DNA from: Brevibacillus panacihumi W25
Lineage (GTDB): Bacteria; Bacillota; Bacilli; Brevibacillales; Brevibacillaceae
Direction: 5' to 3'
Assembly: GCF_000503775.1 (NCBI RefSeq)
Contig: NZ_KI629782.1
Location: 558,001-622,000, forward strand
DNA: 64,000 nucleotides
Part shown: positions 1 to 64,000 of the stretch, piece after piece
Numbering within the stretch: position 1 is the stretch's first letter
Layout: every line of letters begins with the position of its first letter
Notes under the pieces: model-generated
Database searches by the model: none
Seen by the model: the letters and a program-made list of their open reading frames with translations, nothing else
What the model was told of the DNA's origin: nothing
Program-made: the position numbers and the translations under genes

Positions 1-150
1 ACGGCATCCAGAGCTGTCCAGGATGCCTTGAAAGGCTGGGATCCTACGGGAGGAGCCCTGTACTATTTCAACCCCGATACGGCTACCTCTGGCTGGATCT
101 GGTCGCGTCCGCAAATTAAAAAAATCGGCAAGCATATCTTCTGCCGATAA
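1..150 (+). CDS. SleB/CwlJ-type spore cortex-lytic hydrolase, C-terminal 49 residues (5' truncated by window edge)
   Basis: The window opens inside a reading frame that runs in frame 1 to a TAA at 148-150. The visible tail contains GWDPTGGALYYFNP, then SGWIWSRP and IGKHIFCR, which matches the end of the SleB/CwlJ cell-wall hydrolase fold that degrades spore cortex peptidoglycan during germination. Only this end is present, so SleB cannot be told from CwlJ or from a vegetative paralogue. A strong hairpin terminator follows 27 bases later, so the gene ends its transcription unit. Confidence 0.75.
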   Translation, partial: TASRAVQDALKGWDPTGGALYYFNPDTATSGWIWSRPQIKKIGKHIFCR

Positions 151-176
151 AAAGGTGGCATTCGTGATGCCTGTCA

Positions 177-208
177 GGCTGTCGAGTCGATCTCGACAGC
201 CATTTTAT
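177..208 (+). terminator. Rho-independent terminator of the cortex hydrolase gene
   Basis: A perfect stem GGCTGTCGAG / CTCGACAGCC with a short loop is followed by ATTTTAT. It lies directly after the hydrolase stop codon. Confidence 0.8.
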
Positions 209-269
209 ATCGAAACGAAGATAAGCATCCCGAAGTTAAGGGATGCTTAACGTGAGTCCCGCAGCCGGC

Positions 270-527
270 TTACCCGCGCTGTCCTTGCATGTGCTCCGCC
301 ATCTTCGCAAAGCGTTCCTCCGGTTCCGTGGTTCCGCACACGCCGCATTGCACCATGAATGCTTCACCCTTGTACGGCTGATGAAACATGTCCAGCTCTT
401 CCGTCCTCAACTCCGCTACTACCTCTCCTGTCTGTGGATCGAGACGCATATAGCGCGGGGTTTGTTCGATTACGGTGAACCTCATGCGATTGGACTTGCA
501 GGTAGGACAGAGCAATGGTCTGGTCAT
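270..527 (-). CDS. Small zinc-ribbon protein of unknown function (85 aa)
   Basis: Two CxxC pairs (CPTCK near residue 8 and CGVCG near residue 61) suggest one zinc ribbon in a protein of 85 residues. The middle part is polar (DPQTGEVVAELRTEELDMF) and there is no signal peptide or membrane segment. The ATG at 527 is chosen over the upstream in-frame GTG because GGAGG sits 8 bases before it and would overlap the GTG. The gene is convergent with the hydrolase and divergent from the CAX exchanger. I do not recognise a named family; zinc binding is inferred from the cysteine spacing. Confidence 0.7.
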   Translation of the reverse strand: MTRPLLCPTCKSNRMRFTVIEQTPRYMRLDPQTGEVVAELRTEELDMFHQPYKGEAFMVQCGVCGTTEPEERFAKMAEHMQGQRG

Positions 528-641
528 GATTGCCACCTCCCAATAATGTTCACCGATTAGTTTCCTACCAGAAGAGGAAAGCTATACCCACATCCCCTAC
601 CATCTTGGGGAGACAATTCGGAGATTGCTGGAGGAACCTGC

Positions 642-1685
642 ATGAATCAACGTCTCTTTTTCTCGTTGATCGCAGCGAGTCTGGTGCTTGCCGCGTTCGC
701 CCACTATTTTACGGATCATGCTATCTTTCAATTCGTGACTGCAGCACTGGCCGTTGTTGTCCTCGCCGCTTGGCTGGGCAAATCGACAGAGAGCGTGGCC
801 CATTATGCCGGTGATCGCATTGGCGGTTTTCTCAACGCTACATTCGGCAATGCCGCAGAGCTGATCATCTCGTTTTTCCTCGTGCGTGATGGCTTGTTCG
901 AAATGGTAAAGGCCTCCATCACCGGTGCCATAATCGGTAATATGCTATTGGTGCTTGGTCTGAGTGTTTTGCTCGGCGGCCTCAAGTACAAGGAACAGAA
1001 ATTCAATGCGAAGCTTGCCGGGCACAACGCCTCGTTGATGATTTTGGCAATCGCCGCCCTGTTTATTCCCGCCGTCTTCCTGCGCGAGCTGCCCGTAGTA
1101 AAGATCGAGTCATTGAGCATCGTTATCGCCATTCTGCTCATTATCGCCTATGTGCTGTGGCTGATTTTTTCCATGGTCACGCACAGCGATTTTTTAAGCG
1201 ATATCGATCCGCAAGAAAGCGAACCGCTCTGGTCCAAAGGCATTTCCATTCTGATGCTCGCCTTGTCTACGCTTTTCGTGGCCATCGTCTCCGAATGGCT
1301 AGTGCACGGCGTGGAGTATATCTCTCACACCTTTGGCTGGTCTGATCTCTTCGTCGGCGCCTTCGTGATCGCGATTATCGGGAATGCCGCAGAACACAGC
1401 GCCGCGGTCCTCCTGGCTGTGAAGGGAAGGATTGGCGGCGCTGTAGAAATTGCCATCGGCTCCAGCCTGCAGATCGCCCTGTTTGTGGCCCCTACGCTGG
1501 TGCTGGTCAGTTTGTTGATCGGAAAACCGATGGACTTCGTCTTTACCCCTTTTGAGCTGGCCGCAATTGCAGCAAGCATTCTGATCACAATCTCCATCAC
1601 ACGTGACGGAGCGACAAACTGGTTTGAAGGAGTTCTGCTCTTGACCGTCTATATCATCCTGGGCACAGCCTTTTTCTTCGTCTGA
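642..1685 (+). CDS. Calcium/proton antiporter, CAX family (347 aa)
   Basis: This integral membrane protein exchanges cytoplasmic Ca2+ (or a similar cation) for protons. It has about eleven hydrophobic segments and the two inverted alpha repeats of the CaCA superfamily: GNATFGNAAELI-type sequence near residues 64-76 and a second copy GNAAEHSAAV near residue 247, each with the acidic residue that binds the cation. An acidic linker (SDIDPQESEP) joins the two halves. The length is normal for bacterial CAX proteins. GGAGG lies 7 bases before the ATG. It appears monocistronic and is convergent with the NSS transporter. Confidence 0.92.
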   Translation: MNQRLFFSLIAASLVLAAFAHYFTDHAIFQFVTAALAVVVLAAWLGKSTESVAHYAGDRIGGFLNATFGNAAELIISFFLVRDGLFEMVKASITGAIIGNMLLVLGLSVLLGGLKYKEQKFNAKLAGHNASLMILAIAALFIPAVFLRELPVVKIESLSIVIAILLIIAYVLWLIFSMVTHSDFLSDIDPQESEPLWSKGISILMLALSTLFVAIVSEWLVHGVEYISHTFGWSDLFVGAFVIAIIGNAAEHSAAVLLAVKGRIGGAVEIAIGSSLQIALFVAPTLVLVSLLIGKPMDFVFTPFELAAIAASILITISITRDGATNWFEGVLLLTVYIILGTAFFFV

Positions 1686-1705
1686 CGTCCGGGGCCCAGA
1701 GCCGA

Positions 1706-3040
1706 CTAAAATACCCCCAGCATATGCACAAACACGACCACGATAGCGATTGGCGCTGCGAAGCGAAGCAGGAAAAGCCAAAGCAGAAACAGACTGCGGC
1801 CCCAGGTAGAGCTGACCTGCAATTCGCTTTGCAGCACCTCCCGCTTCATCTTCATCGGAACGAAAACGGCGATCAGCAGTGCGCCCAGGGGCAGGAGAAT
1901 ATTGCTCACCAGATAATCTGCCGCATCGAAAATGGACTTTCCAAAAATGTGCACATCTGCCAAGGGACCATAAGAGAGTGCCGACGGTATCCCTGCAGCG
2001 AAAATGAGCAAACCGATCACCCAAGACAAACGTTTTCGCTTTTCCTCATTCCCTTTAGACAGGGAGGCGACAATGATCTCCAAGAGAGAAAACGCTGAGG
2101 TTAAGGTAGCGAACAAGAATAATGCCAGGAACACGAGTAAAAATACCCCGCCAAAGGGGATTTGCTCAAAGACAGAAGGAAGTACGATAAACAGCAAGCC
2201 CGGTCCCGCTTTTGGTTCCACGCCAAGTGAAAATACGGCCGGAAAGATCGCCAGCCCGGCAAACAAGGAGACCAACAGGTTCAGGCCAACGATGGAGCCA
2301 GCAGAACGGACCAGATTTTCATTTTTCGCCAGATAGGAGCTGTAGGTCACCATCACCGACACCCCGACGCTCAAGGAAAAGAAGGATTGTCCCATCGCAT
2401 AGAGAATGGCTTCTGCATTGAGTTTGGAAAAGTCGGGCCAAAGGAAGAACTTTACTCCCTCCATCGCACCATCCAGCGTCAGGGAACGCACCATCAGGAC
2501 GAGAAACAGAATGAACAATGCCGGCATCATGTACTTGTTGGCAGATTCAATACCGTTTTGGACGCCTCGGGCGACAACCCATGCCGTGATCAGCATAAAC
2601 AAAAATTGCGCGCTTACCGCACTGGCAGGGTCGCTGATCACTGCTCCGAACAATGCATCATAGGGTTGCCCCATTAACTGCCCGCTTACTGCCCGATACA
2701 GGTAGATCAGAATCCACCCTCCAACCACGCTATAGAACGAGAGCAGGATAAAAGAGGTCCCCACCCCCAACCGTCCAATCCAATGCCAAAGCGATCCGGG
2801 TGCAATCGTTTTGTACGCAGAGATCGCTTCCTTCTGTGTACTGCGGCCAATCGTGAACTCCGCCAATAGAAGCGGAAGTCCGATCACAATCGTAAACAGC
2901 AGAAACAGGAGAAAAAAAGCACCCCCACCGCTCGTCCCTGCTACATAAGGGAACTTCCAGATTGCCCCGAGACCAATCGCCGACCCTGCCGCAGCCAAGA
3001 TAAAGCCTAGTCTGCCTGTCCACTGCTCTGTTTGTTTCAT
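1706..3040 (-). CDS. Sodium-dependent amino-acid transporter, NSS/SNF family (444 aa)
   Basis: The N-terminus carries the NSS signature ([26 protein letters not shown]), which forms the unwound helix 1 that binds Na+ and substrate in LeuT-type transporters. About eleven to twelve hydrophobic helices follow, as usual for prokaryotic members. The substrate is probably an amino acid but cannot be read from the sequence. The ATG at 3040 is listed; a TTG at 3043 is equally possible because GAGGAG is 8 bases from the TTG and 11 from the ATG. A hairpin with a run of U precedes the gene and could attenuate it. Confidence 0.9.
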
Positions 3041-3086
3041 CAATACCTACACTCCTCTTGTCGATTCTCGGATGTGGAAGGAAAAG

Positions 3087-3127
3087 AAAAACCCGCTCCA
3101 CAAGGGAACGGGTCGGGTCTCGCGGTG
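3087..3127 (-). promoter_or_regulatory. Hairpin with U-tract upstream of the NSS gene, resembling the 3' end of a T-box leader
   Basis: On the minus strand GCACCGCGAGACC is followed by CCGTTCCCTTGTGGAGCGG and then TTTTTC. The order (ACCGCG motif, a CCCTT-containing 5' arm, U-tract) resembles the antiterminator/terminator module of T-box leaders. There is no recognisable stem I or specifier loop, because the ylaN terminator lies immediately upstream. It may be a plain terminator, a degenerate T-box or chance. Confidence 0.35.
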
Positions 3128-3135
3128 CAAACATG

Positions 3136-3169
3136 AAAAACGAGGATGCATAACGCTCCCCTCGTTTTT
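3136..3169 (-). terminator. Bidirectional terminator at the end of ylaN
   Basis: The stem AAAAACGAGG / CCTCGTTTTT is symmetric, so it gives a U-tract on both strands. It overlaps the ylaN stop codon. Confidence 0.75.
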
Positions 3170-3449
3170 ACTTGTTCCTATACATTTCATGAAGATCAGC
3201 CAGTTTACGCTCCAAAGAACCCATGATCTCCCGGCCAATCTCTTCGTCTATCAAACCGAGTCGTACCGCGTACTCTACTTCTCTTGAGAGCCCGAACATT
3301 TGCGTATCCAGTACTTCCTCATAAAGCGGGCACTGCGGCATGGTCAGGTTTTCCATCTGTACGTCGATCAGTTTAAAGATTTTGTCTGCGTCTGCTTGAA
3401 GCAAAGCTAGCGCTTTTTGTTCCAGATCGATTACCTTTAATTCTGTCAA
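3168..3449 (-). CDS. ylaN: YlaN family protein (DUF1507), 93 aa
   Basis: The core containing [17 protein letters not shown] and [15 protein letters not shown] is nearly identical to B. subtilis YlaN, and the length is the same. In Bacillales YlaN is a small cytoplasmic protein tied to iron homeostasis; work in Staphylococcus aureus indicates that it binds iron and relieves Fur repression. The start is a TTG at 3449 with GGAGGG 7 bases upstream. It appears monocistronic, ending in its own terminator. Function is taken from the family. Confidence 0.93.
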
Positions 3450-3560
3450 AACCTATCCCTCCGTTTGCCTCCATCCTTATCATACATAGTACGCGATTCT
3501 GGGCCATTTGAAAAGGGGAGAAGAGAGTCGAAATGTAACCAGCTAAAAGATACCAAGTTT

Positions 3561-4766
3561 TCACTCTTTGTTTGCTGGTTTAAAAGTGGTTGAACCCATA
3601 GACTGTATCGCCCTATCGAGCCGCTCCATCGCTTGTACCAGGAGGGAGCGCGGGCAAGCAAAATTGATGCGAATAAATCCTGTGCCGCCGCTTCCGAAGA
3701 CCTCACCGTTGTGCAGGCCGAGCTTTGCTTTTTGCAGCAGCCACATCAGCGTTTCTTGCGGAAGGCCCAGTTTGCGGAAATCTATCCAGCCCAGATAGCT
3801 GGCTTCCGGCACCCGCATGGAGACTTGAGGCACGCGTTCCGCCAAAAACTGATGGATAAACTGTGCATTTCCACGCAAGTATACCAGCAATTGATCCAAC
3901 CATTCCTCGCCGTGCTGATAGGCTGCGATGGTGGCTTGCACGCCGAACAGATTGACAAACTCATGGCCCATGCGTGTGGCGGCCGACTGGAATGCTCGCA
4001 GAATCTCAGGGTTGGACGACAGCGCAAAGGAAGTAAACAATCCGGCTATATTAAACGTCTTGCTAGCAGATACAAGCGAGAGGCTTTGTTTGGAAAGCTC
4101 GTCCGGCAAGGCGTAGTAAGGAAGATGGCTTCCTTTTTCATAGACCAGATCTGCGTGAATCTCGTCCGCGACCACCAGTACGTCGTGATCTACGCACAAC
4201 CTTCCCAATCGCAGCAGTTCATCACGGCTCCAGATGCGTCCTACTGGATTGTGCGGACTGCAGAGAAACAGCAGCTTCACCTGTGGATCTCGTACCTTTT
4301 GCTCCAAATCAGCAAAATCGATGAAGTAATTCCCGTCATCCTCCAATAGCCTATTCTCCACGACTTCACGCCCCCGGTTTTTTACCGACAAGAAAAAAGG
4401 GTGATAGACCGGTGTTTGTACGATTACCTTGTCTCCCGGGGAGGTGTAGGCTTCAAGCGCTACGTGCATCGCGGGAATAATGCCTGCGATGCTGGTCATC
4501 CAGCTCTCCTCTACAGCGACTTGGAAGCGGCGGCGAATCCAATCCTTTAGCGAAGTGTAAAATTCCTGCGGCTCGATGGAATAGCCGTAGATCGGATGGG
4601 CCACGCGTCTCGCCAGCGCTTCCGTAATTTGCGGAGGGCAGGCAAAATCCATATCCGCGACCCAAAGCGGGATCATTCCCTCCTCATTATAGCCCCGCAT
4701 GTTCGATTCCCATTTCAGGCTGCAGGTTCCCGTGCGATCGGTTACCGCATCAAAATCAAACTTCAT
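3561..4766 (-). CDS. patB: PatB/MalY-type C-S lyase (cystathionine beta-lyase-like aminotransferase), 401 aa
   Basis: This is a fold-type I PLP enzyme of the MalY/PatB branch, which cleaves the C-S bond of cystathionine or cysteine conjugates. Diagnostic features are IPLWVADMDF near residue 32, HPIYGYS near 57, CSPHNPVGR near 169, VVADEIHADL near 198, and the PLP lysine in SASKTFN (K236). The ATG at 4766 is preceded by GGAG at 8 bases; the open frame extends upstream but without family-like sequence. It is divergent from the hypothetical gene at 4912. Acting as an aminotransferase on another substrate cannot be excluded. Confidence 0.9.
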   Translation of the reverse strand: MKFDFDAVTDRTGTCSLKWESNMRGYNEEGMIPLWVADMDFACPPQITEALARRVAHPIYGYSIEPQEFYTSLKDWIRRRFQVAVEESWMTSIAGIIPAMHVALEAYTSPGDKVIVQTPVYHPFFLSVKNRGREVVENRLLEDDGNYFIDFADLEQKVRDPQVKLLFLCSPHNPVGRIWSRDELLRLGRLCVDHDVLVVADEIHADLVYEKGSHLPYYALPDELSKQSLSLVSASKTFNIAGLFTSFALSSNPEILRAFQSAATRMGHEFVNLFGVQATIAAYQHGEEWLDQLLVYLRGNAQFIHQFLAERVPQVSMRVPEASYLGWIDFRKLGLPQETLMWLLQKAKLGLHNGEVFGSGGTGFIRINFACPRSLLVQAMERLDRAIQSMGSTTFKPANKE

Positions 4767-4911
4767 CTGCGCCACTCCATTCTGATTTTTCTGTCTAGTA
4801 AGCATACTCCTTTTTGTGCTGCTTCTACAAGTAGCTTCCCCATTTGCCAGTACTTCTGTCCCTGCGTTACAATGGGTACGAACAAGTACCAAAGAGTCGG
4901 AGGAATGCCTC

Positions 4912-5421
4912 ATGTCAGAAGTGATTGTGTTTAAAGGGGCGGTCTCCTACCCCATTACGCTAGACCCTACTGTCTGGATTTTTGATGACCGCAAAATCGA
5001 TCTGAGTACGTACGTCGGCGATGCAGACGGATCGGACGACGGCAAGGCTACGTATCTGAAAGGGACAGGCTCCCAGTGGGATAAAGAATTGCGCGAAGGT
5101 GCGACACCTCCAGCTGAGAAACCAACCAGTCTGGTAGAAGCCCGAAAAGCTCTGGAAGGAGATTACGGGATGCGGCTCGATCCGTTTATCACGAACGCCC
5201 AGCCGCTTCCAGAGGCCACTCATGTCCGCCTGCATCGTCATGACGATGAGCCGATCATCCTGTCCATAGAGACGGCCAGAAGGGCAATCCTGCAATTTGC
5301 AAGCGGCGGCAAACCGATTCGCGAGCACGGACCTGTCCATTTTTATCTGCCCGAGGTACTGCTCGCCAAGGAAGAGCCTATTCAAGGGATCTATGCCATT
5401 GAATTTTTTGCAGCAAACTAA
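4912..5421 (+). CDS. Conserved hypothetical protein (169 aa)
   Basis: A soluble acidic protein without signal peptide or membrane helix. Near the N-terminus it has YPITLDPTVWIFDDRKIDL, followed by an Asp/Gly-rich stretch (GDADGSDD) and a C-terminal half that looks beta-rich (GPVHFYLPEVLL). I do not recognise a characterised family. The ATG at 4912 has GGAGG at 8 bases; upstream in-frame codons lack a ribosome-binding site. It is divergent from patB and ends in a strong bidirectional terminator. Confidence 0.8.
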   Translation: MSEVIVFKGAVSYPITLDPTVWIFDDRKIDLSTYVGDADGSDDGKATYLKGTGSQWDKELREGATPPAEKPTSLVEARKALEGDYGMRLDPFITNAQPLPEATHVRLHRHDDEPIILSIETARRAILQFASGGKPIREHGPVHFYLPEVLLAKEEPIQGIYAIEFFAAN

Positions 5422-5440
5422 AGATCGGAATCGAACGAGA

Positions 5441-5479
5441 AAAAAGCCATTCACTTGCATTGAAAGTGAATGGCTTTTT
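5441..5479 (+). terminator. Bidirectional terminator between the 4912 gene and sda
   Basis: A 16-base perfect stem (AAAAAGCCATTCACTT and its complement) with a 7-base loop ends in TTTTT on both strands, so it can serve both convergent genes. Confidence 0.9.
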
Positions 5480-5516
5480 GCCGTCTATGTAACGGCTCTC
5501 TATGAACGATCAGTGA

Positions 5517-5645
5517 TCAGGCACTAGCTTTTGTAATGGATATGTTGCGATGTTTTAGTTCAAGGCTCAGCAGTTCAATAAAAGCTGCGTCCAATTGAAG
5601 GTCGATAGCACGATGATATACTTCTATCAACATTTGATCGCTCAT
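5517..5645 (-). CDS. sda: Sda, sporulation histidine kinase inhibitor (42 aa)
   Basis: The frame encodes MSDQMLIEVYHRAIDL, then DAAFIELLSLELKHRN, which has the helical-hairpin pattern of Sda (SDELLIE..Y..A..L....FI.LL..E...R). Sda binds the dimerisation helices of the KinA-type kinase and blocks the phosphorelay when replication is perturbed. AGGGTG lies 6 bases before the ATG. A 17-spaced promoter and a run of DnaA-box-like sites lie upstream, as in B. subtilis where DnaA activates sda. The call rests on pattern and context. Confidence 0.85.
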   Translation of the reverse strand: MSDQMLIEVYHRAIDLQLDAAFIELLSLELKHRNISITKASA

Positions 5646-5685
5646 GTATTTCACCCTTGCTCACCCCCATCCTTGTGTTGAGCCC

Positions 5686-5714
5686 ATTTTATCAGATGCT
5701 TGTACATCGAACAA
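5686..5714 (-). promoter_or_regulatory. Sigma-A type promoter of sda
   Basis: TTGTTC, 17 bases, then TAAAAT on the minus strand, ending 40 bases before the sda start codon. The DnaA-box cluster lies just upstream. Confidence 0.6.
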
Positions 5715-5722
5715 TCGTTCCT

Positions 5723-5832
5723 CTATCCACAGGCCTTGTGGGCATCATGTGGGTATCTTGTGGGCAAGCTGTGAGCAAATGCCAGAAAAGCTGGTAACGT
5801 CACTGTGCATATCGTTGACAAAGATATCCACA
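5723..5832. promoter_or_regulatory. Cluster of DnaA-box-like sites upstream of sda
   Basis: Six 9-mers resemble TTATCCACA or its complement: CTATCCACA (5723), TGTGGGCAT (5737), TGTGGGTAT (5748), TGTGGGCAA (5759), TGTGAGCAA (5770) and ATATCCACA (5824). Four of them are spaced exactly 11 bases apart on the same strand. B. subtilis sda is known to be transcriptionally controlled by DnaA through such boxes. Confidence 0.7.
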
Positions 5833-5862
5833 ATTAGTCGATATTTGTCGAAAGAAAAAATG

Positions 5863-5906
5863 AAAAAGACTGCGCGGAGGCAGAATTTTCCACTCCATGC
5901 AGTCTT
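5863..5906 (-). terminator. Terminator of rocD
   Basis: On the minus strand AAGACTGC pairs with GCAGTCTT around a 25-base loop and is followed by TTTC. It lies directly after the rocD stop. Confidence 0.65.
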
Positions 5907-5920
5907 ATCCATATATTTTT

Positions 5921-7132
5921 TTACGCCTTTGCCGCCTGTGGGGCGTGCAGCACTTGCTTGATCCGTTCGATGGACCAATCCAGGTCTTCCTTGGAAATGA
6001 CCAAAGGCGGAGCGAATCGAATCGTCGTTTCATGTGTCTCTTTGCACAGCAGTCCCAGCTCTTTCAATCGCTCGCAATACGGGCGAGCTGCTGTTTTGAG
6101 TTCAAGCCCAATGAACAATCCTCGACCGCGGATTTCCTGGATCATGGGGTTTTCGATTTCCTGCAGCTTTTTCAGGAAGTATTCCCCCATTTCGAGTGAT
6201 CGCTGTACCAGTCCCTCATCCTCCAGGACGTCCATAGCCGCGATCGCCACGGCACATCCCAACGGATTGCCGCCGAATGTCGAACCGTGGGAGCCTGGTT
6301 CGAAAACGCCAAGGATCTCTTGGTCTGCAGCCACGGCCGAGATCGGGAACACCCCACCACCCAAAGCTTTGCCCATAATGTACATATCCGGCTTTACATC
6401 CTCCCAGTCGCTTGCGAAGAGCTTGCCGGTACGACCAAATCCGGTCTGGATCTCGTCACTGACCAATAGGACGTTATGCGATTTGCACACCTCATACGCC
6501 TCTTTTAGAAAACCATCAGGCGGGATGATAATACCTGCTTCTCCCTGGATTGGCTCCAGCATGAAGGCAGCCGTGTTGGGGGTGATCGCTTTTTTCAGCG
6601 CCTCTATATCTCCATACGGGATAATCTTGAATCCCGGTGTAAACGGTCCAAATCCGCGGCGATACTCCTCCGCTGAGGAGAAGGATGTCACCGTCACGGT
6701 CCGGCCGTGGAAATTTCCTTCACAAACAATGATCTCAGCTCTGTCCGCCTCTACCTTCTTCACATCATACGCCCAGCGACGTACCGCTTTGATCGCCGTC
6801 TCCACCGCTTCGGCACCCGTGTTCATCGGCAGGATCATCTCCTTGCCGGTCAGGGCCGACAGCTTCGCGTAGAATTCACCCAGCTGGTCGTTGTAAAAGG
6901 CTCGGGAAGTAAGGGTCACTTTGTCAGCTTGATCCTTCAAAGCCTGAATGATGCGCGGGTGGCGATGCCCCTGGTTCAGTGCAGAATAGGCACTCAACAT
7001 GTCCAGATATTTATTTCCCTCCGGATCGTAGACCCAGACCCCCTCCGCGCGATTGATCACGATCGGCAGAGGATGGTAGTTATGGGCTCCGTATTTCTCC
7101 GTTTGCTCGATGACGGTTTTTGTCTTGTTCAT
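5921..7132 (-). CDS. rocD: Ornithine aminotransferase (403 aa)
   Basis: RocD moves the delta-amino group of ornithine to 2-oxoglutarate, giving glutamate-semialdehyde in arginine catabolism. It is a class III PLP aminotransferase: [12 protein letters not shown] near residue 104, FHGRT near 141, [14 protein letters not shown] near 224, and the PLP lysine in MGKALGGG (K255). The ATG at 7132 has GGAGG 9 bases upstream; the open frame extends further only as non-family sequence. A sigma-54 promoter and palindromic activator sites lie upstream, next to a divergent RocR-type activator, so arginine or ornithine induction is likely. Confidence 0.95.
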
Positions 7133-7182
7133 GTCATGCTGCCTCCTTCTATAATGGAAACCTCTCTTGATTGTTAAAGAAT

Positions 7183-7198
7183 AGCAAGAATGATGCCA
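7183..7198 (-). promoter_or_regulatory. Sigma-54 (SigL) promoter of rocD
   Basis: The minus strand reads TGGCATCATTCTTGCT, matching TGGCAC-N5-TTGCW at all but one position, with the required GG and GC separated by ten bases. It lies about 50 bases before the rocD start and needs an enhancer-binding protein, encoded next door. Confidence 0.85.
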
Positions 7199-7239
7199 AT
7201 TCACCCAACAGCCAATACCAATCCTTTGAAGGTGTTGGA

Positions 7240-7295
7240 GCAAAAATTTTTGGCAGTTCAACACGCAAAATATTTTTGCAGCAAAATCTGTTTGC
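7240..7295. promoter_or_regulatory. RocR-type upstream activating palindromes (three copies)
   Basis: Three imperfect palindromes of the form GCAAAA...TTTTGC occur at 7240-7254, 7265-7279 and 7281-7295. They resemble the RocR sites upstream of B. subtilis roc operons and lie 40-110 bases upstream of the sigma-54 promoter. The most distal overlaps a possible rocR promoter, so negative autoregulation is plausible. Confidence 0.6.
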
Positions 7296-7342
7296 ATTCA
7301 TTTTTCTTATGCTATGATCAAGTTACAAGGAAAGGCGGTGAA

Positions 7343-8752
7343 ATGGCTGTGTCGTCTCCTACCAATCAACCCGCTGCCGACACGCTGTTGCGGATCTACG
7401 AACAAATCTTGAATGAGATCAACGAAGGCGTCCATGTCATTGATGCCAGCGGAATGACGATTCTCTACAACCGGAAAATGACCGAGCTGGAAGCGATGAA
7501 GCGGCAGGACGTCTTGTACAAGCCGCTCACAGAGGTTTTTCGATTCCCCGATGGACAGGAAAGTACCCTCTTGACCTGCTTGCAGACCGGAAAAGGCATC
7601 CGCAATACCAGACAGACCTACTACAACGGAAAACGAAAGGAAATCACAACCATCAACCATACTCTCCCGCTCGTGGAAAATGGGGAGTTGATCGGCGCTG
7701 TAGAAATCGCCAATGATGTGACGAAAATGGAACGGTTGATCCGCGAAAACATTCAAGAGAAAACCGGAGCAGTGTATTCCTTTGCCGACATTATCGGAAA
7801 CAGCGCTGCACTGCAAGACGCCGTGGCAAATGCCAGACGTGCAGCCCGCACTTCCTCCTCTATTCTGGTAGTCGGAGAGACTGGAGTCGGAAAAGAACTG
7901 TTCGTGCAGAGTATTCACAATGCCAGTCAACGTGCCGCACGCCCGTTCATTTCGCAAAACTGTGCAGCCCTCCCCGATACGCTAATCGAGGGGCTGCTGT
8001 TTGGTACCGCCCGTGGAGCCTTTACCGGGGCCATAGAACGCCCCGGACTCTTTGAGCAAGCGGAGGGCGGGACGCTTTTTCTCGACGAAATCAATGCGCT
8101 TAGTATGCCTCTGCAGGCTAAATTGTTGCGTGCGTTGCAGGAGAAGACGATCCGCCGCATCGGAGATACCAATGACCGAGCAATCGACGTGCGGATCGTG
8201 GCTGCCATGAATGAAGACCCGGTAGAGGCGATTGCCCATCAGCGTCTGCGCAAGGACCTCTTCTATCGGCTTGGCGTCGTGACCCTTTTGGTTCCTCCAC
8301 TTCGGGAGCGAAAAGAAGATCTTCCTGCCTTAGTGGATTCTTTTACGAGGAAGTACAACTCACTCTTTCAAATGGAAGTCACGGGGGTAAGTCCAGAGGT
8401 GATGCAGTTTTTCTACCAGCACGACTGGCCGGGGAACATCCGCGAGCTGCAGCATTTGATCGAAGGAGCCATGAACCTGATGGGAGAAGAATCGCTTATC
8501 ACACTGGAGCACTTGCCTCTCCCCTTGCTGCGGCGGACTCCTGCCAGCATTGTCCCTCCTGCCGAACCGGTCTATCCCATGCCGGAGAAGGAGAAATCGC
8601 TCAAGGAAGTCATGGAGGAGTACGAAGCCTCCTACATCCGCCACATCGTCGCCAAGCATGACGGCAACCTCTCCCATGCGGCCCATGAACTCCAGATCAG
8701 CCGCCAGAGCTTGCAATACCGCGTGAAAAAATTAGGACTGCGCCGCTCGTGA
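7343..8752 (+). CDS. rocR: RocR-type sigma-54-dependent transcriptional activator (469 aa)
   Basis: Domains in order: an N-terminal PAS sensor (about residues 15-125), a sigma-54 AAA+ ATPase (about 150-380) with Walker A GETGVGKE, the sigma-54 contact loop GAFTGA and the LFLDEI Walker B, then a Fis-type helix-turn-helix at the C-terminus (HAAHELQISRQSLQYRV). It has no receiver domain, so it is ligand-controlled like RocR. The ATG at 7343 follows AAAGGCGGTGA; the longer frame reads through promoter DNA. It is divergent from rocD, its probable target, and has its own terminator. Confidence 0.9.
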   Translation: MAVSSPTNQPAADTLLRIYEQILNEINEGVHVIDASGMTILYNRKMTELEAMKRQDVLYKPLTEVFRFPDGQESTLLTCLQTGKGIRNTRQTYYNGKRKEITTINHTLPLVENGELIGAVEIANDVTKMERLIRENIQEKTGAVYSFADIIGNSAALQDAVANARRAARTSSSILVVGETGVGKELFVQSIHNASQRAARPFISQNCAALPDTLIEGLLFGTARGAFTGAIERPGLFEQAEGGTLFLDEINALSMPLQAKLLRALQEKTIRRIGDTNDRAIDVRIVAAMNEDPVEAIAHQRLRKDLFYRLGVVTLLVPPLRERKEDLPALVDSFTRKYNSLFQMEVTGVSPEVMQFFYQHDWPGNIRELQHLIEGAMNLMGEESLITLEHLPLPLLRRTPASIVPPAEPVYPMPEKEKSLKEVMEEYEASYIRHIVAKHDGNLSHAAHELQISRQSLQYRVKKLGLRRS

Positions 8753-8778
8753 CGATGCAATTTTAACCTCGATGCAAA

Positions 8779-8835
8779 GAAAAAAGCTTGTGCCTCCCCT
8801 GCCGCATCGGTCAGGGAACATGCACAAGCTTTTTT
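8779..8835. terminator. Terminator shared by rocR and the small membrane-protein gene
   Basis: AAAAAAGCTTGTGC pairs with GCACAAGCTTTTTT around a long loop. It is symmetric and lies between convergent genes. Confidence 0.8.
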
Positions 8836-8853
8836 GATGAAACCTATAAACTC

Positions 8854-8964
8854 CTATACAGAGGAGATGCTCACAATTTCTGTTATGACAACCATCGCAA
8901 AAACAGCAAATCCCAGGGAACTCGTAACTAGCAGCATCCGCTTTAGTTTTTTCATATCTTCCAT
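8854..8964 (-). CDS. Possible small single-pass membrane protein (36 aa)
   Basis: The frame begins MEDMKKLKRMLL, continues through a hydrophobic stretch of about 22 residues (TSSLGFAVFAMVVITEIV) and ends SISSV. GAGGG lies 8 bases before the ATG, and basic residues precede the helix. It fills an otherwise empty gap between two terminated genes. No family is recognised, and without comparative data it may not be translated. Confidence 0.45.
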   Translation of the reverse strand: MEDMKKLKRMLLVTSSLGFAVFAMVVITEIVSISSV

Positions 8965-9052
8965 GAAATCGTCCCTCACTTTCCTTTTAGCCCATACCTA
9001 TACCGTTATATACGATTGGCCCAAGGAAAATGTTTCACAGCGCCTGCGTTTT

Positions 9053-10267
9053 TCATAAATTTGCCATTTTTGCTCCCTTTTCAAATCGTCCCTCATCCCG
9101 CTCCATCTGATACAGCTTCCAGGCTACGATGAGTCCGACAACGAGACAAATCATCCATGGCATCCACGGCATCGCCAGTTGATGGCCCATATCATAGACC
9201 CAGCCTCCCACGATTTGCCCTACAGAACCGCCAATCGCCACCGAGTAGCCATTGAAGCCGTAGTATGCGCCAACCATTTCTTTGGGGGCAAAACGCGGCA
9301 CCATCTCCACCATATTGGGGACGGAGATCATCGTACCCAATGCGTACAGAAATACGTTGATCAGCATCAGCCAAAGCGAATCGGCGAAAGCCAGCATGAA
9401 CAACCCGACTCCCATCACCAGCGCGCCAATCCCGATCAGAGTCAAACGCTGCTGAAAGCCTTCCAGCCAGCGTGTCACCTGCATTTGCAAAAGGATGACG
9501 GAAATGGAAACGGTCGATAACACGACCCCAACATAAAAAGTATCGCCTGTCACATCTTCTACAAATCGGGGAATCGTCAGGAAAATTTGCATATTTAAGT
9601 AATAATAGCCCATTAGAATGATCGTAAACCTGACGAATCGTCTGTCTTTCAACACATGGGACATGCTCTCCCAGACACTGTACCGGGTATTCTTGGCTGC
9701 AATCGGAGGAAGAAGCAGGAACAACACGAGCCCGCACAGCGCAAAAATACCTCCTGCAAATAGCGACAAGTAGGTAAAATCTACGACCGACAAGGCTGTA
9801 CCGACGAGCTGCGAGCCTACGACACCGATATTTCCCAATACGTTGCGAAATGCAAATACTTCCTTGCGCACCGAATCAGGCGTATGCACAGCGAATGCTG
9901 CTGATACGGCCGGGTCAAACAGTGAACCGCCAAGACCGGACAAAATCGCCGCCAAAAAGAAATGCCAGGTTTCCGTGCAGTACGCAAACATGGCAAAGCC
10001 GACGGCACGGACAAGCATTCCGATTACCATCGTTCCTTTATAGCCGAATAAATCTGCCATGGCTCCACCGAGGAAGGCAAAGCCCTGCTGGGAAAATTGC
10101 CTAACGCTCAGTACGAGAGCGGCCATGGCCAGCGTCCAGCCAATGCTTCCTGTCAAATGCAGGGTGAGATAAGGGATCAACGCGTAAAAACCCAAGTTCA
10201 TCATAAAGGAGGTCGATAGCAGCAGCTTGACTGCCAGCGGAGTCTCCCTCCATACTTCCCGTTTCAT
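9053..10267 (-). CDS. MFS transporter (404 aa)
   Basis: A twelve-helix major facilitator protein with the loop 2-3 motif (GAMADLFGYKGTMVIG) after helix 2 and a long cytoplasmic loop in the middle (KNTRYSVWESMSHVLKDRRF). It looks like a drug/H+ or metabolite exporter of the DHA1 type, but the substrate cannot be read. The ATG at 10267 is listed; an in-frame TTG sits two codons upstream and the purine-rich region GAGAGAGG fits either. It is divergent from a LysR regulator, which probably controls it. Confidence 0.85.
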   Translation of the reverse strand: MKREVWRETPLAVKLLLSTSFMMNLGFYALIPYLTLHLTGSIGWTLAMAALVLSVRQFSQQGFAFLGGAMADLFGYKGTMVIGMLVRAVGFAMFAYCTETWHFFLAAILSGLGGSLFDPAVSAAFAVHTPDSVRKEVFAFRNVLGNIGVVGSQLVGTALSVVDFTYLSLFAGGIFALCGLVLFLLLPPIAAKNTRYSVWESMSHVLKDRRFVRFTIILMGYYYLNMQIFLTIPRFVEDVTGDTFYVGVVLSTVSISVILLQMQVTRWLEGFQQRLTLIGIGALVMGVGLFMLAFADSLWLMLINVFLYALGTMISVPNMVEMVPRFAPKEMVGAYYGFNGYSVAIGGSVGQIVGGWVYDMGHQLAMPWMPWMICLVVGLIVAWKLYQMERDEGRFEKGAKMANL

Positions 10268-10331
10268 GTCCAATACGCCTCTCTCTCACTTCACCCGAAA
10301 AAAGTTTTAGGGATACTCCCAGCTTAAAGAA

Positions 10332-10345
10332 CAAGGTATACTTTG
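10332..10345. promoter_or_regulatory. Candidate LysR-type operator between the MFS and lysR genes
   Basis: CAAGGTATACTTTG is a near-perfect palindrome containing T-N11-A spacing typical of LysR recognition sites. It lies between the divergent genes, 60-80 bases from each start. Confidence 0.4.
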
Positions 10346-10403
10346 GGAAACGAACAATTTTGTATATGGTAATCAATTATTTAGATAAGAGGGATCATCC
10401 AGG

Positions 10404-11285
10404 ATGGACTTTGAACAATTACGCGCATTTTATACATTAGCCCAGACCAAAAACTTCACCAAGGCAGCCGAGATGCTTCACCTGGTCCAATCAACCGTCA
10501 CCATGCGGATCAAGCAATTGGAGGAAAAGGTGGGGAAGCCGCTCTTTATCCGTGACAAGCGCAGCGTCGAAATCACCCAGGCCGGCTTGACTCTTTTGCC
10601 TTATGCCGAACGAATCCTGCAGCTCTCCCACGAAGCCGTGAACGAGGTCGCTTCGCTGCAGCCGTATGAAGACTATTTATCTGTCGGGAGTCTGAATGCC
10701 ATCTGGACTTCGACGCTTGAACCTATATTGAAAGCGTATCACTACCGCTACCCGTCGATTGCCCTAAGCACCAAAACCGGACGCTCCTCCGACGTCATTC
10801 AGTACCTGCTGGACAATGTCATCCAGATTGGCATCGTCTACGTCCCGCCTTCCCTGCCGAATTTCGACGTGATCCCGACTTGGGAGGACGAAGTGGTGCT
10901 GGTATGCGCCTCCGACAGTACATACGCGGCCACCAATCAAGTAGATGCGAGCGAGCTTCGCCATCTACCTCTCCTCTATATGAGCTGGGGTCCTCCCTTT
11001 AATGAATGGATCCGGCAAACCTTGCCGCGAAACTACGTGCCGCGGCTCAATGTAGACAAAGCAGAGTTGGCAATCGATCTCGTAAAAGAAGGACTCGGAG
11101 TCAGTCTGTTGACCCGCTCCACCGTTCAAGCCGAGCTGGCGGCAGGCACGCTGAAGGAATTGGCCATCACCGGAAACAAGCCTCCCAAGCGCTCCGCCTA
11201 TATCGTGCTGCCCCGCGACAAGAAGAACAAGCCCAGCGTAGAAAAATGGCTGGGCTTGATGAGAGAGTTTGGTTATCGGACGTAG
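10404..11285 (+). CDS. LysR family transcriptional regulator (293 aa)
   Basis: The N-terminal winged helix-turn-helix (MDFEQLRAFYTLAQTKNFTKAAEML, then STVTMRIKQLEE) is the LysR signature, and a periplasmic-binding-like effector domain fills residues 90-293. Length is typical. It is divergent from the MFS transporter, the usual layout for a regulator and its target. The effector is unknown. AGAGGG lies about 10 bases before the ATG. Confidence 0.9.
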   Translation: MDFEQLRAFYTLAQTKNFTKAAEMLHLVQSTVTMRIKQLEEKVGKPLFIRDKRSVEITQAGLTLLPYAERILQLSHEAVNEVASLQPYEDYLSVGSLNAIWTSTLEPILKAYHYRYPSIALSTKTGRSSDVIQYLLDNVIQIGIVYVPPSLPNFDVIPTWEDEVVLVCASDSTYAATNQVDASELRHLPLLYMSWGPPFNEWIRQTLPRNYVPRLNVDKAELAIDLVKEGLGVSLLTRSTVQAELAAGTLKELAITGNKPPKRSAYIVLPRDKKNKPSVEKWLGLMREFGYRT

Positions 11286-11311
11286 ACTTCTTTTACACCT
11301 TAAGGTTTCTC

Positions 11312-11977
11312 CTATCGCGCAGATTCGAGGACGGCAGGTGCTTCACGATGCCTGTCGCTCCACTGCGCGAGGGCGTACCGCGACAAAAAGTAAAAAATCA
11401 TAGACAGGCTAATGCCGCAAATCACATCGCTGAAATAATGAACCCCCAGGTACACCCGGCTCGATGCGATCAAGATGACCAGCAGGATCGCTGCTGGCTG
11501 AATCAGCCAAGACCAGCTCTTGTCCCTGAGCCCATTGTGCAGAATGATGGCCAGCAACAGGTAAAAGGCGGTTCCGACCATCGCATGACCGCTGGGGAAG
11601 GAAAAGGAGGTCGGCAACTCTACCAGGTGAAACAACGTCGGGCGCGGCCGGGCAAAATACGCCTTCATTCCTTCATTCAACAGAAAAGCCGATAGCAAAG
11701 TGAGAAAGATCACCAGCGCTTCGGCACGTTGTCCCTTATAGTAGCAGATCAGCATGACAAACAGCCCTACGAAAGCCAAAGCAATGCCTCCGCCCCAAAA
11801 TGTAAGCATTCCAAGAAAGGCTGTCAACCAATCTGTTCGGATTGCAGACACCCATTCGAATGCAGCTTGATCAAATGAAGCGAGCAGACCGCTGATATGT
11901 AAGCCAACCAACAACACGGACAAAATCGCAAAACCAGATGCACCAAGGAGGGCACCTTTTTGCGCATGCCGCGTCAT
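11312..11977 (-). CDS. PAP2-family membrane phosphatase (221 aa)
   Basis: The three PAP2 motifs are present in order: KAYFARPRP near residue 105, SFPSGHAM near 127, and SRVYLGVHYFSD near 172, with the catalytic histidines. Five to six membrane helices surround them. Such enzymes dephosphorylate lipid phosphates such as undecaprenyl pyrophosphate or phosphatidylglycerol phosphate. The start ATG overlaps the stop of the upstream DUF188 gene in ATGA, so the two are translationally coupled. Confidence 0.9.
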   Translation of the reverse strand: MTRHAQKGALLGASGFAILSVLLVGLHISGLLASFDQAAFEWVSAIRTDWLTAFLGMLTFWGGGIALAFVGLFVMLICYYKGQRAEALVIFLTLLSAFLLNEGMKAYFARPRPTLFHLVELPTSFSFPSGHAMVGTAFYLLLAIILHNGLRDKSWSWLIQPAAILLVILIASSRVYLGVHYFSDVICGISLSMIFYFLSRYALAQWSDRHREAPAVLESAR

Positions 11978-12426
11978 AAGTAGATCTCCTTTTCCATCAG
12001 CTCGCGCAATGAAGCGGCGAATCGCTGATCGTCTTCACGGGTCCGGGCAGCGGGACCACGCGTCCTGCCTCCGCCACGCCGAAAACGAGCTTTTTCGTTA
12101 CGCTCTTCCAGGTGAAAGGCAATCCGCTCAGGATCAAAAATCAAGCCGTGCGGAGTGAGCGGCAAGGCTTTTTTTCCCATCACCAGCGCCGCTAAACCGA
12201 TATCCTGCGTGACGACGATGTCTCCCGCCCGCGTTTCGTTCGCCAGCTTCATATCAACAGCTTGCGGACCAGCGTCCACGACGATGTGGTTATCCCCTTG
12301 CAGCTGGTGATTCAGACTGGCGAAGGTCAGGCATCGCCAATTCTTTTCTTCACTGAGTAATTGTGCGATCGCCAAGGCCTGGCGAGGACAGGCGTCTGCG
12401 TCGATCAGGATGCGGCGTTCAAGCAT
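11974..12426 (-). CDS. YaiI/YqxD family protein (DUF188), 150 aa
   Basis: The N-terminal RILIDADACPRQ, the middle DIVVTQDIGLAALVM and the C-terminal GGGRTRGPAARTREDD belong to the UPF0178/DUF188 family, whose fold is PIN-like, suggesting a nuclease, though the function is not established. Two starts compete: ATG at 12426 (chosen, since homologues begin shortly before the DADACP motif) and ATG at 12432. It overlaps the PAP2 gene by four bases. Confidence 0.85.
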   Translation of the reverse strand: MLERRILIDADACPRQALAIAQLLSEEKNWRCLTFASLNHQLQGDNHIVVDAGPQAVDMKLANETRAGDIVVTQDIGLAALVMGKKALPLTPHGLIFDPERIAFHLEERNEKARFRRGGGRTRGPAARTREDDQRFAASLRELMEKEIYL

Positions 12427-12511
12427 GGGCATCCACCCTTTCCTGCTCTTTTCTCTCCCCAATCAGGCACTTTTTTTGATAAGATGGTTATGGAGAGGAG
12501 TGAACGTACTT

Positions 12512-12826
12512 TTGCGTTACGCATTTAAACACGATGAAAGACTTGGCATTTCGCTGCCGTGGGTCCCATTGGAATGGGAGGAGTACACAAGCGAAGAGCG
12601 CGCGGACATATTGCTTGCCTGGGAGGAGATTCGTGCCACCATCCCTGACCGCATCCTCCAGCTGGAAGCAATCATTATCGAGAAGACCCGGCAATTGTCA
12701 GAAGAGGAAAACTTCGTCCGCTCTTGCGAATTGAACAGCGAAATTCATGAACTCGCTAGTCTCATTAATGATCTTAATATATGGTTCCGCGTTCAGCAAG
12801 ATCACGATACCAAGGTCCATCAATGA
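12512..12826 (+). CDS. Hypothetical helical protein (104 aa)
   Basis: A soluble, acidic, mostly helical protein (IRATIPDRILQLEAIIIEKT, then LSEEENFVRSCELNSEIHEL) likely to form a short coiled coil. The TTG at 12512 is preferred because GAGAGGAG lies about 11 bases upstream; the longer frame reads into the divergent gene's control region. It is convergent with the subtilase gene, with a shared terminator. No family is recognised. Confidence 0.65.
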   Translation: MRYAFKHDERLGISLPWVPLEWEEYTSEERADILLAWEEIRATIPDRILQLEAIIIEKTRQLSEEENFVRSCELNSEIHELASLINDLNIWFRVQQDHDTKVHQ

Positions 12827-12843
12827 CGATGTGCCAAAAAACC

Positions 12844-12883
12844 AGACCCCAGGGCAGCCAATTCCTGGGGTCTTTCCTTTTTT
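12844..12883. terminator. Terminator between the 12512 gene and the subtilase gene
   Basis: AGACCCCAGG pairs with CCTGGGGTCT around a 10-base loop, followed by TTCCTTTTTT on the plus strand; the minus strand also ends in a T-run. Confidence 0.85.
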
Positions 12884-13816
12884 CTATACGGTTGCTTCGG
12901 CCTTGGAGGCTGGGAGTCGACGGGCCATCTGCAGAGCCATCAGTCCCGTTACATGCGGCGCCGCCATCGAGGTGCCGTTTAGCTTGCGGAACTGATTCCC
13001 CGGCCACGTGGACAAAATATCGACTCCCGGTGCCTTACGATTTGCTCCTCTCCCGCGAGAACTGAAGGAAGCGAGCTTGCCGTTCTGATCAATCGCGCTT
13101 ACGCCTATTACTTGATCGTATCGTGCGGGATACTCTACTTCCCCACCGTTGTTTCCGGCGGAGGCTACCATCACGATCCCCCGGTCATTTGCCTTTTTGA
13201 TGACGCGGGCCAAAGCCTCGCTGTACTGCGGCATGCCAAAGCTCATATTGATAATGTCCATCTGATTGTCAATCGACCAGTGAATGGCCTGCAGTATCGT
13301 CGCAAGCGAGGATCTCCCCTCCTCGTCGAAGGCGCGGATGTCATAGATGTATGATTCAGGGGAAACGCCGACGATCCCCCGCTGATTCATCTCCGCTACG
13401 ATAATCCCGGCTACATGAGTCCCGTGCCCGTTGCGTTTGCCCCCGACAAAATCTACACCGCCTTTTAAGCGATTCTTCAATTCGTAATGCTCGCCCGAAA
13501 TCCCGGTATCGATCACTCCAATCTTGACCCCTGCGCCCATCCCCTTCTTCCAGCGCTTTTGCGCGCCGACGTATCGTACGCCCCAGGGAATCTCTTCTTC
13601 CGCATGAACACTGACCGTCAAGTTCTCTTCCACAGTCGGCTGGTAGCGTTCAAAATGCTTGTGCAACAGCCGGTACACCTGTTGGCTGACACACATGCAG
13701 GACATATCCTCGTAACAACGCCACGGCTTTCGCTCCTTGTGGGCGCGAATTTTGCCTTGCAGATCCCGGAGTATCTCATGAAAAGGCGTCTCTCGACGAA
13801 AGCTGATTATCTTCAA
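12884..13816 (-). CDS. S8 (subtilisin-like) serine protease without signal peptide (310 aa)
   Basis: The catalytic triad is visible: Asp in IGVIDTGISG, His in NGHGTHVAGI and Ser in GTSMAAPHVTG, with the oxyanion Asn in ASAGNNGG. The first 85 residues are a charged pro-region without a secretion signal, so it is probably intracellular or released by an unusual route. The pro-region contains CYEDMSCMC, three cysteines close together, which is rare in subtilases. The start is TTG at 13816 with AGGAGG at 8 bases. It is a stand-alone gene. Confidence 0.9.
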   Translation of the reverse strand: MKIISFRRETPFHEILRDLQGKIRAHKERKPWRCYEDMSCMCVSQQVYRLLHKHFERYQPTVEENLTVSVHAEEEIPWGVRYVGAQKRWKKGMGAGVKIGVIDTGISGEHYELKNRLKGGVDFVGGKRNGHGTHVAGIIVAEMNQRGIVGVSPESYIYDIRAFDEEGRSSLATILQAIHWSIDNQMDIINMSFGMPQYSEALARVIKKANDRGIVMVASAGNNGGEVEYPARYDQVIGVSAIDQNGKLASFSSRGRGANRKAPGVDILSTWPGNQFRKLNGTSMAAPHVTGLMALQMARRLPASKAEATV

Positions 13817-14004
13817 CTCTGTGGCCTCCTGTCATGCTTCTTTCTGCCTCATCCTATGTACCTGCCGCATCAGTCGGCTTGGGCAGATACACACGCCTGG
13901 CAAAATAGGCACCCATGACCCTGGCAATTGTCCAGACAAGGAGGGGGTTACTTCCATATAACTGCATAGGAGACCAGCTATTCGAAATGAGGGGAGCGAG
14001 CAGC

Positions 14005-14235
14005 ATGGGAAAAGAAAAAGCCAGTGATCTGCTGAAAAAAATCAACAAGAAGAGCAAGAAAAAAGTAAAAATGAGCGATATTAAATCGCTTGCCAAAGGG
14101 TATTCCAAAAAGGATCTGAAAAACGACAAAAAGCTGAGCGAGCTGATTAAAAAAGTAAGCAAGGCGGTCGGGGTCAAATTAAGCGACAAGCAGATCTCTA
14201 CTGTCAAAAAACAAGTGCACGATCGACTCGGATAA
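14005..14235 (+). CDS. SpoVIF-like stage VI sporulation protein (76 aa)
   Basis: A very lysine-rich small protein (about a third Lys) with the order VKMSDIKSLAKGYSKKDLKND, then LIKKVSKAVGVKLSDKQI, which resembles the SpoVIF/YjcC domain of Bacillus involved in late coat assembly. It starts at the ATG 14005 with GGGGAG 8 bases upstream. It sits beside a YjcZ-type sporulation miniprotein, which supports a spore role. The assignment is from remembered family pattern, not alignment. Confidence 0.55.
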   Translation: MGKEKASDLLKKINKKSKKKVKMSDIKSLAKGYSKKDLKNDKKLSELIKKVSKAVGVKLSDKQISTVKKQVHDRLG

Positions 14236-14240
14236 AATAA

Positions 14241-14280
14241 GAAAAGGGAGAGGCGCGAAGCCCTCCCTTTTCTTGTTTTT
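14241..14280. terminator. Terminator after the SpoVIF-like gene
   Basis: GAAAAGGGAG pairs with CTCCCTTTTC around a 12-base loop, followed by TTGTTTTT. It also faces the convergent YjcZ gene. Confidence 0.85.
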
Positions 14281-14304
14281 TATGGACCGGATCCTATTCA
14301 CTGA

Positions 14305-14400
14305 TTAATCGCAGGCACACCCTACAATCGTCAGCAGGACGAACAGCACCAAGATCAAAGCAAAGTCGTCAAATCCGGAACCGTTGAATATGCTACTCAT
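14305..14400 (-). CDS. YjcZ-family sporulation miniprotein, copy 1 (31 aa)
   Basis: The frame begins MSSIFNGSGFDDFALI and ends LVLFVLLTIVGCACD: a glycine-containing head followed by one hydrophobic helix FALILVLFVLLTIVG, the hallmark of YjcZ-type sporulation proteins (GFALIVVLFILLIIVG). GGAGGG lies 7 bases before the ATG, and a CATACAGTA element near 14431-14441 resembles a SigE/SigK -10 box. A paralogue with the same GC-x-C-D ending lies at 44994. Confidence 0.8.
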   Translation of the reverse strand: MSSIFNGSGFDDFALILVLFVLLTIVGCACD

Positions 14401-14522
14401 TTGCTTTCCCTCCTTTTATCGGCAACTAGTCATACTGTATGAGCGAAATGTCTAACCTGATTGGACGATCGCCTATCTGTGTGCCCTTTTTTTGGACACC
14501 TGACTGCTGCCGTAGAGGAAAA

Positions 14523-15179
14523 TCAACTGGCCCGGCGCTCAACTGGCTCCGGCAACGCATATTGCTTTTTCATCACCATTTGCCAAAAGGGAATCGTCCG
14601 CTGAATCAACGGACCTGTCAACAAAGCGATCAAGACGGTCCCAACCGATACTGGACCTCCCAGGGACGCTCCCGCGATCAAGACCGTAATCTCAATGATC
14701 AAGCGAACCCTCTGGATGCTCCAGCCGAGGCGCTCATTCATCGCCAGCATAAAGCTGTCTCGCGGTCCCGCCCCCAGTTTCGGAGAGAGGTACATGCCAA
14801 TCCCCACTGCCATGATCAGAACCCCGACCAAAAACATGGCGGTACGCTCCACCATCATCTCCGGCTTAGGCACAATCCCCCACCATATAAAAAAATCCAA
14901 AAAAACCCCAAAACAGACCATGTTCAGGAACATGGCAAAAGTGGGCTTGATCTTGGCGAGCAGGTAAGAGGCCATGATGACTGCGACACCCGCAATCTGA
15001 GACCAAATCCCGATCGTCAATCCAAATGTTTTTTGCAAACCGATATGAAACGTATCCCAGGGAGCTACCCCCATATTCGCCTGAATCGTCAGCACGCAAC
15101 CGAACGCACAGACAAACAGCCCCAGCACAAACATGGCGTATCGAATCACGATCGGCCTGCCAATCCGTATACCGGACAC
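14523..15179 (-). CDS. YczE/YyaS/YitT family membrane protein (218 aa)
   Basis: Five to six membrane helices with the family motif ANMGVAPWDTFHIGL in the first half and a matching LGAGPRDSFMLAMNE in the second, giving the internal repeat of YczE proteins. In B. subtilis YczE affects bacillomycin production, but the molecular function is unknown. The start is GTG at 15179 behind an AAGGTG-like site. It appears to be a single gene. Confidence 0.8.
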   Translation of the reverse strand: MSGIRIGRPIVIRYAMFVLGLFVCAFGCVLTIQANMGVAPWDTFHIGLQKTFGLTIGIWSQIAGVAVIMASYLLAKIKPTFAMFLNMVCFGVFLDFFIWWGIVPKPEMMVERTAMFLVGVLIMAVGIGMYLSPKLGAGPRDSFMLAMNERLGWSIQRVRLIIEITVLIAGASLGGPVSVGTVLIALLTGPLIQRTIPFWQMVMKKQYALPEPVERRAS

Positions 15180-15211
15180 TGCCTTTCACCTTTCCTCTCC
15201 CATACTCCGCT

Positions 15212-15451
15212 CTATCTATCCTGTACCTGTTGCCCTTGTACAGCCACTTCAAAAAAAATGCCATCTTTGCGGTAATACGCCTCGGCTTTGTCATACCGCA
15301 AATAGACCGGTGCCTGGGAGAGCTGCTCCTTCGCCAGGACTACCTGCCGTTGCTTGTTGGCTTCATCCTTGTATTCCACAACCAGGCTTACCTCTTCGCG
15401 CAGACAGTGCTCCACCAGCTCTTCCGGGGTCGCAAAAACAATCCGTTTCAT
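15212..15451 (-). CDS. Hypothetical small protein (79 aa)
   Basis: A soluble, charged protein beginning MKRIVFATPEELVEHCL and rich in short beta-like segments (SLVVEYKD, QVVLAKE, GIFFEVAVQ). No signal peptide or known motif. GAAGGG lies 8 bases before the ATG. It lies between rnz and the YczE-like gene on the same strand and may be co-transcribed with them. Confidence 0.65.
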   Translation of the reverse strand: MKRIVFATPEELVEHCLREEVSLVVEYKDEANKQRQVVLAKEQLSQAPVYLRYDKAEAYYRKDGIFFEVAVQGQQVQDR

Positions 15452-15478
15452 GCTCCTTACCCTTCCTGTATGTAATGA

Positions 15479-16456
15479 TCATTCATTATAGCAGGCTTCT
15501 TCATTTCCTCCCACGGTTTTTCGCACACGTTTGACTGGCAAACTGTAAAAATCCTCTGCCAAAGTAGTGTTCGGGAAAATCGCCTGCGCCTCCGCCAGCA
15601 GGTCCTCCATCGTGAACTCCCCCTCCTCATCCTCATAACGCGGGCTGAAGTGAGTCAGACAAAGGCTTTTTACCCCTGCATCCCGTGCCAGCTGCGCCGC
15701 TTCCTGGGCAGTGGAATGGCCGCTGCGAACCGCCAAATCCTTATCCTGCTGCGCATAGGTGGCCTCATGCACCAGCAAATCCGCACCGTGTGCAAGCTGG
15801 CGAACCGCCTGACACGGCTCGGTGTCGCCGCTGAATACGATTTTACGGCCTGGTTGGGCCTCCCCGACGAAATCCCGTCCATCCAAGACCCGCCCATCTG
15901 GCAAAACGACCTGTTCTCCCCGCTTCAACGCCCCATAGATCGGACCAGAAGGCACCCCCAGCTCCCGCGCTTTTTCTACCTGAAAGGCACCCGGCTTCTC
16001 CTTTTCTTCCACGCTGTAAGCAAACGACAGAACCCGGTGTCTGGCGGGACGGCAGATGACAACGACCTCTTCATCCTCGTACACGACGCCCTCGCTGACG
16101 ATATGGATCTGCAAGGGATAGTGCAGATGGACAGGGCTCGTCTCCATGACGGCGCGATAGTAGCGATCCAGACCCGGGGGACCGTATAAATCCAATGGAG
16201 AAGCTTCGCCATTGCGCAGGGAGCGGCTGGCTAACAGTCCGATCAAGCCGTAGAGATGGTCCCCATGCAGATGCGTAATAAAGATTTTTTCCAACTGGCT
16301 GATCTTCATGGGGGCACGCAGCAATTGATGCTGGGTTCCTTCCCCGCAATCAAATAGCCACCATTTCCCCGCTTGTAAAAAACGAAGCCCGATTCCACTT
16401 ACATTGCGTTTCGTGGTCGGCGCTCCAGAACCTGTACCCAAAAATGTAACAATCAC
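15479..16456 (-). CDS. rnz: Ribonuclease Z (325 aa)
   Basis: RNase Z cleaves the 3' trailer of tRNA precursors lacking an encoded CCA. It is a metallo-beta-lactamase: FLGTGSGAPT at residues 5-14, the metal motif THLHGDH at 61-67, later histidines in HEATYAQQD and FSGDTEP, and LTHFSPRY near the end; the flexible-arm region is present. The GTG at 16456 fits the expected N-terminus, although AGGAGA is 12 bases away, a little far. Longer in-frame starts would add non-family sequence. Confidence 0.93.
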   Translation of the reverse strand: MIVTFLGTGSGAPTTKRNVSGIGLRFLQAGKWWLFDCGEGTQHQLLRAPMKISQLEKIFITHLHGDHLYGLIGLLASRSLRNGEASPLDLYGPPGLDRYYRAVMETSPVHLHYPLQIHIVSEGVVYEDEEVVVICRPARHRVLSFAYSVEEKEKPGAFQVEKARELGVPSGPIYGALKRGEQVVLPDGRVLDGRDFVGEAQPGRKIVFSGDTEPCQAVRQLAHGADLLVHEATYAQQDKDLAVRSGHSTAQEAAQLARDAGVKSLCLTHFSPRYEDEEGEFTMEDLLAEAQAIFPNTTLAEDFYSLPVKRVRKTVGGNEEACYNE

Positions 16457-16607
16457 TGTGAGTGTGCATCTCCTTTTTGATTGAAAGTCTTCTCGTTGAG
16501 CCCTGACAACGCATTCAGGTGTCTGTCCGCTCATCTGGGCATGCACCCTTTTTTCCCGAATCGCATACCTTACCACAGACGACTAACCTAGCAAGGAGGG
16601 ACATTTA

Positions 16608-17603
16608 ATGATCAAACGCCTTCTCTATCTGGGAATGGCAGTAGGCCTGGGAGCCATGGCAATCTTGGGCGGCTGCTCCAGTGCTCCAGATAAAATCCGC
16701 ATCGGTGAAGTGACCCGTTCTCTTTTTTACGCCCCCCAGTACGTCGCATTGGAAAAGGGCTTTTTTCAAGAAGAAGGGCTGGAGGTGGAATTATCCACCA
16801 TTCCTGGCGGAGACAAAGTCATGTCTGCCCTTCTCTCTGACGGCATCGATGTGGCACTCGTCGGTTCCGAAACCAGCATTTATGTCGCACAGCAAGGAGC
16901 TGCGGATCGTGTGGTGAATTTCGCACAGCTGACGCAGACAGACGGCACCTTCCTCGTCGCCCGTGAAAAGACAGATACCTTCTCCTTCGATCAGCTGAAG
17001 GGCACCGTCTTCCTTGGACAGCGAAAAGGCGGCATGCCGCAAATGGTCGGGGAATACGTGCTGAAAAAGCACAATATCCATCCGCAGAATGATCTCGAAT
17101 TGATTCAAAACATAGAGTTCAAAAATATCGCCGCTTCTTTTGCTTCTGGCACAGGCCAGTACGTGCAACTATTCGAACCGGAGGCGTCCCGCTTTGAGCA
17201 GGAAGGCATCGGCCATGTCGTCGCTTCGTTCGGAAAAGAAAGCGGAACGGTCCCGTATACCGTGTACATGACAAAGCAAAGTACATTGGATAAAAATCAG
17301 GATACTATCCAGAAGTTTACCAATGCCGTATACAAAGGGCAACAGTGGGTTGCCAGCCACTCTCCCAAGGAGACAGCAGAAGTCATTGCCAAGTACTTCG
17401 AAGGGATCAAACCCGAGATCATGGAAAGTGCTGTGAAGCGTTATCTGGAACAAGGCTCCTACGCTGCTGACCCGATCCTGGATGAAGAAGAATGGAATCA
17501 GCTTCAGGATATTATGAACGAAGCGGGAGAGCTAAAGGAACCTGCGGATTACACCAAGCTGGTGAATACGACCTTTGCCAAAGCTGCTAAAGAAGGGAAG
17601 TAG
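16608..17603 (+). CDS. ABC transporter substrate-binding lipoprotein, SsuA/NMT1-like (331 aa)
   Basis: A lipoprotein signal (basic start, hydrophobic core, lipobox LGGC near residue 23) leads into an SsuA/ThiY/NMT1-type periplasmic-binding fold (YAPQYVALEKGFFQEEGLEVEL, then GIDVALVGSET). It captures a small organic solute outside the membrane for the two genes that follow. GGAGG lies 8 bases before the ATG. Sulfonate, taurine, nitrate or pyrimidine precursors are all possible; no TPP riboswitch was found upstream. Confidence 0.88.
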   Translation: MIKRLLYLGMAVGLGAMAILGGCSSAPDKIRIGEVTRSLFYAPQYVALEKGFFQEEGLEVELSTIPGGDKVMSALLSDGIDVALVGSETSIYVAQQGAADRVVNFAQLTQTDGTFLVAREKTDTFSFDQLKGTVFLGQRKGGMPQMVGEYVLKKHNIHPQNDLELIQNIEFKNIAASFASGTGQYVQLFEPEASRFEQEGIGHVVASFGKESGTVPYTVYMTKQSTLDKNQDTIQKFTNAVYKGQQWVASHSPKETAEVIAKYFEGIKPEIMESAVKRYLEQGSYAADPILDEEEWNQLQDIMNEAGELKEPADYTKLVNTTFAKAAKEGK

Positions 17604-17606
17604 ACC

Positions 17607-18413
17607 ATGATGAACAAGACTCCTTCTACGCCGGCCAAAATTGAACTTCGCCACGTGACCCATCTCTACCTATCCGCGCACAGGGCTTTCATGGCGGTCA
17701 AGGATATAAACCTGCGCGTGGAGGAAGGCGAGTTCATTTGTCTGGTTGGTCCCAGCGGCTGCGGGAAAACGACCCTGCTGTCCCTGATCGCCGGACTAGA
17801 GAAGCCCACATCCGGCGAGCTATTCATCGATGGCAAACCCGTCAGCGGGACCTCTTCACAGGTCGGTTATATGCTGCAGCAAGACTACTTGTTCAACTGG
17901 AGAAGCATCGAGGACAACGTCTTTCTCGGTCTGGAGATTCAGGGAATCCGCAACAAAGAGACAGAAGAATACGCGTTGCACCTGCTGGAGGAAATGGAGC
18001 TGGTCGACGTTCGCAGATCATCGCCGACCCAATTGTCTGGCGGAATGCGGCAGCGCGTCGCTCTTGTACGGACGTTAGCCTGCCAGCCTGATGTCCTGCT
18101 GCTTGATGAACCTTTCTCCGCGCTCGATTACCATACCAAGCTGAAGCTGGAGGACCTCGTATTCACTACGTTGCGCCGCCACAAAAAAACCGCTCTTCTC
18201 GTGACGCATGACCTCTCTGAGTCGATTGCGCTCGGAGATCGGGTGACTATCTTATCCCGCAACCCAGGACAGGTGCGCATGGAATTGACAATTCCGCCAG
18301 CGATTCGCAATGCCCTCCCGTTTGAAGCTCGGAACCAGGAAGGCTTTCAGGACGTATTTCATCAGGTATGGAAAGAGATGGAGGTGGTGTCGGATGCAAG
18401 CAAAGGAAATTGA
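17607..18413 (+). CDS. ABC transporter ATP-binding protein, SsuB/TauB-like (268 aa)
   Basis: This ATPase energises import. It has Walker A GPSGCGKTT, the Q-loop, the ABC signature LSGGMRQRV, Walker B VLLLDEPFSALD and the switch histidine in LVTHDLSES. The subfamily is that of nitrate/sulfonate/taurine importers. It begins three bases after the binding protein stop and its 3' end overlaps the permease by 20 bases, so the three genes form one operon. Confidence 0.93.
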   Translation: MMNKTPSTPAKIELRHVTHLYLSAHRAFMAVKDINLRVEEGEFICLVGPSGCGKTTLLSLIAGLEKPTSGELFIDGKPVSGTSSQVGYMLQQDYLFNWRSIEDNVFLGLEIQGIRNKETEEYALHLLEEMELVDVRRSSPTQLSGGMRQRVALVRTLACQPDVLLLDEPFSALDYHTKLKLEDLVFTTLRRHKKTALLVTHDLSESIALGDRVTILSRNPGQVRMELTIPPAIRNALPFEARNQEGFQDVFHQVWKEMEVVSDASKGN

Positions 18414-19200
18414 AGCCGTCCATCTACAATATCTCCAGAAAGAAGGACGGACTCGAACCTGGGTATTCGTCACCCAGCTCCTTCTCTTCGCGGCTTTCAT
18501 CGGCCTTTGGGAAATGCTGTCGCGCGCCAATCTCATCAATTCCCTGATCTTCAGCTATCCGTCGAAAATCATCGCGCTGCTGTGGACGCAGCTGCTCGAT
18601 GGCAGTCTGCTCCCCCACGTCGGGCTGACCGTATGGGAGACCATTGTGGGTTTTGTGCTCGGAACGCTGTTGGGTACCTTGCTCGCCTCTGTCATCTGGT
18701 GGTCTCCCTTCCTCTCCCGCGTGCTGGAGCCCTATCTCGTCGTCGCCAACAGCATGCCCAAGGTTGCGCTCGGACCTGTGTTTATCGTCTTATTCGGTCC
18801 AGGTCTGACCTCCGTCATCGCGATGGGCTTAGCGATCTCCGTCATTATCACGACCATCAACATCTACACCAGTTTTCGCGAGGTAAATCCGAACTTCGTC
18901 AAGGTCGTGCAGACGCTGGGCGGAAACAAGCGGCAAATTTTTACCACCGTGATTCTCCCGTCCACGATTCCGACCATACTGGCCACATTAAAAGTGAATG
19001 TCGGCCTCTCCTGGGTCGGAGTGATCGTCGGAGAATTTCTCGTCTCGCAGATGGGATTGGGATATCTGATCATCTACGGCTTCCAAGTCTTTAATTTTAC
19101 CCTGGTCATGATGAGCCTCGCCATCATCGCAGTCGTCGCCACCCTGATGTACCAAGGGGTCGCGTTTCTCGAACGGCGGCTCACCAGCCAGTTTAAATAG
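18394..19200 (+). CDS. ABC transporter permease, SsuC/TauC-like (268 aa)
   Basis: Six hydrophobic helices and the BPD-transport EAA loop (FVKVVQTLGGNKRQIFTTVILP) identify the membrane subunit of the SsuABC-like importer. The ATG at 18394 lies inside the end of the ATPase gene, with GGAGG 9 bases upstream, consistent with translational coupling. It is the last gene of the operon, followed by a strong terminator. Confidence 0.92.
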   Translation: MQAKEIEAVHLQYLQKEGRTRTWVFVTQLLLFAAFIGLWEMLSRANLINSLIFSYPSKIIALLWTQLLDGSLLPHVGLTVWETIVGFVLGTLLGTLLASVIWWSPFLSRVLEPYLVVANSMPKVALGPVFIVLFGPGLTSVIAMGLAISVIITTINIYTSFREVNPNFVKVVQTLGGNKRQIFTTVILPSTIPTILATLKVNVGLSWVGVIVGEFLVSQMGLGYLIIYGFQVFNFTLVMMSLAIIAVVATLMYQGVAFLERRLTSQFK

Positions 19201-19208
19201 ATAGCATC

Positions 19209-19252
19209 AACAAACGGTGCTGCTCGGAGGTGATCGAGCAGCACCGTTTGTT
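19209..19252. terminator. Terminator shared by the ABC operon and the CDF gene
   Basis: A 17-base perfect stem (ACAAACGGTGCTGCTCG and its complement) with an 8-base loop lies between convergent genes. Confidence 0.85.
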
Positions 19253-19273
19253 GCTTAAGCCTTTACGTGTTCG

Positions 19274-20209
19274 TCACGCATGCTGGAGTAAAAACTTTTT
19301 CCCATATTCTCCATGATCCAAAATAGCTGGATCCTCAATCTGAATCGTGGAATGTTCGATGCCGTACTTGGTCTTCAAAAGATGGTTGATTGCCATGATC
19401 ACACAAAACGGTTGAATATTTTCCCGAACAAAGACATGCGCAGTCAGCGAGTAATGGTCGGTAGTCACCGCCCACAAATGCAGCTCGTGAACATCCTCTA
19501 CTCCTTCGACCGTACCGATGTCTGCCCGGATTTGATCCAGATCGAACTTCTCGGGGACGGATTCCATCAATACAGCAAGCGACTCGCGAATGATTTTGGC
19601 CCCTCCGACAAAAATGATTCCCCCAATCACCATGCTGATCAACGGGTCAAAGATGTAATAGCCTGTAAAGTGGATCAAAACAGCGGAAGTAATGACGCCG
19701 ACGGAGCTGAGCAAATCTCCGAAGAAATGCCAGAGTGCGCTTTTCACATTCAGGTTGTCTTCTTCCTTGGTGCTCCGGCTCAAAATGACCGTCAATACCA
19801 CGTTTACCACCAAGCCGATCGAAGCGATAAGCAACATGAGCTGCAGATTCACGTCTTGTGGATGGATCATCCGGTTGATCCCTTCGATAAAAATACCAAT
19901 CGCAATAATGGCAAGGGCTAACCCGTTTAAGAACGAAGCGATGATTTCAAAGCGCAGGAAGCCAAACGTATACTTCTGGTTCGGCTTTCGTGTTGCCATG
20001 TAGATGGCTGTCATGCTCAAGCCCAGCGCGAATACATCAGAGATCATATGGGCCGAATCGGACAGGAGTGCAAGAGAGTTGGAGAGGATTCCTCCCACGA
20101 CCTCTACAATGGTAAAAAACAGGGTCAGCAGCAATGTGATCCACAGCGTTTTCTTTGATTTTTGTTGCTCTTTTACATGGTCAAGATGATGATAATCGGC
20201 ATATTTCAT
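19274..20209 (-). CDS. czcD: Cation diffusion facilitator (CDF) metal efflux protein, CzcD-like (311 aa)
   Basis: Six helices with the paired metal-binding motifs of Zn/Co/Cd exporters: SDSAHMISDV near residue 50 and ALWHFFGDLLSSV near 158 (HxxxD in each), plus a C-terminal cytoplasmic domain. It exports Zn2+ or a similar divalent cation in exchange for protons. GGAG lies 7 bases before the ATG. The upstream region is AT-rich but I did not find a clear ArsR/CzrA palindrome. Metal choice is inference. Confidence 0.9.
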   Translation of the reverse strand: MKYADYHHLDHVKEQQKSKKTLWITLLLTLFFTIVEVVGGILSNSLALLSDSAHMISDVFALGLSMTAIYMATRKPNQKYTFGFLRFEIIASFLNGLALAIIAIGIFIEGINRMIHPQDVNLQLMLLIASIGLVVNVVLTVILSRSTKEEDNLNVKSALWHFFGDLLSSVGVITSAVLIHFTGYYIFDPLISMVIGGIIFVGGAKIIRESLAVLMESVPEKFDLDQIRADIGTVEGVEDVHELHLWAVTTDHYSLTAHVFVRENIQPFCVIMAINHLLKTKYGIEHSTIQIEDPAILDHGEYGKKFLLQHA

Positions 20210-20339
20210 CGGAACGCTCCTCTCCTATTAAATATAATAAATCCTATCTAATAATTATTTTAATCATACATCTTCTTTTTCTTTTTTTCCAATGAACATT
20301 TTATGGATCATACAAGTGATACTCATTCCCAGCTGCCAA

Positions 20340-20385
20340 AATAATAGAGGCTATCCTATCGTCTGCTGACGAAGAGATAGCCTCT
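20340..20385 (-). terminator. Terminator of the TPR gene
   Basis: AGAGGCTATC pairs with GATAGCCTCT around a 20-base loop and is followed by ATTATTTTG on the minus strand. Confidence 0.65.
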
Positions 20386-20404
20386 GTTCACTTCAAAGCT
20401 TCCA

Positions 20405-21367
20405 TCAAGATTTCCAAAACTTCCACCAGCTTTTTTTATGCGCCGGATTTTCTGCTTGTTCAAGCGCCACTTTCTGTACGGCGGCCGCTTCCGCCTCTGC
20501 CGCACCAGGGATGCGGGCCAGGAAATGGTCTACCATCGGCTTGTAGTTGTCTGCCAGATGGTCCTGCATGTGGCGAAGGATCGCGATGGCCTTTTCCTTC
20601 TGATCCGTCGCGAGCAAGGCGTTCGCGTAGTTGAAGCCCGCATAGGGATAGGGAAACTCAGGCTGCCAGTATTCCTCGCAGATCTGAATCAATTGATACA
20701 CATACCCTGCTTGTCCCAACTCTCCCGTGACGGTCATGACCACCTCAAAGCGGTCCTTGGTCCCTTCGATTGCCTCCCGGTACCACTGCATCGCTTTGAG
20801 CAGATTTTCTTCCGTCAGAGCGAGTCGTGCCAGATGAAGTTTGGGACGCCATGCGCCTTCCTTGGAGGAGAGCGTTTCCAAACGACGTCGCAGCTCATCC
20901 TTTCTGCCGCTGTTCACAAATGCCTGCGCGTATAGATTCAGGGCATTTTCCTGGTTGGGGTCCTTGAACAAGCCCGTCTCGAGCATTTCAAAAGCCTTGG
21001 CTTCGTCTCCCTCTGCGCCGTATATTTTCGCTAGATTGGTACAGGCCGTACCGGAGGCGGGAAAACGGTCCAGGCAATTGATCAGGATGGTTTTGGCACG
21101 TTCAAATTCCTTTGCTTGCATATGTACGACAGCCCGAAAAATCAGGGCTGACTCGATCGGGCCGTATAGTTCCAGCAGTCTGTCTGCCGCACTCGCTGCC
21201 TCTTCATTGAACTGCTCTTTCGCCAATTCCATGGCGAAATCCCGCAACTTGTCCTTGTCGTCCCAGTATCGATCCAGATTGGCAGGGATTACCTTTTTCT
21301 GGTAATCCTCGCGCGACATCTGAACCGTTTGGCCAAACTCGTTAGTGAACGTCACAAAATCAGACAT
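20405..21367 (-). CDS. TPR-repeat protein (320 aa)
   Basis: A soluble protein built of helical repeats with TPR-like periodicity from about residue 60 to 270 (ALIFRAVVHMQAKEFERAKTIL, then NLAKIYGAEGDEAKAFEMLE). It ends in a basic tail KKSWWKFWKS. TPR arrays mediate protein contacts; no catalytic domain is visible. GTGAGG lies 7 bases before the ATG. The role is unknown. Confidence 0.8.
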   Translation of the reverse strand: MSDFVTFTNEFGQTVQMSREDYQKKVIPANLDRYWDDKDKLRDFAMELAKEQFNEEAASAADRLLELYGPIESALIFRAVVHMQAKEFERAKTILINCLDRFPASGTACTNLAKIYGAEGDEAKAFEMLETGLFKDPNQENALNLYAQAFVNSGRKDELRRRLETLSSKEGAWRPKLHLARLALTEENLLKAMQWYREAIEGTKDRFEVVMTVTGELGQAGYVYQLIQICEEYWQPEFPYPYAGFNYANALLATDQKEKAIAILRHMQDHLADNYKPMVDHFLARIPGAAEAEAAAVQKVALEQAENPAHKKSWWKFWKS

Positions 21368-21431
21368 GAAACAGCCTCACTTTCATTTCCCGTAAAATGG
21401 TCTTTAGGGTGCGACGGTCCTTGTCTCCCTT

Positions 21432-21806
21432 TTAAATCCAGGCCTTCATGTTTACTTTGCGGATAAATTCTTCCATTGATTCCTTGACCGGTTCGTCATT
21501 AGCCTCATCCGCCTCCTGCATCCCCAGCAGTTGACGAAATAGCGCTTCATTGCGTGTCGCTAGTGCGTAATCGAGCAAGGCCTCGCGAGATACTCGCTCC
21601 GCCTCCTCTTCCAGGATTTGTTGTTCCAATGCAATATCCTCCTCGACGACAGGAAATTGCTTATCTATTTTAGGGATTCGCACAATCCACGCAAAAGCAC
21701 TGTCTGGATTACGGTCGCGAGCGATCAGGTAACCGTATTCGCTAATGGGCAAACCTTGTTCAAAGGAGTCGGCCACGATGACGACGCGTTGTCCAAGCTT
21801 GAACAT
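21432..21806 (-). CDS. Hypothetical acidic protein (124 aa)
   Basis: The first half (FKLGQRVVIVADSFEQG, then GYLIARDRN) looks like a small beta-barrel; the second half is a long acidic helix with EEEAERVSREALLDYALATRNEALF. The ATG at 21806 is preferred because AAGGAG lies 9 bases upstream; another ATG six codons earlier sits on top of that site. It lies on the same strand as the TPR gene with a gap of 64 bases. No family is recognised. Confidence 0.7.
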   Translation of the reverse strand: MFKLGQRVVIVADSFEQGLPISEYGYLIARDRNPDSAFAWIVRIPKIDKQFPVVEEDIALEQQILEEEAERVSREALLDYALATRNEALFRQLLGMQEADEANDEPVKESMEEFIRKVNMKAWI

Positions 21807-21914
21807 AAGCGTCAACTCCTTCATAAGTTTACTACCTATCATACACAATGTTAGGTGCGCTTGGGAAGAGCAAACACCGCACTTGGGCAATGGCACAAAA
21901 AGTTTGTTGTCACA

Positions 21915-21954
21915 GGCAAAATGCGTTACACTTTGGGTAATACGCAATTTTGCC
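21915..21954. repeat. 12-bp inverted repeat upstream of yneK
   Basis: GGCAAAATGCGT and ACGCAATTTTGCC are complementary except for one bulged base and enclose TACACTTTGGGTAAT. It lies just before the yneK ribosome-binding site, where it could be an operator or an attenuating hairpin. Confidence 0.6.
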
Positions 21955-21975
21955 TGGTAAACGAGGTGTACGAGC

Positions 21976-22416
21976 ATGCAAATGACCACGGGGTTCTCCC
22001 TCTTTATCGTGGGATGGTCGATCGTTCTGGTCAGTCTGATGTTTATTGGCGGTTTTTTCATGTTCCGCAAATTTTTGAAATCGATGCCCAAGCAAGACGG
22101 CAAGTCCGATCTTGACTGGCAGGATTACTATATCGATCAGACTCGCTCACGGTGGACAGAGGAAGGACTGGAGCTGTTGAATGAGTTGGTGTCTCCGGTA
22201 CCGCAGCTGTTTCGTGATGTAGCGAGACGCTCCATCGCATCCAAGATCGGACAGTTGGCGCTGGAGGAAAAGGCAGAGACGATCTCGACCGAGCTGATTG
22301 TAAAGGGTTATATCGTCGCCACGCCAAAACGAGACCATAAATGGCTGATCGCTCATCTGGAGTCGAAGCAGATTGATTATACGCCGTACAAAAAGTATCT
22401 GCATACGGAAGCGTGA
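21976..22416 (+). CDS. yneK: YneK family membrane protein (DUF2621), 146 aa
   Basis: One N-terminal membrane helix is followed by MFRKFLKSMPKQDGKSDLDW, DVARRSIASKIGQLALEEKA and GYIVATPKRDHKWLI, all hallmarks of the YneK/DUF2621 family of Bacillales. In B. subtilis yneK sits close to ccdC and cotM; the function is not established. The ATG at 21976 follows GAGGTG. It is preceded by a conspicuous inverted repeat. Confidence 0.85.
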   Translation: MQMTTGFSLFIVGWSIVLVSLMFIGGFFMFRKFLKSMPKQDGKSDLDWQDYYIDQTRSRWTEEGLELLNELVSPVPQLFRDVARRSIASKIGQLALEEKAETISTELIVKGYIVATPKRDHKWLIAHLESKQIDYTPYKKYLHTEA

Positions 22417-22762
22417 AGCCGTGAGTGTCGGGCTGCCGCTAAGTTACATAGTGAGAAACAGATTTGGTGGTCCTCCAGCTGTAGCGGAGCAGAGGAAAAA
22501 GGGAAAAACGCTCCCGGCGGGGTGGGGTCTTTACTGCGGGTCGGCCAGGGCCGGCTCCACTCCAAAGGCGGAACCGCAGCCAAAAGCAGCCAACTCCAGG
22601 GAGTGTATCAGGGTTGGCCGCTGAAACCGTGTTCCGCCTTTTCCGTTGCGCCTGGGTCAAGATCCCAAATGCCTTCGCTTTTTTTCCCTTTTTCCTCGAC
22701 AAGCTTTACCTGGTATTCGTATTACTTTTTGAGGGCTACTCATGAAGTGTATTTGTTTCATG
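22417..22762. other. 346-base gene-free stretch with a GC-rich structured element
   Basis: No ORF here has both a good ribosome-binding site and protein-like composition. It contains a GC-rich part (22510-22650) with a two-tier hairpin, followed by a pyrimidine-rich T-run at 22679-22695. Possible roles are a long-range terminator for yneK, a small RNA or a repeat element. Confidence 0.5.
22564..22641. repeat. Two-tier inverted repeat (11-bp outer stem, 9-bp inner stem)
   Basis: AAAGGCGGAAC (22564-22574) is perfectly complementary to GTTCCGCCTTT (22631-22641). Inside it, GCAGCCAAC (22586-22594) pairs with GTTGGCCGC (22613-22621) with one mismatch. TTTCC continues after the outer stem on the plus strand. 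Confidence 0.7.
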
Positions 22763-22797
22763 AAAAAAGCTGCCATCATGTTTCGATGGCAGCTTTC
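22763..22797 (-). terminator. Terminator of adhP
   Basis: GCTGCCATC pairs with GATGGCAGC around a 7-base loop, followed by TTTTTT on the minus strand. Confidence 0.85.
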
Positions 22798-22809
22798 CTA
22801 TTCCAATGC

Positions 22810-23823
22810 TTAGTCCAGGGTCAATACAACCCGGCCATTGATTTGTCCTTTTTCCATTCGCTCGAATACCTCGTTGATCTTCTCCAGCGGCTGCGTCTCG
22901 ATGATGGCCCTTACCTTGCCACGCGCGGCAAAATCTAGCGCTTCCTGCATATCCTTTCGGGTACCTACAATAGAACCTTTAACTGTCACTCCGTTTAGCA
23001 CGGTATCAAAAATCGGGATGGGCAAGTCAGCGTTCGGCAAGCCGACAACGACCAGCGATCCGCCGCGTCTGACCGATTTGTACGCCTGTTCAAAAGCCTT
23101 CCTGGTAACCGCTACGCTGATCGCGGCATGGACGCCTCCTACCTGCTCCTGAATCGCTTGGATGGGGTCTGTTTCACTTCCGTTCACAGTTACGTCTGCA
23201 CCCAGTTCCTTGGCTAGCTCCAATTTCTCCGAGTGGATGTCAACCGCTACGACATTGTATCCCATCGCTTTGGCATACTGCAGCGCGACATGTCCCAGAC
23301 CGCCGATTCCATAGATGGCGACCCACTCGCCTGGTTTGATATTCGCTACCTTCAGCGCCTTGTAAGTAGTCACACCGGCGCAAAGAATCGGCGCGGCATC
23401 CACATCGCTCAGCTCATCGGGAATGCGTGCCACATAGGCTGCCGGGGCGACGCAGTATTGCGCATAGGCTCCATCTGCCGAATAGCCGCCGTTTAATTGA
23501 TGCTGGCAAAGCGTTTCCCAGCCGGTCAGGCAGTAATCGCATTCGCCGCATGCAGAGAACAGCCAGGGAATCCCTACTCGATCCCCTACCTTCAGCGAGG
23601 TCACTCCCTCCCCCAGCTTTTCCACGACGCCTACTCCCTCATGCCCAGGAATGAGGGGCAGCTTCGGTTTGACCGGCCAGTCTCCTTGTGCGGCATGCAG
23701 ATCCGTATGGCATACACCGCAGGTTTTGACACGCACCAGCACCTGCCCATACCCTGCCTGTGGCACCTCCACCTCTTTTACCTCCAGCTTTTGTTGGAAT
23801 CCATTGACGACCGCTGCTTTCAT
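22810..23823 (-). CDS. adhP: Zinc-dependent alcohol dehydrogenase, AdhP type (337 aa)
   Basis: A medium-chain NAD-dependent dehydrogenase that interconverts primary alcohols and aldehydes. Catalytic zinc ligands are C38 (CGVCHTDLH) and H61 (GHEGVGVV); four structural cysteines fall in CGECDYC and ETLCQ. The Rossmann motif is [17 protein letters not shown]. The ATG at 23823 has GGAGG 7 bases upstream. It is preceded by a consensus sigma-54 promoter and faces away from an iron alcohol dehydrogenase with its own two-component system, which is probably the regulator. Confidence 0.95.
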
Positions 23824-23872
23824 TGCTCTTCCTCCTCTTTTGAGGTGTTTGTTCGACTCTGCCAATTCTTTT

Positions 23873-23888
23873 TGCAATGTGTGTGCCA
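23873..23888 (-). promoter_or_regulatory. Consensus sigma-54 promoter of adhP
   Basis: The minus strand reads TGGCACACACATTGCA, a perfect match to TGGCAC-N5-TTGCA, about 50 bases before the adhP start. A sigma-54 activator gene with GAFTGA motif lies 2.6 kb away in the divergent operon. Confidence 0.9.
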
Positions 23889-23891
23889 AGA

Positions 23892-23905
23892 TGAAAACGC
23901 TTTAT
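23892..23905. promoter_or_regulatory. Candidate CcpA cre site upstream of adhP
   Basis: TGAAAACGCTTTAT matches the cre consensus TGAAAGCGCTTTCA at 11 of 14 positions, directly upstream of the sigma-54 -24 element. Similarity only. Confidence 0.35.
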
Positions 23906-23960
23906 TTCCTGCCCATCAGCTTCAGATATCGTTTCATCCGGCCGCAATGTTGGCTGAACG

Positions 23961-23976
23961 GGCCGAAAAAACGGCC
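23961..23976. promoter_or_regulatory. Inverted repeat GGCCG-N6-CGGCC, candidate activator site
   Basis: A perfect 5-bp dyad around AAAAAA lies about 75 bases upstream of the adhP sigma-54 promoter and about 80 bases before the divergent iron-ADH start, a suitable place for an enhancer-binding protein. Confidence 0.4.
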
Positions 23977-24057
23977 GCTTTGCCGAGCTTTTGGCTGCGA
24001 CAGGAAATCGGCTCTGTCCTGATGTATTACTAGGGAAGAGAGAAAGGAGGATGCGGC

Positions 24058-25206
24058 ATGCAGATTTCGAAGTTTATGACACCGGAAATCATTTTTGGAA
24101 ATCAGTCCCTGGGGCAAATCGGCGAAAGCCTGCGCAGGCTGGGTGCGACCCGAGTCTTTCTCGTCAGCGACCCCGGAGTTGAAAACGCAGGCTGGATCGA
24201 GCAAATCATTCATTACCTGCAGCAGCAGAACCTCGACTATGTCCTGTGGACGCAAATCACAGCCAATCCGAAAGATTATGAAGTCCATGCCGGGGTAGCC
24301 GAGTACCGCTTGAAGGAGTGCAATGCCATCCTTGGCGTCGGCGGGGGCAGTGCGATCGATGCAGCAAAGGCCATTGCCCTCTTGGGAACCAATGAAGGCC
24401 ATATCGTCGACTACGAAGGCGTCGATAAAATTCGCCACCCTTTGCCGCCCATGGTGATGGTGCCGACTACTGCCGGATCGGGATCAGAGGTTTCGCAATT
24501 TTCCATCATCGTCGATAGCGCGAGAAAAGTGAAGATGGCGATCATCTCCAAGTCCCTGATTCCCGACATTGCGATCATCGATCCGCAAACCTTGATGACC
24601 AAGGACCAGCAGCTGACCGCCAATACAGGCATGGATGTGCTCACCCATGCGATCGAATCCTATGTCTCTCTTGCTGCCACCCCGCTGACGGAGGTGCATT
24701 CGCTGCAAGCCATGCGACTGATCGCCAAGCATCTGCGTCCATCTGTAGCGAGCTGCTACAACGCAGATGCCAAGCATGCAATGGCCATGGCGAGCTTGCA
24801 AGCCGGCATCGCCTTCTCCAACGCCATTCTGGGAGCAGTGCACGCCATGTCCCACCAGCTCGGCGGATTTCTCGACGCTCCCCACGGAGAAGTAAATGCG
24901 ATCCTGCTCCCCTATGTTCTGGAATACAATTACTTAGCCGTCCCTGAAAAATACCGGCACATCGCAGAATGTCTGGGCGAAAACACTTCTGGCTTGAGCT
25001 TGCGCGACTCTTCCCGCCTCGCGTTAAAAGCTGTCAAAGACCTGGCGCGGGATCTGGACATTCCCGAATCGCTCTCCGCGATCGGCCTGCAGCCTGACCA
25101 GATCGAATGGCTCAGCACGCATGCCCTTCAGGATGTCTGCATGGCCACCAACCCGCGCGACATGACTGTAAATGATGTTGCCGCCATATTCCGGCAAGCC
25201 CTGTAG
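24058..25206 (+). CDS. Iron-containing (group III) alcohol dehydrogenase (382 aa)
   Basis: NAD(P)-dependent metal alcohol dehydrogenase. Motifs are the nucleotide-binding GVGGGSAIDAAKA, PTTAGSGSEVS, and metal ligands in GMDVLTHAIESY, VHAMSHQLGG and DAPHGEVNA. It probably oxidises or makes short-chain alcohols, diols or an aldehyde. AGGAGG lies 7 bases before the ATG. It is the first gene of an operon with a histidine kinase (10 bases downstream) and an NtrC-type regulator, divergent from adhP. Confidence 0.93.
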   Translation: MQISKFMTPEIIFGNQSLGQIGESLRRLGATRVFLVSDPGVENAGWIEQIIHYLQQQNLDYVLWTQITANPKDYEVHAGVAEYRLKECNAILGVGGGSAIDAAKAIALLGTNEGHIVDYEGVDKIRHPLPPMVMVPTTAGSGSEVSQFSIIVDSARKVKMAIISKSLIPDIAIIDPQTLMTKDQQLTANTGMDVLTHAIESYVSLAATPLTEVHSLQAMRLIAKHLRPSVASCYNADAKHAMAMASLQAGIAFSNAILGAVHAMSHQLGGFLDAPHGEVNAILLPYVLEYNYLAVPEKYRHIAECLGENTSGLSLRDSSRLALKAVKDLARDLDIPESLSAIGLQPDQIEWLSTHALQDVCMATNPRDMTVNDVAAIFRQAL

Positions 25207-25216
25207 GAGGAGTTAT

Positions 25217-26530
25217 ATGTACAGGAAACAGGAGATCTTGGAGAAGCTGACTGGCATCCAATCCTCCCGGAAGAGCTACTATTCCGAGCTGATTTATCTC
25301 GTGGAGGAGATGAAAAAGAAAAACAACCAGCTTGCTGTCATCAACCAGCTGACGCAAATTCAGATCAACGCCACCTGGCCCGAGACGAGTATCGCCATCG
25401 CCACACAGCTGCAGCTGATCCTTCCCTTTGAGCATTTTGCTCTTTCCCTGCAGCAAGGAAGTGCTTTATCGACCTATCTTTCCCGCTGGAACGGAGAGGA
25501 ATGGCAATGCCAGTCGTGGCAGCATACGGCCTCGACCGATCTCGCGCAGGCTGCTCAACGATTGCATGACTCCATCAGCGAGGTTCTTCCCCAGCACCTG
25601 GCCACCTCCGTTCCCTTGCAAAATCTGCGAAAACAAACCTTCGGATTTCTGACTATCCTTCACCATGAGGGGCAGCAGCTTTCCAAGGAAGAGAGCGAAT
25701 TGTTTCAACTGACCGCGAGCCACGTCGGTGTTTGTGTGGAAAATATTCTGCTCTTCCACGATCTCAGTGAAAAAGTAAAAATTGAGGCTCAACTGGTGCA
25801 GTCTGCGAAGATGGCAGCGATCGGAGAAATCGCTGCGGGCATCGCTCATGAGCTCAACAGTCCATTAACGGCCATCCTCGGCAATTCCCAGCTGCTCTTG
25901 CGTGAAATGGGTACGAGTGAGGCTGCTCCCTTGATGAACGACATCTATCGCTGCGGTGTCCGCTGCAAGAAAATCATTCAAAACCTGCTCACCTTTTCAC
26001 GGCAGGAAGAGTATCAGTTCGAAGAGGTCTTTCTCGATGATGTGGTAGAAGACGCGTTGGGATTGATCGGTTATCAGCTTACGGTGTCAGGCTTGTCCAT
26101 CCAATTCGAGCAAGCCCCGGCAAAGCTCTCCTTTTATGGGAGCCGTCATCAAATCGAGCAAATCGTGATCAATCTCTTGCTGAATGCCAGAGATGCCCTT
26201 GCCGGCCAACAAGACGGGCGCATCACCATACGTACGTTTTTACACAAGGACGAGAACCGCTCCTATGCGGGGCTTTCCGTTCACGACAATGGAATGGGCA
26301 TTTTGCCGGAGCATCTCCCGCAAATCTTTCAGCCCTTTTTCTCTACCAAAGACCGCTCCAAAGGGACCGGGCTCGGCCTATCCGTCAGTTTGGGCATCGC
26401 TGCTGCGCATGGAGGAAAGCTTTGGGCGCAAAGCGAAAGCAACCAGTACAGCCTATTCACCTTATTGCTGCCACTGTCATTCGATGAGGAGGTTGATCAT
26501 GGAGAAGAAACAGATCCTGATAGTCGATGA
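25217..26530 (+). CDS. Cytoplasmic sensor histidine kinase, NtrB-like (437 aa)
   Basis: No membrane helix is visible. A coiled N-terminus is followed by a GAF-like sensor (about residues 50-180), then a HisKA domain with the phosphorylated His in GIAHELNSPL (H211) and an ATPase with N box NLLLNARDAL, G1 DNGMGI, F box PFFSTKD and G2 GTGLGLSVS. It should phosphorylate the regulator encoded next, whose start lies inside its 3' end. A soluble GAF sensor suggests an internal signal such as an aldehyde or redox state. AGGAGG precedes the ATG at 25217. Confidence 0.9.
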   Translation: MYRKQEILEKLTGIQSSRKSYYSELIYLVEEMKKKNNQLAVINQLTQIQINATWPETSIAIATQLQLILPFEHFALSLQQGSALSTYLSRWNGEEWQCQSWQHTASTDLAQAAQRLHDSISEVLPQHLATSVPLQNLRKQTFGFLTILHHEGQQLSKEESELFQLTASHVGVCVENILLFHDLSEKVKIEAQLVQSAKMAAIGEIAAGIAHELNSPLTAILGNSQLLLREMGTSEAAPLMNDIYRCGVRCKKIIQNLLTFSRQEEYQFEEVFLDDVVEDALGLIGYQLTVSGLSIQFEQAPAKLSFYGSRHQIEQIVINLLLNARDALAGQQDGRITIRTFLHKDENRSYAGLSVHDNGMGILPEHLPQIFQPFFSTKDRSKGTGLGLSVSLGIAAAHGGKLWAQSESNQYSLFTLLLPLSFDEEVDHGEETDPDSR

Positions 26531-27938
26531 CGAGCACGAGGTTACTTCCTTCTTCACCTATTTTCTCAAGCAAAAAAACTGTGATGTGACAGTCGCCCAT
26601 ACAGGACAGGATGTGGAACGATTGCTGCAAAGCCATTCTGCCGGCTTTCACGCAGCCCTGCTTGATCTCAAGCTCCCCGATGCATCCGGTCTGGATCTGC
26701 TCCAGCGCATCAAATCGGTCTATCCGGCTTGCGAAGTCCTGATCATGACCGGCTACAGCACGATCAAATCAGCGGTAACGGCAATCCAGCGTGGAGCCAA
26801 GGACTACCTAGAAAAACCATTCGATGATCTTGACGGTCTTGAGCGAATCATCGATTCCTTGCTTGAGGCGTCCGTCGACCAGGAACATGATCTGGTTCAG
26901 CAGGCTGCGTCGTACGGCATCATATTTACACCCGGCAGCCCCATGGCAAAGGTGGCTGCTATCGCCAAAAAACTGGCCCCCAAGGCTATCCATGTGTTGA
27001 TTGAGGGAGAAACGGGGACAGGAAAGGAATTAATGGCGCGTTTTCTTCACGGCGAAAGCTCGCGAGCCCACCACCCTTTCGTTGCTTTCAACTGCGGGGC
27101 TGTCCCCGAATCCCTGCTGGAAAGCGAGCTCTTTGGCTATGAAAAAGGAGCTTTTACCGGAGCATTGAAAGCACGCAAAGGCTTTTTCGAGCTTGCCCAT
27201 AACGGAACGCTTTTCCTCGATGAGATCGGGGAAGCTCCGGCATCCATTCAGGTCAAGCTCTTGCGCACCCTGGAGAGTGGAGAATTCATTCGTGTCGGGG
27301 GCGAGCAGGTAACGCAGAGCAACATCCGCTTTATTTCTGCTACGAATCGGGATTTGGAGCACGAGGTGGAAATGAACCGGTTTCGCCGAGATTTGCTTTA
27401 CCGTCTGGAGGGGATCAAGCTTGCGATTCCTCCGTTGCGGGAACGCGTGCAGGATATCCCTGCGATTGCCAAGGTATTTTTGGAAAAAAGAGGTAATTTT
27501 TCGTGTGAAATCGATCGCGAGGCAGTGGAGGTTTTGCAGCAATATGAATGGCCTGGCAATGTCAGGCAGCTTATCAATGTATTGAATCAAACACTGGCCC
27601 TGCATGAATGCCGGGTATTGCGCGCCGAGCATTTGCCGGCAAATGTGCGTGAAAAAGCTCGGGACCCACGTCCCTCCTCTTCTTTTGCATCAGAATTCTC
27701 CCAGCGCTTGGATCAGGAGTGCTCGCGATTTATCCAATCGGTTACACACAATGTCAAATCGATTGATGAGCTCGATTTTGCCTATCTCACCAGCAGATTG
27801 AAACAGTTGGAGACAGAGCTGAGCAGAGCCATCATCGAAAAAGGACTTACCGAAACCAAGGGAGACCGGCAGCTTCTCAGCAAAAAGCTCAATATCACCA
27901 AGCGGACCATTCGGTATATCTTGCATGAAAAATCGTAA
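26499..27938 (+). CDS. NtrC-family sigma-54 response regulator (479 aa)
   Basis: Receiver domain with the phosphorylated D56 (ALLDLKLPD) and IMTGYST switch; sigma-54 AAA+ ATPase with Walker [10 protein letters not shown], sigma-54 loop GAFTGA, Walker [10 protein letters not shown] and R-finger region; then a linker and a Fis-type helix-turn-helix ([19 protein letters not shown]). The ATG at 26499 follows GAGGAGG and overlaps the kinase gene by 32 bases, so the pair is coupled. The nearby consensus sigma-54 promoter of adhP is the likely target. Confidence 0.93.
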
Positions 27939-28028
27939 CTCTCCTGACGCCAAAACAGATCAGAGCAGGTATAATAGGGAGCAAACATCCTGAATCATCA
28001 GACAAATCCATAGAAAGGGGCACCCTTT

Positions 28029-29255
28029 TTGTATTCACGTCTGCGCCAACTTCGCACTGACTTCTCTATTTCTGCTTTTATCGTCGGACTTATCGCCACT
28101 ATGGTTTCCTATGCGGGGCCTCTCCTGATCGTGTTTCAGGCAGCCGAGGTCGTCAACTTGAGCCATGAGCTGGTCTCCTCCTGGATCTGGGCCATCTCCT
28201 TCGGGACGGGGCTGAGCGCGATCGTGTTGAGCATCTGGTTCAAGGCACCGATCATTACGGCTTGGTCTACCCCAGGGCTGGTGCTTCTGGTAGCAAGCTG
28301 GTCTGCCTACTCTTTTTCCGATGCGATCGGAGCCTTTGTGATTTCCGGGCTGGCCATTACCCTGCTTGGCATATCCGGTCTTTTTTCTAAAATCATGGCT
28401 TATGTACCGCAAGCGATCACGACAGCGATGCTAGCAGGAATCCTGCTCTCCTTCGGGGTTCAGGTATTCGTATCGATACCGGATTTCCCAGCACTTGCCA
28501 TCGCAATGCTGATCAGTTATTTATGCGCCAAACGCTGGACGCCCCGCTACGCAGTTCTCATTGCGCTACTTGTCGGAACAGCTGTGGCTCTTGGCTTTGG
28601 CCGGATGCATTTTGACACGATTCAGGTGGAGCTGGTAAAACCGATTTTTACCATGCCCACGTTCTCTCTGGATGCCATAATCGGGTTGGGTGTTCCGCTG
28701 TTTATTGTGACGATGGCCTCGCAAAATGCTCCCGGCATGGGTGTATTGAAAGCGGACGGCTACGACACGCCCGCAAGCCCGCTGATCGCCACGACTGGAT
28801 TGGCCTCGCTCCTGACGGCCCCCTTCGGCTCGCACGGCATCAACCTGGCAGCCATCACAGCAGCGATTTGCACCGGGAAGGAAGCGCATCCCGACCCGGG
28901 CAAGCGCTACATCGCCGGCATTTCCTCCGGCTTGTTTTACCTCTTGTTTGGCATGTTCGGGGCGACCATCGTTTCTGTATTTTCCGCTTTTCCCAAGGAA
29001 TTGACTGCCGTCATCGCCGGTTTGGCCCTCTTCGCTTCTCTTTCATCCAGCCTGACGTCAGCCATGAGCGTACCCTCAGAGCGGGAAAGCGCCTTGATTA
29101 CGTTTCTCGTAACGATCTCCGGGATCTCGATTGGCGGCATTGGAGCGGCCTTCTGGGGCCTCGTCGCCGGGGTACTGACCAACCTGATTCTCAATGGAGA
29201 TGTGCGCCGTATGTTGAAGAAAAGCAAAGAACAGGATATTGACGTCTCGGGTTGA
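28029..29255 (+). CDS. BenE-type benzoate/H+ symporter family protein (408 aa)
   Basis: Eleven to twelve membrane helices with the BenE/YdcO signature region (PIITAWSTPGLVLL, ASQNAPGMGVLKADGYD, APFGSHGINLAAITAAICTG). Members import benzoate or related compounds, but no aromatic catabolic gene lies nearby, so the substrate is open. The start is TTG at 28029 behind AAAGGGG. It is convergent with a DUF502 gene 7 bases downstream. Confidence 0.88.
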   Translation: MYSRLRQLRTDFSISAFIVGLIATMVSYAGPLLIVFQAAEVVNLSHELVSSWIWAISFGTGLSAIVLSIWFKAPIITAWSTPGLVLLVASWSAYSFSDAIGAFVISGLAITLLGISGLFSKIMAYVPQAITTAMLAGILLSFGVQVFVSIPDFPALAIAMLISYLCAKRWTPRYAVLIALLVGTAVALGFGRMHFDTIQVELVKPIFTMPTFSLDAIIGLGVPLFIVTMASQNAPGMGVLKADGYDTPASPLIATTGLASLLTAPFGSHGINLAAITAAICTGKEAHPDPGKRYIAGISSGLFYLLFGMFGATIVSVFSAFPKELTAVIAGLALFASLSSSLTSAMSVPSERESALITFLVTISGISIGGIGAAFWGLVAGVLTNLILNGDVRRMLKKSKEQDIDVSG

Positions 29256-29262
29256 GAGCCGC

Positions 29263-29805
29263 TTATTTGCCTGACACGCCGCCGGAGACCAGAAATGCCA
29301 TAACCTCTGTGCTGTCTGCGTCGAGCAGGGTTACCTGTTCGGTGGGGAAGATCAGCAGATTGCCGGCAAAGTTGTACGACTGCGGCAGATAAACAGCCAC
29401 ATGATCGGAAAGTCCGAACGATTCCAGATCTTCTTTGGTAATAAAGCCAATAGCCTTCGGAAAACCGTCTTTGGTCAATGTGACGAGGACGGGCTTGTCA
29501 AAGCTCTTTTTCTCTCCGACAAAAGCGCTGATCAAGTCCTTGATCGACGTGTAGATCAGCTTGATAAACGGCATTTTTTCAAACATGCGGGATATCAACG
29601 ACATAAGCCCCTGCGTGAGCACATTGGAGGCCAAAAATCCGATGATGAAGATCCCTGCCAAGGTCAGGAGAAAACCCACTCCCGGAATGGGCAGATTCAG
29701 CCAGCTGTCCACGATGACAAAGATTTTATAGAGGATATAGACGGTCACAGCCAGGGGGATCACATACAGAAGTCCTTCTAAAAAATAGCGGAAGATGCGT
29801 TTCAT
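29263..29805 (-). CDS. DUF502 family membrane protein (180 aa)
   Basis: Two N-terminal membrane helices (YFLEGLLYVIPLAVTVYILY; LLTLAGIFIIGFLASNVL) and a soluble beta-rich C-terminus (DHVAVYLPQSYNFAGNLLIFP) match DUF502. AAGGAG lies 8 bases before the ATG at 29805. Function is not established. Confidence 0.85.
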   Translation of the reverse strand: MKRIFRYFLEGLLYVIPLAVTVYILYKIFVIVDSWLNLPIPGVGFLLTLAGIFIIGFLASNVLTQGLMSLISRMFEKMPFIKLIYTSIKDLISAFVGEKKSFDKPVLVTLTKDGFPKAIGFITKEDLESFGLSDHVAVYLPQSYNFAGNLLIFPTEQVTLLDADSTEVMAFLVSGGVSGK

Positions 29806-29900
29806 TCGTCCAGCTCCTTTCTCTCTCGTTCCATTGAATATTCTACCTGATCCCTCCCCCATCTGCTATGATGGAGAAAAAAACGAAAGTAGGGAGAATG

Positions 29901-30728
29901 ATGCAAACATTCGTCAGCCCGCAGTGGCTCCACGACCACCTCGACGATGAGCACATCATCATCGTCGATTGCCGATTCGTCCTCACGGATGCGGAAGCCG
30001 GAGAAACGGCATATCAGGAGGATCACATTCCCGGGGCCCTTTACTTTCATCTAAGCCGCGATCTGTCGGGTGAAAAAAAGGAGCACGGAGGCCGTCACCC
30101 TCTGCCGGAAATCGACGATCTGGTCTCGCTCTTTTCGCAGGCCGGGATCGATCAGAGCAAAACCGTCATCGCCTATGACGACCAGGATATGGCGTATGCG
30201 GGCCGCTTATGGTGGCTCTTGCGCTACCTCGGGCATGACAACACCGCTGTACTTGAAGGGGGTTACTCTGCCTGGAAAAAGGCTGGCTTTGCCGTTACGG
30301 CTGAATTGCCTTCTCCTGTCCCAAGCGCCTTCGTCCCGGCTGTGAGACCCGAGATGCTTGTCGATGTCCAAGGCGTGCGGGAGCGCAGTCCGCAGACGGT
30401 GCTGCTCGACTCCCGCGCAGGCGAACGTTACCGCGGAGAGGTCGAACCGCTCGATCCCAAGGCAGGCCATATCCCCGGTGCTCTGAACTTCTTTTACAAG
30501 GACAACCTCACCTCTGAACAAACCTTGCTGGCCAAAGAAAAACTGGACGAACGGATTGCCCCTTTTGCTGATAAAGAGATCATCGTCTACTGCGGATCTG
30601 GTGTGACGGCCTGCTCCAATCTGCTCGCTCTGCATGCTGCGGGAAGACCGGATGCCAAGCTGTATGCCGGAAGCTGGAGCGATTGGGTGAGCTACCCTGA
30701 GAATCCGGTTGCGACTGGGGACGAGTAA
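29901..30728 (+). CDS. Tandem-rhodanese sulfurtransferase (275 aa)
   Basis: Two rhodanese domains. The first (about residues 5-130) has HIPGALYFHLSRDLSG but no active-site Cys in its loop; the second carries the catalytic Cys in YCGSGVTACSN. This is the layout of thiosulfate or 3-mercaptopyruvate sulfurtransferases. Three ATGs compete; the one at 29901 gives the best spacing from AGGG, with 29898 nearly as good. It is divergent from DUF502. Confidence 0.9.
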   Translation: MQTFVSPQWLHDHLDDEHIIIVDCRFVLTDAEAGETAYQEDHIPGALYFHLSRDLSGEKKEHGGRHPLPEIDDLVSLFSQAGIDQSKTVIAYDDQDMAYAGRLWWLLRYLGHDNTAVLEGGYSAWKKAGFAVTAELPSPVPSAFVPAVRPEMLVDVQGVRERSPQTVLLDSRAGERYRGEVEPLDPKAGHIPGALNFFYKDNLTSEQTLLAKEKLDERIAPFADKEIIVYCGSGVTACSNLLALHAAGRPDAKLYAGSWSDWVSYPENPVATGDE

Positions 30729-30883
30729 GAATCGAAAGACCGCGTCGGATGCGGGTTTGCGGGCTGTGACAGGTTGCCGGTTGGTGGCCTGGCACGGCCT
30801 TCGCTTTAGCCAAGTACGCGATCAAAGTCCCCTTTTCGCAAAATGATAAAATAATCCTAAATAAAACACGCTGAGAGGTTACG

Positions 30884-30910
30884 ATGATGATGAAAACGGT
30901 TTTCCGTTAA
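30884..30910 (+). CDS. Possible 8-codon leader peptide upstream of the acetyltransferase gene
   Basis: GAGAGG followed by ATG ATG ATG encodes MMMKTVFR before TAA. The last codons fall in AACGG-TTTT-CCGTT, a small hairpin. Leader peptides of this size precede some inducible antibiotic-resistance genes. Nothing else supports translation here. Confidence 0.25.
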   Translation: MMMKTVFR

Positions 30911-30979
30911 GTCCGAGACCCGCCGACATACTCTATACACTCCACTATTAAGACTACGCATACATACAGGAGGATGAGT

Positions 30980-31540
30980 ATGGATATTATGATTCGGGAG
31001 TTTGCGGTTGGAGATAAAATGAACGGTAAGGAAATAGATGACAGTTTTACTGTCGATTCCACCGTCATCCTGTCCCTGTCAGGTCGACAAATTGAATATA
31101 CGGTGAAAGAATGTCCTAGCTATACGAAACGCTATTCGGAAGATCAGTTTGAGGCAGCGGAAGAAGACTATTCCGAATACATCGATAGCCCGGATCAAAT
31201 CGTGTACGTGGCCTGCGCAGAGAATCAAGTCGTGGGCCGTATCGTATTAAAACGGAATTGGAACAAATATGCTTATGTAGAGGACATAGCAGTAGACAAA
31301 AAATATAGAGTGCATGGGATAGGTCGTAAACTGATCGAACAGGCTAAGCGGTGGGCGATAAACGGCGGAATGTCCGGAATCATGCTGGAGACGCAAAGCC
31401 ATAACGTGAGTGCCTGCAAGTTTTACGAAAACTGTGGCTTCGTAATTGGCGGGTTTGATCTTCACCTGTATCAGGGCATTCATAAACACAGTGATGAAAT
31501 TGCAATTTTTTGGTATTTGATTTTTGATGAGCATCAGTAG
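30980..31540 (+). CDS. GNAT acetyltransferase resembling streptothricin acetyltransferase (186 aa)
   Basis: The C-terminal half has the Sat/SatA pattern in order: AYVEDIAVDKKYR, acetyl-CoA loop HGIGRKLIEQAKRWA, GIMLETQSHNVSACKFYENCGF, GGFDLHLYQG and EIAIFWYL. Sat enzymes acetylate the beta-lysine side chain of streptothricin and cause resistance. The ATG at 30980 is preferred because the AGGAGG runs into the ATG at 30974. It lies in an AT-richer patch, suggesting acquisition. Another amine substrate is possible. Confidence 0.8.
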   Translation: MDIMIREFAVGDKMNGKEIDDSFTVDSTVILSLSGRQIEYTVKECPSYTKRYSEDQFEAAEEDYSEYIDSPDQIVYVACAENQVVGRIVLKRNWNKYAYVEDIAVDKKYRVHGIGRKLIEQAKRWAINGGMSGIMLETQSHNVSACKFYENCGFVIGGFDLHLYQGIHKHSDEIAIFWYLIFDEHQ

Positions 31541-31686
31541 CTCATCACCGAGATGTCTTTGCAAGTCCTAACGGAGAAATTGACTGGCATGATGCTAGCG
31601 ACGAGAATATCGCGTTGCCCAAGTTCATAAATCCGCAAAAACCTGCCTTTGGCGCTAAGCTTGGGGTGGGTTTTTTCTTTTTCTGA
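31531..31686 (+). pseudogene. Possible C-terminal remnant of an unidentified gene
   Basis: A frame without start codon reads RDVFASPNGEIDWHDASDE, then IALPKFINPQKPAFGAKLGVG, ending at TGA 31684-31686. The amino-acid composition looks like real protein, unlike shadow frames, and its end overlaps a T-rich stretch. It directly follows the acetyltransferase gene, so the upstream part may have been replaced. I do not recognise the parent family. Confidence 0.35.
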
Positions 31687-31804
31687 TTTCCATATTTTCC
31701 TTAACTAACAGCTAGAGATGGAGGGAATTGGATTTTGTAAAAACTGTTATATACAATTTTTGTTTTGTGTTTCATATGATTTTACCAAATAAAATAAAGG
31801 TAAT

Positions 31805-31833
31805 TTGACACATATAGAAATCTGTATTATATT
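31805..31833 (+). promoter_or_regulatory. Strong sigma-A promoter of the 31907 hydrolase gene
   Basis: TTGACA, 17 bases, then TATATT, in an AT-rich stretch about 75 bases before the hydrolase start. Confidence 0.75.
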
Positions 31834-31906
31834 AATAACTAATCCTGTTTCATTTTTTGCTTCACCTATCGACTATCCATACATGCAGGATTGGGAGGAG
31901 ATTTGT

Positions 31907-32791
31907 ATGTCAAACCATTCACCGATTATTCCACCACTACATGACAGCGGCATTCACTATTATCAAACCTATGACGAAAGCCTGGCTCTTTGGCCCGTCG
32001 ATTCCGAAACCTTCTACGTATCTACCCGCTTCGGTCAAACACATGTGATTGCAAGCGGTCCAAAGGATGCCCCTCCGCTCGTTTTGCTGCATGGCGCACT
32101 GTTCAGCTCTACCATGTGGTATCCCAATATCGCCGACTGGGGTGCCCAATACCGAACCTATGCAATCGACATCATCGGTGATAAGAACAAAAGCATTCCT
32201 ACTGATTTACACGGTACAAGAGCGGGTTACGCCGACTGGCTTCTTGACGTGTTGGACAACCTCGGGATCGAAAAGACGCACATGATCGGACTTTCGCTTG
32301 GTGGACTTCACACCATGAATTTTCTTTTACGTGCGCCGGAAAGAGTAGAAAGCGCCATCATCCTGAGTCCTGCTGAAACGTTCCAACCCTTTTATCAAGA
32401 TTTTTATACATACGCCTTTGGTCTTGTACAGCCTAACGGAGTTGAGAATTTTATAAAGTGGATGATGGGTGATCGTAATGGCTTTTACCCGATTTTTGCG
32501 AAACAGTATCATGCGGCAGTCATGTGGAACGATGAAGCAAGGAGTGTAAAGCCTCAAGCTGACGGATTTCCGTATGTTTTCACTGACGACGAGTTACAAT
32601 CAGTACAAGTTCCCGTTCTGTTGTTGTTGGGAGAGCACGAGGTCATGTATGACCCGCAATCAGCCTTACTTCGCGCGTCTGCTTTGGTCCCCGGGATTGA
32701 AGCCGAAATCGTGAAAAATGCCGGCCACGTTGTATCGATGGAACAGCCAGAATACGTTAACCAACGTGTATTGCGTTTTTTAGCTAAATGA
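31907..32791 (+). CDS. Alpha/beta hydrolase (294 aa)
   Basis: An alpha/beta-hydrolase fold enzyme: oxyanion region VLLHGALFSSTMW near residue 60, nucleophile elbow GLSLGG with the catalytic serine near residue 127, acid in LLGEHEVMYDP and His in NAGHVVSMEQ. No signal peptide. GGAGG lies 8 bases before the ATG, and a near-consensus promoter is upstream. It could be an esterase or a C-C hydrolase. It lies in the same AT-rich patch as the acetyltransferase. Confidence 0.85.
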   Translation: MSNHSPIIPPLHDSGIHYYQTYDESLALWPVDSETFYVSTRFGQTHVIASGPKDAPPLVLLHGALFSSTMWYPNIADWGAQYRTYAIDIIGDKNKSIPTDLHGTRAGYADWLLDVLDNLGIEKTHMIGLSLGGLHTMNFLLRAPERVESAIILSPAETFQPFYQDFYTYAFGLVQPNGVENFIKWMMGDRNGFYPIFAKQYHAAVMWNDEARSVKPQADGFPYVFTDDELQSVQVPVLLLLGEHEVMYDPQSALLRASALVPGIEAEIVKNAGHVVSMEQPEYVNQRVLRFLAK

Positions 32792-32809
32792 ATCCGTTTA
32801 CTCAATAGG

Positions 32810-32857
32810 AAAAGGCTATGATGGAATGCCTGCTGGCACTCGCATCATAGCCTTTTT
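32810..32857. terminator. Terminator between two convergent hydrolase genes
   Basis: AAAAGGCTATGATG pairs with CATCATAGCCTTTTT. The 3' end of the minus-strand gene lies inside the stem, so its stop codon is part of the hairpin. Confidence 0.8.
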
Positions 32858-33916
32858 CAACTCCAGCATAACTTCATGAAATTTCTCCGTCTCTTCAAAA
32901 TGCGGGAAATGGGCAGATTCTTCAAACCAGATAAATTGTTTCTCCGGCGCCTTCAGTTTTTCGAAGTAGCTGTATGCCACAGCGGAGGGTGTCATATAAT
33001 CATGTCTGCCCATGCAAAAAATGACGGGGACCGCCAATTCCGGAACGGTATCCGCAAGCTTTACATTCCTGGTCTGCGGCAGGATTGCGTGGCGGGGAAA
33101 AAAAACCCCCAAGACAAGCCGTATTCCATCCATCCAGGAGTACTCGGGGGCCAGCAAGATTCCTTCGATCATGTCTGCGTATGTATCACTCCCCCGCTCG
33201 GAACCGCCAAAGGCCATGACCCACTTCCGCTCCAGTGTCGCATCCTCTCGCGGATTCTGGTAAGGAGGAGCGCCAATTGCCTCCAGTTCGCGGACCGCTT
33301 CTATGAGATTTCGACGCTTTGCTTCCTCAAGCACGTACCGATAGGAAATCAACTCTCCCTGCGGCGAGTCTGCCACTTGTCCGACACCGATATACGCGTA
33401 ATAGTGTTCGGGATATTTTTGGACGGTCCAGGTCGCGAGAAGACTCCCCCACGAATGCCCTACAATGAAGATTTTGGGCTGCTGGAACCTCTCTTTCAAG
33501 TATTCCGTCAACTGGCGCGTATCTTCGATGAGGGTGTCGAGCTTCATATCCTCATCTGTCAGATTCCAGTGATAGGATTTCCCGGCGCCGCGCTGGTCCC
33601 AATTCACGACGACAAAGTCGTTTTCCAGCTCGCTTTGGTAACGGCGCGCATAGGCGATTTGCGGATAGCCAGGACCGCCATGCAGAAAAAGCACGACCGG
33701 ATTGCTGCGATCTTTTCCGCGAATCAGGATCGACTGCTTGACTCCCCCAAGCTCGACCTCCTCCAAGCTCGCAACGCTGTTTGGCAACACTGCCCCATGC
33801 TCATCTTTCAGGGAAGGAGTCCAGGTCGGGAAGAGCAAAAAAAGGAGCAGCAATCCCAGCGCAATCACTGTATTTCGTATTTTCTTGTGTTTCGAACCCG
33901 TCTTTGTTTTTCTCAT
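32816..33916 (-). CDS. Membrane-anchored or secreted alpha/beta hydrolase, proline iminopeptidase-like (366 aa)
   Basis: A basic start and hydrophobic segment (VIALGLLLLFLLFPTW) form a signal or anchor. The body is of the S33 type: HGGPGYPQIAY, NWDQRGAGKSY, nucleophile GHSWGSLLA, acid in GRHDYMTP and His in SAHFPHFEE. S33 enzymes remove N-terminal proline or hydrolyse esters; the substrate is unknown. The start at 33916 puts the basic residues first, but no strong ribosome-binding site is seen, and 33961 is an alternative. Confidence 0.83.
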   Translation of the reverse strand: MRKTKTGSKHKKIRNTVIALGLLLLFLLFPTWTPSLKDEHGAVLPNSVASLEEVELGGVKQSILIRGKDRSNPVVLFLHGGPGYPQIAYARRYQSELENDFVVVNWDQRGAGKSYHWNLTDEDMKLDTLIEDTRQLTEYLKERFQQPKIFIVGHSWGSLLATWTVQKYPEHYYAYIGVGQVADSPQGELISYRYVLEEAKRRNLIEAVRELEAIGAPPYQNPREDATLERKWVMAFGGSERGSDTYADMIEGILLAPEYSWMDGIRLVLGVFFPRHAILPQTRNVKLADTVPELAVPVIFCMGRHDYMTPSAVAYSYFEKLKAPEKQFIWFEESAHFPHFEETEKFHEVMLELKKAMMRVPAGIPS

Positions 33917-33973
33917 ATTGCCATTATATTGATGACGTTCTGCTGACACAAGAGAAGGCATAACGATACCGAA

Positions 33974-35122
33974 TTACCGAACGACTCCGCTCACCAGCCA
34001 ACGATGCACGCCTCCCAGCAGACAGACCGTAGCCGTGACGAAAAATGCGATGAAATGGGCGTGGTGCCAGTTGCTGAGCAGGCCTGCCACAATCGGGCTG
34101 ATGACTGCTCCAAGGGAAAGCACCGCCGAGTAGACGCTAAAGACACTTCCGTACAGCTCCCTGGGCGAATAGACGGTGAGTATCGTCGCCAAGGCGGGGA
34201 AAAGCACGCCGAAGCAGCCGCCCATCAGGAACATCATCACCTGAATCGGGACAGGCGCCCCGATCGCCAGGATGTAGAGCAAAAAACTCAATACGGCGAA
34301 CGACGCGAAGATCCGGTTTTCTACGGAGATTTTCAGAAGCCAGAACTGGCTGAGGATCGCGAGGGTCCCAAGCCCCTTTAAACTAAAGAGAATTCCTGTC
34401 ACAGCCGGAGACAATCCCTGCCGCTGAATGAGCAACGGAACCTCGTAAATGATGGTTCCTTGGGCGTACAGCACAGCAAATCCGCCTAAAAAGGCCGGGT
34501 ACAGCATCTTGTTTTCAAATACGCCGATCAAGCCCTTATTCCCGGTCACCTGGGTCTTCAGTTGGGTGTCTGGCGCGACATCGACACGCTTGGGCAGGAC
34601 GAGCCAAGCAAACACCCCGACGGCGATCATCAAGTAGCCAAGCAGCACAAAGGATTGCCCATAGCCAAATTGAACCGCCAAAAAGCTGCCGACCGCCGGC
34701 GAAACGATTCCTGCCGAGGTGAGCACCAGGCCTTTTTGTCCCATCAACTGGCCCTGCTCCAGCTCTGTCCGTCCCGTCTCTCCCAGCATGGCGGAACAAG
34801 CAGGCGAGACAAACGCCATCAAAAACCCCAGCATCAGGCGAAAGGCAAAAAACCCTTCGGTATTCTTGACCACTCCTTGGCCAATCAGCATGAAGCCAGC
34901 CAGAATCAAGCCGCCAGCGATAAACCACTTCTTGGGAAAGCGGTCCAAAAAGGGACCAGCGATCAGATTCCCGGTCAAGTTGCTGACTGCGTACGCCCCC
35001 AAAACAAAACCGATTACAGCCGCAGAGACACCCAGCAGATTCAAATATGGCGCCAGCAGCGGCGTTTGAGCATGCATGTCAAAGGCGACGACAAATAACA
35101 CGACAAACAGGAGAACCCGCAT
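33974..35122 (-). CDS. MFS transporter (382 aa)
   Basis: Twelve helices with the loop 2-3 motif AGPFLDRFPKKWFIAGGLI and the repeat of helices in the second half. It belongs with sugar or drug exporters of the MFS; substrate unknown. The ATG at 35122 has GGAGGGG 6 bases upstream. It is on the same strand as the S33 hydrolase, 57 bases upstream, and could be co-transcribed. Confidence 0.85.
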   Translation of the reverse strand: MRVLLFVVLFVVAFDMHAQTPLLAPYLNLLGVSAAVIGFVLGAYAVSNLTGNLIAGPFLDRFPKKWFIAGGLILAGFMLIGQGVVKNTEGFFAFRLMLGFLMAFVSPACSAMLGETGRTELEQGQLMGQKGLVLTSAGIVSPAVGSFLAVQFGYGQSFVLLGYLMIAVGVFAWLVLPKRVDVAPDTQLKTQVTGNKGLIGVFENKMLYPAFLGGFAVLYAQGTIIYEVPLLIQRQGLSPAVTGILFSLKGLGTLAILSQFWLLKISVENRIFASFAVLSFLLYILAIGAPVPIQVMMFLMGGCFGVLFPALATILTVYSPRELYGSVFSVYSAVLSLGAVISPIVAGLLSNWHHAHFIAFFVTATVCLLGGVHRWLVSGVVR

Positions 35123-35246
35123 GGTATCCCCCTCCTCTCTCCTGTAGACCAAGCTTTGTCCCAGTATATGAGGAGAGTCGTCCAAGTAGGATTAAATAGT
35201 GAAAGAACCCTGTGCATACGCACAAGGCTCTCGTCATCGATCTTCT

Positions 35247-36845
35247 TTAGTTGTGAATGGCCTTCAAGCCCAGCGAGCTTTCGTGGAATTTGATACTGGA
35301 ATATTTTTCCATAGCCACACGGAGTTGATATTCGCTTTCAAACAGCATGACAGGACGACCATAGCGGTCTGTCACCGTCTTGTTTTTCAGTGCATCCAGT
35401 GCCGCCTTTTCCCCTTCGAGCCAGCGGGCAATCTGGTACGGCATGCGAGTGAGCATGATGTCCACGCCATACTCCGCTTTGAGGCGATACTCCAATACCT
35501 CGAACTGCAGCACGCCAACCACCCCGATGATCAGCTCTTCCATCGGATAGGTGCGGAACAGTTGGACGGTCCCTTCTTCGGTCAACTGCATGATGCCTTT
35601 TTGGAACTGCTTGTGCTTCATCGCATCCTTCACCATCACCTTGGAGAAGAACTCCGGCGAGAAATGCGGCATTTCTTCATATTCGAAGGACTGCCCGACG
35701 CTCAAGGTATCGCCAATCTGGAAGATGCCCGGATCAAACAGACCGATGACATCACCAGCATATGATTCATCTACGATCTCACGGTCCTGCGCCATGAATT
35801 GCACAGGCTGAGCGAGTTTGATATCTTTGCCGAGACGCACATGCTTTACACTCATGCCACGTTCAAACTTGCCGGAGCAGATCCGTAAAAACGCGATCCG
35901 GTCACGGTGAGCGGGGTTCATATTGGCCTGGATTTTGAAGATAAATCCGGAGAAGAAATTGGCGTACGGATCGATCATGCCCAGATTGCTCTTCTTCGGA
36001 GACGGCGGCGGCGCCATTTGCAAAAAGTTGTCCAGGAACGTCTGCACGCCGAAGTTATTGATCGCACTGCCGAAAAAGACAGGCGTCAGCTCTCCCTTGT
36101 TGATCAGTTCCATATCGAATTCGTCGCCTGCTACGTCCAACAGCGAGATTTCATCCTGCAACTGCTGCCAAAGCTCCTGTCCGACGCGCTCGCCGATCAG
36201 CGGGTCTTCTGCTCCCTCTACAGGGAAGAAGGAAATCTCTTCATGCTGGGTGTCTGTCTGATACAGCTCCACCCGCGATTTTTTACGATCAAATACGCCG
36301 CTAAAATAGTTGCCCATGCCAATCGGCCAGTTCATCGGATAGGAGCGAATCCCCAAGACGCGCTCAATCTCCTCCAACAGTTCGAACGGATCTTTCCCGT
36401 GGCGGTCCAGTTTGTTGACAAATGTGAAAATCGGAATGCCGCGCATTCGACAAACCTTGAACAGCTTGATCGTCTGCGCCTCTACCCCTTTGGCTACGTC
36501 GATGATCATGACAGCGGCATCTGCTGCAGTCAAAGTCCGGTACGTATCCTCACTGAAGTCCTGGTGACCAGGTGTATCCAGAATGTTGATATGATGTCCC
36601 TTGTATTCAAAATCCATGGCACTGGACGTGACGGAGATTCCACGCTTTTTCTCGATTTCCATCCAGTCGGATGTGGCATGCTTGGAGTTTTTACGTCCTT
36701 TTACCACGCCGGCTTCGCGAATCGCCCCACCGTAGTAGAGGAGTTTTTCCGTCATGGTCGTCTTGCCCGCGTCCGGGTGGGAAATAATAGCAAAGGTGCG
36801 CCGTTTTGCAATCTCATTTTCCCATAGTGGATTGGTTTGACTCAT
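35247..36845 (-). CDS. prfC: Peptide chain release factor 3 (532 aa)
   Basis: RF3 is the GTPase that removes RF1/RF2 from the ribosome after termination. G1 is SHPDAGKTT near residue 21, the RF3-specific GVVKGRKNSKHATSDWM follows, then switch II DTPGHQDFSED and G4 NKLDR, with a typical RF3 C-terminus. The ATG at 36845 has AGGAG 7 bases upstream; several earlier ATGs in frame lack one. RF3 is patchily distributed in Bacillales. A small hairpin follows at 35202-35230. Confidence 0.96.
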   Translation of the reverse strand: MSQTNPLWENEIAKRRTFAIISHPDAGKTTMTEKLLYYGGAIREAGVVKGRKNSKHATSDWMEIEKKRGISVTSSAMDFEYKGHHINILDTPGHQDFSEDTYRTLTAADAAVMIIDVAKGVEAQTIKLFKVCRMRGIPIFTFVNKLDRHGKDPFELLEEIERVLGIRSYPMNWPIGMGNYFSGVFDRKKSRVELYQTDTQHEEISFFPVEGAEDPLIGERVGQELWQQLQDEISLLDVAGDEFDMELINKGELTPVFFGSAINNFGVQTFLDNFLQMAPPPSPKKSNLGMIDPYANFFSGFIFKIQANMNPAHRDRIAFLRICSGKFERGMSVKHVRLGKDIKLAQPVQFMAQDREIVDESYAGDVIGLFDPGIFQIGDTLSVGQSFEYEEMPHFSPEFFSKVMVKDAMKHKQFQKGIMQLTEEGTVQLFRTYPMEELIIGVVGVLQFEVLEYRLKAEYGVDIMLTRMPYQIARWLEGEKAALDALKNKTVTDRYGRPVMLFESEYQLRVAMEKYSSIKFHESSLGLKAIHN

Positions 36846-37033
36846 CTTCATTCTCCTGTCGTATTCATTCGTTTTCATAGCCACATTTTATTCCCTTACC
36901 GATTATACCGACAAATCCTCCGTGCATCCACCTAGTAATTTTTTTACAACACGCCTATAATGTTAGAAGTAAAAATTTTTTGAACGCAAGCCGATCCATG
37001 TATTGGATCGAAGCTGCTCTGAGGAGGGAACTC

Positions 37034-38554
37034 ATGTCTACCAACTTGGAAACACGTGTCAAGGATTTTCGCAATTTCGTCAAGAAAATAGCCAGCTACA
37101 ATCAGGCATTGGCTGTTCTGCATTGGGATATGCGAACCCAAGCTCCCCGCAAAGGAATGGATGCCCGCTCTGAAGTGATTGGCACCCTTTCGGCAGAGCA
37201 ATTCAAATTGGCGACCTCCAAGGAAATGGAAGCTTTTCTTGAAGAGTTGACAGACAGCGCTACTCTTGACTCTCTTGACCCGATCACGCGGCAGAGCGTA
37301 TTGGAATGCAAAAAGGAATATGACCGCAACAAGCAGATCCCGGCGGAAACTTATCAGGAGTTCGTGGTACTCACCTCACAAGCCGAGACCGTCTGGGAAG
37401 AAGCTCGTGAAAAAAATGACTTCGCGATGTTCCAGCCTTACCTCGAGAAAATCGTCGCCTTCCAGCTCAAGTTTATCGAATACTGGGGCACAGATGGCAA
37501 AAACAAATACAACACCCTGCTGGACTTGTATGAGCCTGGCATGACGGTTGACCAGCTCGACAGCATTTTCGCTACCTTGCGTGAAAAGACCGTCGAGCTG
37601 GTAGCAGCTATCGCCCAGTCGCCAAACAAACCAGATACCTCGTTCCTTACCAAGTATTTCCCTGCTGGAGAACAAGAGGCGTTCAGCCGCTTTGTGCTGG
37701 AGCGCATCGGATATGACTTCCAGGCAGGCCGGATGGATCGAAGTGTTCATCCATTCTGTACTTCGTTCAATCCTGGAGATGTGCGCATTACCACCCGTTT
37801 TGACGAGCATGACTTCAACAATGCCCTGTTCAGCTGCATTCACGAAGCTGGTCACGCGATGTATGAGCAAAATGTCGATCCTGCGCTCCTGTTCACACCG
37901 TTGTGCGATGGCACCTCTATGGGTATTCACGAATCGCAATCCCGTTACTGGGAAAATATGGTGGGACGCAGTCTGCCGTTCTGGAAAGGCATGTACGGCG
38001 AATTGCAAAAAGCCTTCCCGACCCAATTTGCCGATGTCAGTGTAGAGAGCTTTTACCGCGCGATCAATCAGGTGACGCCGTCGTTCATTCGCACCGAATC
38101 CGATGAAGTAACCTACAATCTGCATGTAATGATTCGCTATGAGATTGAAAAAGGCTTGATCAATGGCACTATACAAGTAGCCGACCTTCCGCGGATTTGG
38201 AATGAGAGGATGGAAGAATATCTGGGTGTGGTTCCTCCTACTGACACCTTGGGCGTGCTGCAAGACGTTCACTGGGCGGGCGGCAGCTTTGGCTACTTCC
38301 CTACCTATTCTCTCGGCAATGTCTATGCTGCTCAGTTTGCCCATGTGATGCAGCAGGAAATCAACGGCTACGAAGAGCTGATCGAAAAAGGAGATTTTGC
38401 TCCGATCCGTGAATGGCTGAAAGTGAAGATCCATCAATACGGCAAAATGAAAAGCCCGCGTGAGCTGGTAGAGGCTATCACGGGCGAAGGCACCAACGCC
38501 ACGTATCTGATGGATTATCTCGTAAAAAAATACACGGCGATCTACAAGCTGTAA
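37034..38554 (+). CDS. M32 family metallocarboxypeptidase (506 aa)
   Basis: A zinc carboxypeptidase of the Taq/Pfu type. The zinc motif is IHEAGHAMYEQ near residue 273, followed by the downstream ligand region GIHESQSRYWEN; family signatures AVLHWDMRTQAP near residue 36 and RTESDEVTYNLHVMIRYEIE are present. Length is typical. The ATG at 37034 has GAGGAGG 6 bases upstream. A -10-like TATAAT lies at 36956-36961. The glycosylase gene begins one base after its stop codon. Confidence 0.93.
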   Translation: MSTNLETRVKDFRNFVKKIASYNQALAVLHWDMRTQAPRKGMDARSEVIGTLSAEQFKLATSKEMEAFLEELTDSATLDSLDPITRQSVLECKKEYDRNKQIPAETYQEFVVLTSQAETVWEEAREKNDFAMFQPYLEKIVAFQLKFIEYWGTDGKNKYNTLLDLYEPGMTVDQLDSIFATLREKTVELVAAIAQSPNKPDTSFLTKYFPAGEQEAFSRFVLERIGYDFQAGRMDRSVHPFCTSFNPGDVRITTRFDEHDFNNALFSCIHEAGHAMYEQNVDPALLFTPLCDGTSMGIHESQSRYWENMVGRSLPFWKGMYGELQKAFPTQFADVSVESFYRAINQVTPSFIRTESDEVTYNLHVMIRYEIEKGLINGTIQVADLPRIWNERMEEYLGVVPPTDTLGVLQDVHWAGGSFGYFPTYSLGNVYAAQFAHVMQQEINGYEELIEKGDFAPIREWLKVKIHQYGKMKSPRELVEAITGEGTNATYLMDYLVKKYTAIYKL

Positions 38555-38555
38555 C

Positions 38556-39143
38556 ATGACCGGCATTGATTTTACCGAGCGGTGGCTGCCGACCTATATC
38601 CGGCGTGATCTGGTCGTGCTTTTTTGCGGGATCAACCCTGGACGCGTCTCCGCCACCGCGGGGTATCATTACGCCAATCCAGCCAACCTTTTTTGGCGCG
38701 GCCTGCATCAGGGCGGTCTGACTCCGCGCCAGCTTGCGCCTGAAGAGACGGCAATGCTGCTCGATTTCAGCTACGGCATCACGGATCTGGTCTCACGCCC
38801 GACCCGCTCCTCTGTAGACCTGCGCGAGGAGGATTTTGCGCAAGGCTCGGAGCAATTCGTCGCGATGGTTCGAACCTATCGTCCCCTCGTCATTTGCTTT
38901 AACGGGATTACCGCCTTTCGTCAGGCCAGCGGTCAGAAAAAGGGATCGGTCACCCTCGGAATACAATCCGAACGGTATTTTGCCACTGAGGATTGGGCGG
39001 GAAGTTATGTCTTTGTCATTCCTTCCACGAGCGGCGCCAACGCCTCCTTCACCCGTGAAGAGCGTCTGGCCATGTTCGGTGAGCTAAGCCGTTTTTTGAT
39101 AGAGAAAAACTGGCATCCGCTTCATCCGCCGGGCAACGCATAG
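38556..39143 (+). CDS. Mug-type G/U mismatch-specific DNA glycosylase (195 aa)
   Basis: This TDG/Mug uracil-DNA glycosylase removes U or alkylated cytosine from mismatches with G. The catalytic loop FCGINPGRVSA near residue 23 and the minor-groove loop IPSTSGANASF near residue 155 are visible. It starts one base after the M32 stop codon, so the two are probably one operon. A long hairpin terminator follows. Length is slightly above E. coli Mug. Confidence 0.9.
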   Translation: MTGIDFTERWLPTYIRRDLVVLFCGINPGRVSATAGYHYANPANLFWRGLHQGGLTPRQLAPEETAMLLDFSYGITDLVSRPTRSSVDLREEDFAQGSEQFVAMVRTYRPLVICFNGITAFRQASGQKKGSVTLGIQSERYFATEDWAGSYVFVIPSTSGANASFTREERLAMFGELSRFLIEKNWHPLHPPGNA

Positions 39144-39156
39144 CAAGAGCAAGCCG

Positions 39157-39215
39157 AAAAAAGGTCCTGTCGCACGAACGCTATGGAAGCAGTTCTGTGG
39201 ACGGACCTTTTTTAT
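39157..39215. terminator. Terminator between mug and yitJ
   Basis: AAAAAAGGTCC pairs with GGACCTTTTTT around a loop of about 36 bases, between convergent genes. Confidence 0.7.
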
Positions 39216-39231
39216 ATACCTGCACGTTTCT

Positions 39232-41100
39232 TCACCCTTGAACGGGCACCTTTAAAAGCTCGCTTTGCTGGCGCGTATACTGGATCAGCTCTGCCGCCAT
39301 CGCATAGTAATTGAAAGGCGTAATCAGGTAGATTCCCCGGAAGTAGTGGATCGCGGTATCGACCAGCTCCTTGGCGATCTTGATGCCTTCCTGACGCGCT
39401 TCCTCGCCCTGCACCCGTTTCATCCGCTCCAATGCTTCAGCCGACAGCTTGATGCCAGGCACCTCGTTATGCAGAAACTCCGCATTGCGCTGACTGGTCA
39501 GCGGCATGATCCCGATAAAAACAGGTACGCCGATATGCTTCGTCGCTTCGTAGACCAGCTTGATGGACTCCGCATCATAGACGGGCTGCGTCATGATGTA
39601 ATCTGCCCCCGCCTCTACTTTCTTCTCCAGACGTGCGATCGCAGCATCAATCTGCCGGACATTTGGGTTAAAAGCAGCCCCAACGATAAATTGCGCTTTT
39701 TGTTTCAACGGTCTGCCTGAAAACGAGATGCCCTCGTTCAATTGCTTCACCATCCGAATTAAATCGAAGGAGGTAACATCAAAAACAGAGCTTGCCCCAG
39801 GCAAATCGCCAAAGCGGGACGGGTCTCCGGTGATGACGAGGATCTGGTCGATCCCCAGAGCGTGCAGCCCCATCAGATGGGATTGCTGTCCGATCAGATT
39901 GCGGTCACGGCAAGCCAAATGCAGCAAGGGATCGATTCCGTATCGGCTTTTCATCAATGCGCCAAGAGCCATGTTGCTCATCCGAACAGTTGCCAACGAA
40001 TTATCTGCCAAAGTAATTGCGTCAGCCCCCGCGTTATGCAGTTCACAGCACCCTTCCAGGAATGATTCGGCATCGAGGTCGCGTGGGGGATCGAATTCAA
40101 CGATAATCGTGGTGTTGCTCTTTACTTTCTCGACGATACTGGGCCGATCCTGATCACGGATGCTCGTGACCGTGACCTGCGGCCGCTCACCCGGTACGAT
40201 TGTGGGATTGACGCGCTCCTTTGGTTCCAGAGCAGCGAGAGCATCGGCCATTGCCCGGACGTGTTCGGGGGTGGTGCCACAACAGCCTCCGATCAGCCGG
40301 ACCCCTTGCTCGCGCAGACGCAGAGCGCTCTCGGCAAAATAGTCTGCCGTAGACTTGTACGCGTACTCACCGTCTGTCAGACCTAAGCGTCCCGCATTGG
40401 GGAACGCGGATAATACAGCTCCCTCGGGTGCTTGCACTTGTTCAAAAGAGCGCAGGATTTCCGCCGGACCCAAGCGACAGTTGAGACCGATCACATCGGC
40501 CCCGGCCGTTTTCAGCCGAGCGAAAGCCTCTGTCAAGGAATAACCGTCGCGTGTCCGCCCTACCTCCAGGGTCGCAAGCTGCGTAATCAGAGGTATGTTC
40601 GTCAATGGACGAATCACATCGATGGCGAGCAGCAGCTCTTCGAGATCCAGAAACGTCTCCAGAAGCAGCGCGTCCACTCCGGCGTGGAGCAAAGCGATCG
40701 CCTGCTCCTCGTATTGATCCCGGTACTCATCCAATACTTTTTTTCGCACTCGTCCCGCCAGGATGGAACCGATACTCCCCGCTACATACCCCTCACCCTG
40801 CGCCGCTTCCCGCGCCAGACTCACGGCCTGGCGATTGATGCGGGTCACGCGATGCTCCATTCCGTACCGTGCCAGCGCATCGCGATTCGCAGCGAATGTA
40901 TTGGTCTCAAGCAAACGCGCGCCCGCCTGGTAGTAGGAATTGTGTACTTCCAGCACCAGTTTCGGGTTGGAGAGACATAATTCCTCAAAGCTGATTCCCA
41001 CGGGGACGCCCAGTCTGTGCAACTGGGTCGCCATCGCTCCATCCCCAACCAACAGATGCTGCTGGAGGTATTCGCGTAAATCTAGTTTGGTGGCCGTCAA
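39232..41100 (-). CDS. yitJ: Bifunctional homocysteine S-methyltransferase / methylenetetrahydrofolate reductase, YitJ-type (622 aa)
   Basis: The N-terminal domain (about residues 1-300) is a homocysteine S-methyltransferase with zinc ligands in GLNCRLGP and GGCCGTTPEHV. The C-terminal domain (about 320-620) is an MTHFR barrel (TIIVEFDPPRDLD, VGAAFNPNVRQID, YIMTQPVYDAE). In B. subtilis YitJ makes 5-methyl-THF for methionine synthesis and is S-box controlled. The start is TTG at 41100. It lies 32 bases downstream of metH, so it should share the SAM-riboswitch transcript. Confidence 0.92.
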   Translation of the reverse strand: MTATKLDLREYLQQHLLVGDGAMATQLHRLGVPVGISFEELCLSNPKLVLEVHNSYYQAGARLLETNTFAANRDALARYGMEHRVTRINRQAVSLAREAAQGEGYVAGSIGSILAGRVRKKVLDEYRDQYEEQAIALLHAGVDALLLETFLDLEELLLAIDVIRPLTNIPLITQLATLEVGRTRDGYSLTEAFARLKTAGADVIGLNCRLGPAEILRSFEQVQAPEGAVLSAFPNAGRLGLTDGEYAYKSTADYFAESALRLREQGVRLIGGCCGTTPEHVRAMADALAALEPKERVNPTIVPGERPQVTVTSIRDQDRPSIVEKVKSNTTIIVEFDPPRDLDAESFLEGCCELHNAGADAITLADNSLATVRMSNMALGALMKSRYGIDPLLHLACRDRNLIGQQSHLMGLHALGIDQILVITGDPSRFGDLPGASSVFDVTSFDLIRMVKQLNEGISFSGRPLKQKAQFIVGAAFNPNVRQIDAAIARLEKKVEAGADYIMTQPVYDAESIKLVYEATKHIGVPVFIGIMPLTSQRNAEFLHNEVPGIKLSAEALERMKRVQGEEARQEGIKIAKELVDTAIHYFRGIYLITPFNYYAMAAELIQYTRQQSELLKVPVQG

Positions 41101-41132
41101 CCTGATCCCTTCTCTCCTCTGTCATCTCTTTT

Positions 41133-44100
41133 TTAGACATCAAACACAGATGGGCCTGCGTTAAAATAGCGTGCTTCCGGATGAGCGAACACCATGGCGG
41201 AAACAGACGCTTCCGGCTCCATCATAAAGCCTTCGGTCAGTTGAACACCGATCTGTTCCGGCTTCAGCAGTCGGAACAGCTGCGCCTGATCCTCCAGACT
41301 CGGGCAGGCCGGATAGCCAAAGGAAACGCGGATTCCCTGGTACCGGGCTCCAAATCGCTCCAGCATGGTCATCTCCGCCGGATCAGGAATTCCCCAGCTG
41401 TCGCGCATGATGTGATGGATACGCTCAGCAAAGGCTTCCGCCAGTTCCAAAGCCAACGCCTGCAAGACGTGGGAGCGCAGATAATCACCCTGTTCTTTCA
41501 ACGTGCTCGATTGCTCCGAAATGCCCCCGCCTGCTGTCACTGTCAGGAACCCGACATAGTCCATCTCGTTGCTCTCAACCGGACGCAGGAAGTCGGACAG
41601 GCACAGATGCGGCTCTTCCGGTTGGCGCGGGAAAGTGAAGCGTTCCAGCACCCTGCTGTGATCCTGCGGGTCATAGACGAGGATGTCGTCTCCCTGGGCT
41701 TGGGCAGGAAAGAACTGATAGATGCCGTGTGCCGTGATATTCCCCTTCTCTTTGGCCTCTGCGAGCAATTCTTCCACCAGACCGTAGAGTTGCAAGACTT
41801 TTTCGTCACCAGTTTCGATCAGCTTGTCGACGTTGCCCCGAACACCCAGATGTTTGCCGAGAAGCATGCGCAGGTTCAGATACGGCTGCAGGTGGCTGAT
41901 CGGATAGGAGCGCAGGACATGCGGCTGGCAATCAGGCGGAATATGGATAGGAACGGTCCGGCTGACGGCAGAGCGCGCCGGAAGTTTCGCTTTCTTTTCC
42001 TCCACGGCGGGTTCTGTTGCGCCTAGCGCTTCCTGAAGCTGCTGCTGCTCCTCTACGAGACGCTGCCGCTCCTGCGGATTTTGCAGGCGATTGACCAGAT
42101 CCAGACCGTCCATGGCATCTTTGGCGTAAAGCACGATTCCGCGATACTCCGGAGCGATCCGATTGGAGGTGAACTTCCGGGTCAGAGCCGCCCCTCCCAC
42201 CATCATCGGCACATCGATCCCTGCATCACGCAAGTCCTGTGCCGTAATCACCATCTGCTGCGCCGATTTTACCAGGAGCCCTGACAAGCCAATGGCGTCC
42301 GGCTTTTGCTCCCGGCAGGCTGCGATCAATTGCTCGGGCGGCACCTTGATACCCAAGTTGACGACTTCGTAGCCATTGTTGGAGAGGATAATTTCTACCA
42401 GATTTTTCCCGATGTCATGCACATCGCCTTTGACCGTTGCCAGCAGAATCTTCCCTTTGGCCGCCGAGTCTGCCTTTTCCATGAACGGCTCCAGGAAAGA
42501 GACCGACGCCTTCATAACCTCGGCGCTTTGCAATACTTCTGCCACGATCAACTGATTGGCGTTGAACAGCCTCCCTACCTCTTCCATTCCCTTCATCAGC
42601 GGGCCATTGATGATATCGAGCGGCGCGTACTTCTCCAGCGCCAGCTTGAGATCCTCGATCAAGCCGTCCTTCGAGCCTTCGACGACATAGCGGGCGAGAC
42701 GTTCTTCCAGCGACAAGGTAGATGCCTCGACCTTTACTTCCTTCTTCTTCTGCCGATAAAACTCTGTGAAAGCAGCCAAGGTTTCGTCATTGGTATGAAA
42801 CAGCAGGTCCTCTGCCAGCTTTCTTTCCTCTTCCGGTATGCTCGCGTAGCGCTCCAGCTTTTCCGTGTTGACGATCGCATAGTCCAGTCCTGCGAGTGTC
42901 GTATGGTAGAGGAACACCGCATTCAGCACCTCGCGACCCGCTGCAGGCAATCCGAACGAGACGTTGCTCACGCCTAGGATCGTCTTGCACGCGGGCATTG
43001 CCTGCTTGATCAGCCTGATGCCTTCCACTGTCTCTTTTGCCGATCCGATGTACTGTTCGTCCCCTGTTCCGACCGGGAATACCAATGGATCGAAAATAAT
43101 ATCCTCCGGCTTCACGCCAAATTGGTTCACCAGCAGATCGTAGGAGCGCTTCGCGACCTCCAGCTTCTTCTCCCGGGTCACCGCCATGCCGGCCTCTTCA
43201 ATCGTTCCTACTACGACAGCGGCTCCGTACTGACGGATCAGCGGCGCTACCTCTTCAAAGCGCTTCAGACCGTCCTCCAGGTTGATCGAGTTGAGGATCG
43301 CTTTTCCTTGGGAATAGCGCAGTCCCAGCTCCATTACCTGCACATCTGTAGAATCGATCATCAGCGGAGCCTTCACTTTTTTACTGACAAATTGCAGGAA
43401 TTTCTCCATGTCGGCGTATTCATCCCGATCCGGATCAGCCAGGCAAATATCGATGATTTGCGCTCCCCGCTTCACCTGAGCGCGGGCGATGTCCGACGCT
43501 TCCTCGTACTGTCCTTGCGCGATCAATTCCCGAAATTTTCGCGAGCCGATCACATTGGTACGCTCTCCGACCAGCAAGGGACGGTTATCGTCTTCCACGT
43601 ATACGACCTCGATACCGGATACGGCGCTTACGGACTTCCCTGGATTCACGCGCGGCTTCAAGTCTTTCAACGCCTCTGCCATCGCCTGGATATGCTCCGG
43701 CGTGGTTCCGCAGCACCCACCTGCTACGTTGAGCCAGCCCTGCTCGGCAAATGCCCGCATTTTGGCGGCAAGTCCTTGCGGCGTCTCGTGGTAGTGGCCG
43801 TTTTCATCCGGCAATCCGGCATTGGGATAACAGCTTACACCGCAATTCGCCAAACCGGACAAGGTACGCAAATGATCGCGCATGAATTCCGGACCTGTGG
43901 CACAGTTGAGTCCCACAGAGACAGGCTGCAGATGCTCCAGTGAAAAATAGAAAGCCTCGATGTTTTGCCCAGCCAGCGTCGTCCCCATCGGCTCGATCGT
44001 ACCGGAGATCATCACCGGCACCTCGATTCCGGTCTCTGCAAAAGCTTTGCGAATCCCAATCCCGCCTGCCTTGACATTGAGGGTGTCCTGGGACGTCTCC

Positions 44101-44579
44101 AGCAGCAAGACATCCACGCCACCCAGCAACAGCCCTTTTGCCTGGCGGTAGTAAGACTCGACCAATTCGTCAAACGTCACTCCCCCGGTGAGCGAGAGTG
44201 TCTTGGTGGTCGGTCCCATGGAGCCAGCGACATATCGCGGCCATTCCGGCGTGGAATAGCGATCTACCGCTTCCTTTGCCAATCGAGCTGCAGCAATGTT
44301 GATCTCCAAATCCTTGTCTGCGACGTCGTATTCGGCGAGGACTACAGATGTGGCCCCGAACGTATTGGTCTCGACGATGTCGGCGCCCGCTTCCAGATAC
44401 TTCTCATGGATTCCTCGGATGACATCAGGTCTTGTCAAATTGAGCAGCTCATTACAGCCGTCGTATTCCTCCCCGCCAAAGTCTTCTGCTGTCAGATTTG
44501 CCTGCTGCAGCATGGTCCCCATGGCACCGTCCAGGATTAAAATTTTCTGGGTAAGCTGTTCGCGAAAAGTAGGTTTCAT
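41133..44579 (-). CDS. metH: Cobalamin-dependent methionine synthase (1148 aa)
   Basis: MetH transfers the methyl of 5-methyl-THF to homocysteine through cobalamin. Domains in order: homocysteine domain with GLNCATGP and GGCCGTTPEHI; pterin-binding domain (GERTNVIGSRKF, FDPLVFPVGTG); B12 cap and binding domain with GDVHDIGKNL supplying the cobalt histidine; and a C-terminal activation domain ending RYFNAGPSVFDV. The ATG at 44579 has AAGGAG 7 bases upstream; the longer frame lies in the riboswitch leader. A SAM-I riboswitch precedes it. Confidence 0.96.
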   Translation of the reverse strand: MKPTFREQLTQKILILDGAMGTMLQQANLTAEDFGGEEYDGCNELLNLTRPDVIRGIHEKYLEAGADIVETNTFGATSVVLAEYDVADKDLEINIAAARLAKEAVDRYSTPEWPRYVAGSMGPTTKTLSLTGGVTFDELVESYYRQAKGLLLGGVDVLLLETSQDTLNVKAGGIGIRKAFAETGIEVPVMISGTIEPMGTTLAGQNIEAFYFSLEHLQPVSVGLNCATGPEFMRDHLRTLSGLANCGVSCYPNAGLPDENGHYHETPQGLAAKMRAFAEQGWLNVAGGCCGTTPEHIQAMAEALKDLKPRVNPGKSVSAVSGIEVVYVEDDNRPLLVGERTNVIGSRKFRELIAQGQYEEASDIARAQVKRGAQIIDICLADPDRDEYADMEKFLQFVSKKVKAPLMIDSTDVQVMELGLRYSQGKAILNSINLEDGLKRFEEVAPLIRQYGAAVVVGTIEEAGMAVTREKKLEVAKRSYDLLVNQFGVKPEDIIFDPLVFPVGTGDEQYIGSAKETVEGIRLIKQAMPACKTILGVSNVSFGLPAAGREVLNAVFLYHTTLAGLDYAIVNTEKLERYASIPEEERKLAEDLLFHTNDETLAAFTEFYRQKKKEVKVEASTLSLEERLARYVVEGSKDGLIEDLKLALEKYAPLDIINGPLMKGMEEVGRLFNANQLIVAEVLQSAEVMKASVSFLEPFMEKADSAAKGKILLATVKGDVHDIGKNLVEIILSNNGYEVVNLGIKVPPEQLIAACREQKPDAIGLSGLLVKSAQQMVITAQDLRDAGIDVPMMVGGAALTRKFTSNRIAPEYRGIVLYAKDAMDGLDLVNRLQNPQERQRLVEEQQQLQEALGATEPAVEEKKAKLPARSAVSRTVPIHIPPDCQPHVLRSYPISHLQPYLNLRMLLGKHLGVRGNVDKLIETGDEKVLQLYGLVEELLAEAKEKGNITAHGIYQFFPAQAQGDDILVYDPQDHSRVLERFTFPRQPEEPHLCLSDFLRPVESNEMDYVGFLTVTAGGGISEQSSTLKEQGDYLRSHVLQALALELAEAFAERIHHIMRDSWGIPDPAEMTMLERFGARYQGIRVSFGYPACPSLEDQAQLFRLLKPEQIGVQLTEGFMMEPEASVSAMVFAHPEARYFNAGPSVFDV

Positions 44580-44622
44580 CGGCTTTCTCCTTTTCTCTCC
44601 ATCGCTCTCGTTTTTGGGGATT

Positions 44623-44788
44623 AAAAAATCCTCTTCTAGTGAAAGAAGAGGATTTGTCCGCGGATACAGATACGCCTGAACCATCCTCTTATCTTTCAAA
44701 GCAAAGCGCTTTGCTGGAATTGGCACCGAATTTTATTCCGGTTGCCGAGGCTTCATCGGGCCAGTCCCTCTGCCTCTCTGGATAAGAG
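44623..44788 (-). promoter_or_regulatory. SAM-I (S-box) riboswitch with terminator
   Basis: The aptamer (44696-44788) begins CTCTTATCCAGAG and contains GGCAGAGGGACTGGCCC, GATGAAGCCTCGGCAACC and GGTGCCAATTCC, closing with GATAAGAG. It is followed by a terminator (44623-44655) AAATCCTCTTC / GAAGAGGATTT plus T-run. High SAM should stop transcription of metH-yitJ. Confidence 0.95.
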
Positions 44789-44834
44789 TTGTACAGCTAT
44801 TCAAGTTTTTGGAATTTACAAGACATTTGCAAGT

Positions 44835-44863
44835 ATCTTAACACCCCCTTGCCAGAGAGTCAA
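44835..44863 (-). promoter_or_regulatory. Sigma-A promoter of the metH riboswitch transcript
   Basis: TTGACT, 17 bases, TAAGAT on the minus strand, placing the start point about 40 bases before the aptamer. Confidence 0.8.
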
Positions 44864-44993
44864 TTGAGAATTTGTCTATTTCACTGAGGACATTGTGTAC
44901 TGGCCTAAATTTTGTGAAATCTAGACATTCGCCCACGCCAATCTACACGTTCGTGTATAGACTACAGCATAAAGGAAAGGAGGGGAAACAAAC

Positions 44994-45098
44994 ATGAGTA
45001 CTTCATTTTGCGGCAATGGGTTCTTCGGAGAAGCCTTTGCAATCGTGCTCGTACTGTTTATCCTGTTGGTAATCGTTGGGTGTTCTTGCGACGATTAG
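44994..45098 (+). CDS. YjcZ-family sporulation miniprotein, copy 2 (34 aa)
   Basis: The frame begins MSTSFCGNGFFGEAFAI and ends VLVLFILLVIVGCSCDD: a short Gly/Phe head and one hydrophobic helix ending IVGCSCDD. It is a paralogue of the gene at 14305-14400 (IVGCACD), sharing the unusual GC-x-CD tail. AGGAGG lies 10 bases before the ATG. A dyad TACACG-TT-CGTGTA lies about 40 bases upstream. Function is unknown beyond association with sporulation. Confidence 0.8.
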   Translation: MSTSFCGNGFFGEAFAIVLVLFILLVIVGCSCDD

Positions 45099-45259
45099 GA
45101 TAATACTTTCACCCATAAGAGAAAGGTCCTGGAGAAATCCCGGGCTTTTTTCGCTTTATCCACGTGAATATGCCTAGCGCTGAACTGTCCCGGTCGATTG
45201 TCAGTCCTCCTCTGTTTTGCTATCATGGGGAACGAAGTCCAACAAAGGAGCGAAACGCC

Positions 45260-45754
45260 GTGGAAACACTTCTCCCCCGCGACAAGGACGAATTTCTCGA
45301 TTGCCTGGAAACCGTCAAGGTGCTGGAGCAAAGCGAATTTGAGACATACAGTATCGTCAAACATACCGAAACACAGCAGCATTATCTGCGCTATTTTCTC
45401 GTCCATATCAAATGGATGGAGGGCGGGCAGCGCGATGAATACGACCACTTCCTGCCGATCGATTCCGACGATGTCTTGGGTTATCTGTTCGGCGAGCAGC
45501 CGTTTCATTTCCCGGACAACTGGCGCCGCCCCTATCTGCGAAGCGGAAACGACAATCGACTGATCCCGTTCGATCCAACCGAAAATTACGGCCTGGAAGA
45601 AGAAGCGAAAGCAGAGCTTGCGATGCGGGCTGAATTGGAGAATTTCAAACAGCAAATGCTAAACGCTGAGAACTTGAGTGCCGAGGAACGGGAGTCTTTG
45701 ACAAGAGCCTATTTCGCGAAGCTTGATCAAATTTTGAAAAAGCCGGAAGAGTAA
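45260..45754 (+). CDS. Hypothetical acidic protein (164 aa)
   Basis: A soluble protein starting VETLLPRDKDEFLDCLETVK (GTG start) with a mixed alpha/beta centre (HYLRYFLVHIKWMEGG) and a helical C-terminus (AKAELAMRAELENFKQQML). AAGGAG lies 9 bases before the GTG at 45260. Its stop codon is followed within two bases by the argS leader promoter. No family is recognised. Confidence 0.7.
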   Translation: METLLPRDKDEFLDCLETVKVLEQSEFETYSIVKHTETQQHYLRYFLVHIKWMEGGQRDEYDHFLPIDSDDVLGYLFGEQPFHFPDNWRRPYLRSGNDNRLIPFDPTENYGLEEEAKAELAMRAELENFKQQMLNAENLSAEERESLTRAYFAKLDQILKKPEE

Positions 45755-45755
45755 G

Positions 45756-45784
45756 TTGCAACTCCCCCCTTCATTGGCTATAAT
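45756..45784 (+). promoter_or_regulatory. Sigma-A promoter of the argS T-box transcript
   Basis: TTGCAA, 17 bases, TATAAT. It begins two bases after the upstream stop codon. Confidence 0.8.
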
Positions 45785-45789
45785 GCTGG

Positions 45790-46074
45790 AAGAATGTATA
45801 ATCGTGGATGAGGAGAGTACTCCGTGTGAGATGCTGTAGCGAGTCGGGGATGGTGAAAGCCCGATGCGGACCATGAGAGGAAGCGCCCCTCGGAGATGCT
45901 GCCTGAATGTCTGCCGTTTTGTCCGGCAGATTGCGTAGGGTTTAGCCGGGACTGCCCGTTATTGCAGATCAAGCGGTCTTTGCCCCCAAGAAGACATTGG
46001 GCAGGGACAACAAGAGTGGCACCGCGGGAGCACAACCTCTCGTCTCTTTTTCAGGAGACGCAGGGGTTTTTTCT
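45790..46074 (+). promoter_or_regulatory. T-box leader controlling argS
   Basis: The leader has the apical stem I region (GGGGATGGTGAAAGCCC), a specifier loop GAAG-CGC-CCCTCGGAG in which CGC (45884-45886) is an arginine codon, the T-box AGAGTGGCACCGCGG (46013-46027), and a terminator CCTCTCGTCTC...GAGACGCAGGGG with T-run (46036-46072). Uncharged tRNA-Arg should favour the antiterminator. Confidence 0.9.
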
Positions 46075-46122
46075 ATTTTGTGTTTGCGGAAAGATTACCG
46101 ATTTTGGAAAGGGGCAATACAC

Positions 46123-47838
46123 ATGAGCTATAAACATCAAGTAGCGGAGATGATCGCCTCCGCACTCGTCCATATGGGCGTGGATAATCTGAACAAGGAA
46201 CAGGTGTACGGCATGCTCGAGACACCGCCCAATCCCGCGATGGGAGACATCGCCTTCCCTTGTTTCCAATTGGCAAAAGCGTTGCGCAAAGCGCCACCGA
46301 TGATCGCCGCTGATCTCGCCGCGAACATCTCGGGCTCCCCTTTGCAGGAAGTAAAAGCAGTCGGTCCATACGTGAATCTGTTCCTCGATCAGGCAGCTGT
46401 CAGCACACAGGTCATCGGGACGATTCTGGCAGAAGGTGCATCGTATGGGAAGAGCAATCTGGGACAAGGACGCAACGTCCCTATCGATCTCTCCTCTCCG
46501 AACATCGCAAAACCCTTCTCCATGGGGCATCTGCGTTCGACGGTCATCGGGAACGCTATCGCCAACATCCTGGAAAAGCAAGGCTACAAGCCTGTTCGCA
46601 TCAATCACCTAGGGGATTGGGGCACACAGTTCGGCAAATTGATCGTCGCCTATCGCCTCTGGGGAGATGAAGAAAAAGTAAAGGCTGAGCCGATCAAGGA
46701 GCTGCTCCACCTGTACGTAAAGTTTCACGAAGAGGCAGAAAAAGATCCTTCGCTGGAGGACCAGGGACGCGAGTGGTTCAAAAAGCTGGAGGACGGCGAC
46801 GCAGAGGCACAGCATCTCTGGTCATGGTTCCGCGATGAGTCTCTGAAAGAGTTCATGAAGATCTACGACCTGATGAACGTCTCCTTTGATTCTACACATG
46901 GAGAAGCCTTCTACAACGACAAGATGGACCGCGTTGTCAGCCTTCTGGAAGAAAAAGGGCTGCTCACCGAATCTGACGGCGCACAGGTCGTCTCGCTGGA
47001 TGAGTACGATATGCCTCCATGCCTGATCAAAAAATCGGACGGTGCAACACTCTACGCGACACGTGATTTGGCGGCTGCTCTCTTCCGCCATGAAACCTAC
47101 GACTTCGCCAAAGCTGTCTACGTCGTCGGCAATGAACAGCGCCTGCACTTCCAGCAGCTCTATAAAGTCTTGGAGAAAATGGGCTATCCATGGGCGGCCA
47201 ACATGCACCACATTCCGTTCGGGATGATGCTCAAGGACGGCAAAAAAATGTCGACCCGCAAAGGAAAAGTCGTCCTGCTGGAAGAAGTGCTGGCACAGGC
47301 CATCGCAGACGTCCAAAAGGTGATCGAGGAAAAAAACCCTTCCCTCGCGAACAAAGAAGAAGTGGCGCGTCAAGTCGGAGTCGGCGCTGTCATCTTCCAC
47401 GACTTGAAAAACTATCGTCTCAACGACATCAACTTCTCCTGGGAAGAGATGCTCACCTTCGAGGGAGAGACCGGACCGTACGTGCAGTACACGCATGCGC
47501 GAGCCTGCTCGCTCTTGCGCAAAGGAAACTACCAGCCGGCAAGCTCATCTGAACTGGTGCCAGGCGCCCTGGAAGGCAAGGAAGCTTGGGCTGTCGTCAC
47601 GCTTCTGAACGCATTCCCGGAAGTAGTCGACCGCGCAGGCAGCCAGTTCGACCCGTCGCTGATCGGGAAATACGTGATCGATCTGGCACAGGTATTCAAC
47701 AAGTTCTACGCCAATGTTCGCATCCTCGCCGAAGAAGACGCCGTGAAGGCATCCCGCCTGCAGCTTGTCGCGGCCGTCGTCGTGGTTCTCAAAGAGGGAT
47801 TGCGCCTGTTAGGTCTGGCTGCACCCGAAGAAATGTAA
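46123..47838 (+). CDS. argS: Arginyl-tRNA synthetase (571 aa)
   Basis: A class I synthetase charging tRNA-Arg. The HIGH motif appears as FSMGHLRST after the ArgRS signature LSSPNIAKP, and the KMSKS loop as KKMSTRKGKV. An N-terminal additional domain (about residues 1-110) and an anticodon-binding DALR domain are present. The ATG at 46123 follows AAAGGGG; the longer open frame lies inside the T-box leader. Expression is set by tRNA-Arg charging. Confidence 0.97.
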   Translation: MSYKHQVAEMIASALVHMGVDNLNKEQVYGMLETPPNPAMGDIAFPCFQLAKALRKAPPMIAADLAANISGSPLQEVKAVGPYVNLFLDQAAVSTQVIGTILAEGASYGKSNLGQGRNVPIDLSSPNIAKPFSMGHLRSTVIGNAIANILEKQGYKPVRINHLGDWGTQFGKLIVAYRLWGDEEKVKAEPIKELLHLYVKFHEEAEKDPSLEDQGREWFKKLEDGDAEAQHLWSWFRDESLKEFMKIYDLMNVSFDSTHGEAFYNDKMDRVVSLLEEKGLLTESDGAQVVSLDEYDMPPCLIKKSDGATLYATRDLAAALFRHETYDFAKAVYVVGNEQRLHFQQLYKVLEKMGYPWAANMHHIPFGMMLKDGKKMSTRKGKVVLLEEVLAQAIADVQKVIEEKNPSLANKEEVARQVGVGAVIFHDLKNYRLNDINFSWEEMLTFEGETGPYVQYTHARACSLLRKGNYQPASSSELVPGALEGKEAWAVVTLLNAFPEVVDRAGSQFDPSLIGKYVIDLAQVFNKFYANVRILAEEDAVKASRLQLVAAVVVVLKEGLRLLGLAAPEEM

Positions 47839-47855
47839 GCTGTATCAAAAAAAGC

Positions 47856-47894
47856 AAAGCCGCTGCTCTCCATCCTCGGAAGCAGCGGCTTTTG
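47856..47894. terminator. Terminator of argS
   Basis: AAAGCCGCTGCT pairs with AGCAGCGGCTTT around a 13-base loop; convergent with the next gene. Confidence 0.85.
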
Positions 47895-47899
47895 CCATG

Positions 47900-48304
47900 T
47901 TACTCCTCATTTTGAGGTTTTTTGTTTTTCCCGAACCAAGTTTTGGCGACTAACTCGACGATCTGCTTGGGCAAGGAAACCGGAGCTTCCTGCTCCTTGC
48001 CGCTCGCATCCACCAGTCTGTACAGCAGGGCAGTGTCATCAGCGGGATCGGATTTCGTCTGCAGCTGCAAATCCCCTATTCGGCCCGCATCCGTCCACTC
48101 TTCGATCATGAGCTGATACTCGCCTGGTGCCAGCTCGATATAATCTTCCTCTGTTACGTCCACAATCGCATATCCATCATGCTCGATTTCGGCATCATAT
48201 GTATTTCCATTTGCAGATTCATAAAGCGCCAGCTCCTGTGGATCATTGAGATTTTCCTGCAATGCTGTAAAATCTGCAATCGTTACTTTGATTCGTTTTT
48301 TCAT
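47900..48304 (-). CDS. Hypothetical acidic protein (134 aa)
   Basis: A soluble protein starting MKKRIKVTIADFTAL with a beta-rich acidic centre (AIVDVTEEDYIELAPGEYQLM) and a basic C-terminal end (KTWFGKNKKPQNEE). GGAGGT lies 9 bases before the ATG. No family is recognised. It is convergent with argS. Confidence 0.7.
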   Translation of the reverse strand: MKKRIKVTIADFTALQENLNDPQELALYESANGNTYDAEIEHDGYAIVDVTEEDYIELAPGEYQLMIEEWTDAGRIGDLQLQTKSDPADDTALLYRLVDASGKEQEAPVSLPKQIVELVAKTWFGKNKKPQNEE

Positions 48305-48382
48305 CTGTTTGCTACCTCCTATTCAACACACTTCTCACACTGTAACACAGGAGACAGCCTCTGCCAATGATCCGGCGAACTG

Positions 48383-49246
48383 TTACTTCCCCAAGCGGCT
48401 CGGTTGACTCGACTGCCAGCGCCGCTTCACATCCGCCAGTTCATCTTCATGGTTTTTTCCCGGTTGATGGGGTGTTTCCAAAATAAATGGAATTTCCTGG
48501 AATTCCGGTGTCTGAAACAAATCCGCGAAGCCCTGCTCCGGGATGAACCCCGTGCCGATGTTGGCATGTCGATCCCTGTACGATTGGTGCGGATACATGG
48601 AGTCGTTGAGGTGAACTGCCTTTACATGCTGAAGATAGCCCAAAGCACGAGCGTGGTCAGCGACCTCCTCCCAATTATCTCCTTGCCAAAGTCCGCTGGC
48701 GAAAGCGTGGCAGGTATCGAGACAATATCCTACTTTTTGCGGTTGGTCGAGCAGATCCCTGACCTGCGTCAACTCCTCCAGCGTCGTTCCCATCCGATTG
48801 CCCTGTCCGGCGTTGTTCTCAAGCAATAGCAGAGTGCTGCCCTGCCATTGACTCAGTACTTCGTTGAGCATCCCGATCATTTGCAAATAGCCGTAAAGAG
48901 GATCAGACTTGGTGCCTTTGTACTGCCCGAAATGCACGACAATCCCAATGGATCCGCATGCCTCCGCAATTTCGAGGTCATTAAGCAAGGAATCCACCGT
49001 TACGCGATACATTGTTTTGTCGTCGACCGAAAGCTGGGTCGGGTACGGGGTATGTGCGATGGAGAGCAGGGAGTGTTCCTGACAAAACTGCTTGCAAGCC
49101 CTCGCATCCTGGGCATCAAATGCTTTCACCGCAAGAGAGCGCGGGTTTTTGGGGAAATATTGAAACGACCTGGCACCTTGCCCAAACGCGTTTTTGGCAG
49201 CCCCCAAGTAACCAGCGCGAATGCTGACATGACACCCCACCAACAT
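48383..49246 (-). CDS. nfo: Endonuclease IV (AP endonuclease, 287 aa)
   Basis: A TIM-barrel enzyme that cleaves DNA 5' of abasic sites using three metals. Signatures are GCHVSIRAGYLGAA near residue 4, VVHFGQYKGT, LLLENNAGQGNRMGTTLEEL, GYCLDTCHAFASG and HLNDSMYPHQSYRDRHANIG. The ATG at 49246 has GGAGG 8 bases upstream; the earlier GTG overlaps that site. It is probably active in spore or oxidative DNA repair. Confidence 0.93.
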   Translation of the reverse strand: MLVGCHVSIRAGYLGAAKNAFGQGARSFQYFPKNPRSLAVKAFDAQDARACKQFCQEHSLLSIAHTPYPTQLSVDDKTMYRVTVDSLLNDLEIAEACGSIGIVVHFGQYKGTKSDPLYGYLQMIGMLNEVLSQWQGSTLLLLENNAGQGNRMGTTLEELTQVRDLLDQPQKVGYCLDTCHAFASGLWQGDNWEEVADHARALGYLQHVKAVHLNDSMYPHQSYRDRHANIGTGFIPEQGFADLFQTPEFQEIPFILETPHQPGKNHEDELADVKRRWQSSQPSRLGK

Positions 49247-49294
49247 AACGTAAGCCTCCACACTTTTTTCTATTTTGGGATTGGACTGGGAATG

Positions 49295-50134
49295 TTATTC
49301 CACCTGCACCACGAATGGAACGGTAATTACCTTCCCGCGGTGCTGAAACTGGCCCCAAATCTTGTAGATGCCCGGCTGAGGAAAAGAGGTTACAAACCTC
49401 GCTTCTGGTCCGGTTGAAGCCTCATCCAGCGGGTGAACATGCAGATAATGGCCTGCATCCCGGGACAAGATCACTACATGACCTGTGGCCCCCAAATAAG
49501 GCTCCAGATCCGTGATCTGTTCTTTTGTACGAGCATCACGAAACGAGAAGGTAAGCGCAGTTTCCTCGTTAGCTTTCAATTTGACTGGTGAGAGCGCAAT
49601 TTCCTTATCCTCTACTTCTTTTACCCGCCCGAGATCCACCTGTATCGCTTCGGCCTTCAAAGTCGTTCCCTCGACTTCCAGCCACTCCCCCACTGTCGTA
49701 TTGTTGCCGCCGACAGGCTTGAAATCCGCAAACACCTTGTATTTGCCGCCTGCAGGGAACCTAAGGGGAAGACGGAATATCCCATTTCCCTGATACGATG
49801 GGTGGAGATGGGAAAAGTAAGACAGATCCTCACTTACGACAATAAGATGAAGCAGCTTCTCGTGATTCAGCTCAAAATCGTTCACAGGATTTCCTTCAGA
49901 GTCGGTGATGTGAACGGCTAGTTCCGCGTCTTCCTTCGCCTTTGCCGCTCCTGTTGTGAACGAAAATACCGCTTGCATCCGTTTGGCATCGCCATGTTCT
50001 TCGCTTTTATGTTCAATGTGGCTGTCGTGATGAGCTTCTGTTGGCGAAACCGCTTCTTGACCATCTGACTTGTCGCATCCAGCCAATAGACTGAGTATAA
50101 AAAGTGCTGCGACCATTCGTTCTGCCTTTTTCAT
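49295..50134 (-). CDS. YtkA-like lipoprotein, probable copper-related (279 aa)
   Basis: A lipoprotein signal with lipobox LAGC near residue 20 leads into a His-rich linker (HHDSHIEHKSEEHGD) and two YtkA/FixH-like beta-sandwich domains, with HLHPSYQGNG and HYLHVHPLDEAS as likely metal-binding sites. Such proteins have been linked to copper handling. The ATG at 50134 has GGAGG 8 bases upstream. A CsoR-like dyad lies in its promoter region. The copper role is inferred. Confidence 0.72.
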   Translation of the reverse strand: MKKAERMVAALFILSLLAGCDKSDGQEAVSPTEAHHDSHIEHKSEEHGDAKRMQAVFSFTTGAAKAKEDAELAVHITDSEGNPVNDFELNHEKLLHLIVVSEDLSYFSHLHPSYQGNGIFRLPLRFPAGGKYKVFADFKPVGGNNTTVGEWLEVEGTTLKAEAIQVDLGRVKEVEDKEIALSPVKLKANEETALTFSFRDARTKEQITDLEPYLGATGHVVILSRDAGHYLHVHPLDEASTGPEARFVTSFPQPGIYKIWGQFQHRGKVITVPFVVQVE

Positions 50135-50185
50135 CTTGGATACCTCCAACTTCACATGTGGATATTGGATTCAGGTTCGCAAAAT

Positions 50186-50198
50186 ATACCCCCCGTAT
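50186..50198. promoter_or_regulatory. Candidate CsoR/RcnR-type operator
   Basis: ATACCCCCCGTAT is a dyad with a central C-run, resembling CsoR/RcnR operators (TAC-C/G-tract-GTA). It overlaps a TATATT -10-like element 50 bases before the YtkA-like gene. Confidence 0.45.
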
Positions 50199-50250
50199 GT
50201 ATATAATGCCTATTTCTCTTGAACCTTACACTCGACTTGCTTAAAAAAAG

Positions 50251-50286
50251 AAAAAAGCAGCTTGTATGAAACATACAAGCTGCTTG
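50251..50286 (-). terminator. Terminator of the universal stress protein gene
   Basis: AAGCAGCTTGTATG pairs with CATACAAGCTGCTT around a 3-base loop, followed by TTTTTT on the minus strand. Confidence 0.9.
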
Positions 50287-50300
50287 CTATTTTGCTTCCG

Positions 50301-51164
50301 CTATTTTTTCACGATCAACAAAGGAGTTCTCGCCCGATGGACCAGCTTGAAGGTGACACTTCCCATCATGGTTCCGGCTACGCCACCCATTCCGTGATGG
50401 CCGAGAACGATGAGATCTGCTTCTTGTTCTTTTGCTGTTTGCTTGATCACCGTTGCGGGATCGCCGATCAGGACCTGACTTTGATACGTTACGCCTTTTT
50501 CCTGCATCATTTCTTCATAGGGCAGCAAGGTTGATTTTCCCCACTCCTCCAATGTCGCTACATCTTGCCAGCCAGGTCCATACGCCCCTGCATAGGAGAC
50601 AGGAGGCGGAACTACTGTAACCAGCGAATATGTGACATCCAGGGACTGGCTTAACGCGGTTGCTTTCTCGATCGCCTCTTTGGCTTGTTCAGACCCATCT
50701 ACTGCGATCAGCACTTTACTCCATGGAAAACGTTCTGCATTTGTCTCATCCGAAATGAGGAAAACGGGCAGCTTTACATCATGGATCGTCGGGTAGCTGA
50801 CACTTTGCATCAGGTAGCCCATCAAACGCCCGTATCCGTGCGTGCCCATGACCATGGCTTCGAAATTGATTTTGGAAAATTCATTGATGATTTGCGGTAC
50901 GTCGCCAAAACGAATTTCCAGCGTATAGGGGATACCTGATTGATCAGCAAGTTCTTTTACCTTCGCCAATTCTTCATGTGCTTCTTGCAATTGGTATTCT
51001 CTCAATTGCTTTTGGCCTAATTGGTTAATGACGTTTTTGGATGGATAAAAAGGAACAACATGCAGCAATGTCAGCTCATGCTTGTCCTTGGCATACGCCA
51101 GGGCAAATCGGAGAGCTTGCAGAGATTGTTCTGTATCATCGACCGGCACCAAAATTCGAGACAT
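50301..51164 (-). CDS. Tandem universal stress protein (287 aa)
   Basis: Two UspA domains in one chain. The first begins RILVPVDDTEQSLQAL, with MGTHGYGRLMGYLMQS near residue 110; the second begins KVLIAVDGSEQAKEAI and ends LGHHGMGGVAGTMMGSVT, a G-x2-G-x9-G(S/T) ATP-binding motif. The first domain's motif ends QS rather than GS, so only the second may bind ATP. GGGAG lies 7 bases before the ATG at 51164. An inverted repeat overlaps its promoter. Confidence 0.9.
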   Translation of the reverse strand: MSRILVPVDDTEQSLQALRFALAYAKDKHELTLLHVVPFYPSKNVINQLGQKQLREYQLQEAHEELAKVKELADQSGIPYTLEIRFGDVPQIINEFSKINFEAMVMGTHGYGRLMGYLMQSVSYPTIHDVKLPVFLISDETNAERFPWSKVLIAVDGSEQAKEAIEKATALSQSLDVTYSLVTVVPPPVSYAGAYGPGWQDVATLEEWGKSTLLPYEEMMQEKGVTYQSQVLIGDPATVIKQTAKEQEADLIVLGHHGMGGVAGTMMGSVTFKLVHRARTPLLIVKK

Positions 51165-51204
51165 TCTAACACTCCCTCTCAATCAGGTTTCAATTGGTTA
51201 TCTG

Positions 51205-51243
51205 CCCCTATTGTAGTAACACGGGAATCATTCTACTATAGGG
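51205..51243. repeat. Operator-like inverted repeat upstream of the universal stress gene
   Basis: CCCCTATTGTAG (51205-51216) and CTACTATAGGG (51233-51243) are complementary at 10 of 11 positions. On the minus strand TACAAT, a -10-like hexamer, lies inside the distal arm. Confidence 0.5.
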
Positions 51244-51273
51244 AACTCTCCTGATCTTTGATCTGATTTTCCC

Positions 51274-52341
51274 TTATTCCATGACACCCGTAATAAAAAT
51301 GGTAGGCTCCGCACTCAGGTCAATGTCCCGAATATCATGCTGTTCCGCCATGACGTCGCTGGCATGCTGCTCGCGACGAATCACGCGGACCACCGGACGG
51401 GAAGGCAGGCCACGGTTCTGGTCGATCACGACACCGATTTCGCCCGTGCTCAGCTTCAGAGAGCTTCCCGTCGGGTAGAGAGCGATCGAACGCAAGAAAT
51501 GAATCACCATTTTTATATCAAAGCGCTTATCCGCCAAGCCCATGATTCGTTCGCAGGCCACATAAGGAGCAAGGGTCTCTCCCTCTTCGGAAAAAGGAGA
51601 GATCAGATCGTCATAATAATTGCAGATCGCCACAATTTTGGCGAACTCATGGATTTCTTCACCTGCCAAACCTCGCGGAATCCCGCTTCCATCCACCCAT
51701 TCCTGGTGCTGCAAGGGAATATGTGCCGATACGATGCTCATTTCATGCTTCTTTCGCAATACATTGAACCCGAGCCAGGTAAAATGCTTCTCCAGTTCCT
51801 CTTCATCGGCTGTGTCTTCTTTTTTGTCTGGTGACGCGCTTATTTTTCCAATATCGTGAAGCAGAGCGCCAATCGCCAGTTCCTTTAATTGATTGGTATT
51901 GTACCCCAATCCTACGCCCATGACGGTCGCCATCATGCATACATTGAGCGAGTGTATGTACAAGGAATTGTCCGTTGTCCGAATTTCTCCGAGGTTCAAC
52001 AGGATCCGGCGATTCCGCAGCACTTCCTCCACGATATTACCCACCGACTTATGAATGCCGCGCACATCCATGTATTTGCCGGATTGCACACATTGGATCG
52101 CAGCAGACAAATTGCGAATGGCATCTTTTCGCGTGGTTTCTGTGACGACCTCTTCCATATCGATATCATCTAGCAAGGGGTCTTTAATACTAAGCATGGT
52201 CACTCCAAAACGACGCAATTTATTGATCATTCCTACTGTCAATTGAACGCCGGCGTGAAGCAAGGTCAAGCCTTCACTTGTATAAATACTGCGAGCCAGT
52301 ATATCTCCTGGCTCAACTTGTTCAACAGAGATATATTTCAT
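51274..52341 (-). CDS. HD-GYP-like domain protein with degenerate GYP motif (355 aa)
   Basis: The HD phosphohydrolase signature GALLHDIGKIS near residue 172 is intact, preceded by a domain resembling DUF3391 (about residues 5-50). The GYP region reads HQEWVDGSGIPRG where active c-di-GMP phosphodiesterases have HHE..DG.GYP, so the Tyr and one ligand His are changed. It may be a weak enzyme or a nucleotide sensor. The ATG at 52341 has AGGAGG 8 bases upstream. Confidence 0.83.
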   Translation of the reverse strand: MKYISVEQVEPGDILARSIYTSEGLTLLHAGVQLTVGMINKLRRFGVTMLSIKDPLLDDIDMEEVVTETTRKDAIRNLSAAIQCVQSGKYMDVRGIHKSVGNIVEEVLRNRRILLNLGEIRTTDNSLYIHSLNVCMMATVMGVGLGYNTNQLKELAIGALLHDIGKISASPDKKEDTADEEELEKHFTWLGFNVLRKKHEMSIVSAHIPLQHQEWVDGSGIPRGLAGEEIHEFAKIVAICNYYDDLISPFSEEGETLAPYVACERIMGLADKRFDIKMVIHFLRSIALYPTGSSLKLSTGEIGVVIDQNRGLPSRPVVRVIRREQHASDVMAEQHDIRDIDLSAEPTIFITGVME

Positions 52342-52453
52342 GGGGTCTTCCTCCTGATTCATCCTCCCCTGTTCATTCCCTATCTTACCGCTCTCGAAAC
52401 TTCTTTTCCCCAACGTTTGCAAATAAGTAGCACCCTAGCCAACGCGGGTGAGG

Positions 52454-52771
52454 TTATTCATCCTTGTCCTTCTTCATAACACTGTAGTCGCCACGCACCA
52501 TGGATACTTCCTCGCCTTGTTGCGTCATCTCCAACTGGTGAAGAATGTCCTCCAGTGCAGCCGCCAACGTCAGCATCAGTTCTCCCGTATTGACCGGCTT
52601 TTGGTAGTAGAGACCAATCATTTCATACCCTTTGCGGCGATAAGCCTCTACATCCTCTTCATCCATGGCCTCGCACAGTTCGGCGAGCAAGTCATTCAGC
52701 ACATCACGCGTTTGTTCATATACATCCTGCTGAGATAATGGCAAAGAATCCGAGATTTTTTTCCCATCCAT
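52454..52771 (-). CDS. Hypothetical acidic helical protein (105 aa)
   Basis: An acidic, helical cytoplasmic protein (DVYEQTRDVLNDLLAELCEA, then ELMLTLAAALEDILHQLEM). GGAGGGGG lies 5-8 bases before the ATG. It is on the same strand as the HD-GYP gene 112 bases downstream. No family is recognised. Confidence 0.7.
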   Translation of the reverse strand: MDGKKISDSLPLSQQDVYEQTRDVLNDLLAELCEAMDEEDVEAYRRKGYEMIGLYYQKPVNTGELMLTLAAALEDILHQLEMTQQGEEVSMVRGDYSVMKKDKDE

Positions 52772-52817
52772 ATGTACCCCCTCCTTCTTTCGTTAGAGTG
52801 GGACCCATCTGCCTTCC

Positions 52818-54380
52818 TTATGCACCCTTTTTCCTCTGTTCCCTCGCTTTTGTCATCCGGATTCCCGTATGAGCCTGGAAAAGCACCTGATCATAACGCG
52901 CATCCGCCCCCGGCTCGGGACGGCTGCAATACGTGCCGACGATCGCCCCCAAAAAGCCCAGGGGAATCGAGATCAAACCCGGATTCGTCAGCAAAAAAAA
53001 CGGTTCGCGCAGGATCAACCCATGCTCTGTATTCATGACCATGGGACCCAATCCGACCAACAGTATGGAAGCAAATAAACCGCTTGCCATGCCGACAATC
53101 GCTCCCTGTACCGTAAATCTGCGCCAATACAAGGTAGACAGGATCATTGGCAAATTCGCCGAGGCAGCTACCGCAAAGGTCAGCCCTACCAGGATCGCAA
53201 CATTCATCTTTTCTGCCCCGATCGCAAGTGTTGTGGAGACAAGTCCCACCACGACAGAGGAGCATTTTGCGACCAAAACCTGCTCACGCTCAGAGGCCAT
53301 TCCTTTGCGGATCAGATGGCTGTATACGTCATGGGCAAAAGCAGATGAAGCGGAAAGGACCAGTCCGGTCACGACAGCCAATATGGTCGCAAAGGCTACA
53401 GCAGAAATATAGGCGGTCAAAAATTCCCCTCCCAACACATCTGCCAGAAGCGTAACAGTGAGATTGCCTCCAAATCCGACATCGCGCAGCACCACGTAGC
53501 CGACAAACGCGCTGGCGCCGAAGCCCAGGAAGATCGTCATCAGATAAAAGGCGCCAATGATCCACGTTGCGGTGTAGATGGAGTGGCGTGTAGAGATGGC
53601 GTCTTTTACCGTAAACAGTCGTGATACGATGTGCGGCAGACAGGAGGTGCCCATGATTAACGCCAGATGCAGCGAAATGACCTCCTTGGGATCGTTCATT
53701 TGATTGCCGGGCTGCAGGAACTTTTCCTGCAGTGGCGTCGCCGTTTTGACATAGTCGAACATCGTCACAAGATTCCAGTCAAAGCGGGACAGCACGATCA
53801 GACTGAGGAGAAACGTACCCGTGAGCAGCATGATCGCCTTGATGATCTGAACCCAAGAGGTCGCCACCATCCCCCCGAAGCCGACGTAGATGGTCATCAA
53901 CACCCCTACGACCATTACGGCCCACTCATATTCGATGTGCAAAAGATGGTGGATCAAAGCCCCTGCGCCGACGAGTTGCGCCAGCATGTACATGATGCAG
54001 ATCATCAAGGTGCTGCAGGCGATCATTCCTCTCAGCAGCCTGCTTTCAAATCTCACCGCGATTGCATCTGCGAGCGTATAGCGTCCTAAATTGTGCAATG
54101 GCTCTGCAATCAACAGCAGCATGATCAGATAGGAGACCAGAAATCCGATCGCGTAGATAAATCCGTCAAACCCGTATATCGCGATGGTGCCGGCAATTCC
54201 CAGGAAGGAGGCGGCGCTCATGTAGTCACCGGCGATAGCGATCCCGTTCTGCAGTCCTGTCAGCCGATTGCCCGCTGCATAGAATTCTCTCGTATTGCCT
54301 GTCCGTTTCGCGGCCGAATACGTGATCGCCAGGGTGCCAATGATCACCGCCAGAAAAAAAATAACGGAGGATAGATTCAC
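52818..54380 (-). CDS. Sodium:solute symporter, ActP/MctP-like (520 aa)
   Basis: A 13-helix SSS-family protein with family sequences REFYAAGNRLTGLQNGIAIAGDYMSAASFLG near residue 30 (substrate/Na+ region) and ASSAFAHDVYSH near residue 355. Relatives import acetate, pyruvate or other short carboxylates. The start is GTG at 54380, whose GTGA overlaps the stop of the upstream DUF485 gene, so the two are translationally coupled. The LytS/LytT system downstream may regulate it. Confidence 0.9.
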   Translation of the reverse strand: MNLSSVIFFLAVIIGTLAITYSAAKRTGNTREFYAAGNRLTGLQNGIAIAGDYMSAASFLGIAGTIAIYGFDGFIYAIGFLVSYLIMLLLIAEPLHNLGRYTLADAIAVRFESRLLRGMIACSTLMICIMYMLAQLVGAGALIHHLLHIEYEWAVMVVGVLMTIYVGFGGMVATSWVQIIKAIMLLTGTFLLSLIVLSRFDWNLVTMFDYVKTATPLQEKFLQPGNQMNDPKEVISLHLALIMGTSCLPHIVSRLFTVKDAISTRHSIYTATWIIGAFYLMTIFLGFGASAFVGYVVLRDVGFGGNLTVTLLADVLGGEFLTAYISAVAFATILAVVTGLVLSASSAFAHDVYSHLIRKGMASEREQVLVAKCSSVVVGLVSTTLAIGAEKMNVAILVGLTFAVAASANLPMILSTLYWRRFTVQGAIVGMASGLFASILLVGLGPMVMNTEHGLILREPFFLLTNPGLISIPLGFLGAIVGTYCSRPEPGADARYDQVLFQAHTGIRMTKAREQRKKGA

Positions 54381-54691
54381 GTAATCTCCTCACTTTCCAC
54401 GGAGCTGGTGATCTGTGCCGCCATCTGGTCAAAATGACGGGCCCGCAGCATGTAAATCGAGGAGAGCAGCAAGGTCATCAGGCATTGTGCTGCCGCATAG
54501 ATCCAGGCAAGCGAGATGCTGCCGTACACTGCTTGGTTCATCCATTCCGGCTTGATAATAATCAAAACCGGAAGTGAAAAGTAAAAAAACAGAAAAAACA
54601 GACACATTGGAATGAGAAAGCGCTTCTTTTTTTGAATGAGCTGACGAAGGAGAGCAGAGTGGCCGATCATGTTGGACGGGCTTTGGCTCAT
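54377..54691 (-). CDS. DUF485 membrane partner protein (104 aa)
   Basis: Two membrane helices (IPMCLFFLFFYFSLPVLIII; GSISLAWIYAAAQCLMTLLL) in a 104-residue protein, the layout of DUF485/YjcH partners that accompany acetate symporters. Its stop overlaps the symporter GTG. A second DUF485 plus symporter pair lies immediately upstream. A hairpin (TCGAGGA / TCCTCGA, 54781-54806) precedes it. Confidence 0.85.
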   Translation of the reverse strand: MSQSPSNMIGHSALLRQLIQKKKRFLIPMCLFFLFFYFSLPVLIIIKPEWMNQAVYGSISLAWIYAAAQCLMTLLLSSIYMLRARHFDQMAAQITSSVESEEIT

Positions 54692-54871
54692 GGAGACACC
54701 TGCCTTGTCTGAATTTTATAAACTTAGCATATCATGGATGTGTTTTCTGTTACACCCAATTCCTTCTTGTTAGGTCTTCATCGAGGACGCTCCCTTTTTT
54801 CCTCGACCAGCCTAAACTGCCTCTCCCCACGTAAGGAGGGAGTCTCAAGAAGAAACTACTGTGTGGATATC

Positions 54872-54918
54872 AAAAAAGATGTCTTTGTGAGCCGAGACTT
54901 CAGGCTCGCAAAGACATC
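54872..54918 (-). terminator. Terminator after the 54941 symporter gene
   Basis: GATGTCTTTGCGAGCC pairs with GGCTCACAAAGACATC (one mismatch) followed by TTTTTTG on the minus strand. Confidence 0.9.
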
Positions 54919-54940
54919 CTGATTTGAATTTCACACGAAC

Positions 54941-56761
54941 TTATGCAGAGCGTTGGTCCGCTTCCTTCATCTGCTTGCGAATCCGCTCGGACAATTCATC
55001 GGAGCCGTGGATACGCGCCCATATATTGTTGACATAGACTGGCATTTGATTCTTATCCGTGATACTGACCAGATAGATCGTCAGGAAGCTGAGCGGAACG
55101 ATAAAGATCGATGGAAACGCCAGCGAGCCAAGTGTGGCTCCGAAGCTGCCTGCTGCAAATACCCCTGTCTCTTTCAAGATGTTCATCAGGATAAAGAAGA
55201 TGGAGCCGCCTCCGCCGACGATCATGCCAGCGATGGCCCCTTTTCGGGTTGTTTTTTTCCACCAGATGGAACTGAGCAGCATCGGAACGAATGCGCCCCC
55301 CGAGACGGCAAATGCCCAGGTAACCATCATCGCAATCAAGGATGGATATGCCGTGTCCAGACCAATGGCCGGAATGCCAAGTCCCACCAGCAAGGAGAAC
55401 AACGACATGGCTACAACAGCAATTTTCCCAACCATTACTTTTTTCCACTCAGGAGCATTCGGATTGACGTAGTTCTCATAGATGTCATGTCCCCAGGAAG
55501 CAGCCGAAGCAATCAGCAGACCGCCTACCGTCGAGAACATGGCTGCGAACGCACCTGCTGCTACGTAACCAAGGCCAAACTCGCCAAAGAGCAGTTTCCC
55601 CAAGACGGGAAGGATTTGGTCGGATTTGAGCAGGACGCCATCTACGGTCAAAGCTGCCGTGGTAGGATCAGCACCCGCCAATTCCGGAAGAAAACGTCTT
55701 CCCCCCAGTCCAACCACCGAGCTCATGATATAGAAGAATGCGACGAAAGCAAGCACCCACAGGGTCGTCAGGCGCGCTACTTTTCCAGACGGGTTCGTAT
55801 AGTAACGATTCATGATATGGGGCAGTCCCATGGTTCCCAGGACAAGTGCCAGCACCATCGAGAATTGGTTCAGCCAATCATAGCGATGGCCCGGTTCTTG
55901 CATCACCATGGTCCGATCCGGATGCAGTTTGTTCACCTGCGGCACAACAACGTGAACAGTGGCGTTCGGGTCACCCTTTTGGACGACGGCATCTACTTCA
56001 GTGGCAAATGCTTCAGGCGACATCGTCGCTTTCGCCTTGTCGTATACCCGTTTCCCTTCTTCTCCTTCCATCAACTTCGCTACCGTAACAGTGCTTGCGT
56101 TGGTCAATGGCTGGTTTTGTGAAGCGTAATTTCCTACTCCATTGATCAGTACGAGTGCAAATACAAGGAACATCGCGGTGAACAACACCCAGAACTGAAT
56201 CATCTGGTTGAGTGTGGTTCCCTTCATGCCTCCAAGCGCAACATAGAACATCATGACGACGACAGTAGCGACAACACCTGTCTGATAAGGAGTCATGCCT
56301 AGGAAGCCGACACCAACCAGCACATCCCAAGTCGTCCCTGCGCCCACCATCTGCGGTGCCAGGTAGAAGATACAAATCAACTGAACCATGACCACGCCGA
56401 TGACGCGGGCTTTATGGCTTTTGCCAAAACGGGCGAACAAAAAGTCTGGTATCGTATACTCACCGAATTTGCGCAGCGGGCTGGCCAAAAAAAGCACCAC
56501 AGGAACAAAAGCCGCCCCAAATCCTATGGCGTACCACATTCCATCCACGCCGGATGCGTATACGGCACCAGCAACTCCGAGAAACGAAGCCGCTGAAAAA
56601 TAGTCCCCACAAATGGCTGTCGAGTTAGTCATAAAGCCGATCTTGCGTCCCGCCAGGTAAAAGTTGGCGGTACTGGAATTAAAGTTGCGAGTGTACATCG
56701 AAATGCCAATCGTCACGACGACTAGCAGAATCACCATCAGGATGGCCCACATATTGAGCAT
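54941..56761 (-). CDS. Sodium:solute symporter, MctP/ActP-like with large insertion (606 aa)
   Basis: A second SSS symporter: ANFYLAGRKIGFMTNSTAICGDYFSAASFLG near residue 32 and IASAASWGHDIYENYVNP near residue 420. Between helices it carries an extra hydrophilic segment of about 90 residues (KRVYDKAKATMSPEAFATEVDA, MVMQEPGHRYDW) absent from the first symporter. The ATG at 56761 has GGAGG 7 bases upstream. It is preceded by a DUF485 gene 29 bases upstream and forms an operon with it. The substrate is probably acetate, pyruvate or lactate. Confidence 0.9.
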   Translation of the reverse strand: MLNMWAILMVILLVVVTIGISMYTRNFNSSTANFYLAGRKIGFMTNSTAICGDYFSAASFLGVAGAVYASGVDGMWYAIGFGAAFVPVVLFLASPLRKFGEYTIPDFLFARFGKSHKARVIGVVMVQLICIFYLAPQMVGAGTTWDVLVGVGFLGMTPYQTGVVATVVVMMFYVALGGMKGTTLNQMIQFWVLFTAMFLVFALVLINGVGNYASQNQPLTNASTVTVAKLMEGEEGKRVYDKAKATMSPEAFATEVDAVVQKGDPNATVHVVVPQVNKLHPDRTMVMQEPGHRYDWLNQFSMVLALVLGTMGLPHIMNRYYTNPSGKVARLTTLWVLAFVAFFYIMSSVVGLGGRRFLPELAGADPTTAALTVDGVLLKSDQILPVLGKLLFGEFGLGYVAAGAFAAMFSTVGGLLIASAASWGHDIYENYVNPNAPEWKKVMVGKIAVVAMSLFSLLVGLGIPAIGLDTAYPSLIAMMVTWAFAVSGGAFVPMLLSSIWWKKTTRKGAIAGMIVGGGGSIFFILMNILKETGVFAAGSFGATLGSLAFPSIFIVPLSFLTIYLVSITDKNQMPVYVNNIWARIHGSDELSERIRKQMKEADQRSA

Positions 56762-56790
56762 ACACATTCCTCCTTCAAACGTATCAGAAC

Positions 56791-57141
56791 TTACATCTTA
56801 TTGAGTTGATCCTCAAGGCGATTGGCCCTTTTGACAAAGATAAATGCCAGTACCCAGTAAAAGATGTGGAACAGCAGAAGCGTTGTCCAGAAGTTCAGCG
56901 TGAGACCAAAAATGAGAGGTGTTCCGTACCACCATTCAGAGGTTCCGCTCAAAAACGGGATAAGCAAGGTGATGAGAAAAAAATAAATTCCGAATGAAAA
57001 GCTGAGTCTGCGCTGCGCATGGAAGGAAGCATTTACCTTTTCCAGCTCCTCCTCTGTTACAAACTGTGTCGTCAACGAGATGTCTTGTCCGGCACTGTTC
57101 TTCTTGTGCAAATTCTGGCTGACAAGATCCATTTGAGACAT
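56791..57141 (-). CDS. DUF485 membrane partner protein (116 aa)
   Basis: Two membrane helices (FGIYFFLITLLIPFLSG; FWTTLLLFHIFYWVLAFIFV) following a soluble N-terminus, with the charged tail NRLEDQLNKM. It is the first gene of the DUF485-symporter operon. The ATG at 57141 has GGAGG 7 bases upstream. A CcpA cre site overlaps its start point and a LytTR-type repeat lies upstream, so it should be both repressed by carbon source and switched on by LytT. Confidence 0.85.
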   Translation of the reverse strand: MSQMDLVSQNLHKKNSAGQDISLTTQFVTEEELEKVNASFHAQRRLSFSFGIYFFLITLLIPFLSGTSEWWYGTPLIFGLTLNFWTTLLLFHIFYWVLAFIFVKRANRLEDQLNKM

Positions 57142-57172
57142 ACACAAACCTCCTTCAAGATAAATCAGAATT

Positions 57173-57186
57173 GAAAGCGCTTACGT
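57173..57186. promoter_or_regulatory. CcpA cre site overlapping the promoter of the DUF485-symporter operon
   Basis: TGAAAGCGCTTACG matches the cre consensus TGAAAGCGCTTTCA at 12 of 14 positions and lies just downstream of a TATAAT -10 box (57189-57194 on the minus strand), where binding would repress. Confidence 0.7.
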
Positions 57187-57223
57187 TATTATAGAAGATT
57201 TCGCAAAATTCGGATGATTTTTT

Positions 57224-57255
57224 GCGCAACATGTCGACTTGCCTGCGTAACATGC
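57224..57255. promoter_or_regulatory. LytTR-type direct repeat, candidate LytT site
   Basis: CATGTTGCGCA and CATGTTACGCA on the minus strand are direct repeats with a 21-base period, the two-turn spacing used by LytTR regulators. They lie about 30 to 60 bases upstream of the -10 box of the DUF485-symporter operon, and directly downstream of the lytT terminator. Confidence 0.7.
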
Positions 57256-57256
57256 A

Positions 57257-57284
57257 AAAAATCCCATCTGATCAGATGGGATTG
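57257..57284 (-). terminator. Terminator of lytST
   Basis: AATCCCATCTGATCAGATGGGATT is fully symmetric and is followed by TTTT on the minus strand. Confidence 0.85.
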
Positions 57285-57289
57285 TCGAA

Positions 57290-58024
57290 CTATCCTTCCA
57301 GTTTTTTCAGGAGGTCTTTGACTGCCGAGCGGGAAACCGGAATACGGAGTTGTTCTTCGTTTTTCAAGATGAGGTTGTAGGCGCCATTAAACCACGGCTC
57401 CAATTCTGACACGTACTGCAGATTCACCAGGTAGCTCTTGTGTGTGCGATAGAAATCGTACATTTGCAGCTTTTCCTCCAATTGCAGCAGCGTCATCCGC
57501 GCTGTGTAAACCTGCTTCTGGGTATGGATCCGAACATTCCGCTCATCTCTGACGGCGTAAACAATCGTCGCCGGATCAATGACCACAAGTCGGTTATTTT
57601 CCTCGACCAGCAGCTTGGCACCGAGTTTGAGCGGTGCGACCTGCTCGGTCTTGTTTTTTTCCAGCCGCTCCCGCACTCGCTGCATGGTATCCCGCAATCG
57701 GGTCGGTTCGGTCGGCTTCAACAAGTAATCAACGGCATGCAGCTTGAAGGCATCTACTGCGTACTCCTCATACGCTGTTGAAAAGACGATCAGGGGCTGT
57801 TCTTTTCGAGCAGCCAGCATCCGCGCTGCTTGTCCCCCTTCCACTTCCGGCATCTTGATGTCGAGGAACACCACGTCCGGCTTGTACTCCTCGACCATCT
57901 CCAGCAATTCTCTACCGTTCGTCGCAAAAGGCAGCAGTTCGACATCTGCTTCCTGCTGCAGCAAGTAGTAAAGTTCTTCCCGTGCGAGTCGCTCATCTTC
58001 CGCAATCATGACTCGAATCGGCAT
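57290..58024 (-). CDS. lytT: LytTR-family response regulator (244 aa)
   Basis: Receiver domain with acidic pocket EDE at residues 9-11 and phosphorylated D55 (VVFLDIKMPEVEGG), followed by a LytTR DNA-binding domain (about 140-244; YRTHKSYLVNLQYVSELEPW). The ATG at 58024 has GAGGAG 8 bases upstream; its first base is the last base of the lytS stop, so the genes are coupled. In B. subtilis LytST senses pyruvate and induces the pftAB carrier; here the neighbouring symporters are probable targets. Confidence 0.93.
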   Translation of the reverse strand: MPIRVMIAEDERLAREELYYLLQQEADVELLPFATNGRELLEMVEEYKPDVVFLDIKMPEVEGGQAARMLAARKEQPLIVFSTAYEEYAVDAFKLHAVDYLLKPTEPTRLRDTMQRVRERLEKNKTEQVAPLKLGAKLLVEENNRLVVIDPATIVYAVRDERNVRIHTQKQVYTARMTLLQLEEKLQMYDFYRTHKSYLVNLQYVSELEPWFNGAYNLILKNEEQLRIPVSRSAVKDLLKKLEG

Positions 58025-59775
58025 CAAGCACTCTCCTCTCCAGACAATGGTAGGCTGAAAGTGACGACACATCCCCCCTCCGCTTTATTGTAATAGAGCA
58101 ATTCGGCATCAGGACCTCTCAGGCTGACGAGCCTTTGATTGACATTGTGGACGCCGATTCCGTTGCCGTCCTCGCTGTCTGTCGGTACTTTCCCCAGAAT
58201 CGCCAGCTTCTCGGCAGGGATGCCCGCACCATTATCTTCGATGCTGATGATAACCTGTCGCGGCTGCCTTTTTACGTGCAGCAAAATCTCTCCCCCGATC
58301 GGCATGTCGCGCAATCCATGATGGATGCAATTTTCAATCAAAGGCTGCAAGGTGCCTGGCGGGATCAGGGCATCTTCTACTCCTTCGTCGACTCGGCAGC
58401 GAACTGCGAACTGTTCAGAAAAACGGATTTTGATAATTTCCAGATACGCGTATAAATGGTCCAGTTCTTGCCTGACCGAGATCAAAGGACTTGAGGTCAG
58501 CTTGAGATTGAGGCGCATAAAAGTGCCAAGCTGGATCGTCATATGTCTGGCCAGCTGTGGATCGATGCGGATCAGCGTAACGATCGAATTCAGCGTGTTG
58601 AAGAGAAAGTGAGGATGGATTTGAGCCTGCAGCATGCGCAGCTCCGCGTCTTTCATCAGGCTTTTCATCTTTTCTGTCAATGCCAGCGTCAACTGATTGG
58701 ACAATAAATTGCTCAGTCCTTTCGCCAGGGCCTCCTGCACCTTCCCGATCTGCTGCGGTCTGCGAAAATACAGCTTGATCAGTCCCACTACACTGCCGCC
58801 TTCCCGGATCGGGACGAGGATCGCCGCTTGCAGCGGACAGTTGCTTTTTGTACAGGAAAGCACTTCCCGATTCAATCCTTTTTGAATAATACCCGTGTAA
58901 AGGACCCGGCGATTCAATTCCCCTCGTATCGCTTCTCCCGCCAAATGGTGGTCGCCTCCTGCTCCGACATGAGCCAAAATTTGCTCCCTGTTCGTAACCG
59001 CCACCGCGGCAGCATTCACCTCGTGCTGGAGGAGCAAGGCTGCTGCATGAGCCGTCTGCGGCGTCAACCCCATTTTCAGATGAGGCAGTATGCGTTCTGC
59101 TATGGTAAAAGCCCGTTCCGCCTCCAATGCCGCTTTGCGGTCCTCTTCCTTTAGCGCGATCTGGATCATCGTAGTAAAGACGGCAATCGAGATGCTGTTC
59201 GTCAGAACCATCGGAATTCCAACCACATTGACGACCGTTTTGACCAAATCAGGAGGTCCGGCCAGTATGAGCATAAAAGACATCTGGATCACAGGTGCGA
59301 ACATGCCGATGAACAAGGCCTTCGACGGTGAAATAACCCGCTCCTGTGAAAAAAATCGCGCGACATAGCCGGCGAGAAGGCCGGTAATCGGGATGGACAA
59401 GCCGATGGGCAACGCTGCGAATCCCCCGAGTCCGTATACATGTGCCCCTGCGATCAGTCCGGCTCCCAAACCGACCAGTGGACCGCCCAGAAGCCCCCCG
59501 ATGACCACTCCGACCAGCGTAGAGTTGGCGATCATCTCCCGCTCGGCAAGCGAAAAGATCCAGAATGCCGGCATATATGATTCTTCATTGACGACGATAC
59601 CCGCATAAGTCCCTGCCACTCCAAACAACCCAAACATCAGTGAGTAGAGAATCGAGGTGCCCATGTGGATTTCCCGATCCAGCACCTGGCGAAACAACGG
59701 GATTCGCGTGAGGAGAAAGGCAAAAGTAAGCAAAATCCCCATTCGTTCAATGAGCATAATGGTTAAATTGTCCAC
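58024..59775 (-). CDS. lytS: LytS-type sensor histidine kinase (583 aa)
   Basis: An N-terminal multi-helix 5TM-LYT sensor (about residues 1-210), a GAF-like domain with MKMGLTPQTAHAAAL near its start (about 220-365), the His-kinase domain with phosphorylated His in QIHPHFLFNTLNSI and an ATPase with ENCIHHGL and DNGAGIP. Relatives sense extracellular pyruvate or acetate-like signals. The start is GTG at 59775 with GGGAGG 5-6 bases upstream. It is the first gene of lytST. Confidence 0.92.
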   Translation of the reverse strand: MDNLTIMLIERMGILLTFAFLLTRIPLFRQVLDREIHMGTSILYSLMFGLFGVAGTYAGIVVNEESYMPAFWIFSLAEREMIANSTLVGVVIGGLLGGPLVGLGAGLIAGAHVYGLGGFAALPIGLSIPITGLLAGYVARFFSQERVISPSKALFIGMFAPVIQMSFMLILAGPPDLVKTVVNVVGIPMVLTNSISIAVFTTMIQIALKEEDRKAALEAERAFTIAERILPHLKMGLTPQTAHAAALLLQHEVNAAAVAVTNREQILAHVGAGGDHHLAGEAIRGELNRRVLYTGIIQKGLNREVLSCTKSNCPLQAAILVPIREGGSVVGLIKLYFRRPQQIGKVQEALAKGLSNLLSNQLTLALTEKMKSLMKDAELRMLQAQIHPHFLFNTLNSIVTLIRIDPQLARHMTIQLGTFMRLNLKLTSSPLISVRQELDHLYAYLEIIKIRFSEQFAVRCRVDEGVEDALIPPGTLQPLIENCIHHGLRDMPIGGEILLHVKRQPRQVIISIEDNGAGIPAEKLAILGKVPTDSEDGNGIGVHNVNQRLVSLRGPDAELLYYNKAEGGCVVTFSLPLSGEESA

Positions 59776-59907
59776 TTGAACCTCCCATTTCCAAACCGAC
59801 TTTCTACTATTTCCCTCTTTTTTTCATTTTCCCTTCTGGACAGACAAATCGCCTGGGCATTCTGCATAGGCTGAGTTTGCAATCGCTGCAGGGAAAGGAT
59901 GATGACG

Positions 59908-61755
59908 ATGTGTGGAATTACCGGATGGTTGGATTGGGAAAAAGACCTTTCCCAGGAGCAGCCTGTTTTGCAGAGAATGACGACGAGGCTCACTTCACGG
60001 GGGCCTGACGCGGAAGGCTATTGGTTCCATACGCATGTTGGGCTTGGGCATCGACGTCTCATCGTCGTCGATCCCGCAGGAGGACAACAGCCGATGACTT
60101 CCCTCCATCGGGAGCAGGCATGTACGATGGTCTACAACGGGGAATTGTACAATACAGAGGATCTGAGACAGGAGCTGCTCGCTTCTGGACATTCCTTTCG
60201 CTCTCATTCGGATACGGAAGTCCTGCTGCATGCCTATCTGGAATGGGGCACGGATTGTCTGAAGCGGCTTAATGGCATTTTTGCCTTTGCGATCTGGGAT
60301 GAGAGCGCCCAGCGATTGTTTCTGGCACGTGATCGCATGGGAGTCAAACCGCTATTTTACGCCCAAAGAGGCAATTCGTTCCTGTTTGCTTCTGAGCTGA
60401 AGGCATTGCTCGCCCATCCAGAGGTGAAACCGGTCCTCTCCCGGGAAGGTCTCGCGGAGGTTTTCGCTCTAAGCCCTTCGCGGACTCCAGGACACGGCGT
60501 ATTTCATAACGTCCACGAGGTGCGGCCCGGATATATGTTGACCGTGACACGGGATCGGCTCCGTCACCTTCGCTATTGGCAATTGGAAAGCCGCCCCCAT
60601 TCCGATGACCTCGATCGGACCGTACAAACGGTAAGAGAGCTGGTAACAGATGCTATACAGCGTCAATTGGTGGCCGATGTACCCGTGTCAACCTTGCTGT
60701 CTGGCGGTCTCGACTCCAGTGTCATCACGGCTGTCGCTGCTTCCAGCTTCAAGCAGCAGCAACGGGAGACGCTTTTTACCTATTCGATCGATTATGTAGA
60801 TAACGCGCGACATTTTGAATCCAACACCTTTCAGCCCGATGAAGACGCCCCCTACATTCAGAAGGTATCCGAATTTTTGGGGACGCAGCACCGAACGATC
60901 ACCTTTGATACCGAGGATCTGATCGATTCCTTGCGCACTGCCACTCTCGCTCGGGACCTGCCCGGCATGGCGGATATCGATGGCTCTTTGTATCTCTTTT
61001 GTCGGGAGATTAAAAAGGAGACAACCGTCGTTCTCTCTGGAGAGTGTGCCGACGAGGTTTTTGGCGGCTATCCCTGGTTTCATCGCGAAGAGATGCTTTT
61101 CGCAAACACATTTCCTTGGGCCCGAGCAACGAAGGAACGCGCATCCTGGCTCTCGCCCGAGTTGCGGGATTGGGTGAAGCCGGAGGAATACGCAGCGATG
61201 CGTTACCAAGAGACGTTGGCAGAGGTTCCTGTCTTGCCGGGAGAAAATCTATTGGAAGCCCGCCGCAGGGAGATGTTCTACCTCAACATCACTTGGTTTA
61301 TGAACACGCTGTTGGACCGCAAAGATCGGATGAGCATGGCAGCCAGTCTGGAAGCGCGTGTCCCTTTTTGCGATCACCGGATTGTCGAATATGTCTGGAA
61401 TATTCCCTGGGAGTTGAAAATGTACGGGAATCGGGAAAAGGGAATTCTGCGAAAAGCGATGGAGGGCTATCTCCCGGACGAGGTTTTGTACCGCAAAAAA
61501 AGCCCCTACCCTAAAACGCATAACCCCGCGTACACGGAAGCGGTCCGCACGTGGCTGCTGCAGATTCTGGATGATCCGTCCTCTCCTCTGCTGCCCTTGA
61601 TCGACGTCTCAACCATTCGGCAAATCGCGGCCATGGATGCCAAAGCATCCGGCATTCCCTTTTTTGGTCAATTGATGAGCACTCCACAACTGTTCGCGTT
61701 CCTCGCTCAGTTGGACTATTGGCTTCGGGAGTATCGTGTAACCATCCAACATTGA
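59908..61755 (+). CDS. asnB: Glutamine-hydrolysing asparagine synthetase (615 aa)
   Basis: The N-terminal amidotransferase nucleophile is Cys2 (MCGITGW), with RGPDAEGYW, ARDRMGVKPL; the C-terminal synthetase has the ATP motif SGGLDSSV near residue 265 and LSGECADEVFGGY. It makes asparagine from aspartate and glutamine. Its length is close to B. subtilis AsnO (YisO), the sporulation paralogue. The ATG at 59908 follows AAAGGA. A TGCATAGG element about 40 bases upstream resembles a sporulation -10 box, but this is not strong. Confidence 0.92.
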   Translation: MCGITGWLDWEKDLSQEQPVLQRMTTRLTSRGPDAEGYWFHTHVGLGHRRLIVVDPAGGQQPMTSLHREQACTMVYNGELYNTEDLRQELLASGHSFRSHSDTEVLLHAYLEWGTDCLKRLNGIFAFAIWDESAQRLFLARDRMGVKPLFYAQRGNSFLFASELKALLAHPEVKPVLSREGLAEVFALSPSRTPGHGVFHNVHEVRPGYMLTVTRDRLRHLRYWQLESRPHSDDLDRTVQTVRELVTDAIQRQLVADVPVSTLLSGGLDSSVITAVAASSFKQQQRETLFTYSIDYVDNARHFESNTFQPDEDAPYIQKVSEFLGTQHRTITFDTEDLIDSLRTATLARDLPGMADIDGSLYLFCREIKKETTVVLSGECADEVFGGYPWFHREEMLFANTFPWARATKERASWLSPELRDWVKPEEYAAMRYQETLAEVPVLPGENLLEARRREMFYLNITWFMNTLLDRKDRMSMAASLEARVPFCDHRIVEYVWNIPWELKMYGNREKGILRKAMEGYLPDEVLYRKKSPYPKTHNPAYTEAVRTWLLQILDDPSSPLLPLIDVSTIRQIAAMDAKASGIPFFGQLMSTPQLFAFLAQLDYWLREYRVTIQH

Positions 61756-61776
61756 GCTTGGACAAAAGAAGGACAG

Positions 61777-61816
61777 AAAAACTCCTCTCCCCGGACTTTA
61801 CGGGGGTTTGAGGAGA
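61777..61816. terminator. Terminator shared by asnB and the 62346 gene
   Basis: CTCCTC and CCCC pair with GGGG and GAGGAG in a bulged stem. On the minus strand the stem overlaps the last codons and stop of the 62346 gene and ends in TTTTTC. Confidence 0.75.
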
Positions 61817-62346
61817 TTGTTTCTGCCCTTCTGATTTTTCTTCTGTTGATTTCTCTTCTGCTGGTTTCGTGTATGTGCAGTTGCTGCACCTTGTGAACGG
61901 TAGCGCAGATCGTATTCGCAATTGGAGCGCTTCATGATGGTAAAAGAGACGGTATTCCCGGAACGAATGAACCGATAATCGACCCGGACGTTCTTGCTTC
62001 CTCCGCTCAAGACCGCTGAAATGACTTTCTGGTTCAGACTGTTCTTCTTCCATTTCAAGGATACAACCTTCATTGGAAGCGGAGGATAGATCCGATAGGG
62101 CACACACAGCTTTCCTTTTACCAGGCGTAGCCGCAGATTGCGAATCATCCTCTCCGTCAGCTTGATCCCCCAGTACCGCCGAAAAATGCGAGATATTTTT
62201 CGCTTGCTGCCATAACGTTCAGGGAGCGGCGTATAATCGACGCCATTCACGGTGTAGACAGGCTTCCCCCTTGGTGACGCGGCAATCTGTGTCCATACTT
62301 GTTCAGCCTGTTCGATAAATTGCTTGAATTGGCGCAACTGATCCAC
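61798..62346 (-). CDS. Basic protein of unknown function (182 aa), possibly IseA-related
   Basis: A basic protein with GVDYTPLPERYGSKRKISRIF near residue 36 and a long lysine/glutamine/asparagine tail (NQQKRNQQKKNQKGRN). The first part recalls the DL-endopeptidase inhibitor (IseA-type) pattern, but there is no signal peptide. The GTG at 62346 is chosen over the GTG at 62355 because the AGGAGG run ends 8 bases before it. The tail may bind nucleic acid or cell-wall polymer. Assignment is tentative. Confidence 0.6.
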   Translation of the reverse strand: MDQLRQFKQFIEQAEQVWTQIAASPRGKPVYTVNGVDYTPLPERYGSKRKISRIFRRYWGIKLTERMIRNLRLRLVKGKLCVPYRIYPPLPMKVVSLKWKKNSLNQKVISAVLSGGSKNVRVDYRFIRSGNTVSFTIMKRSNCEYDLRYRSQGAATAHTRNQQKRNQQKKNQKGRNNLLKPP

Positions 62347-62404
62347 TGTTTTCACCTCCTCCTTAAACCCTATGGAGAAAGGCTCATGCTAGTACGCCCT
62401 TTTG

Positions 62405-62851
62405 CTACCCCATTTTTTTGCCGCTTTCCTCCCAGGGGTAATTGATGGATTGAGGCTTGCGAATCAAGAGTCGCACCAGGAGATAAACGACATAGTAAAG
62501 AAGAGCGGGAGCTGCCCCGCCCCATATCCATGCCTCAATCTCGAACACGTTGAATAGTAGCAAAGCCAAAAGCATGCCAGCTAACGTATAGCATATGATG
62601 TTGACGAGGTAAAAAAGGATCGTAGAACGGCGGAAGATGCGCTTCGTGATGGTGTCAATCAAAATCGAGCAAGGTATGCCTCCAAGAACGTAAACAGGTG
62701 TTGCATAGATGAGATAGATGAACACAAGGGAAGAAAAAGACATATAGGATGTGTTCGGTTGGCGCTCTGCGATAGGTGTGTGTTGAAAATAAGCCAAAAT
62801 GCTGCAAAAAATGATCGATGAAAGAAGGGCAGACAGCAGTCTTCTCAACAT
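62405..62851 (-). CDS. Hypothetical four-helix membrane protein (148 aa)
   Basis: Four hydrophobic segments (ALLSSIIFCSILAYF; SLVFIYLIYATPVYVLGG; LFYLVNIICYTLAGMLLALL; APALLYYVVYLLVRLL) and a basic C-terminus. No catalytic motif. GGGG precedes the ATG. It lies between two terminators' worth of spacing and is probably monocistronic. No family is recognised. Confidence 0.75.
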   Translation of the reverse strand: MLRRLLSALLSSIIFCSILAYFQHTPIAERQPNTSYMSFSSLVFIYLIYATPVYVLGGIPCSILIDTITKRIFRRSTILFYLVNIICYTLAGMLLALLLFNVFEIEAWIWGGAAPALLYYVVYLLVRLLIRKPQSINYPWEESGKKMG

Positions 62852-62934
62852 ATTTATTCCCCGCTCACATTTTTAATGGTGTAGGTTTACTTCCTTCTAC
62901 CTTACGCGAATCAGGTGTTTTTTTCCAGGTAATA

Positions 62935-62978
62935 AAAAGCTGACCGCTTCCCTTTTGTGGAGGAAACGGTCAGCTTCT
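62935..62978 (-). terminator. Terminator of the surface-protein gene
   Basis: AAGCTGACCG pairs with CGGTCAGCTT around a 20-base loop, with a T-run on the minus strand. Confidence 0.85.
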
Positions 62979-62992
62979 TTACGTACGTAGTA

Positions 62993-64000
62993 CTATCGTT
63001 TCAAAACGACGATGGCGTAGACTTGCCCATCTGCTTTGGTCCACAGATCGATTTTATCGGTTTTCTTCAGATCGTCTTCATCCATGTCAGAGCCGTCGTA
63101 ATATTTCACTTTCGCATCCTCAGCCAGCTTCAGACTGGTAGAGACATCCTCGAAAAAGACGTACTTGTCACCATTGACGCGGGACTCGATGCCGATGAAT
63201 TTCACTTTCTCTTCCGCTTTTTTCCCTTGCGCGGTTGCTGCCGTCACCTCTTGGTCGCGATTCAGCGTCAATGTCGCATAGAAGAACTGATCCAGATCTT
63301 CGACCGCATCCTCTTCGCTAACATCGTATTTTTTGCCGTCCAGAACGATTTTGGCCGATGTGATCTCTCCGTTGTCCCGGCGGATCTCCACTTCTTCCAC
63401 CAGACCGCTCACCGTTTTCAGCGCTCCGGAAATCGCTTTAACCTTGCCGTCGCTGTCGAGCGTCAGTGTGTATTCCTTGTCGTTGGTAGCAGCGTTGTTG
63501 TCGATGCTGACACCAGACAGCAATTCGTACACCTTGCCGTTTACCGTGATTTTACTCCCGGATTTTTTCGTCACATAGCCTTTCACTGTCTGGCTTTCTA
63601 CTTCCAGCTCCACAATATCGTTCGTTCCCACATTGTATTTCCAGGAGACGATTCGGTAGTCATCCAGCTGATTCGCCTTGATCGTAGTGGCGGAAACACG
63701 TTTGCCATCGATCGTCAGCTTGGCTGTCGCCAGCAGGTTGTAGGTTTTCTTGTCGACTTTGATGGTTGCCAGTTTCACAGGCGGACCAGCCTGATAAGCA
63801 GTTGTGCTTCCAATCACTTTATTGCCAGCCACTTTTGTGCCCTGCTCGACTTTCTTCAGTTGACCATCCTCGTCAAAGGTCAGAATGGCGATTTTGCCGT
63901 CCTGCAATTCGTCGAGTTCGTCTACTTCCTCATCGTCCACGATCAACTCTGTGTCTCTCGTTACTTCATACTCTGCATTGCCGATCAGGATGAGATTTTC
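62993..64000 (-). CDS. Probable S-layer or surface protein, C-terminal 335 residues (5' end beyond window)
   Basis: The frame continues to the window edge (ENLILIGNAEYEVTRDTE upstream of the first Met-like codon) and has no start here. The visible part is a series of beta-strand repeats with Lys/Asp-rich, Thr/Val-rich units such as KVYELLSGVSIDNNAATNDK and VEEVEIRRDNGEITSAKIVL, typical of secreted surface or S-layer-like proteins of Bacillales. No SLH motif is visible in this part. It ends in YAIVVLKR. Confidence 0.7.
   Translation of the reverse strand, partial: ENLILIGNAEYEVTRDTELIVDDEEVDELDELQDGKIAILTFDEDGQLKKVEQGTKVAGNKVIGSTTAYQAGPPVKLATIKVDKKTYNLLATAKLTIDGKRVSATTIKANQLDDYRIVSWKYNVGTNDIVELEVESQTVKGYVTKKSGSKITVNGKVYELLSGVSIDNNAATNDKEYTLTLDSDGKVKAISGALKTVSGLVEEVEIRRDNGEITSAKIVLDGKKYDVSEEDAVEDLDQFFYATLTLNRDQEVTAATAQGKKAEEKVKFIGIESRVNGDKYVFFEDVSTSLKLAEDAKVKYYDGSDMDEDDLKKTDKIDLWTKADGQVYAIVVLKR

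Follow-up and report, generated by a model that had tools for sequence, protein, structure and literature searches.

The sda control region of Brevibacillus panacihumi W25 is best read as a small, origin-like DnaA assembly site, a reading to which we give a probability of about 0.8. sda is a sporulation checkpoint gene: in Bacillus subtilis, its product inhibits the kinases that activate Spo0A and thereby blocks spore formation. Within the 64,000-nucleotide stretch that we analyzed (the window, to which all positions refer), seven DnaA-box-like sites lie upstream of the gene. Six of these had been named in a first-pass annotation of the sequence, and all six are where it placed them; the seventh (TGTGCATAT) had been overlooked. 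The exact 11-bp period claimed for the sites at 5737, 5748, 5759, and 5770 is confirmed, and these four share one orientation and are separated by 2-bp spacers. DnaA, LexA, and Spo0A are all encoded in the genome, and its DnaA has the GGRDHTTVIHAHEK recognition motif.

Layout of the sda control region

Read toward sda, the region begins with tandem 0A-type boxes and a strong inverted DnaA box, followed by one forward box and a drifting gap of ~25 bp; then come four forward boxes (5′ ends at 5778, 5767, 5756, and 5745) and, 5 bp on, a second strong inverted box. At the promoter end, a predicted LexA operator lies 1 bp past this proximal inverted box and is followed by an extended −10 (Table 1). 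Neither this operator nor the 0A boxes had been noted in the first-pass annotation.

Table 1. Features of sda and its control region. Identities are mean pairwise values among 15 diverged Brevibacillus promoters; offsets are from the proximal box.
Feature	Position	Strand	Sequence	Remarks
sda coding sequence	5517..5654	-		45 aa from GTG; 42 aa from internal ATG at 5645
Predicted extended −10	5686..5694	-	TGATAAAAT (TGNTACAAT in relatives)	Conserved in the 25-genome alignment
LexA (SOS) operator, predicted	5708..5721	-	GGAACGATTGTTCG; core GAACNNNNGTTC	
Predicted −35	5709..5714	-	TTGTTC	17 bp from the −10, within the LexA operator; predicted from sequence, as is the start site
Proximal strong DnaA box, inverted relative to the array	5723..5731	-	TGTGGATAG (listed as CTATCCACA)	97% identity
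Array box 4	5737..5745	-	ATGCCCACA (listed as TGTGGGCAT)	Offset 14; 82% identity
Array box 3	5748..5756	-	ATACCCACA (listed as TGTGGGTAT)	Offset 25; 81% identity
Array box 2	5759..5767	-	TTGCCCACA (listed as TGTGGGCAA)	92% identity
Array box 1	5770..5778	-	TTGCTCACA (listed as TGTGAGCAA)	Offset 47; 80% identity
Seventh DnaA-box-like site	5804..5812	-	ATATGCACA (listed as TGTGCATAT); NNATCCACA in relatives	79% identity (measured on 5805-5813)
Distal strong DnaA box, inverted	5824..5832	-	TGTGGATAT (listed as ATATCCACA); TGTGGATAA in most relatives	91% identity (measured on 5825-5833)
Tandem Spo0A-type 0A boxes, predicted	5834..5852	+	TTTGTCGAA (5844-5852) and degenerate TTAGTCGAT (5834-5842)	10 bp apart

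The 11-bp array exceeds chance. Across the 5.5-Mb genome, the pattern CACA-N7-CACA-N7-CACA occurs at the sda promoter only (as two overlapping matches), and the backwards control has none. Dinucleotide shuffling was also applied to the 261-bp promoter region itself, in which the letters needed for the array are abundant: of 20,000 shuffled sequences, one had a three-unit array and none had four units; shuffles of the whole window contained a mean of 0.017 three-unit arrays.

The identity of the gene itself, named as sda in the first-pass annotation, stands (Pfam PF08970, E = 6.9e-15), and a single orthologue is present in every same-genus genome searched, including the first 25 (that of the window among them); the closest named Sda protein, from B. 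panacihumi, matches it at 100% identity. The length of 42 residues given there does not hold up as well: in an alignment of 25 upstream regions, relatives retain GTGAAATAC while most have a Leu codon in place of the internal ATG, which favors the GTG at 5654 as the probable start and, hence, a protein of 45 aa.

The −35/−10 spacing of the predicted promoter can likewise be read in the B. subtilis-group promoter. A sigma-70 scan did not report the proposed sda promoter, since its −35 matches at only 3 of 6 positions. Of 100 sda promoters, 82 contain the LexA core with up to one mismatch, in each case at a distance of 11 or 12 bp from the start of the proximal DnaA box; in the other 18 it was unmatched. 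The genome's own lexA also has this core, 122 bp from its Pfam match on the upstream side, and no exact copy was found upstream of recA within the DNA fetched there. The predicted operator is therefore one that the lexA promoter shares and that is placed to block the sda promoter, as would be expected of a LexA regulon member. LexA control of sda has already been reported in B. subtilis (PMC11925247, PMC5445613), so this result is a confirmation to which a position is added.

Conservation in Brevibacillus and across the class

In a set of 15 Brevibacillus promoters with all pairs below 85% identity, the proximal box averages 97% pairwise identity, the distal box and the LexA operator 91% each, and the array boxes 80 to 92%, versus 41% for the array spacers and 46% for the ~25-bp gap; similarly, the −10 region (5684 to 5692) has 84% identity versus 55% in the stretch that joins it to the LexA site. 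The first-pass annotation had proposed that an alignment in which phased sites are conserved while their flanks drift would support its reading, and this is what the genus displays. The departures from consensus are themselves retained: array box 2 is TTGCCCACA, rather than the consensus TTATNCACA, in 12 of the 15 promoters. The reading of these sites as DnaA boxes is well supported by their sequence, by their conservation throughout the genus while the spacers drift, and by their positions, which are homologous to those of consensus DnaA boxes in other families and in the B. subtilis group.

For the class survey, 100 sda upstream regions were extracted, and layouts could be measured from 27 families, constituting 36 family or genus groups. 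Most groups share one plan: inverted boxes, both strong, stand at the distal and proximal ends, forward boxes precede the proximal one on its upstream side, and a LexA operator covers the predicted −35. Forward boxes lie 15, 26, and 37 bp from the proximal inverted box in 28, 28, and 27 of the 36 groups, respectively (14, 25, 36, and 47 bp in the Brevibacillus family), and in shuffled regions no one offset was common to more than four groups. Several other groups are without parts of the layout, and the module was not found at the paralogous sda copies L033 and L008. The form of the module is constant while the gene upstream of sda varies (rocD in Brevibacillus, a divergent gene that we take to be yqeG in Bacillus-like genomes, and others elsewhere); on account of these varying neighbors, we rejected the idea that the array belongs jointly to a neighboring divergent gene.

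Distances between the distal and proximal boxes change almost entirely by whole helical turns, clustering at 80 to 81, 89 to 92, 99 to 102, and 111 bp; the values 114 and 121 bp were each seen once, outside these clusters. Several lineages depart from 90 bp, and most of these departures are no more than 1 bp off a whole multiple of 10.5 bp. When 399 genomes were searched with any distance allowed over a 30-bp range, the 73 matches had lengths of only 95, 104 to 107, or 114 to 116 bp. The uniform null used for this periodicity ignores ancestry, which is offset by the departures from 90 bp in multiple lineages and by the any-distance search. Common ancestry and duplication of 11-bp units may explain part of the spacing classes; they are insufficient for all of it because the step in the Brevibacillus family is 9 to 10 bp and the distal-box layout there is also different.

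Box strength follows a pattern of its own. Mean mismatch counts for array slots 1, 2, and 3 are 1.4, 1.8, and 1.9, and 31, 32, and 35 of the 36 groups, respectively, have an imperfect box in the slot; the form of the departure is conserved per lineage and variable across lineages (TTGCCCACA in Brevibacillus; TTATAAACA and TTATCCAC[T/C/G] in Bacillus-like families). With one to three mismatches from consensus, some array boxes may not bind DnaA alone. Proximal boxes, when checked by anchoring on LexA, have zero or one mismatch in 80 of 80 cases, whereas the strength of the distal box is a biased measure, as this box was chosen at no more than one mismatch.

Arrays of this type also occur away from sda. 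Phage-like holin/amidase genes at L141:3006 (G002:C1, about 667905) contain or adjoin another 11-bp array of DnaA boxes (CACAGGTTTCTCACAGCTTATCCACA, then an inverted TGTGGATAA); the same motif recurs at L142:3012 and is among the matches listed for 13 Brevibacillus genomes, and the block of boxes in L142 is retained despite flanks that differ from those in L141. This may be a prophage site that is controlled by DnaA or titrates it. A separate observation concerns a PF00308 search of the window's genome, which returned identically scoring DnaA-like ATPase matches in 265-aa open reading frames at nine places on contigs C1, C4, C5, and C6, a pattern that suggests an insertion element present in multiple copies and encoding an IstB-type ATPase.

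Proposed assembly of DnaA and its alternatives

Under the mechanism that we propose, ATP-bound, oligomerization-competent DnaA would occupy both strong inverted end boxes and then spread cooperatively from the proximal box along the weak same-direction boxes (an order of assembly suggested by the layout), with the helical-turn spacing placing DnaA subunits on one face of the DNA. The finished complex would activate a promoter that combines a poor −35 with an extended −10. Weak array boxes would make firing depend on DnaA that can oligomerize, that is, on the replication-starting state, and could account for a preference for the ATP form. LexA over the −35 would repress the promoter until DNA damage removes it. 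Since spore-forming relatives share this layout, we read sda as a gene that probably registers the states of replication, damage, and sporulation at one short promoter.

An alternative for the array is that DnaA activates sda through the two strong boxes alone and that the 11-bp repeats are left over from tandem duplication and serve no function of their own. The array unit is indeed 11 bp, one lineage (f1g21) has an extra copy together with an end-box distance of 111 bp, and, when the DnaA concentration is high, B. subtilis sda DNA can be recovered with just two boxes (PMC4447404). At low DnaA, however, boxes 4 to 7 of B. subtilis sda are required (PMC4447404), the 15/26/37 offsets hold in most of the 36 groups, and the units are not recent copies, because the boxes are conserved while the 2-bp spacers between them drift; we regard a functionless remnant as unlikely. 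Less probable still is that the array is bound by a protein other than DnaA that recognizes CCCACA-type repeats. The Brevibacillus array boxes do resemble TTGCCCACA rather than TTATNCACA, but the B. subtilis sda region is bound by DnaA (PMC4447404), the boxes at homologous positions in other families are consensus or near-consensus DnaA boxes, and DnaA in the window's genome retains its recognition motif.

The predicted sporulation input comes from the 0A boxes. The exact tandem GTCGANNNTTGTCGAA is unique in the genome, and TTCGACA, which we take to be the Spo0A recognition sequence, is present in 27 of the 36 groups within 48 bp of the distal box, on its upstream side, at a distance that is fixed per lineage (15, 20, or 26 to 29 bp); we estimate the chance rate for such placement at well below 1 in 100. 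The box was not found in the f4 family and others. An 0A box with a tandem partner 10 bp away in a genome encoding Spo0A is what would be expected of a Spo0A regulon member, the second half-site here being degenerate. The element TTTGTCGAA might instead be a weak DnaA box or a piece of something unrelated, which we consider the less likely account, if one to be taken seriously: TTTTCGACA differs from TTATNCACA at just two positions, boxes for Spo0A and DnaA are alike at oriC (PMC5295017), and nothing in the literature searched, in which subscription journals were thinly covered, places Spo0A at sda. Against this, the conserved letters fit an 0A box (TTCGACAAA), with a G where DnaA needs a C, and the second half of the box in the Brevibacillus family is exactly 10 bp off. 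Bound at an 0A site beside the distal DnaA box, Spo0A~P would probably feed the sporulation state to sda, most simply by hindering DnaA, because the Brevibacillus 0A pair lies 1 bp from that box; the direction of this effect is conjectural. A sequence resembling an origin Spo0A box (TTTCGACAAG) also appears among DnaA boxes upstream of dnaA in L118 (minus strand, ~2740 to 2770).

More tentatively, and with the odds somewhat against the claim as a whole, sda promoters throughout the class may be miniature orisome-like sites, in which selection keeps the inner boxes weak and phased between strong ends so that they report oligomerization-competent ATP-DnaA, with LexA and Spo0A~P at fixed places within ~150 bp. 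Spo0A would then feed back directly on the inhibitor of its own activation, a link predicted by the conserved Spo0A-type box and not described in the literature that we searched.

Comparison with known systems

Activation of B. subtilis sda by DnaA is known, and so is its control by LexA. A class-wide spacing grammar, conserved weakness of the array, and an sda Spo0A box were all absent from the literature searched, and of these the grammar and the Spo0A box look new. The first-pass annotation had seen in the window a compact version of the B. subtilis checkpoint, which is not borne out: the B. subtilis group, for which L050 was identified through a published pair of sda primers, is built in the same way, its three forward boxes following at 11-bp intervals (offsets 15/26/37), so the form in the window is neither compact nor special. 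Both have strong inverted end boxes, a LexA site (11 bp from the start of the proximal box in L050), and an 0A-type box upstream. Brevibacillus differs in having four array boxes rather than three, an end-box distance of 100 to 101 bp rather than 91, no box 11 bp inside the distal box, an 0A pair that adjoins the distal box, and rocD upstream in place of the divergent gene presumed to be yqeG. At ywlC, a known DnaA target and DnaA-bound region in B. subtilis, one Brevibacillus (L143:2761; G024:C16:43235-43260) yielded a match to the same array search, three near-consensus DnaA boxes at an 11-bp period that precede a ywlC-like gene, whereas the window's genome has no strict array in this region.

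In B. subtilis, the DnaA boxes of sda are bound in vitro, boxes 1 and 2 are needed in vivo, and the promoter is among the strongest DnaA regions, with a ~50-fold preference for ATP-DnaA, the basis of which could not be defined by the authors from so few regions (PMC4447404). Our proposal is that this preference arises from the weak, phased boxes of the array; the conserved grammar (strong inverted ends, weak phased interior, and whole-turn distances) supplies a candidate that is both specific and mutable.

The closest structural parallel is with Escherichia coli oriC, whose low-affinity arrays consist of four sites in one direction with spacers of exactly 2 bp, on the same helix face and beside strong sites, and are reported to prefer ATP-DnaA (PMC4451416). 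The sda array has each of the sequence features of these arrays (C3-C2-I3-C1, beside R4, and R5M-tau2-I1-I2), namely weak sites, one orientation, 2-bp spacers, and a strong neighbor. A local replication origin was considered for the region and rejected, as dnaA is on contig C5 and sda on C1. Unlike those of oriC, the sda array is part of a promoter, and its gap to the strong box is 5 bp rather than the 3 bp between R4 and C1; its grammar suggests that cooperative assembly of the origin type serves here as a transcription switch.
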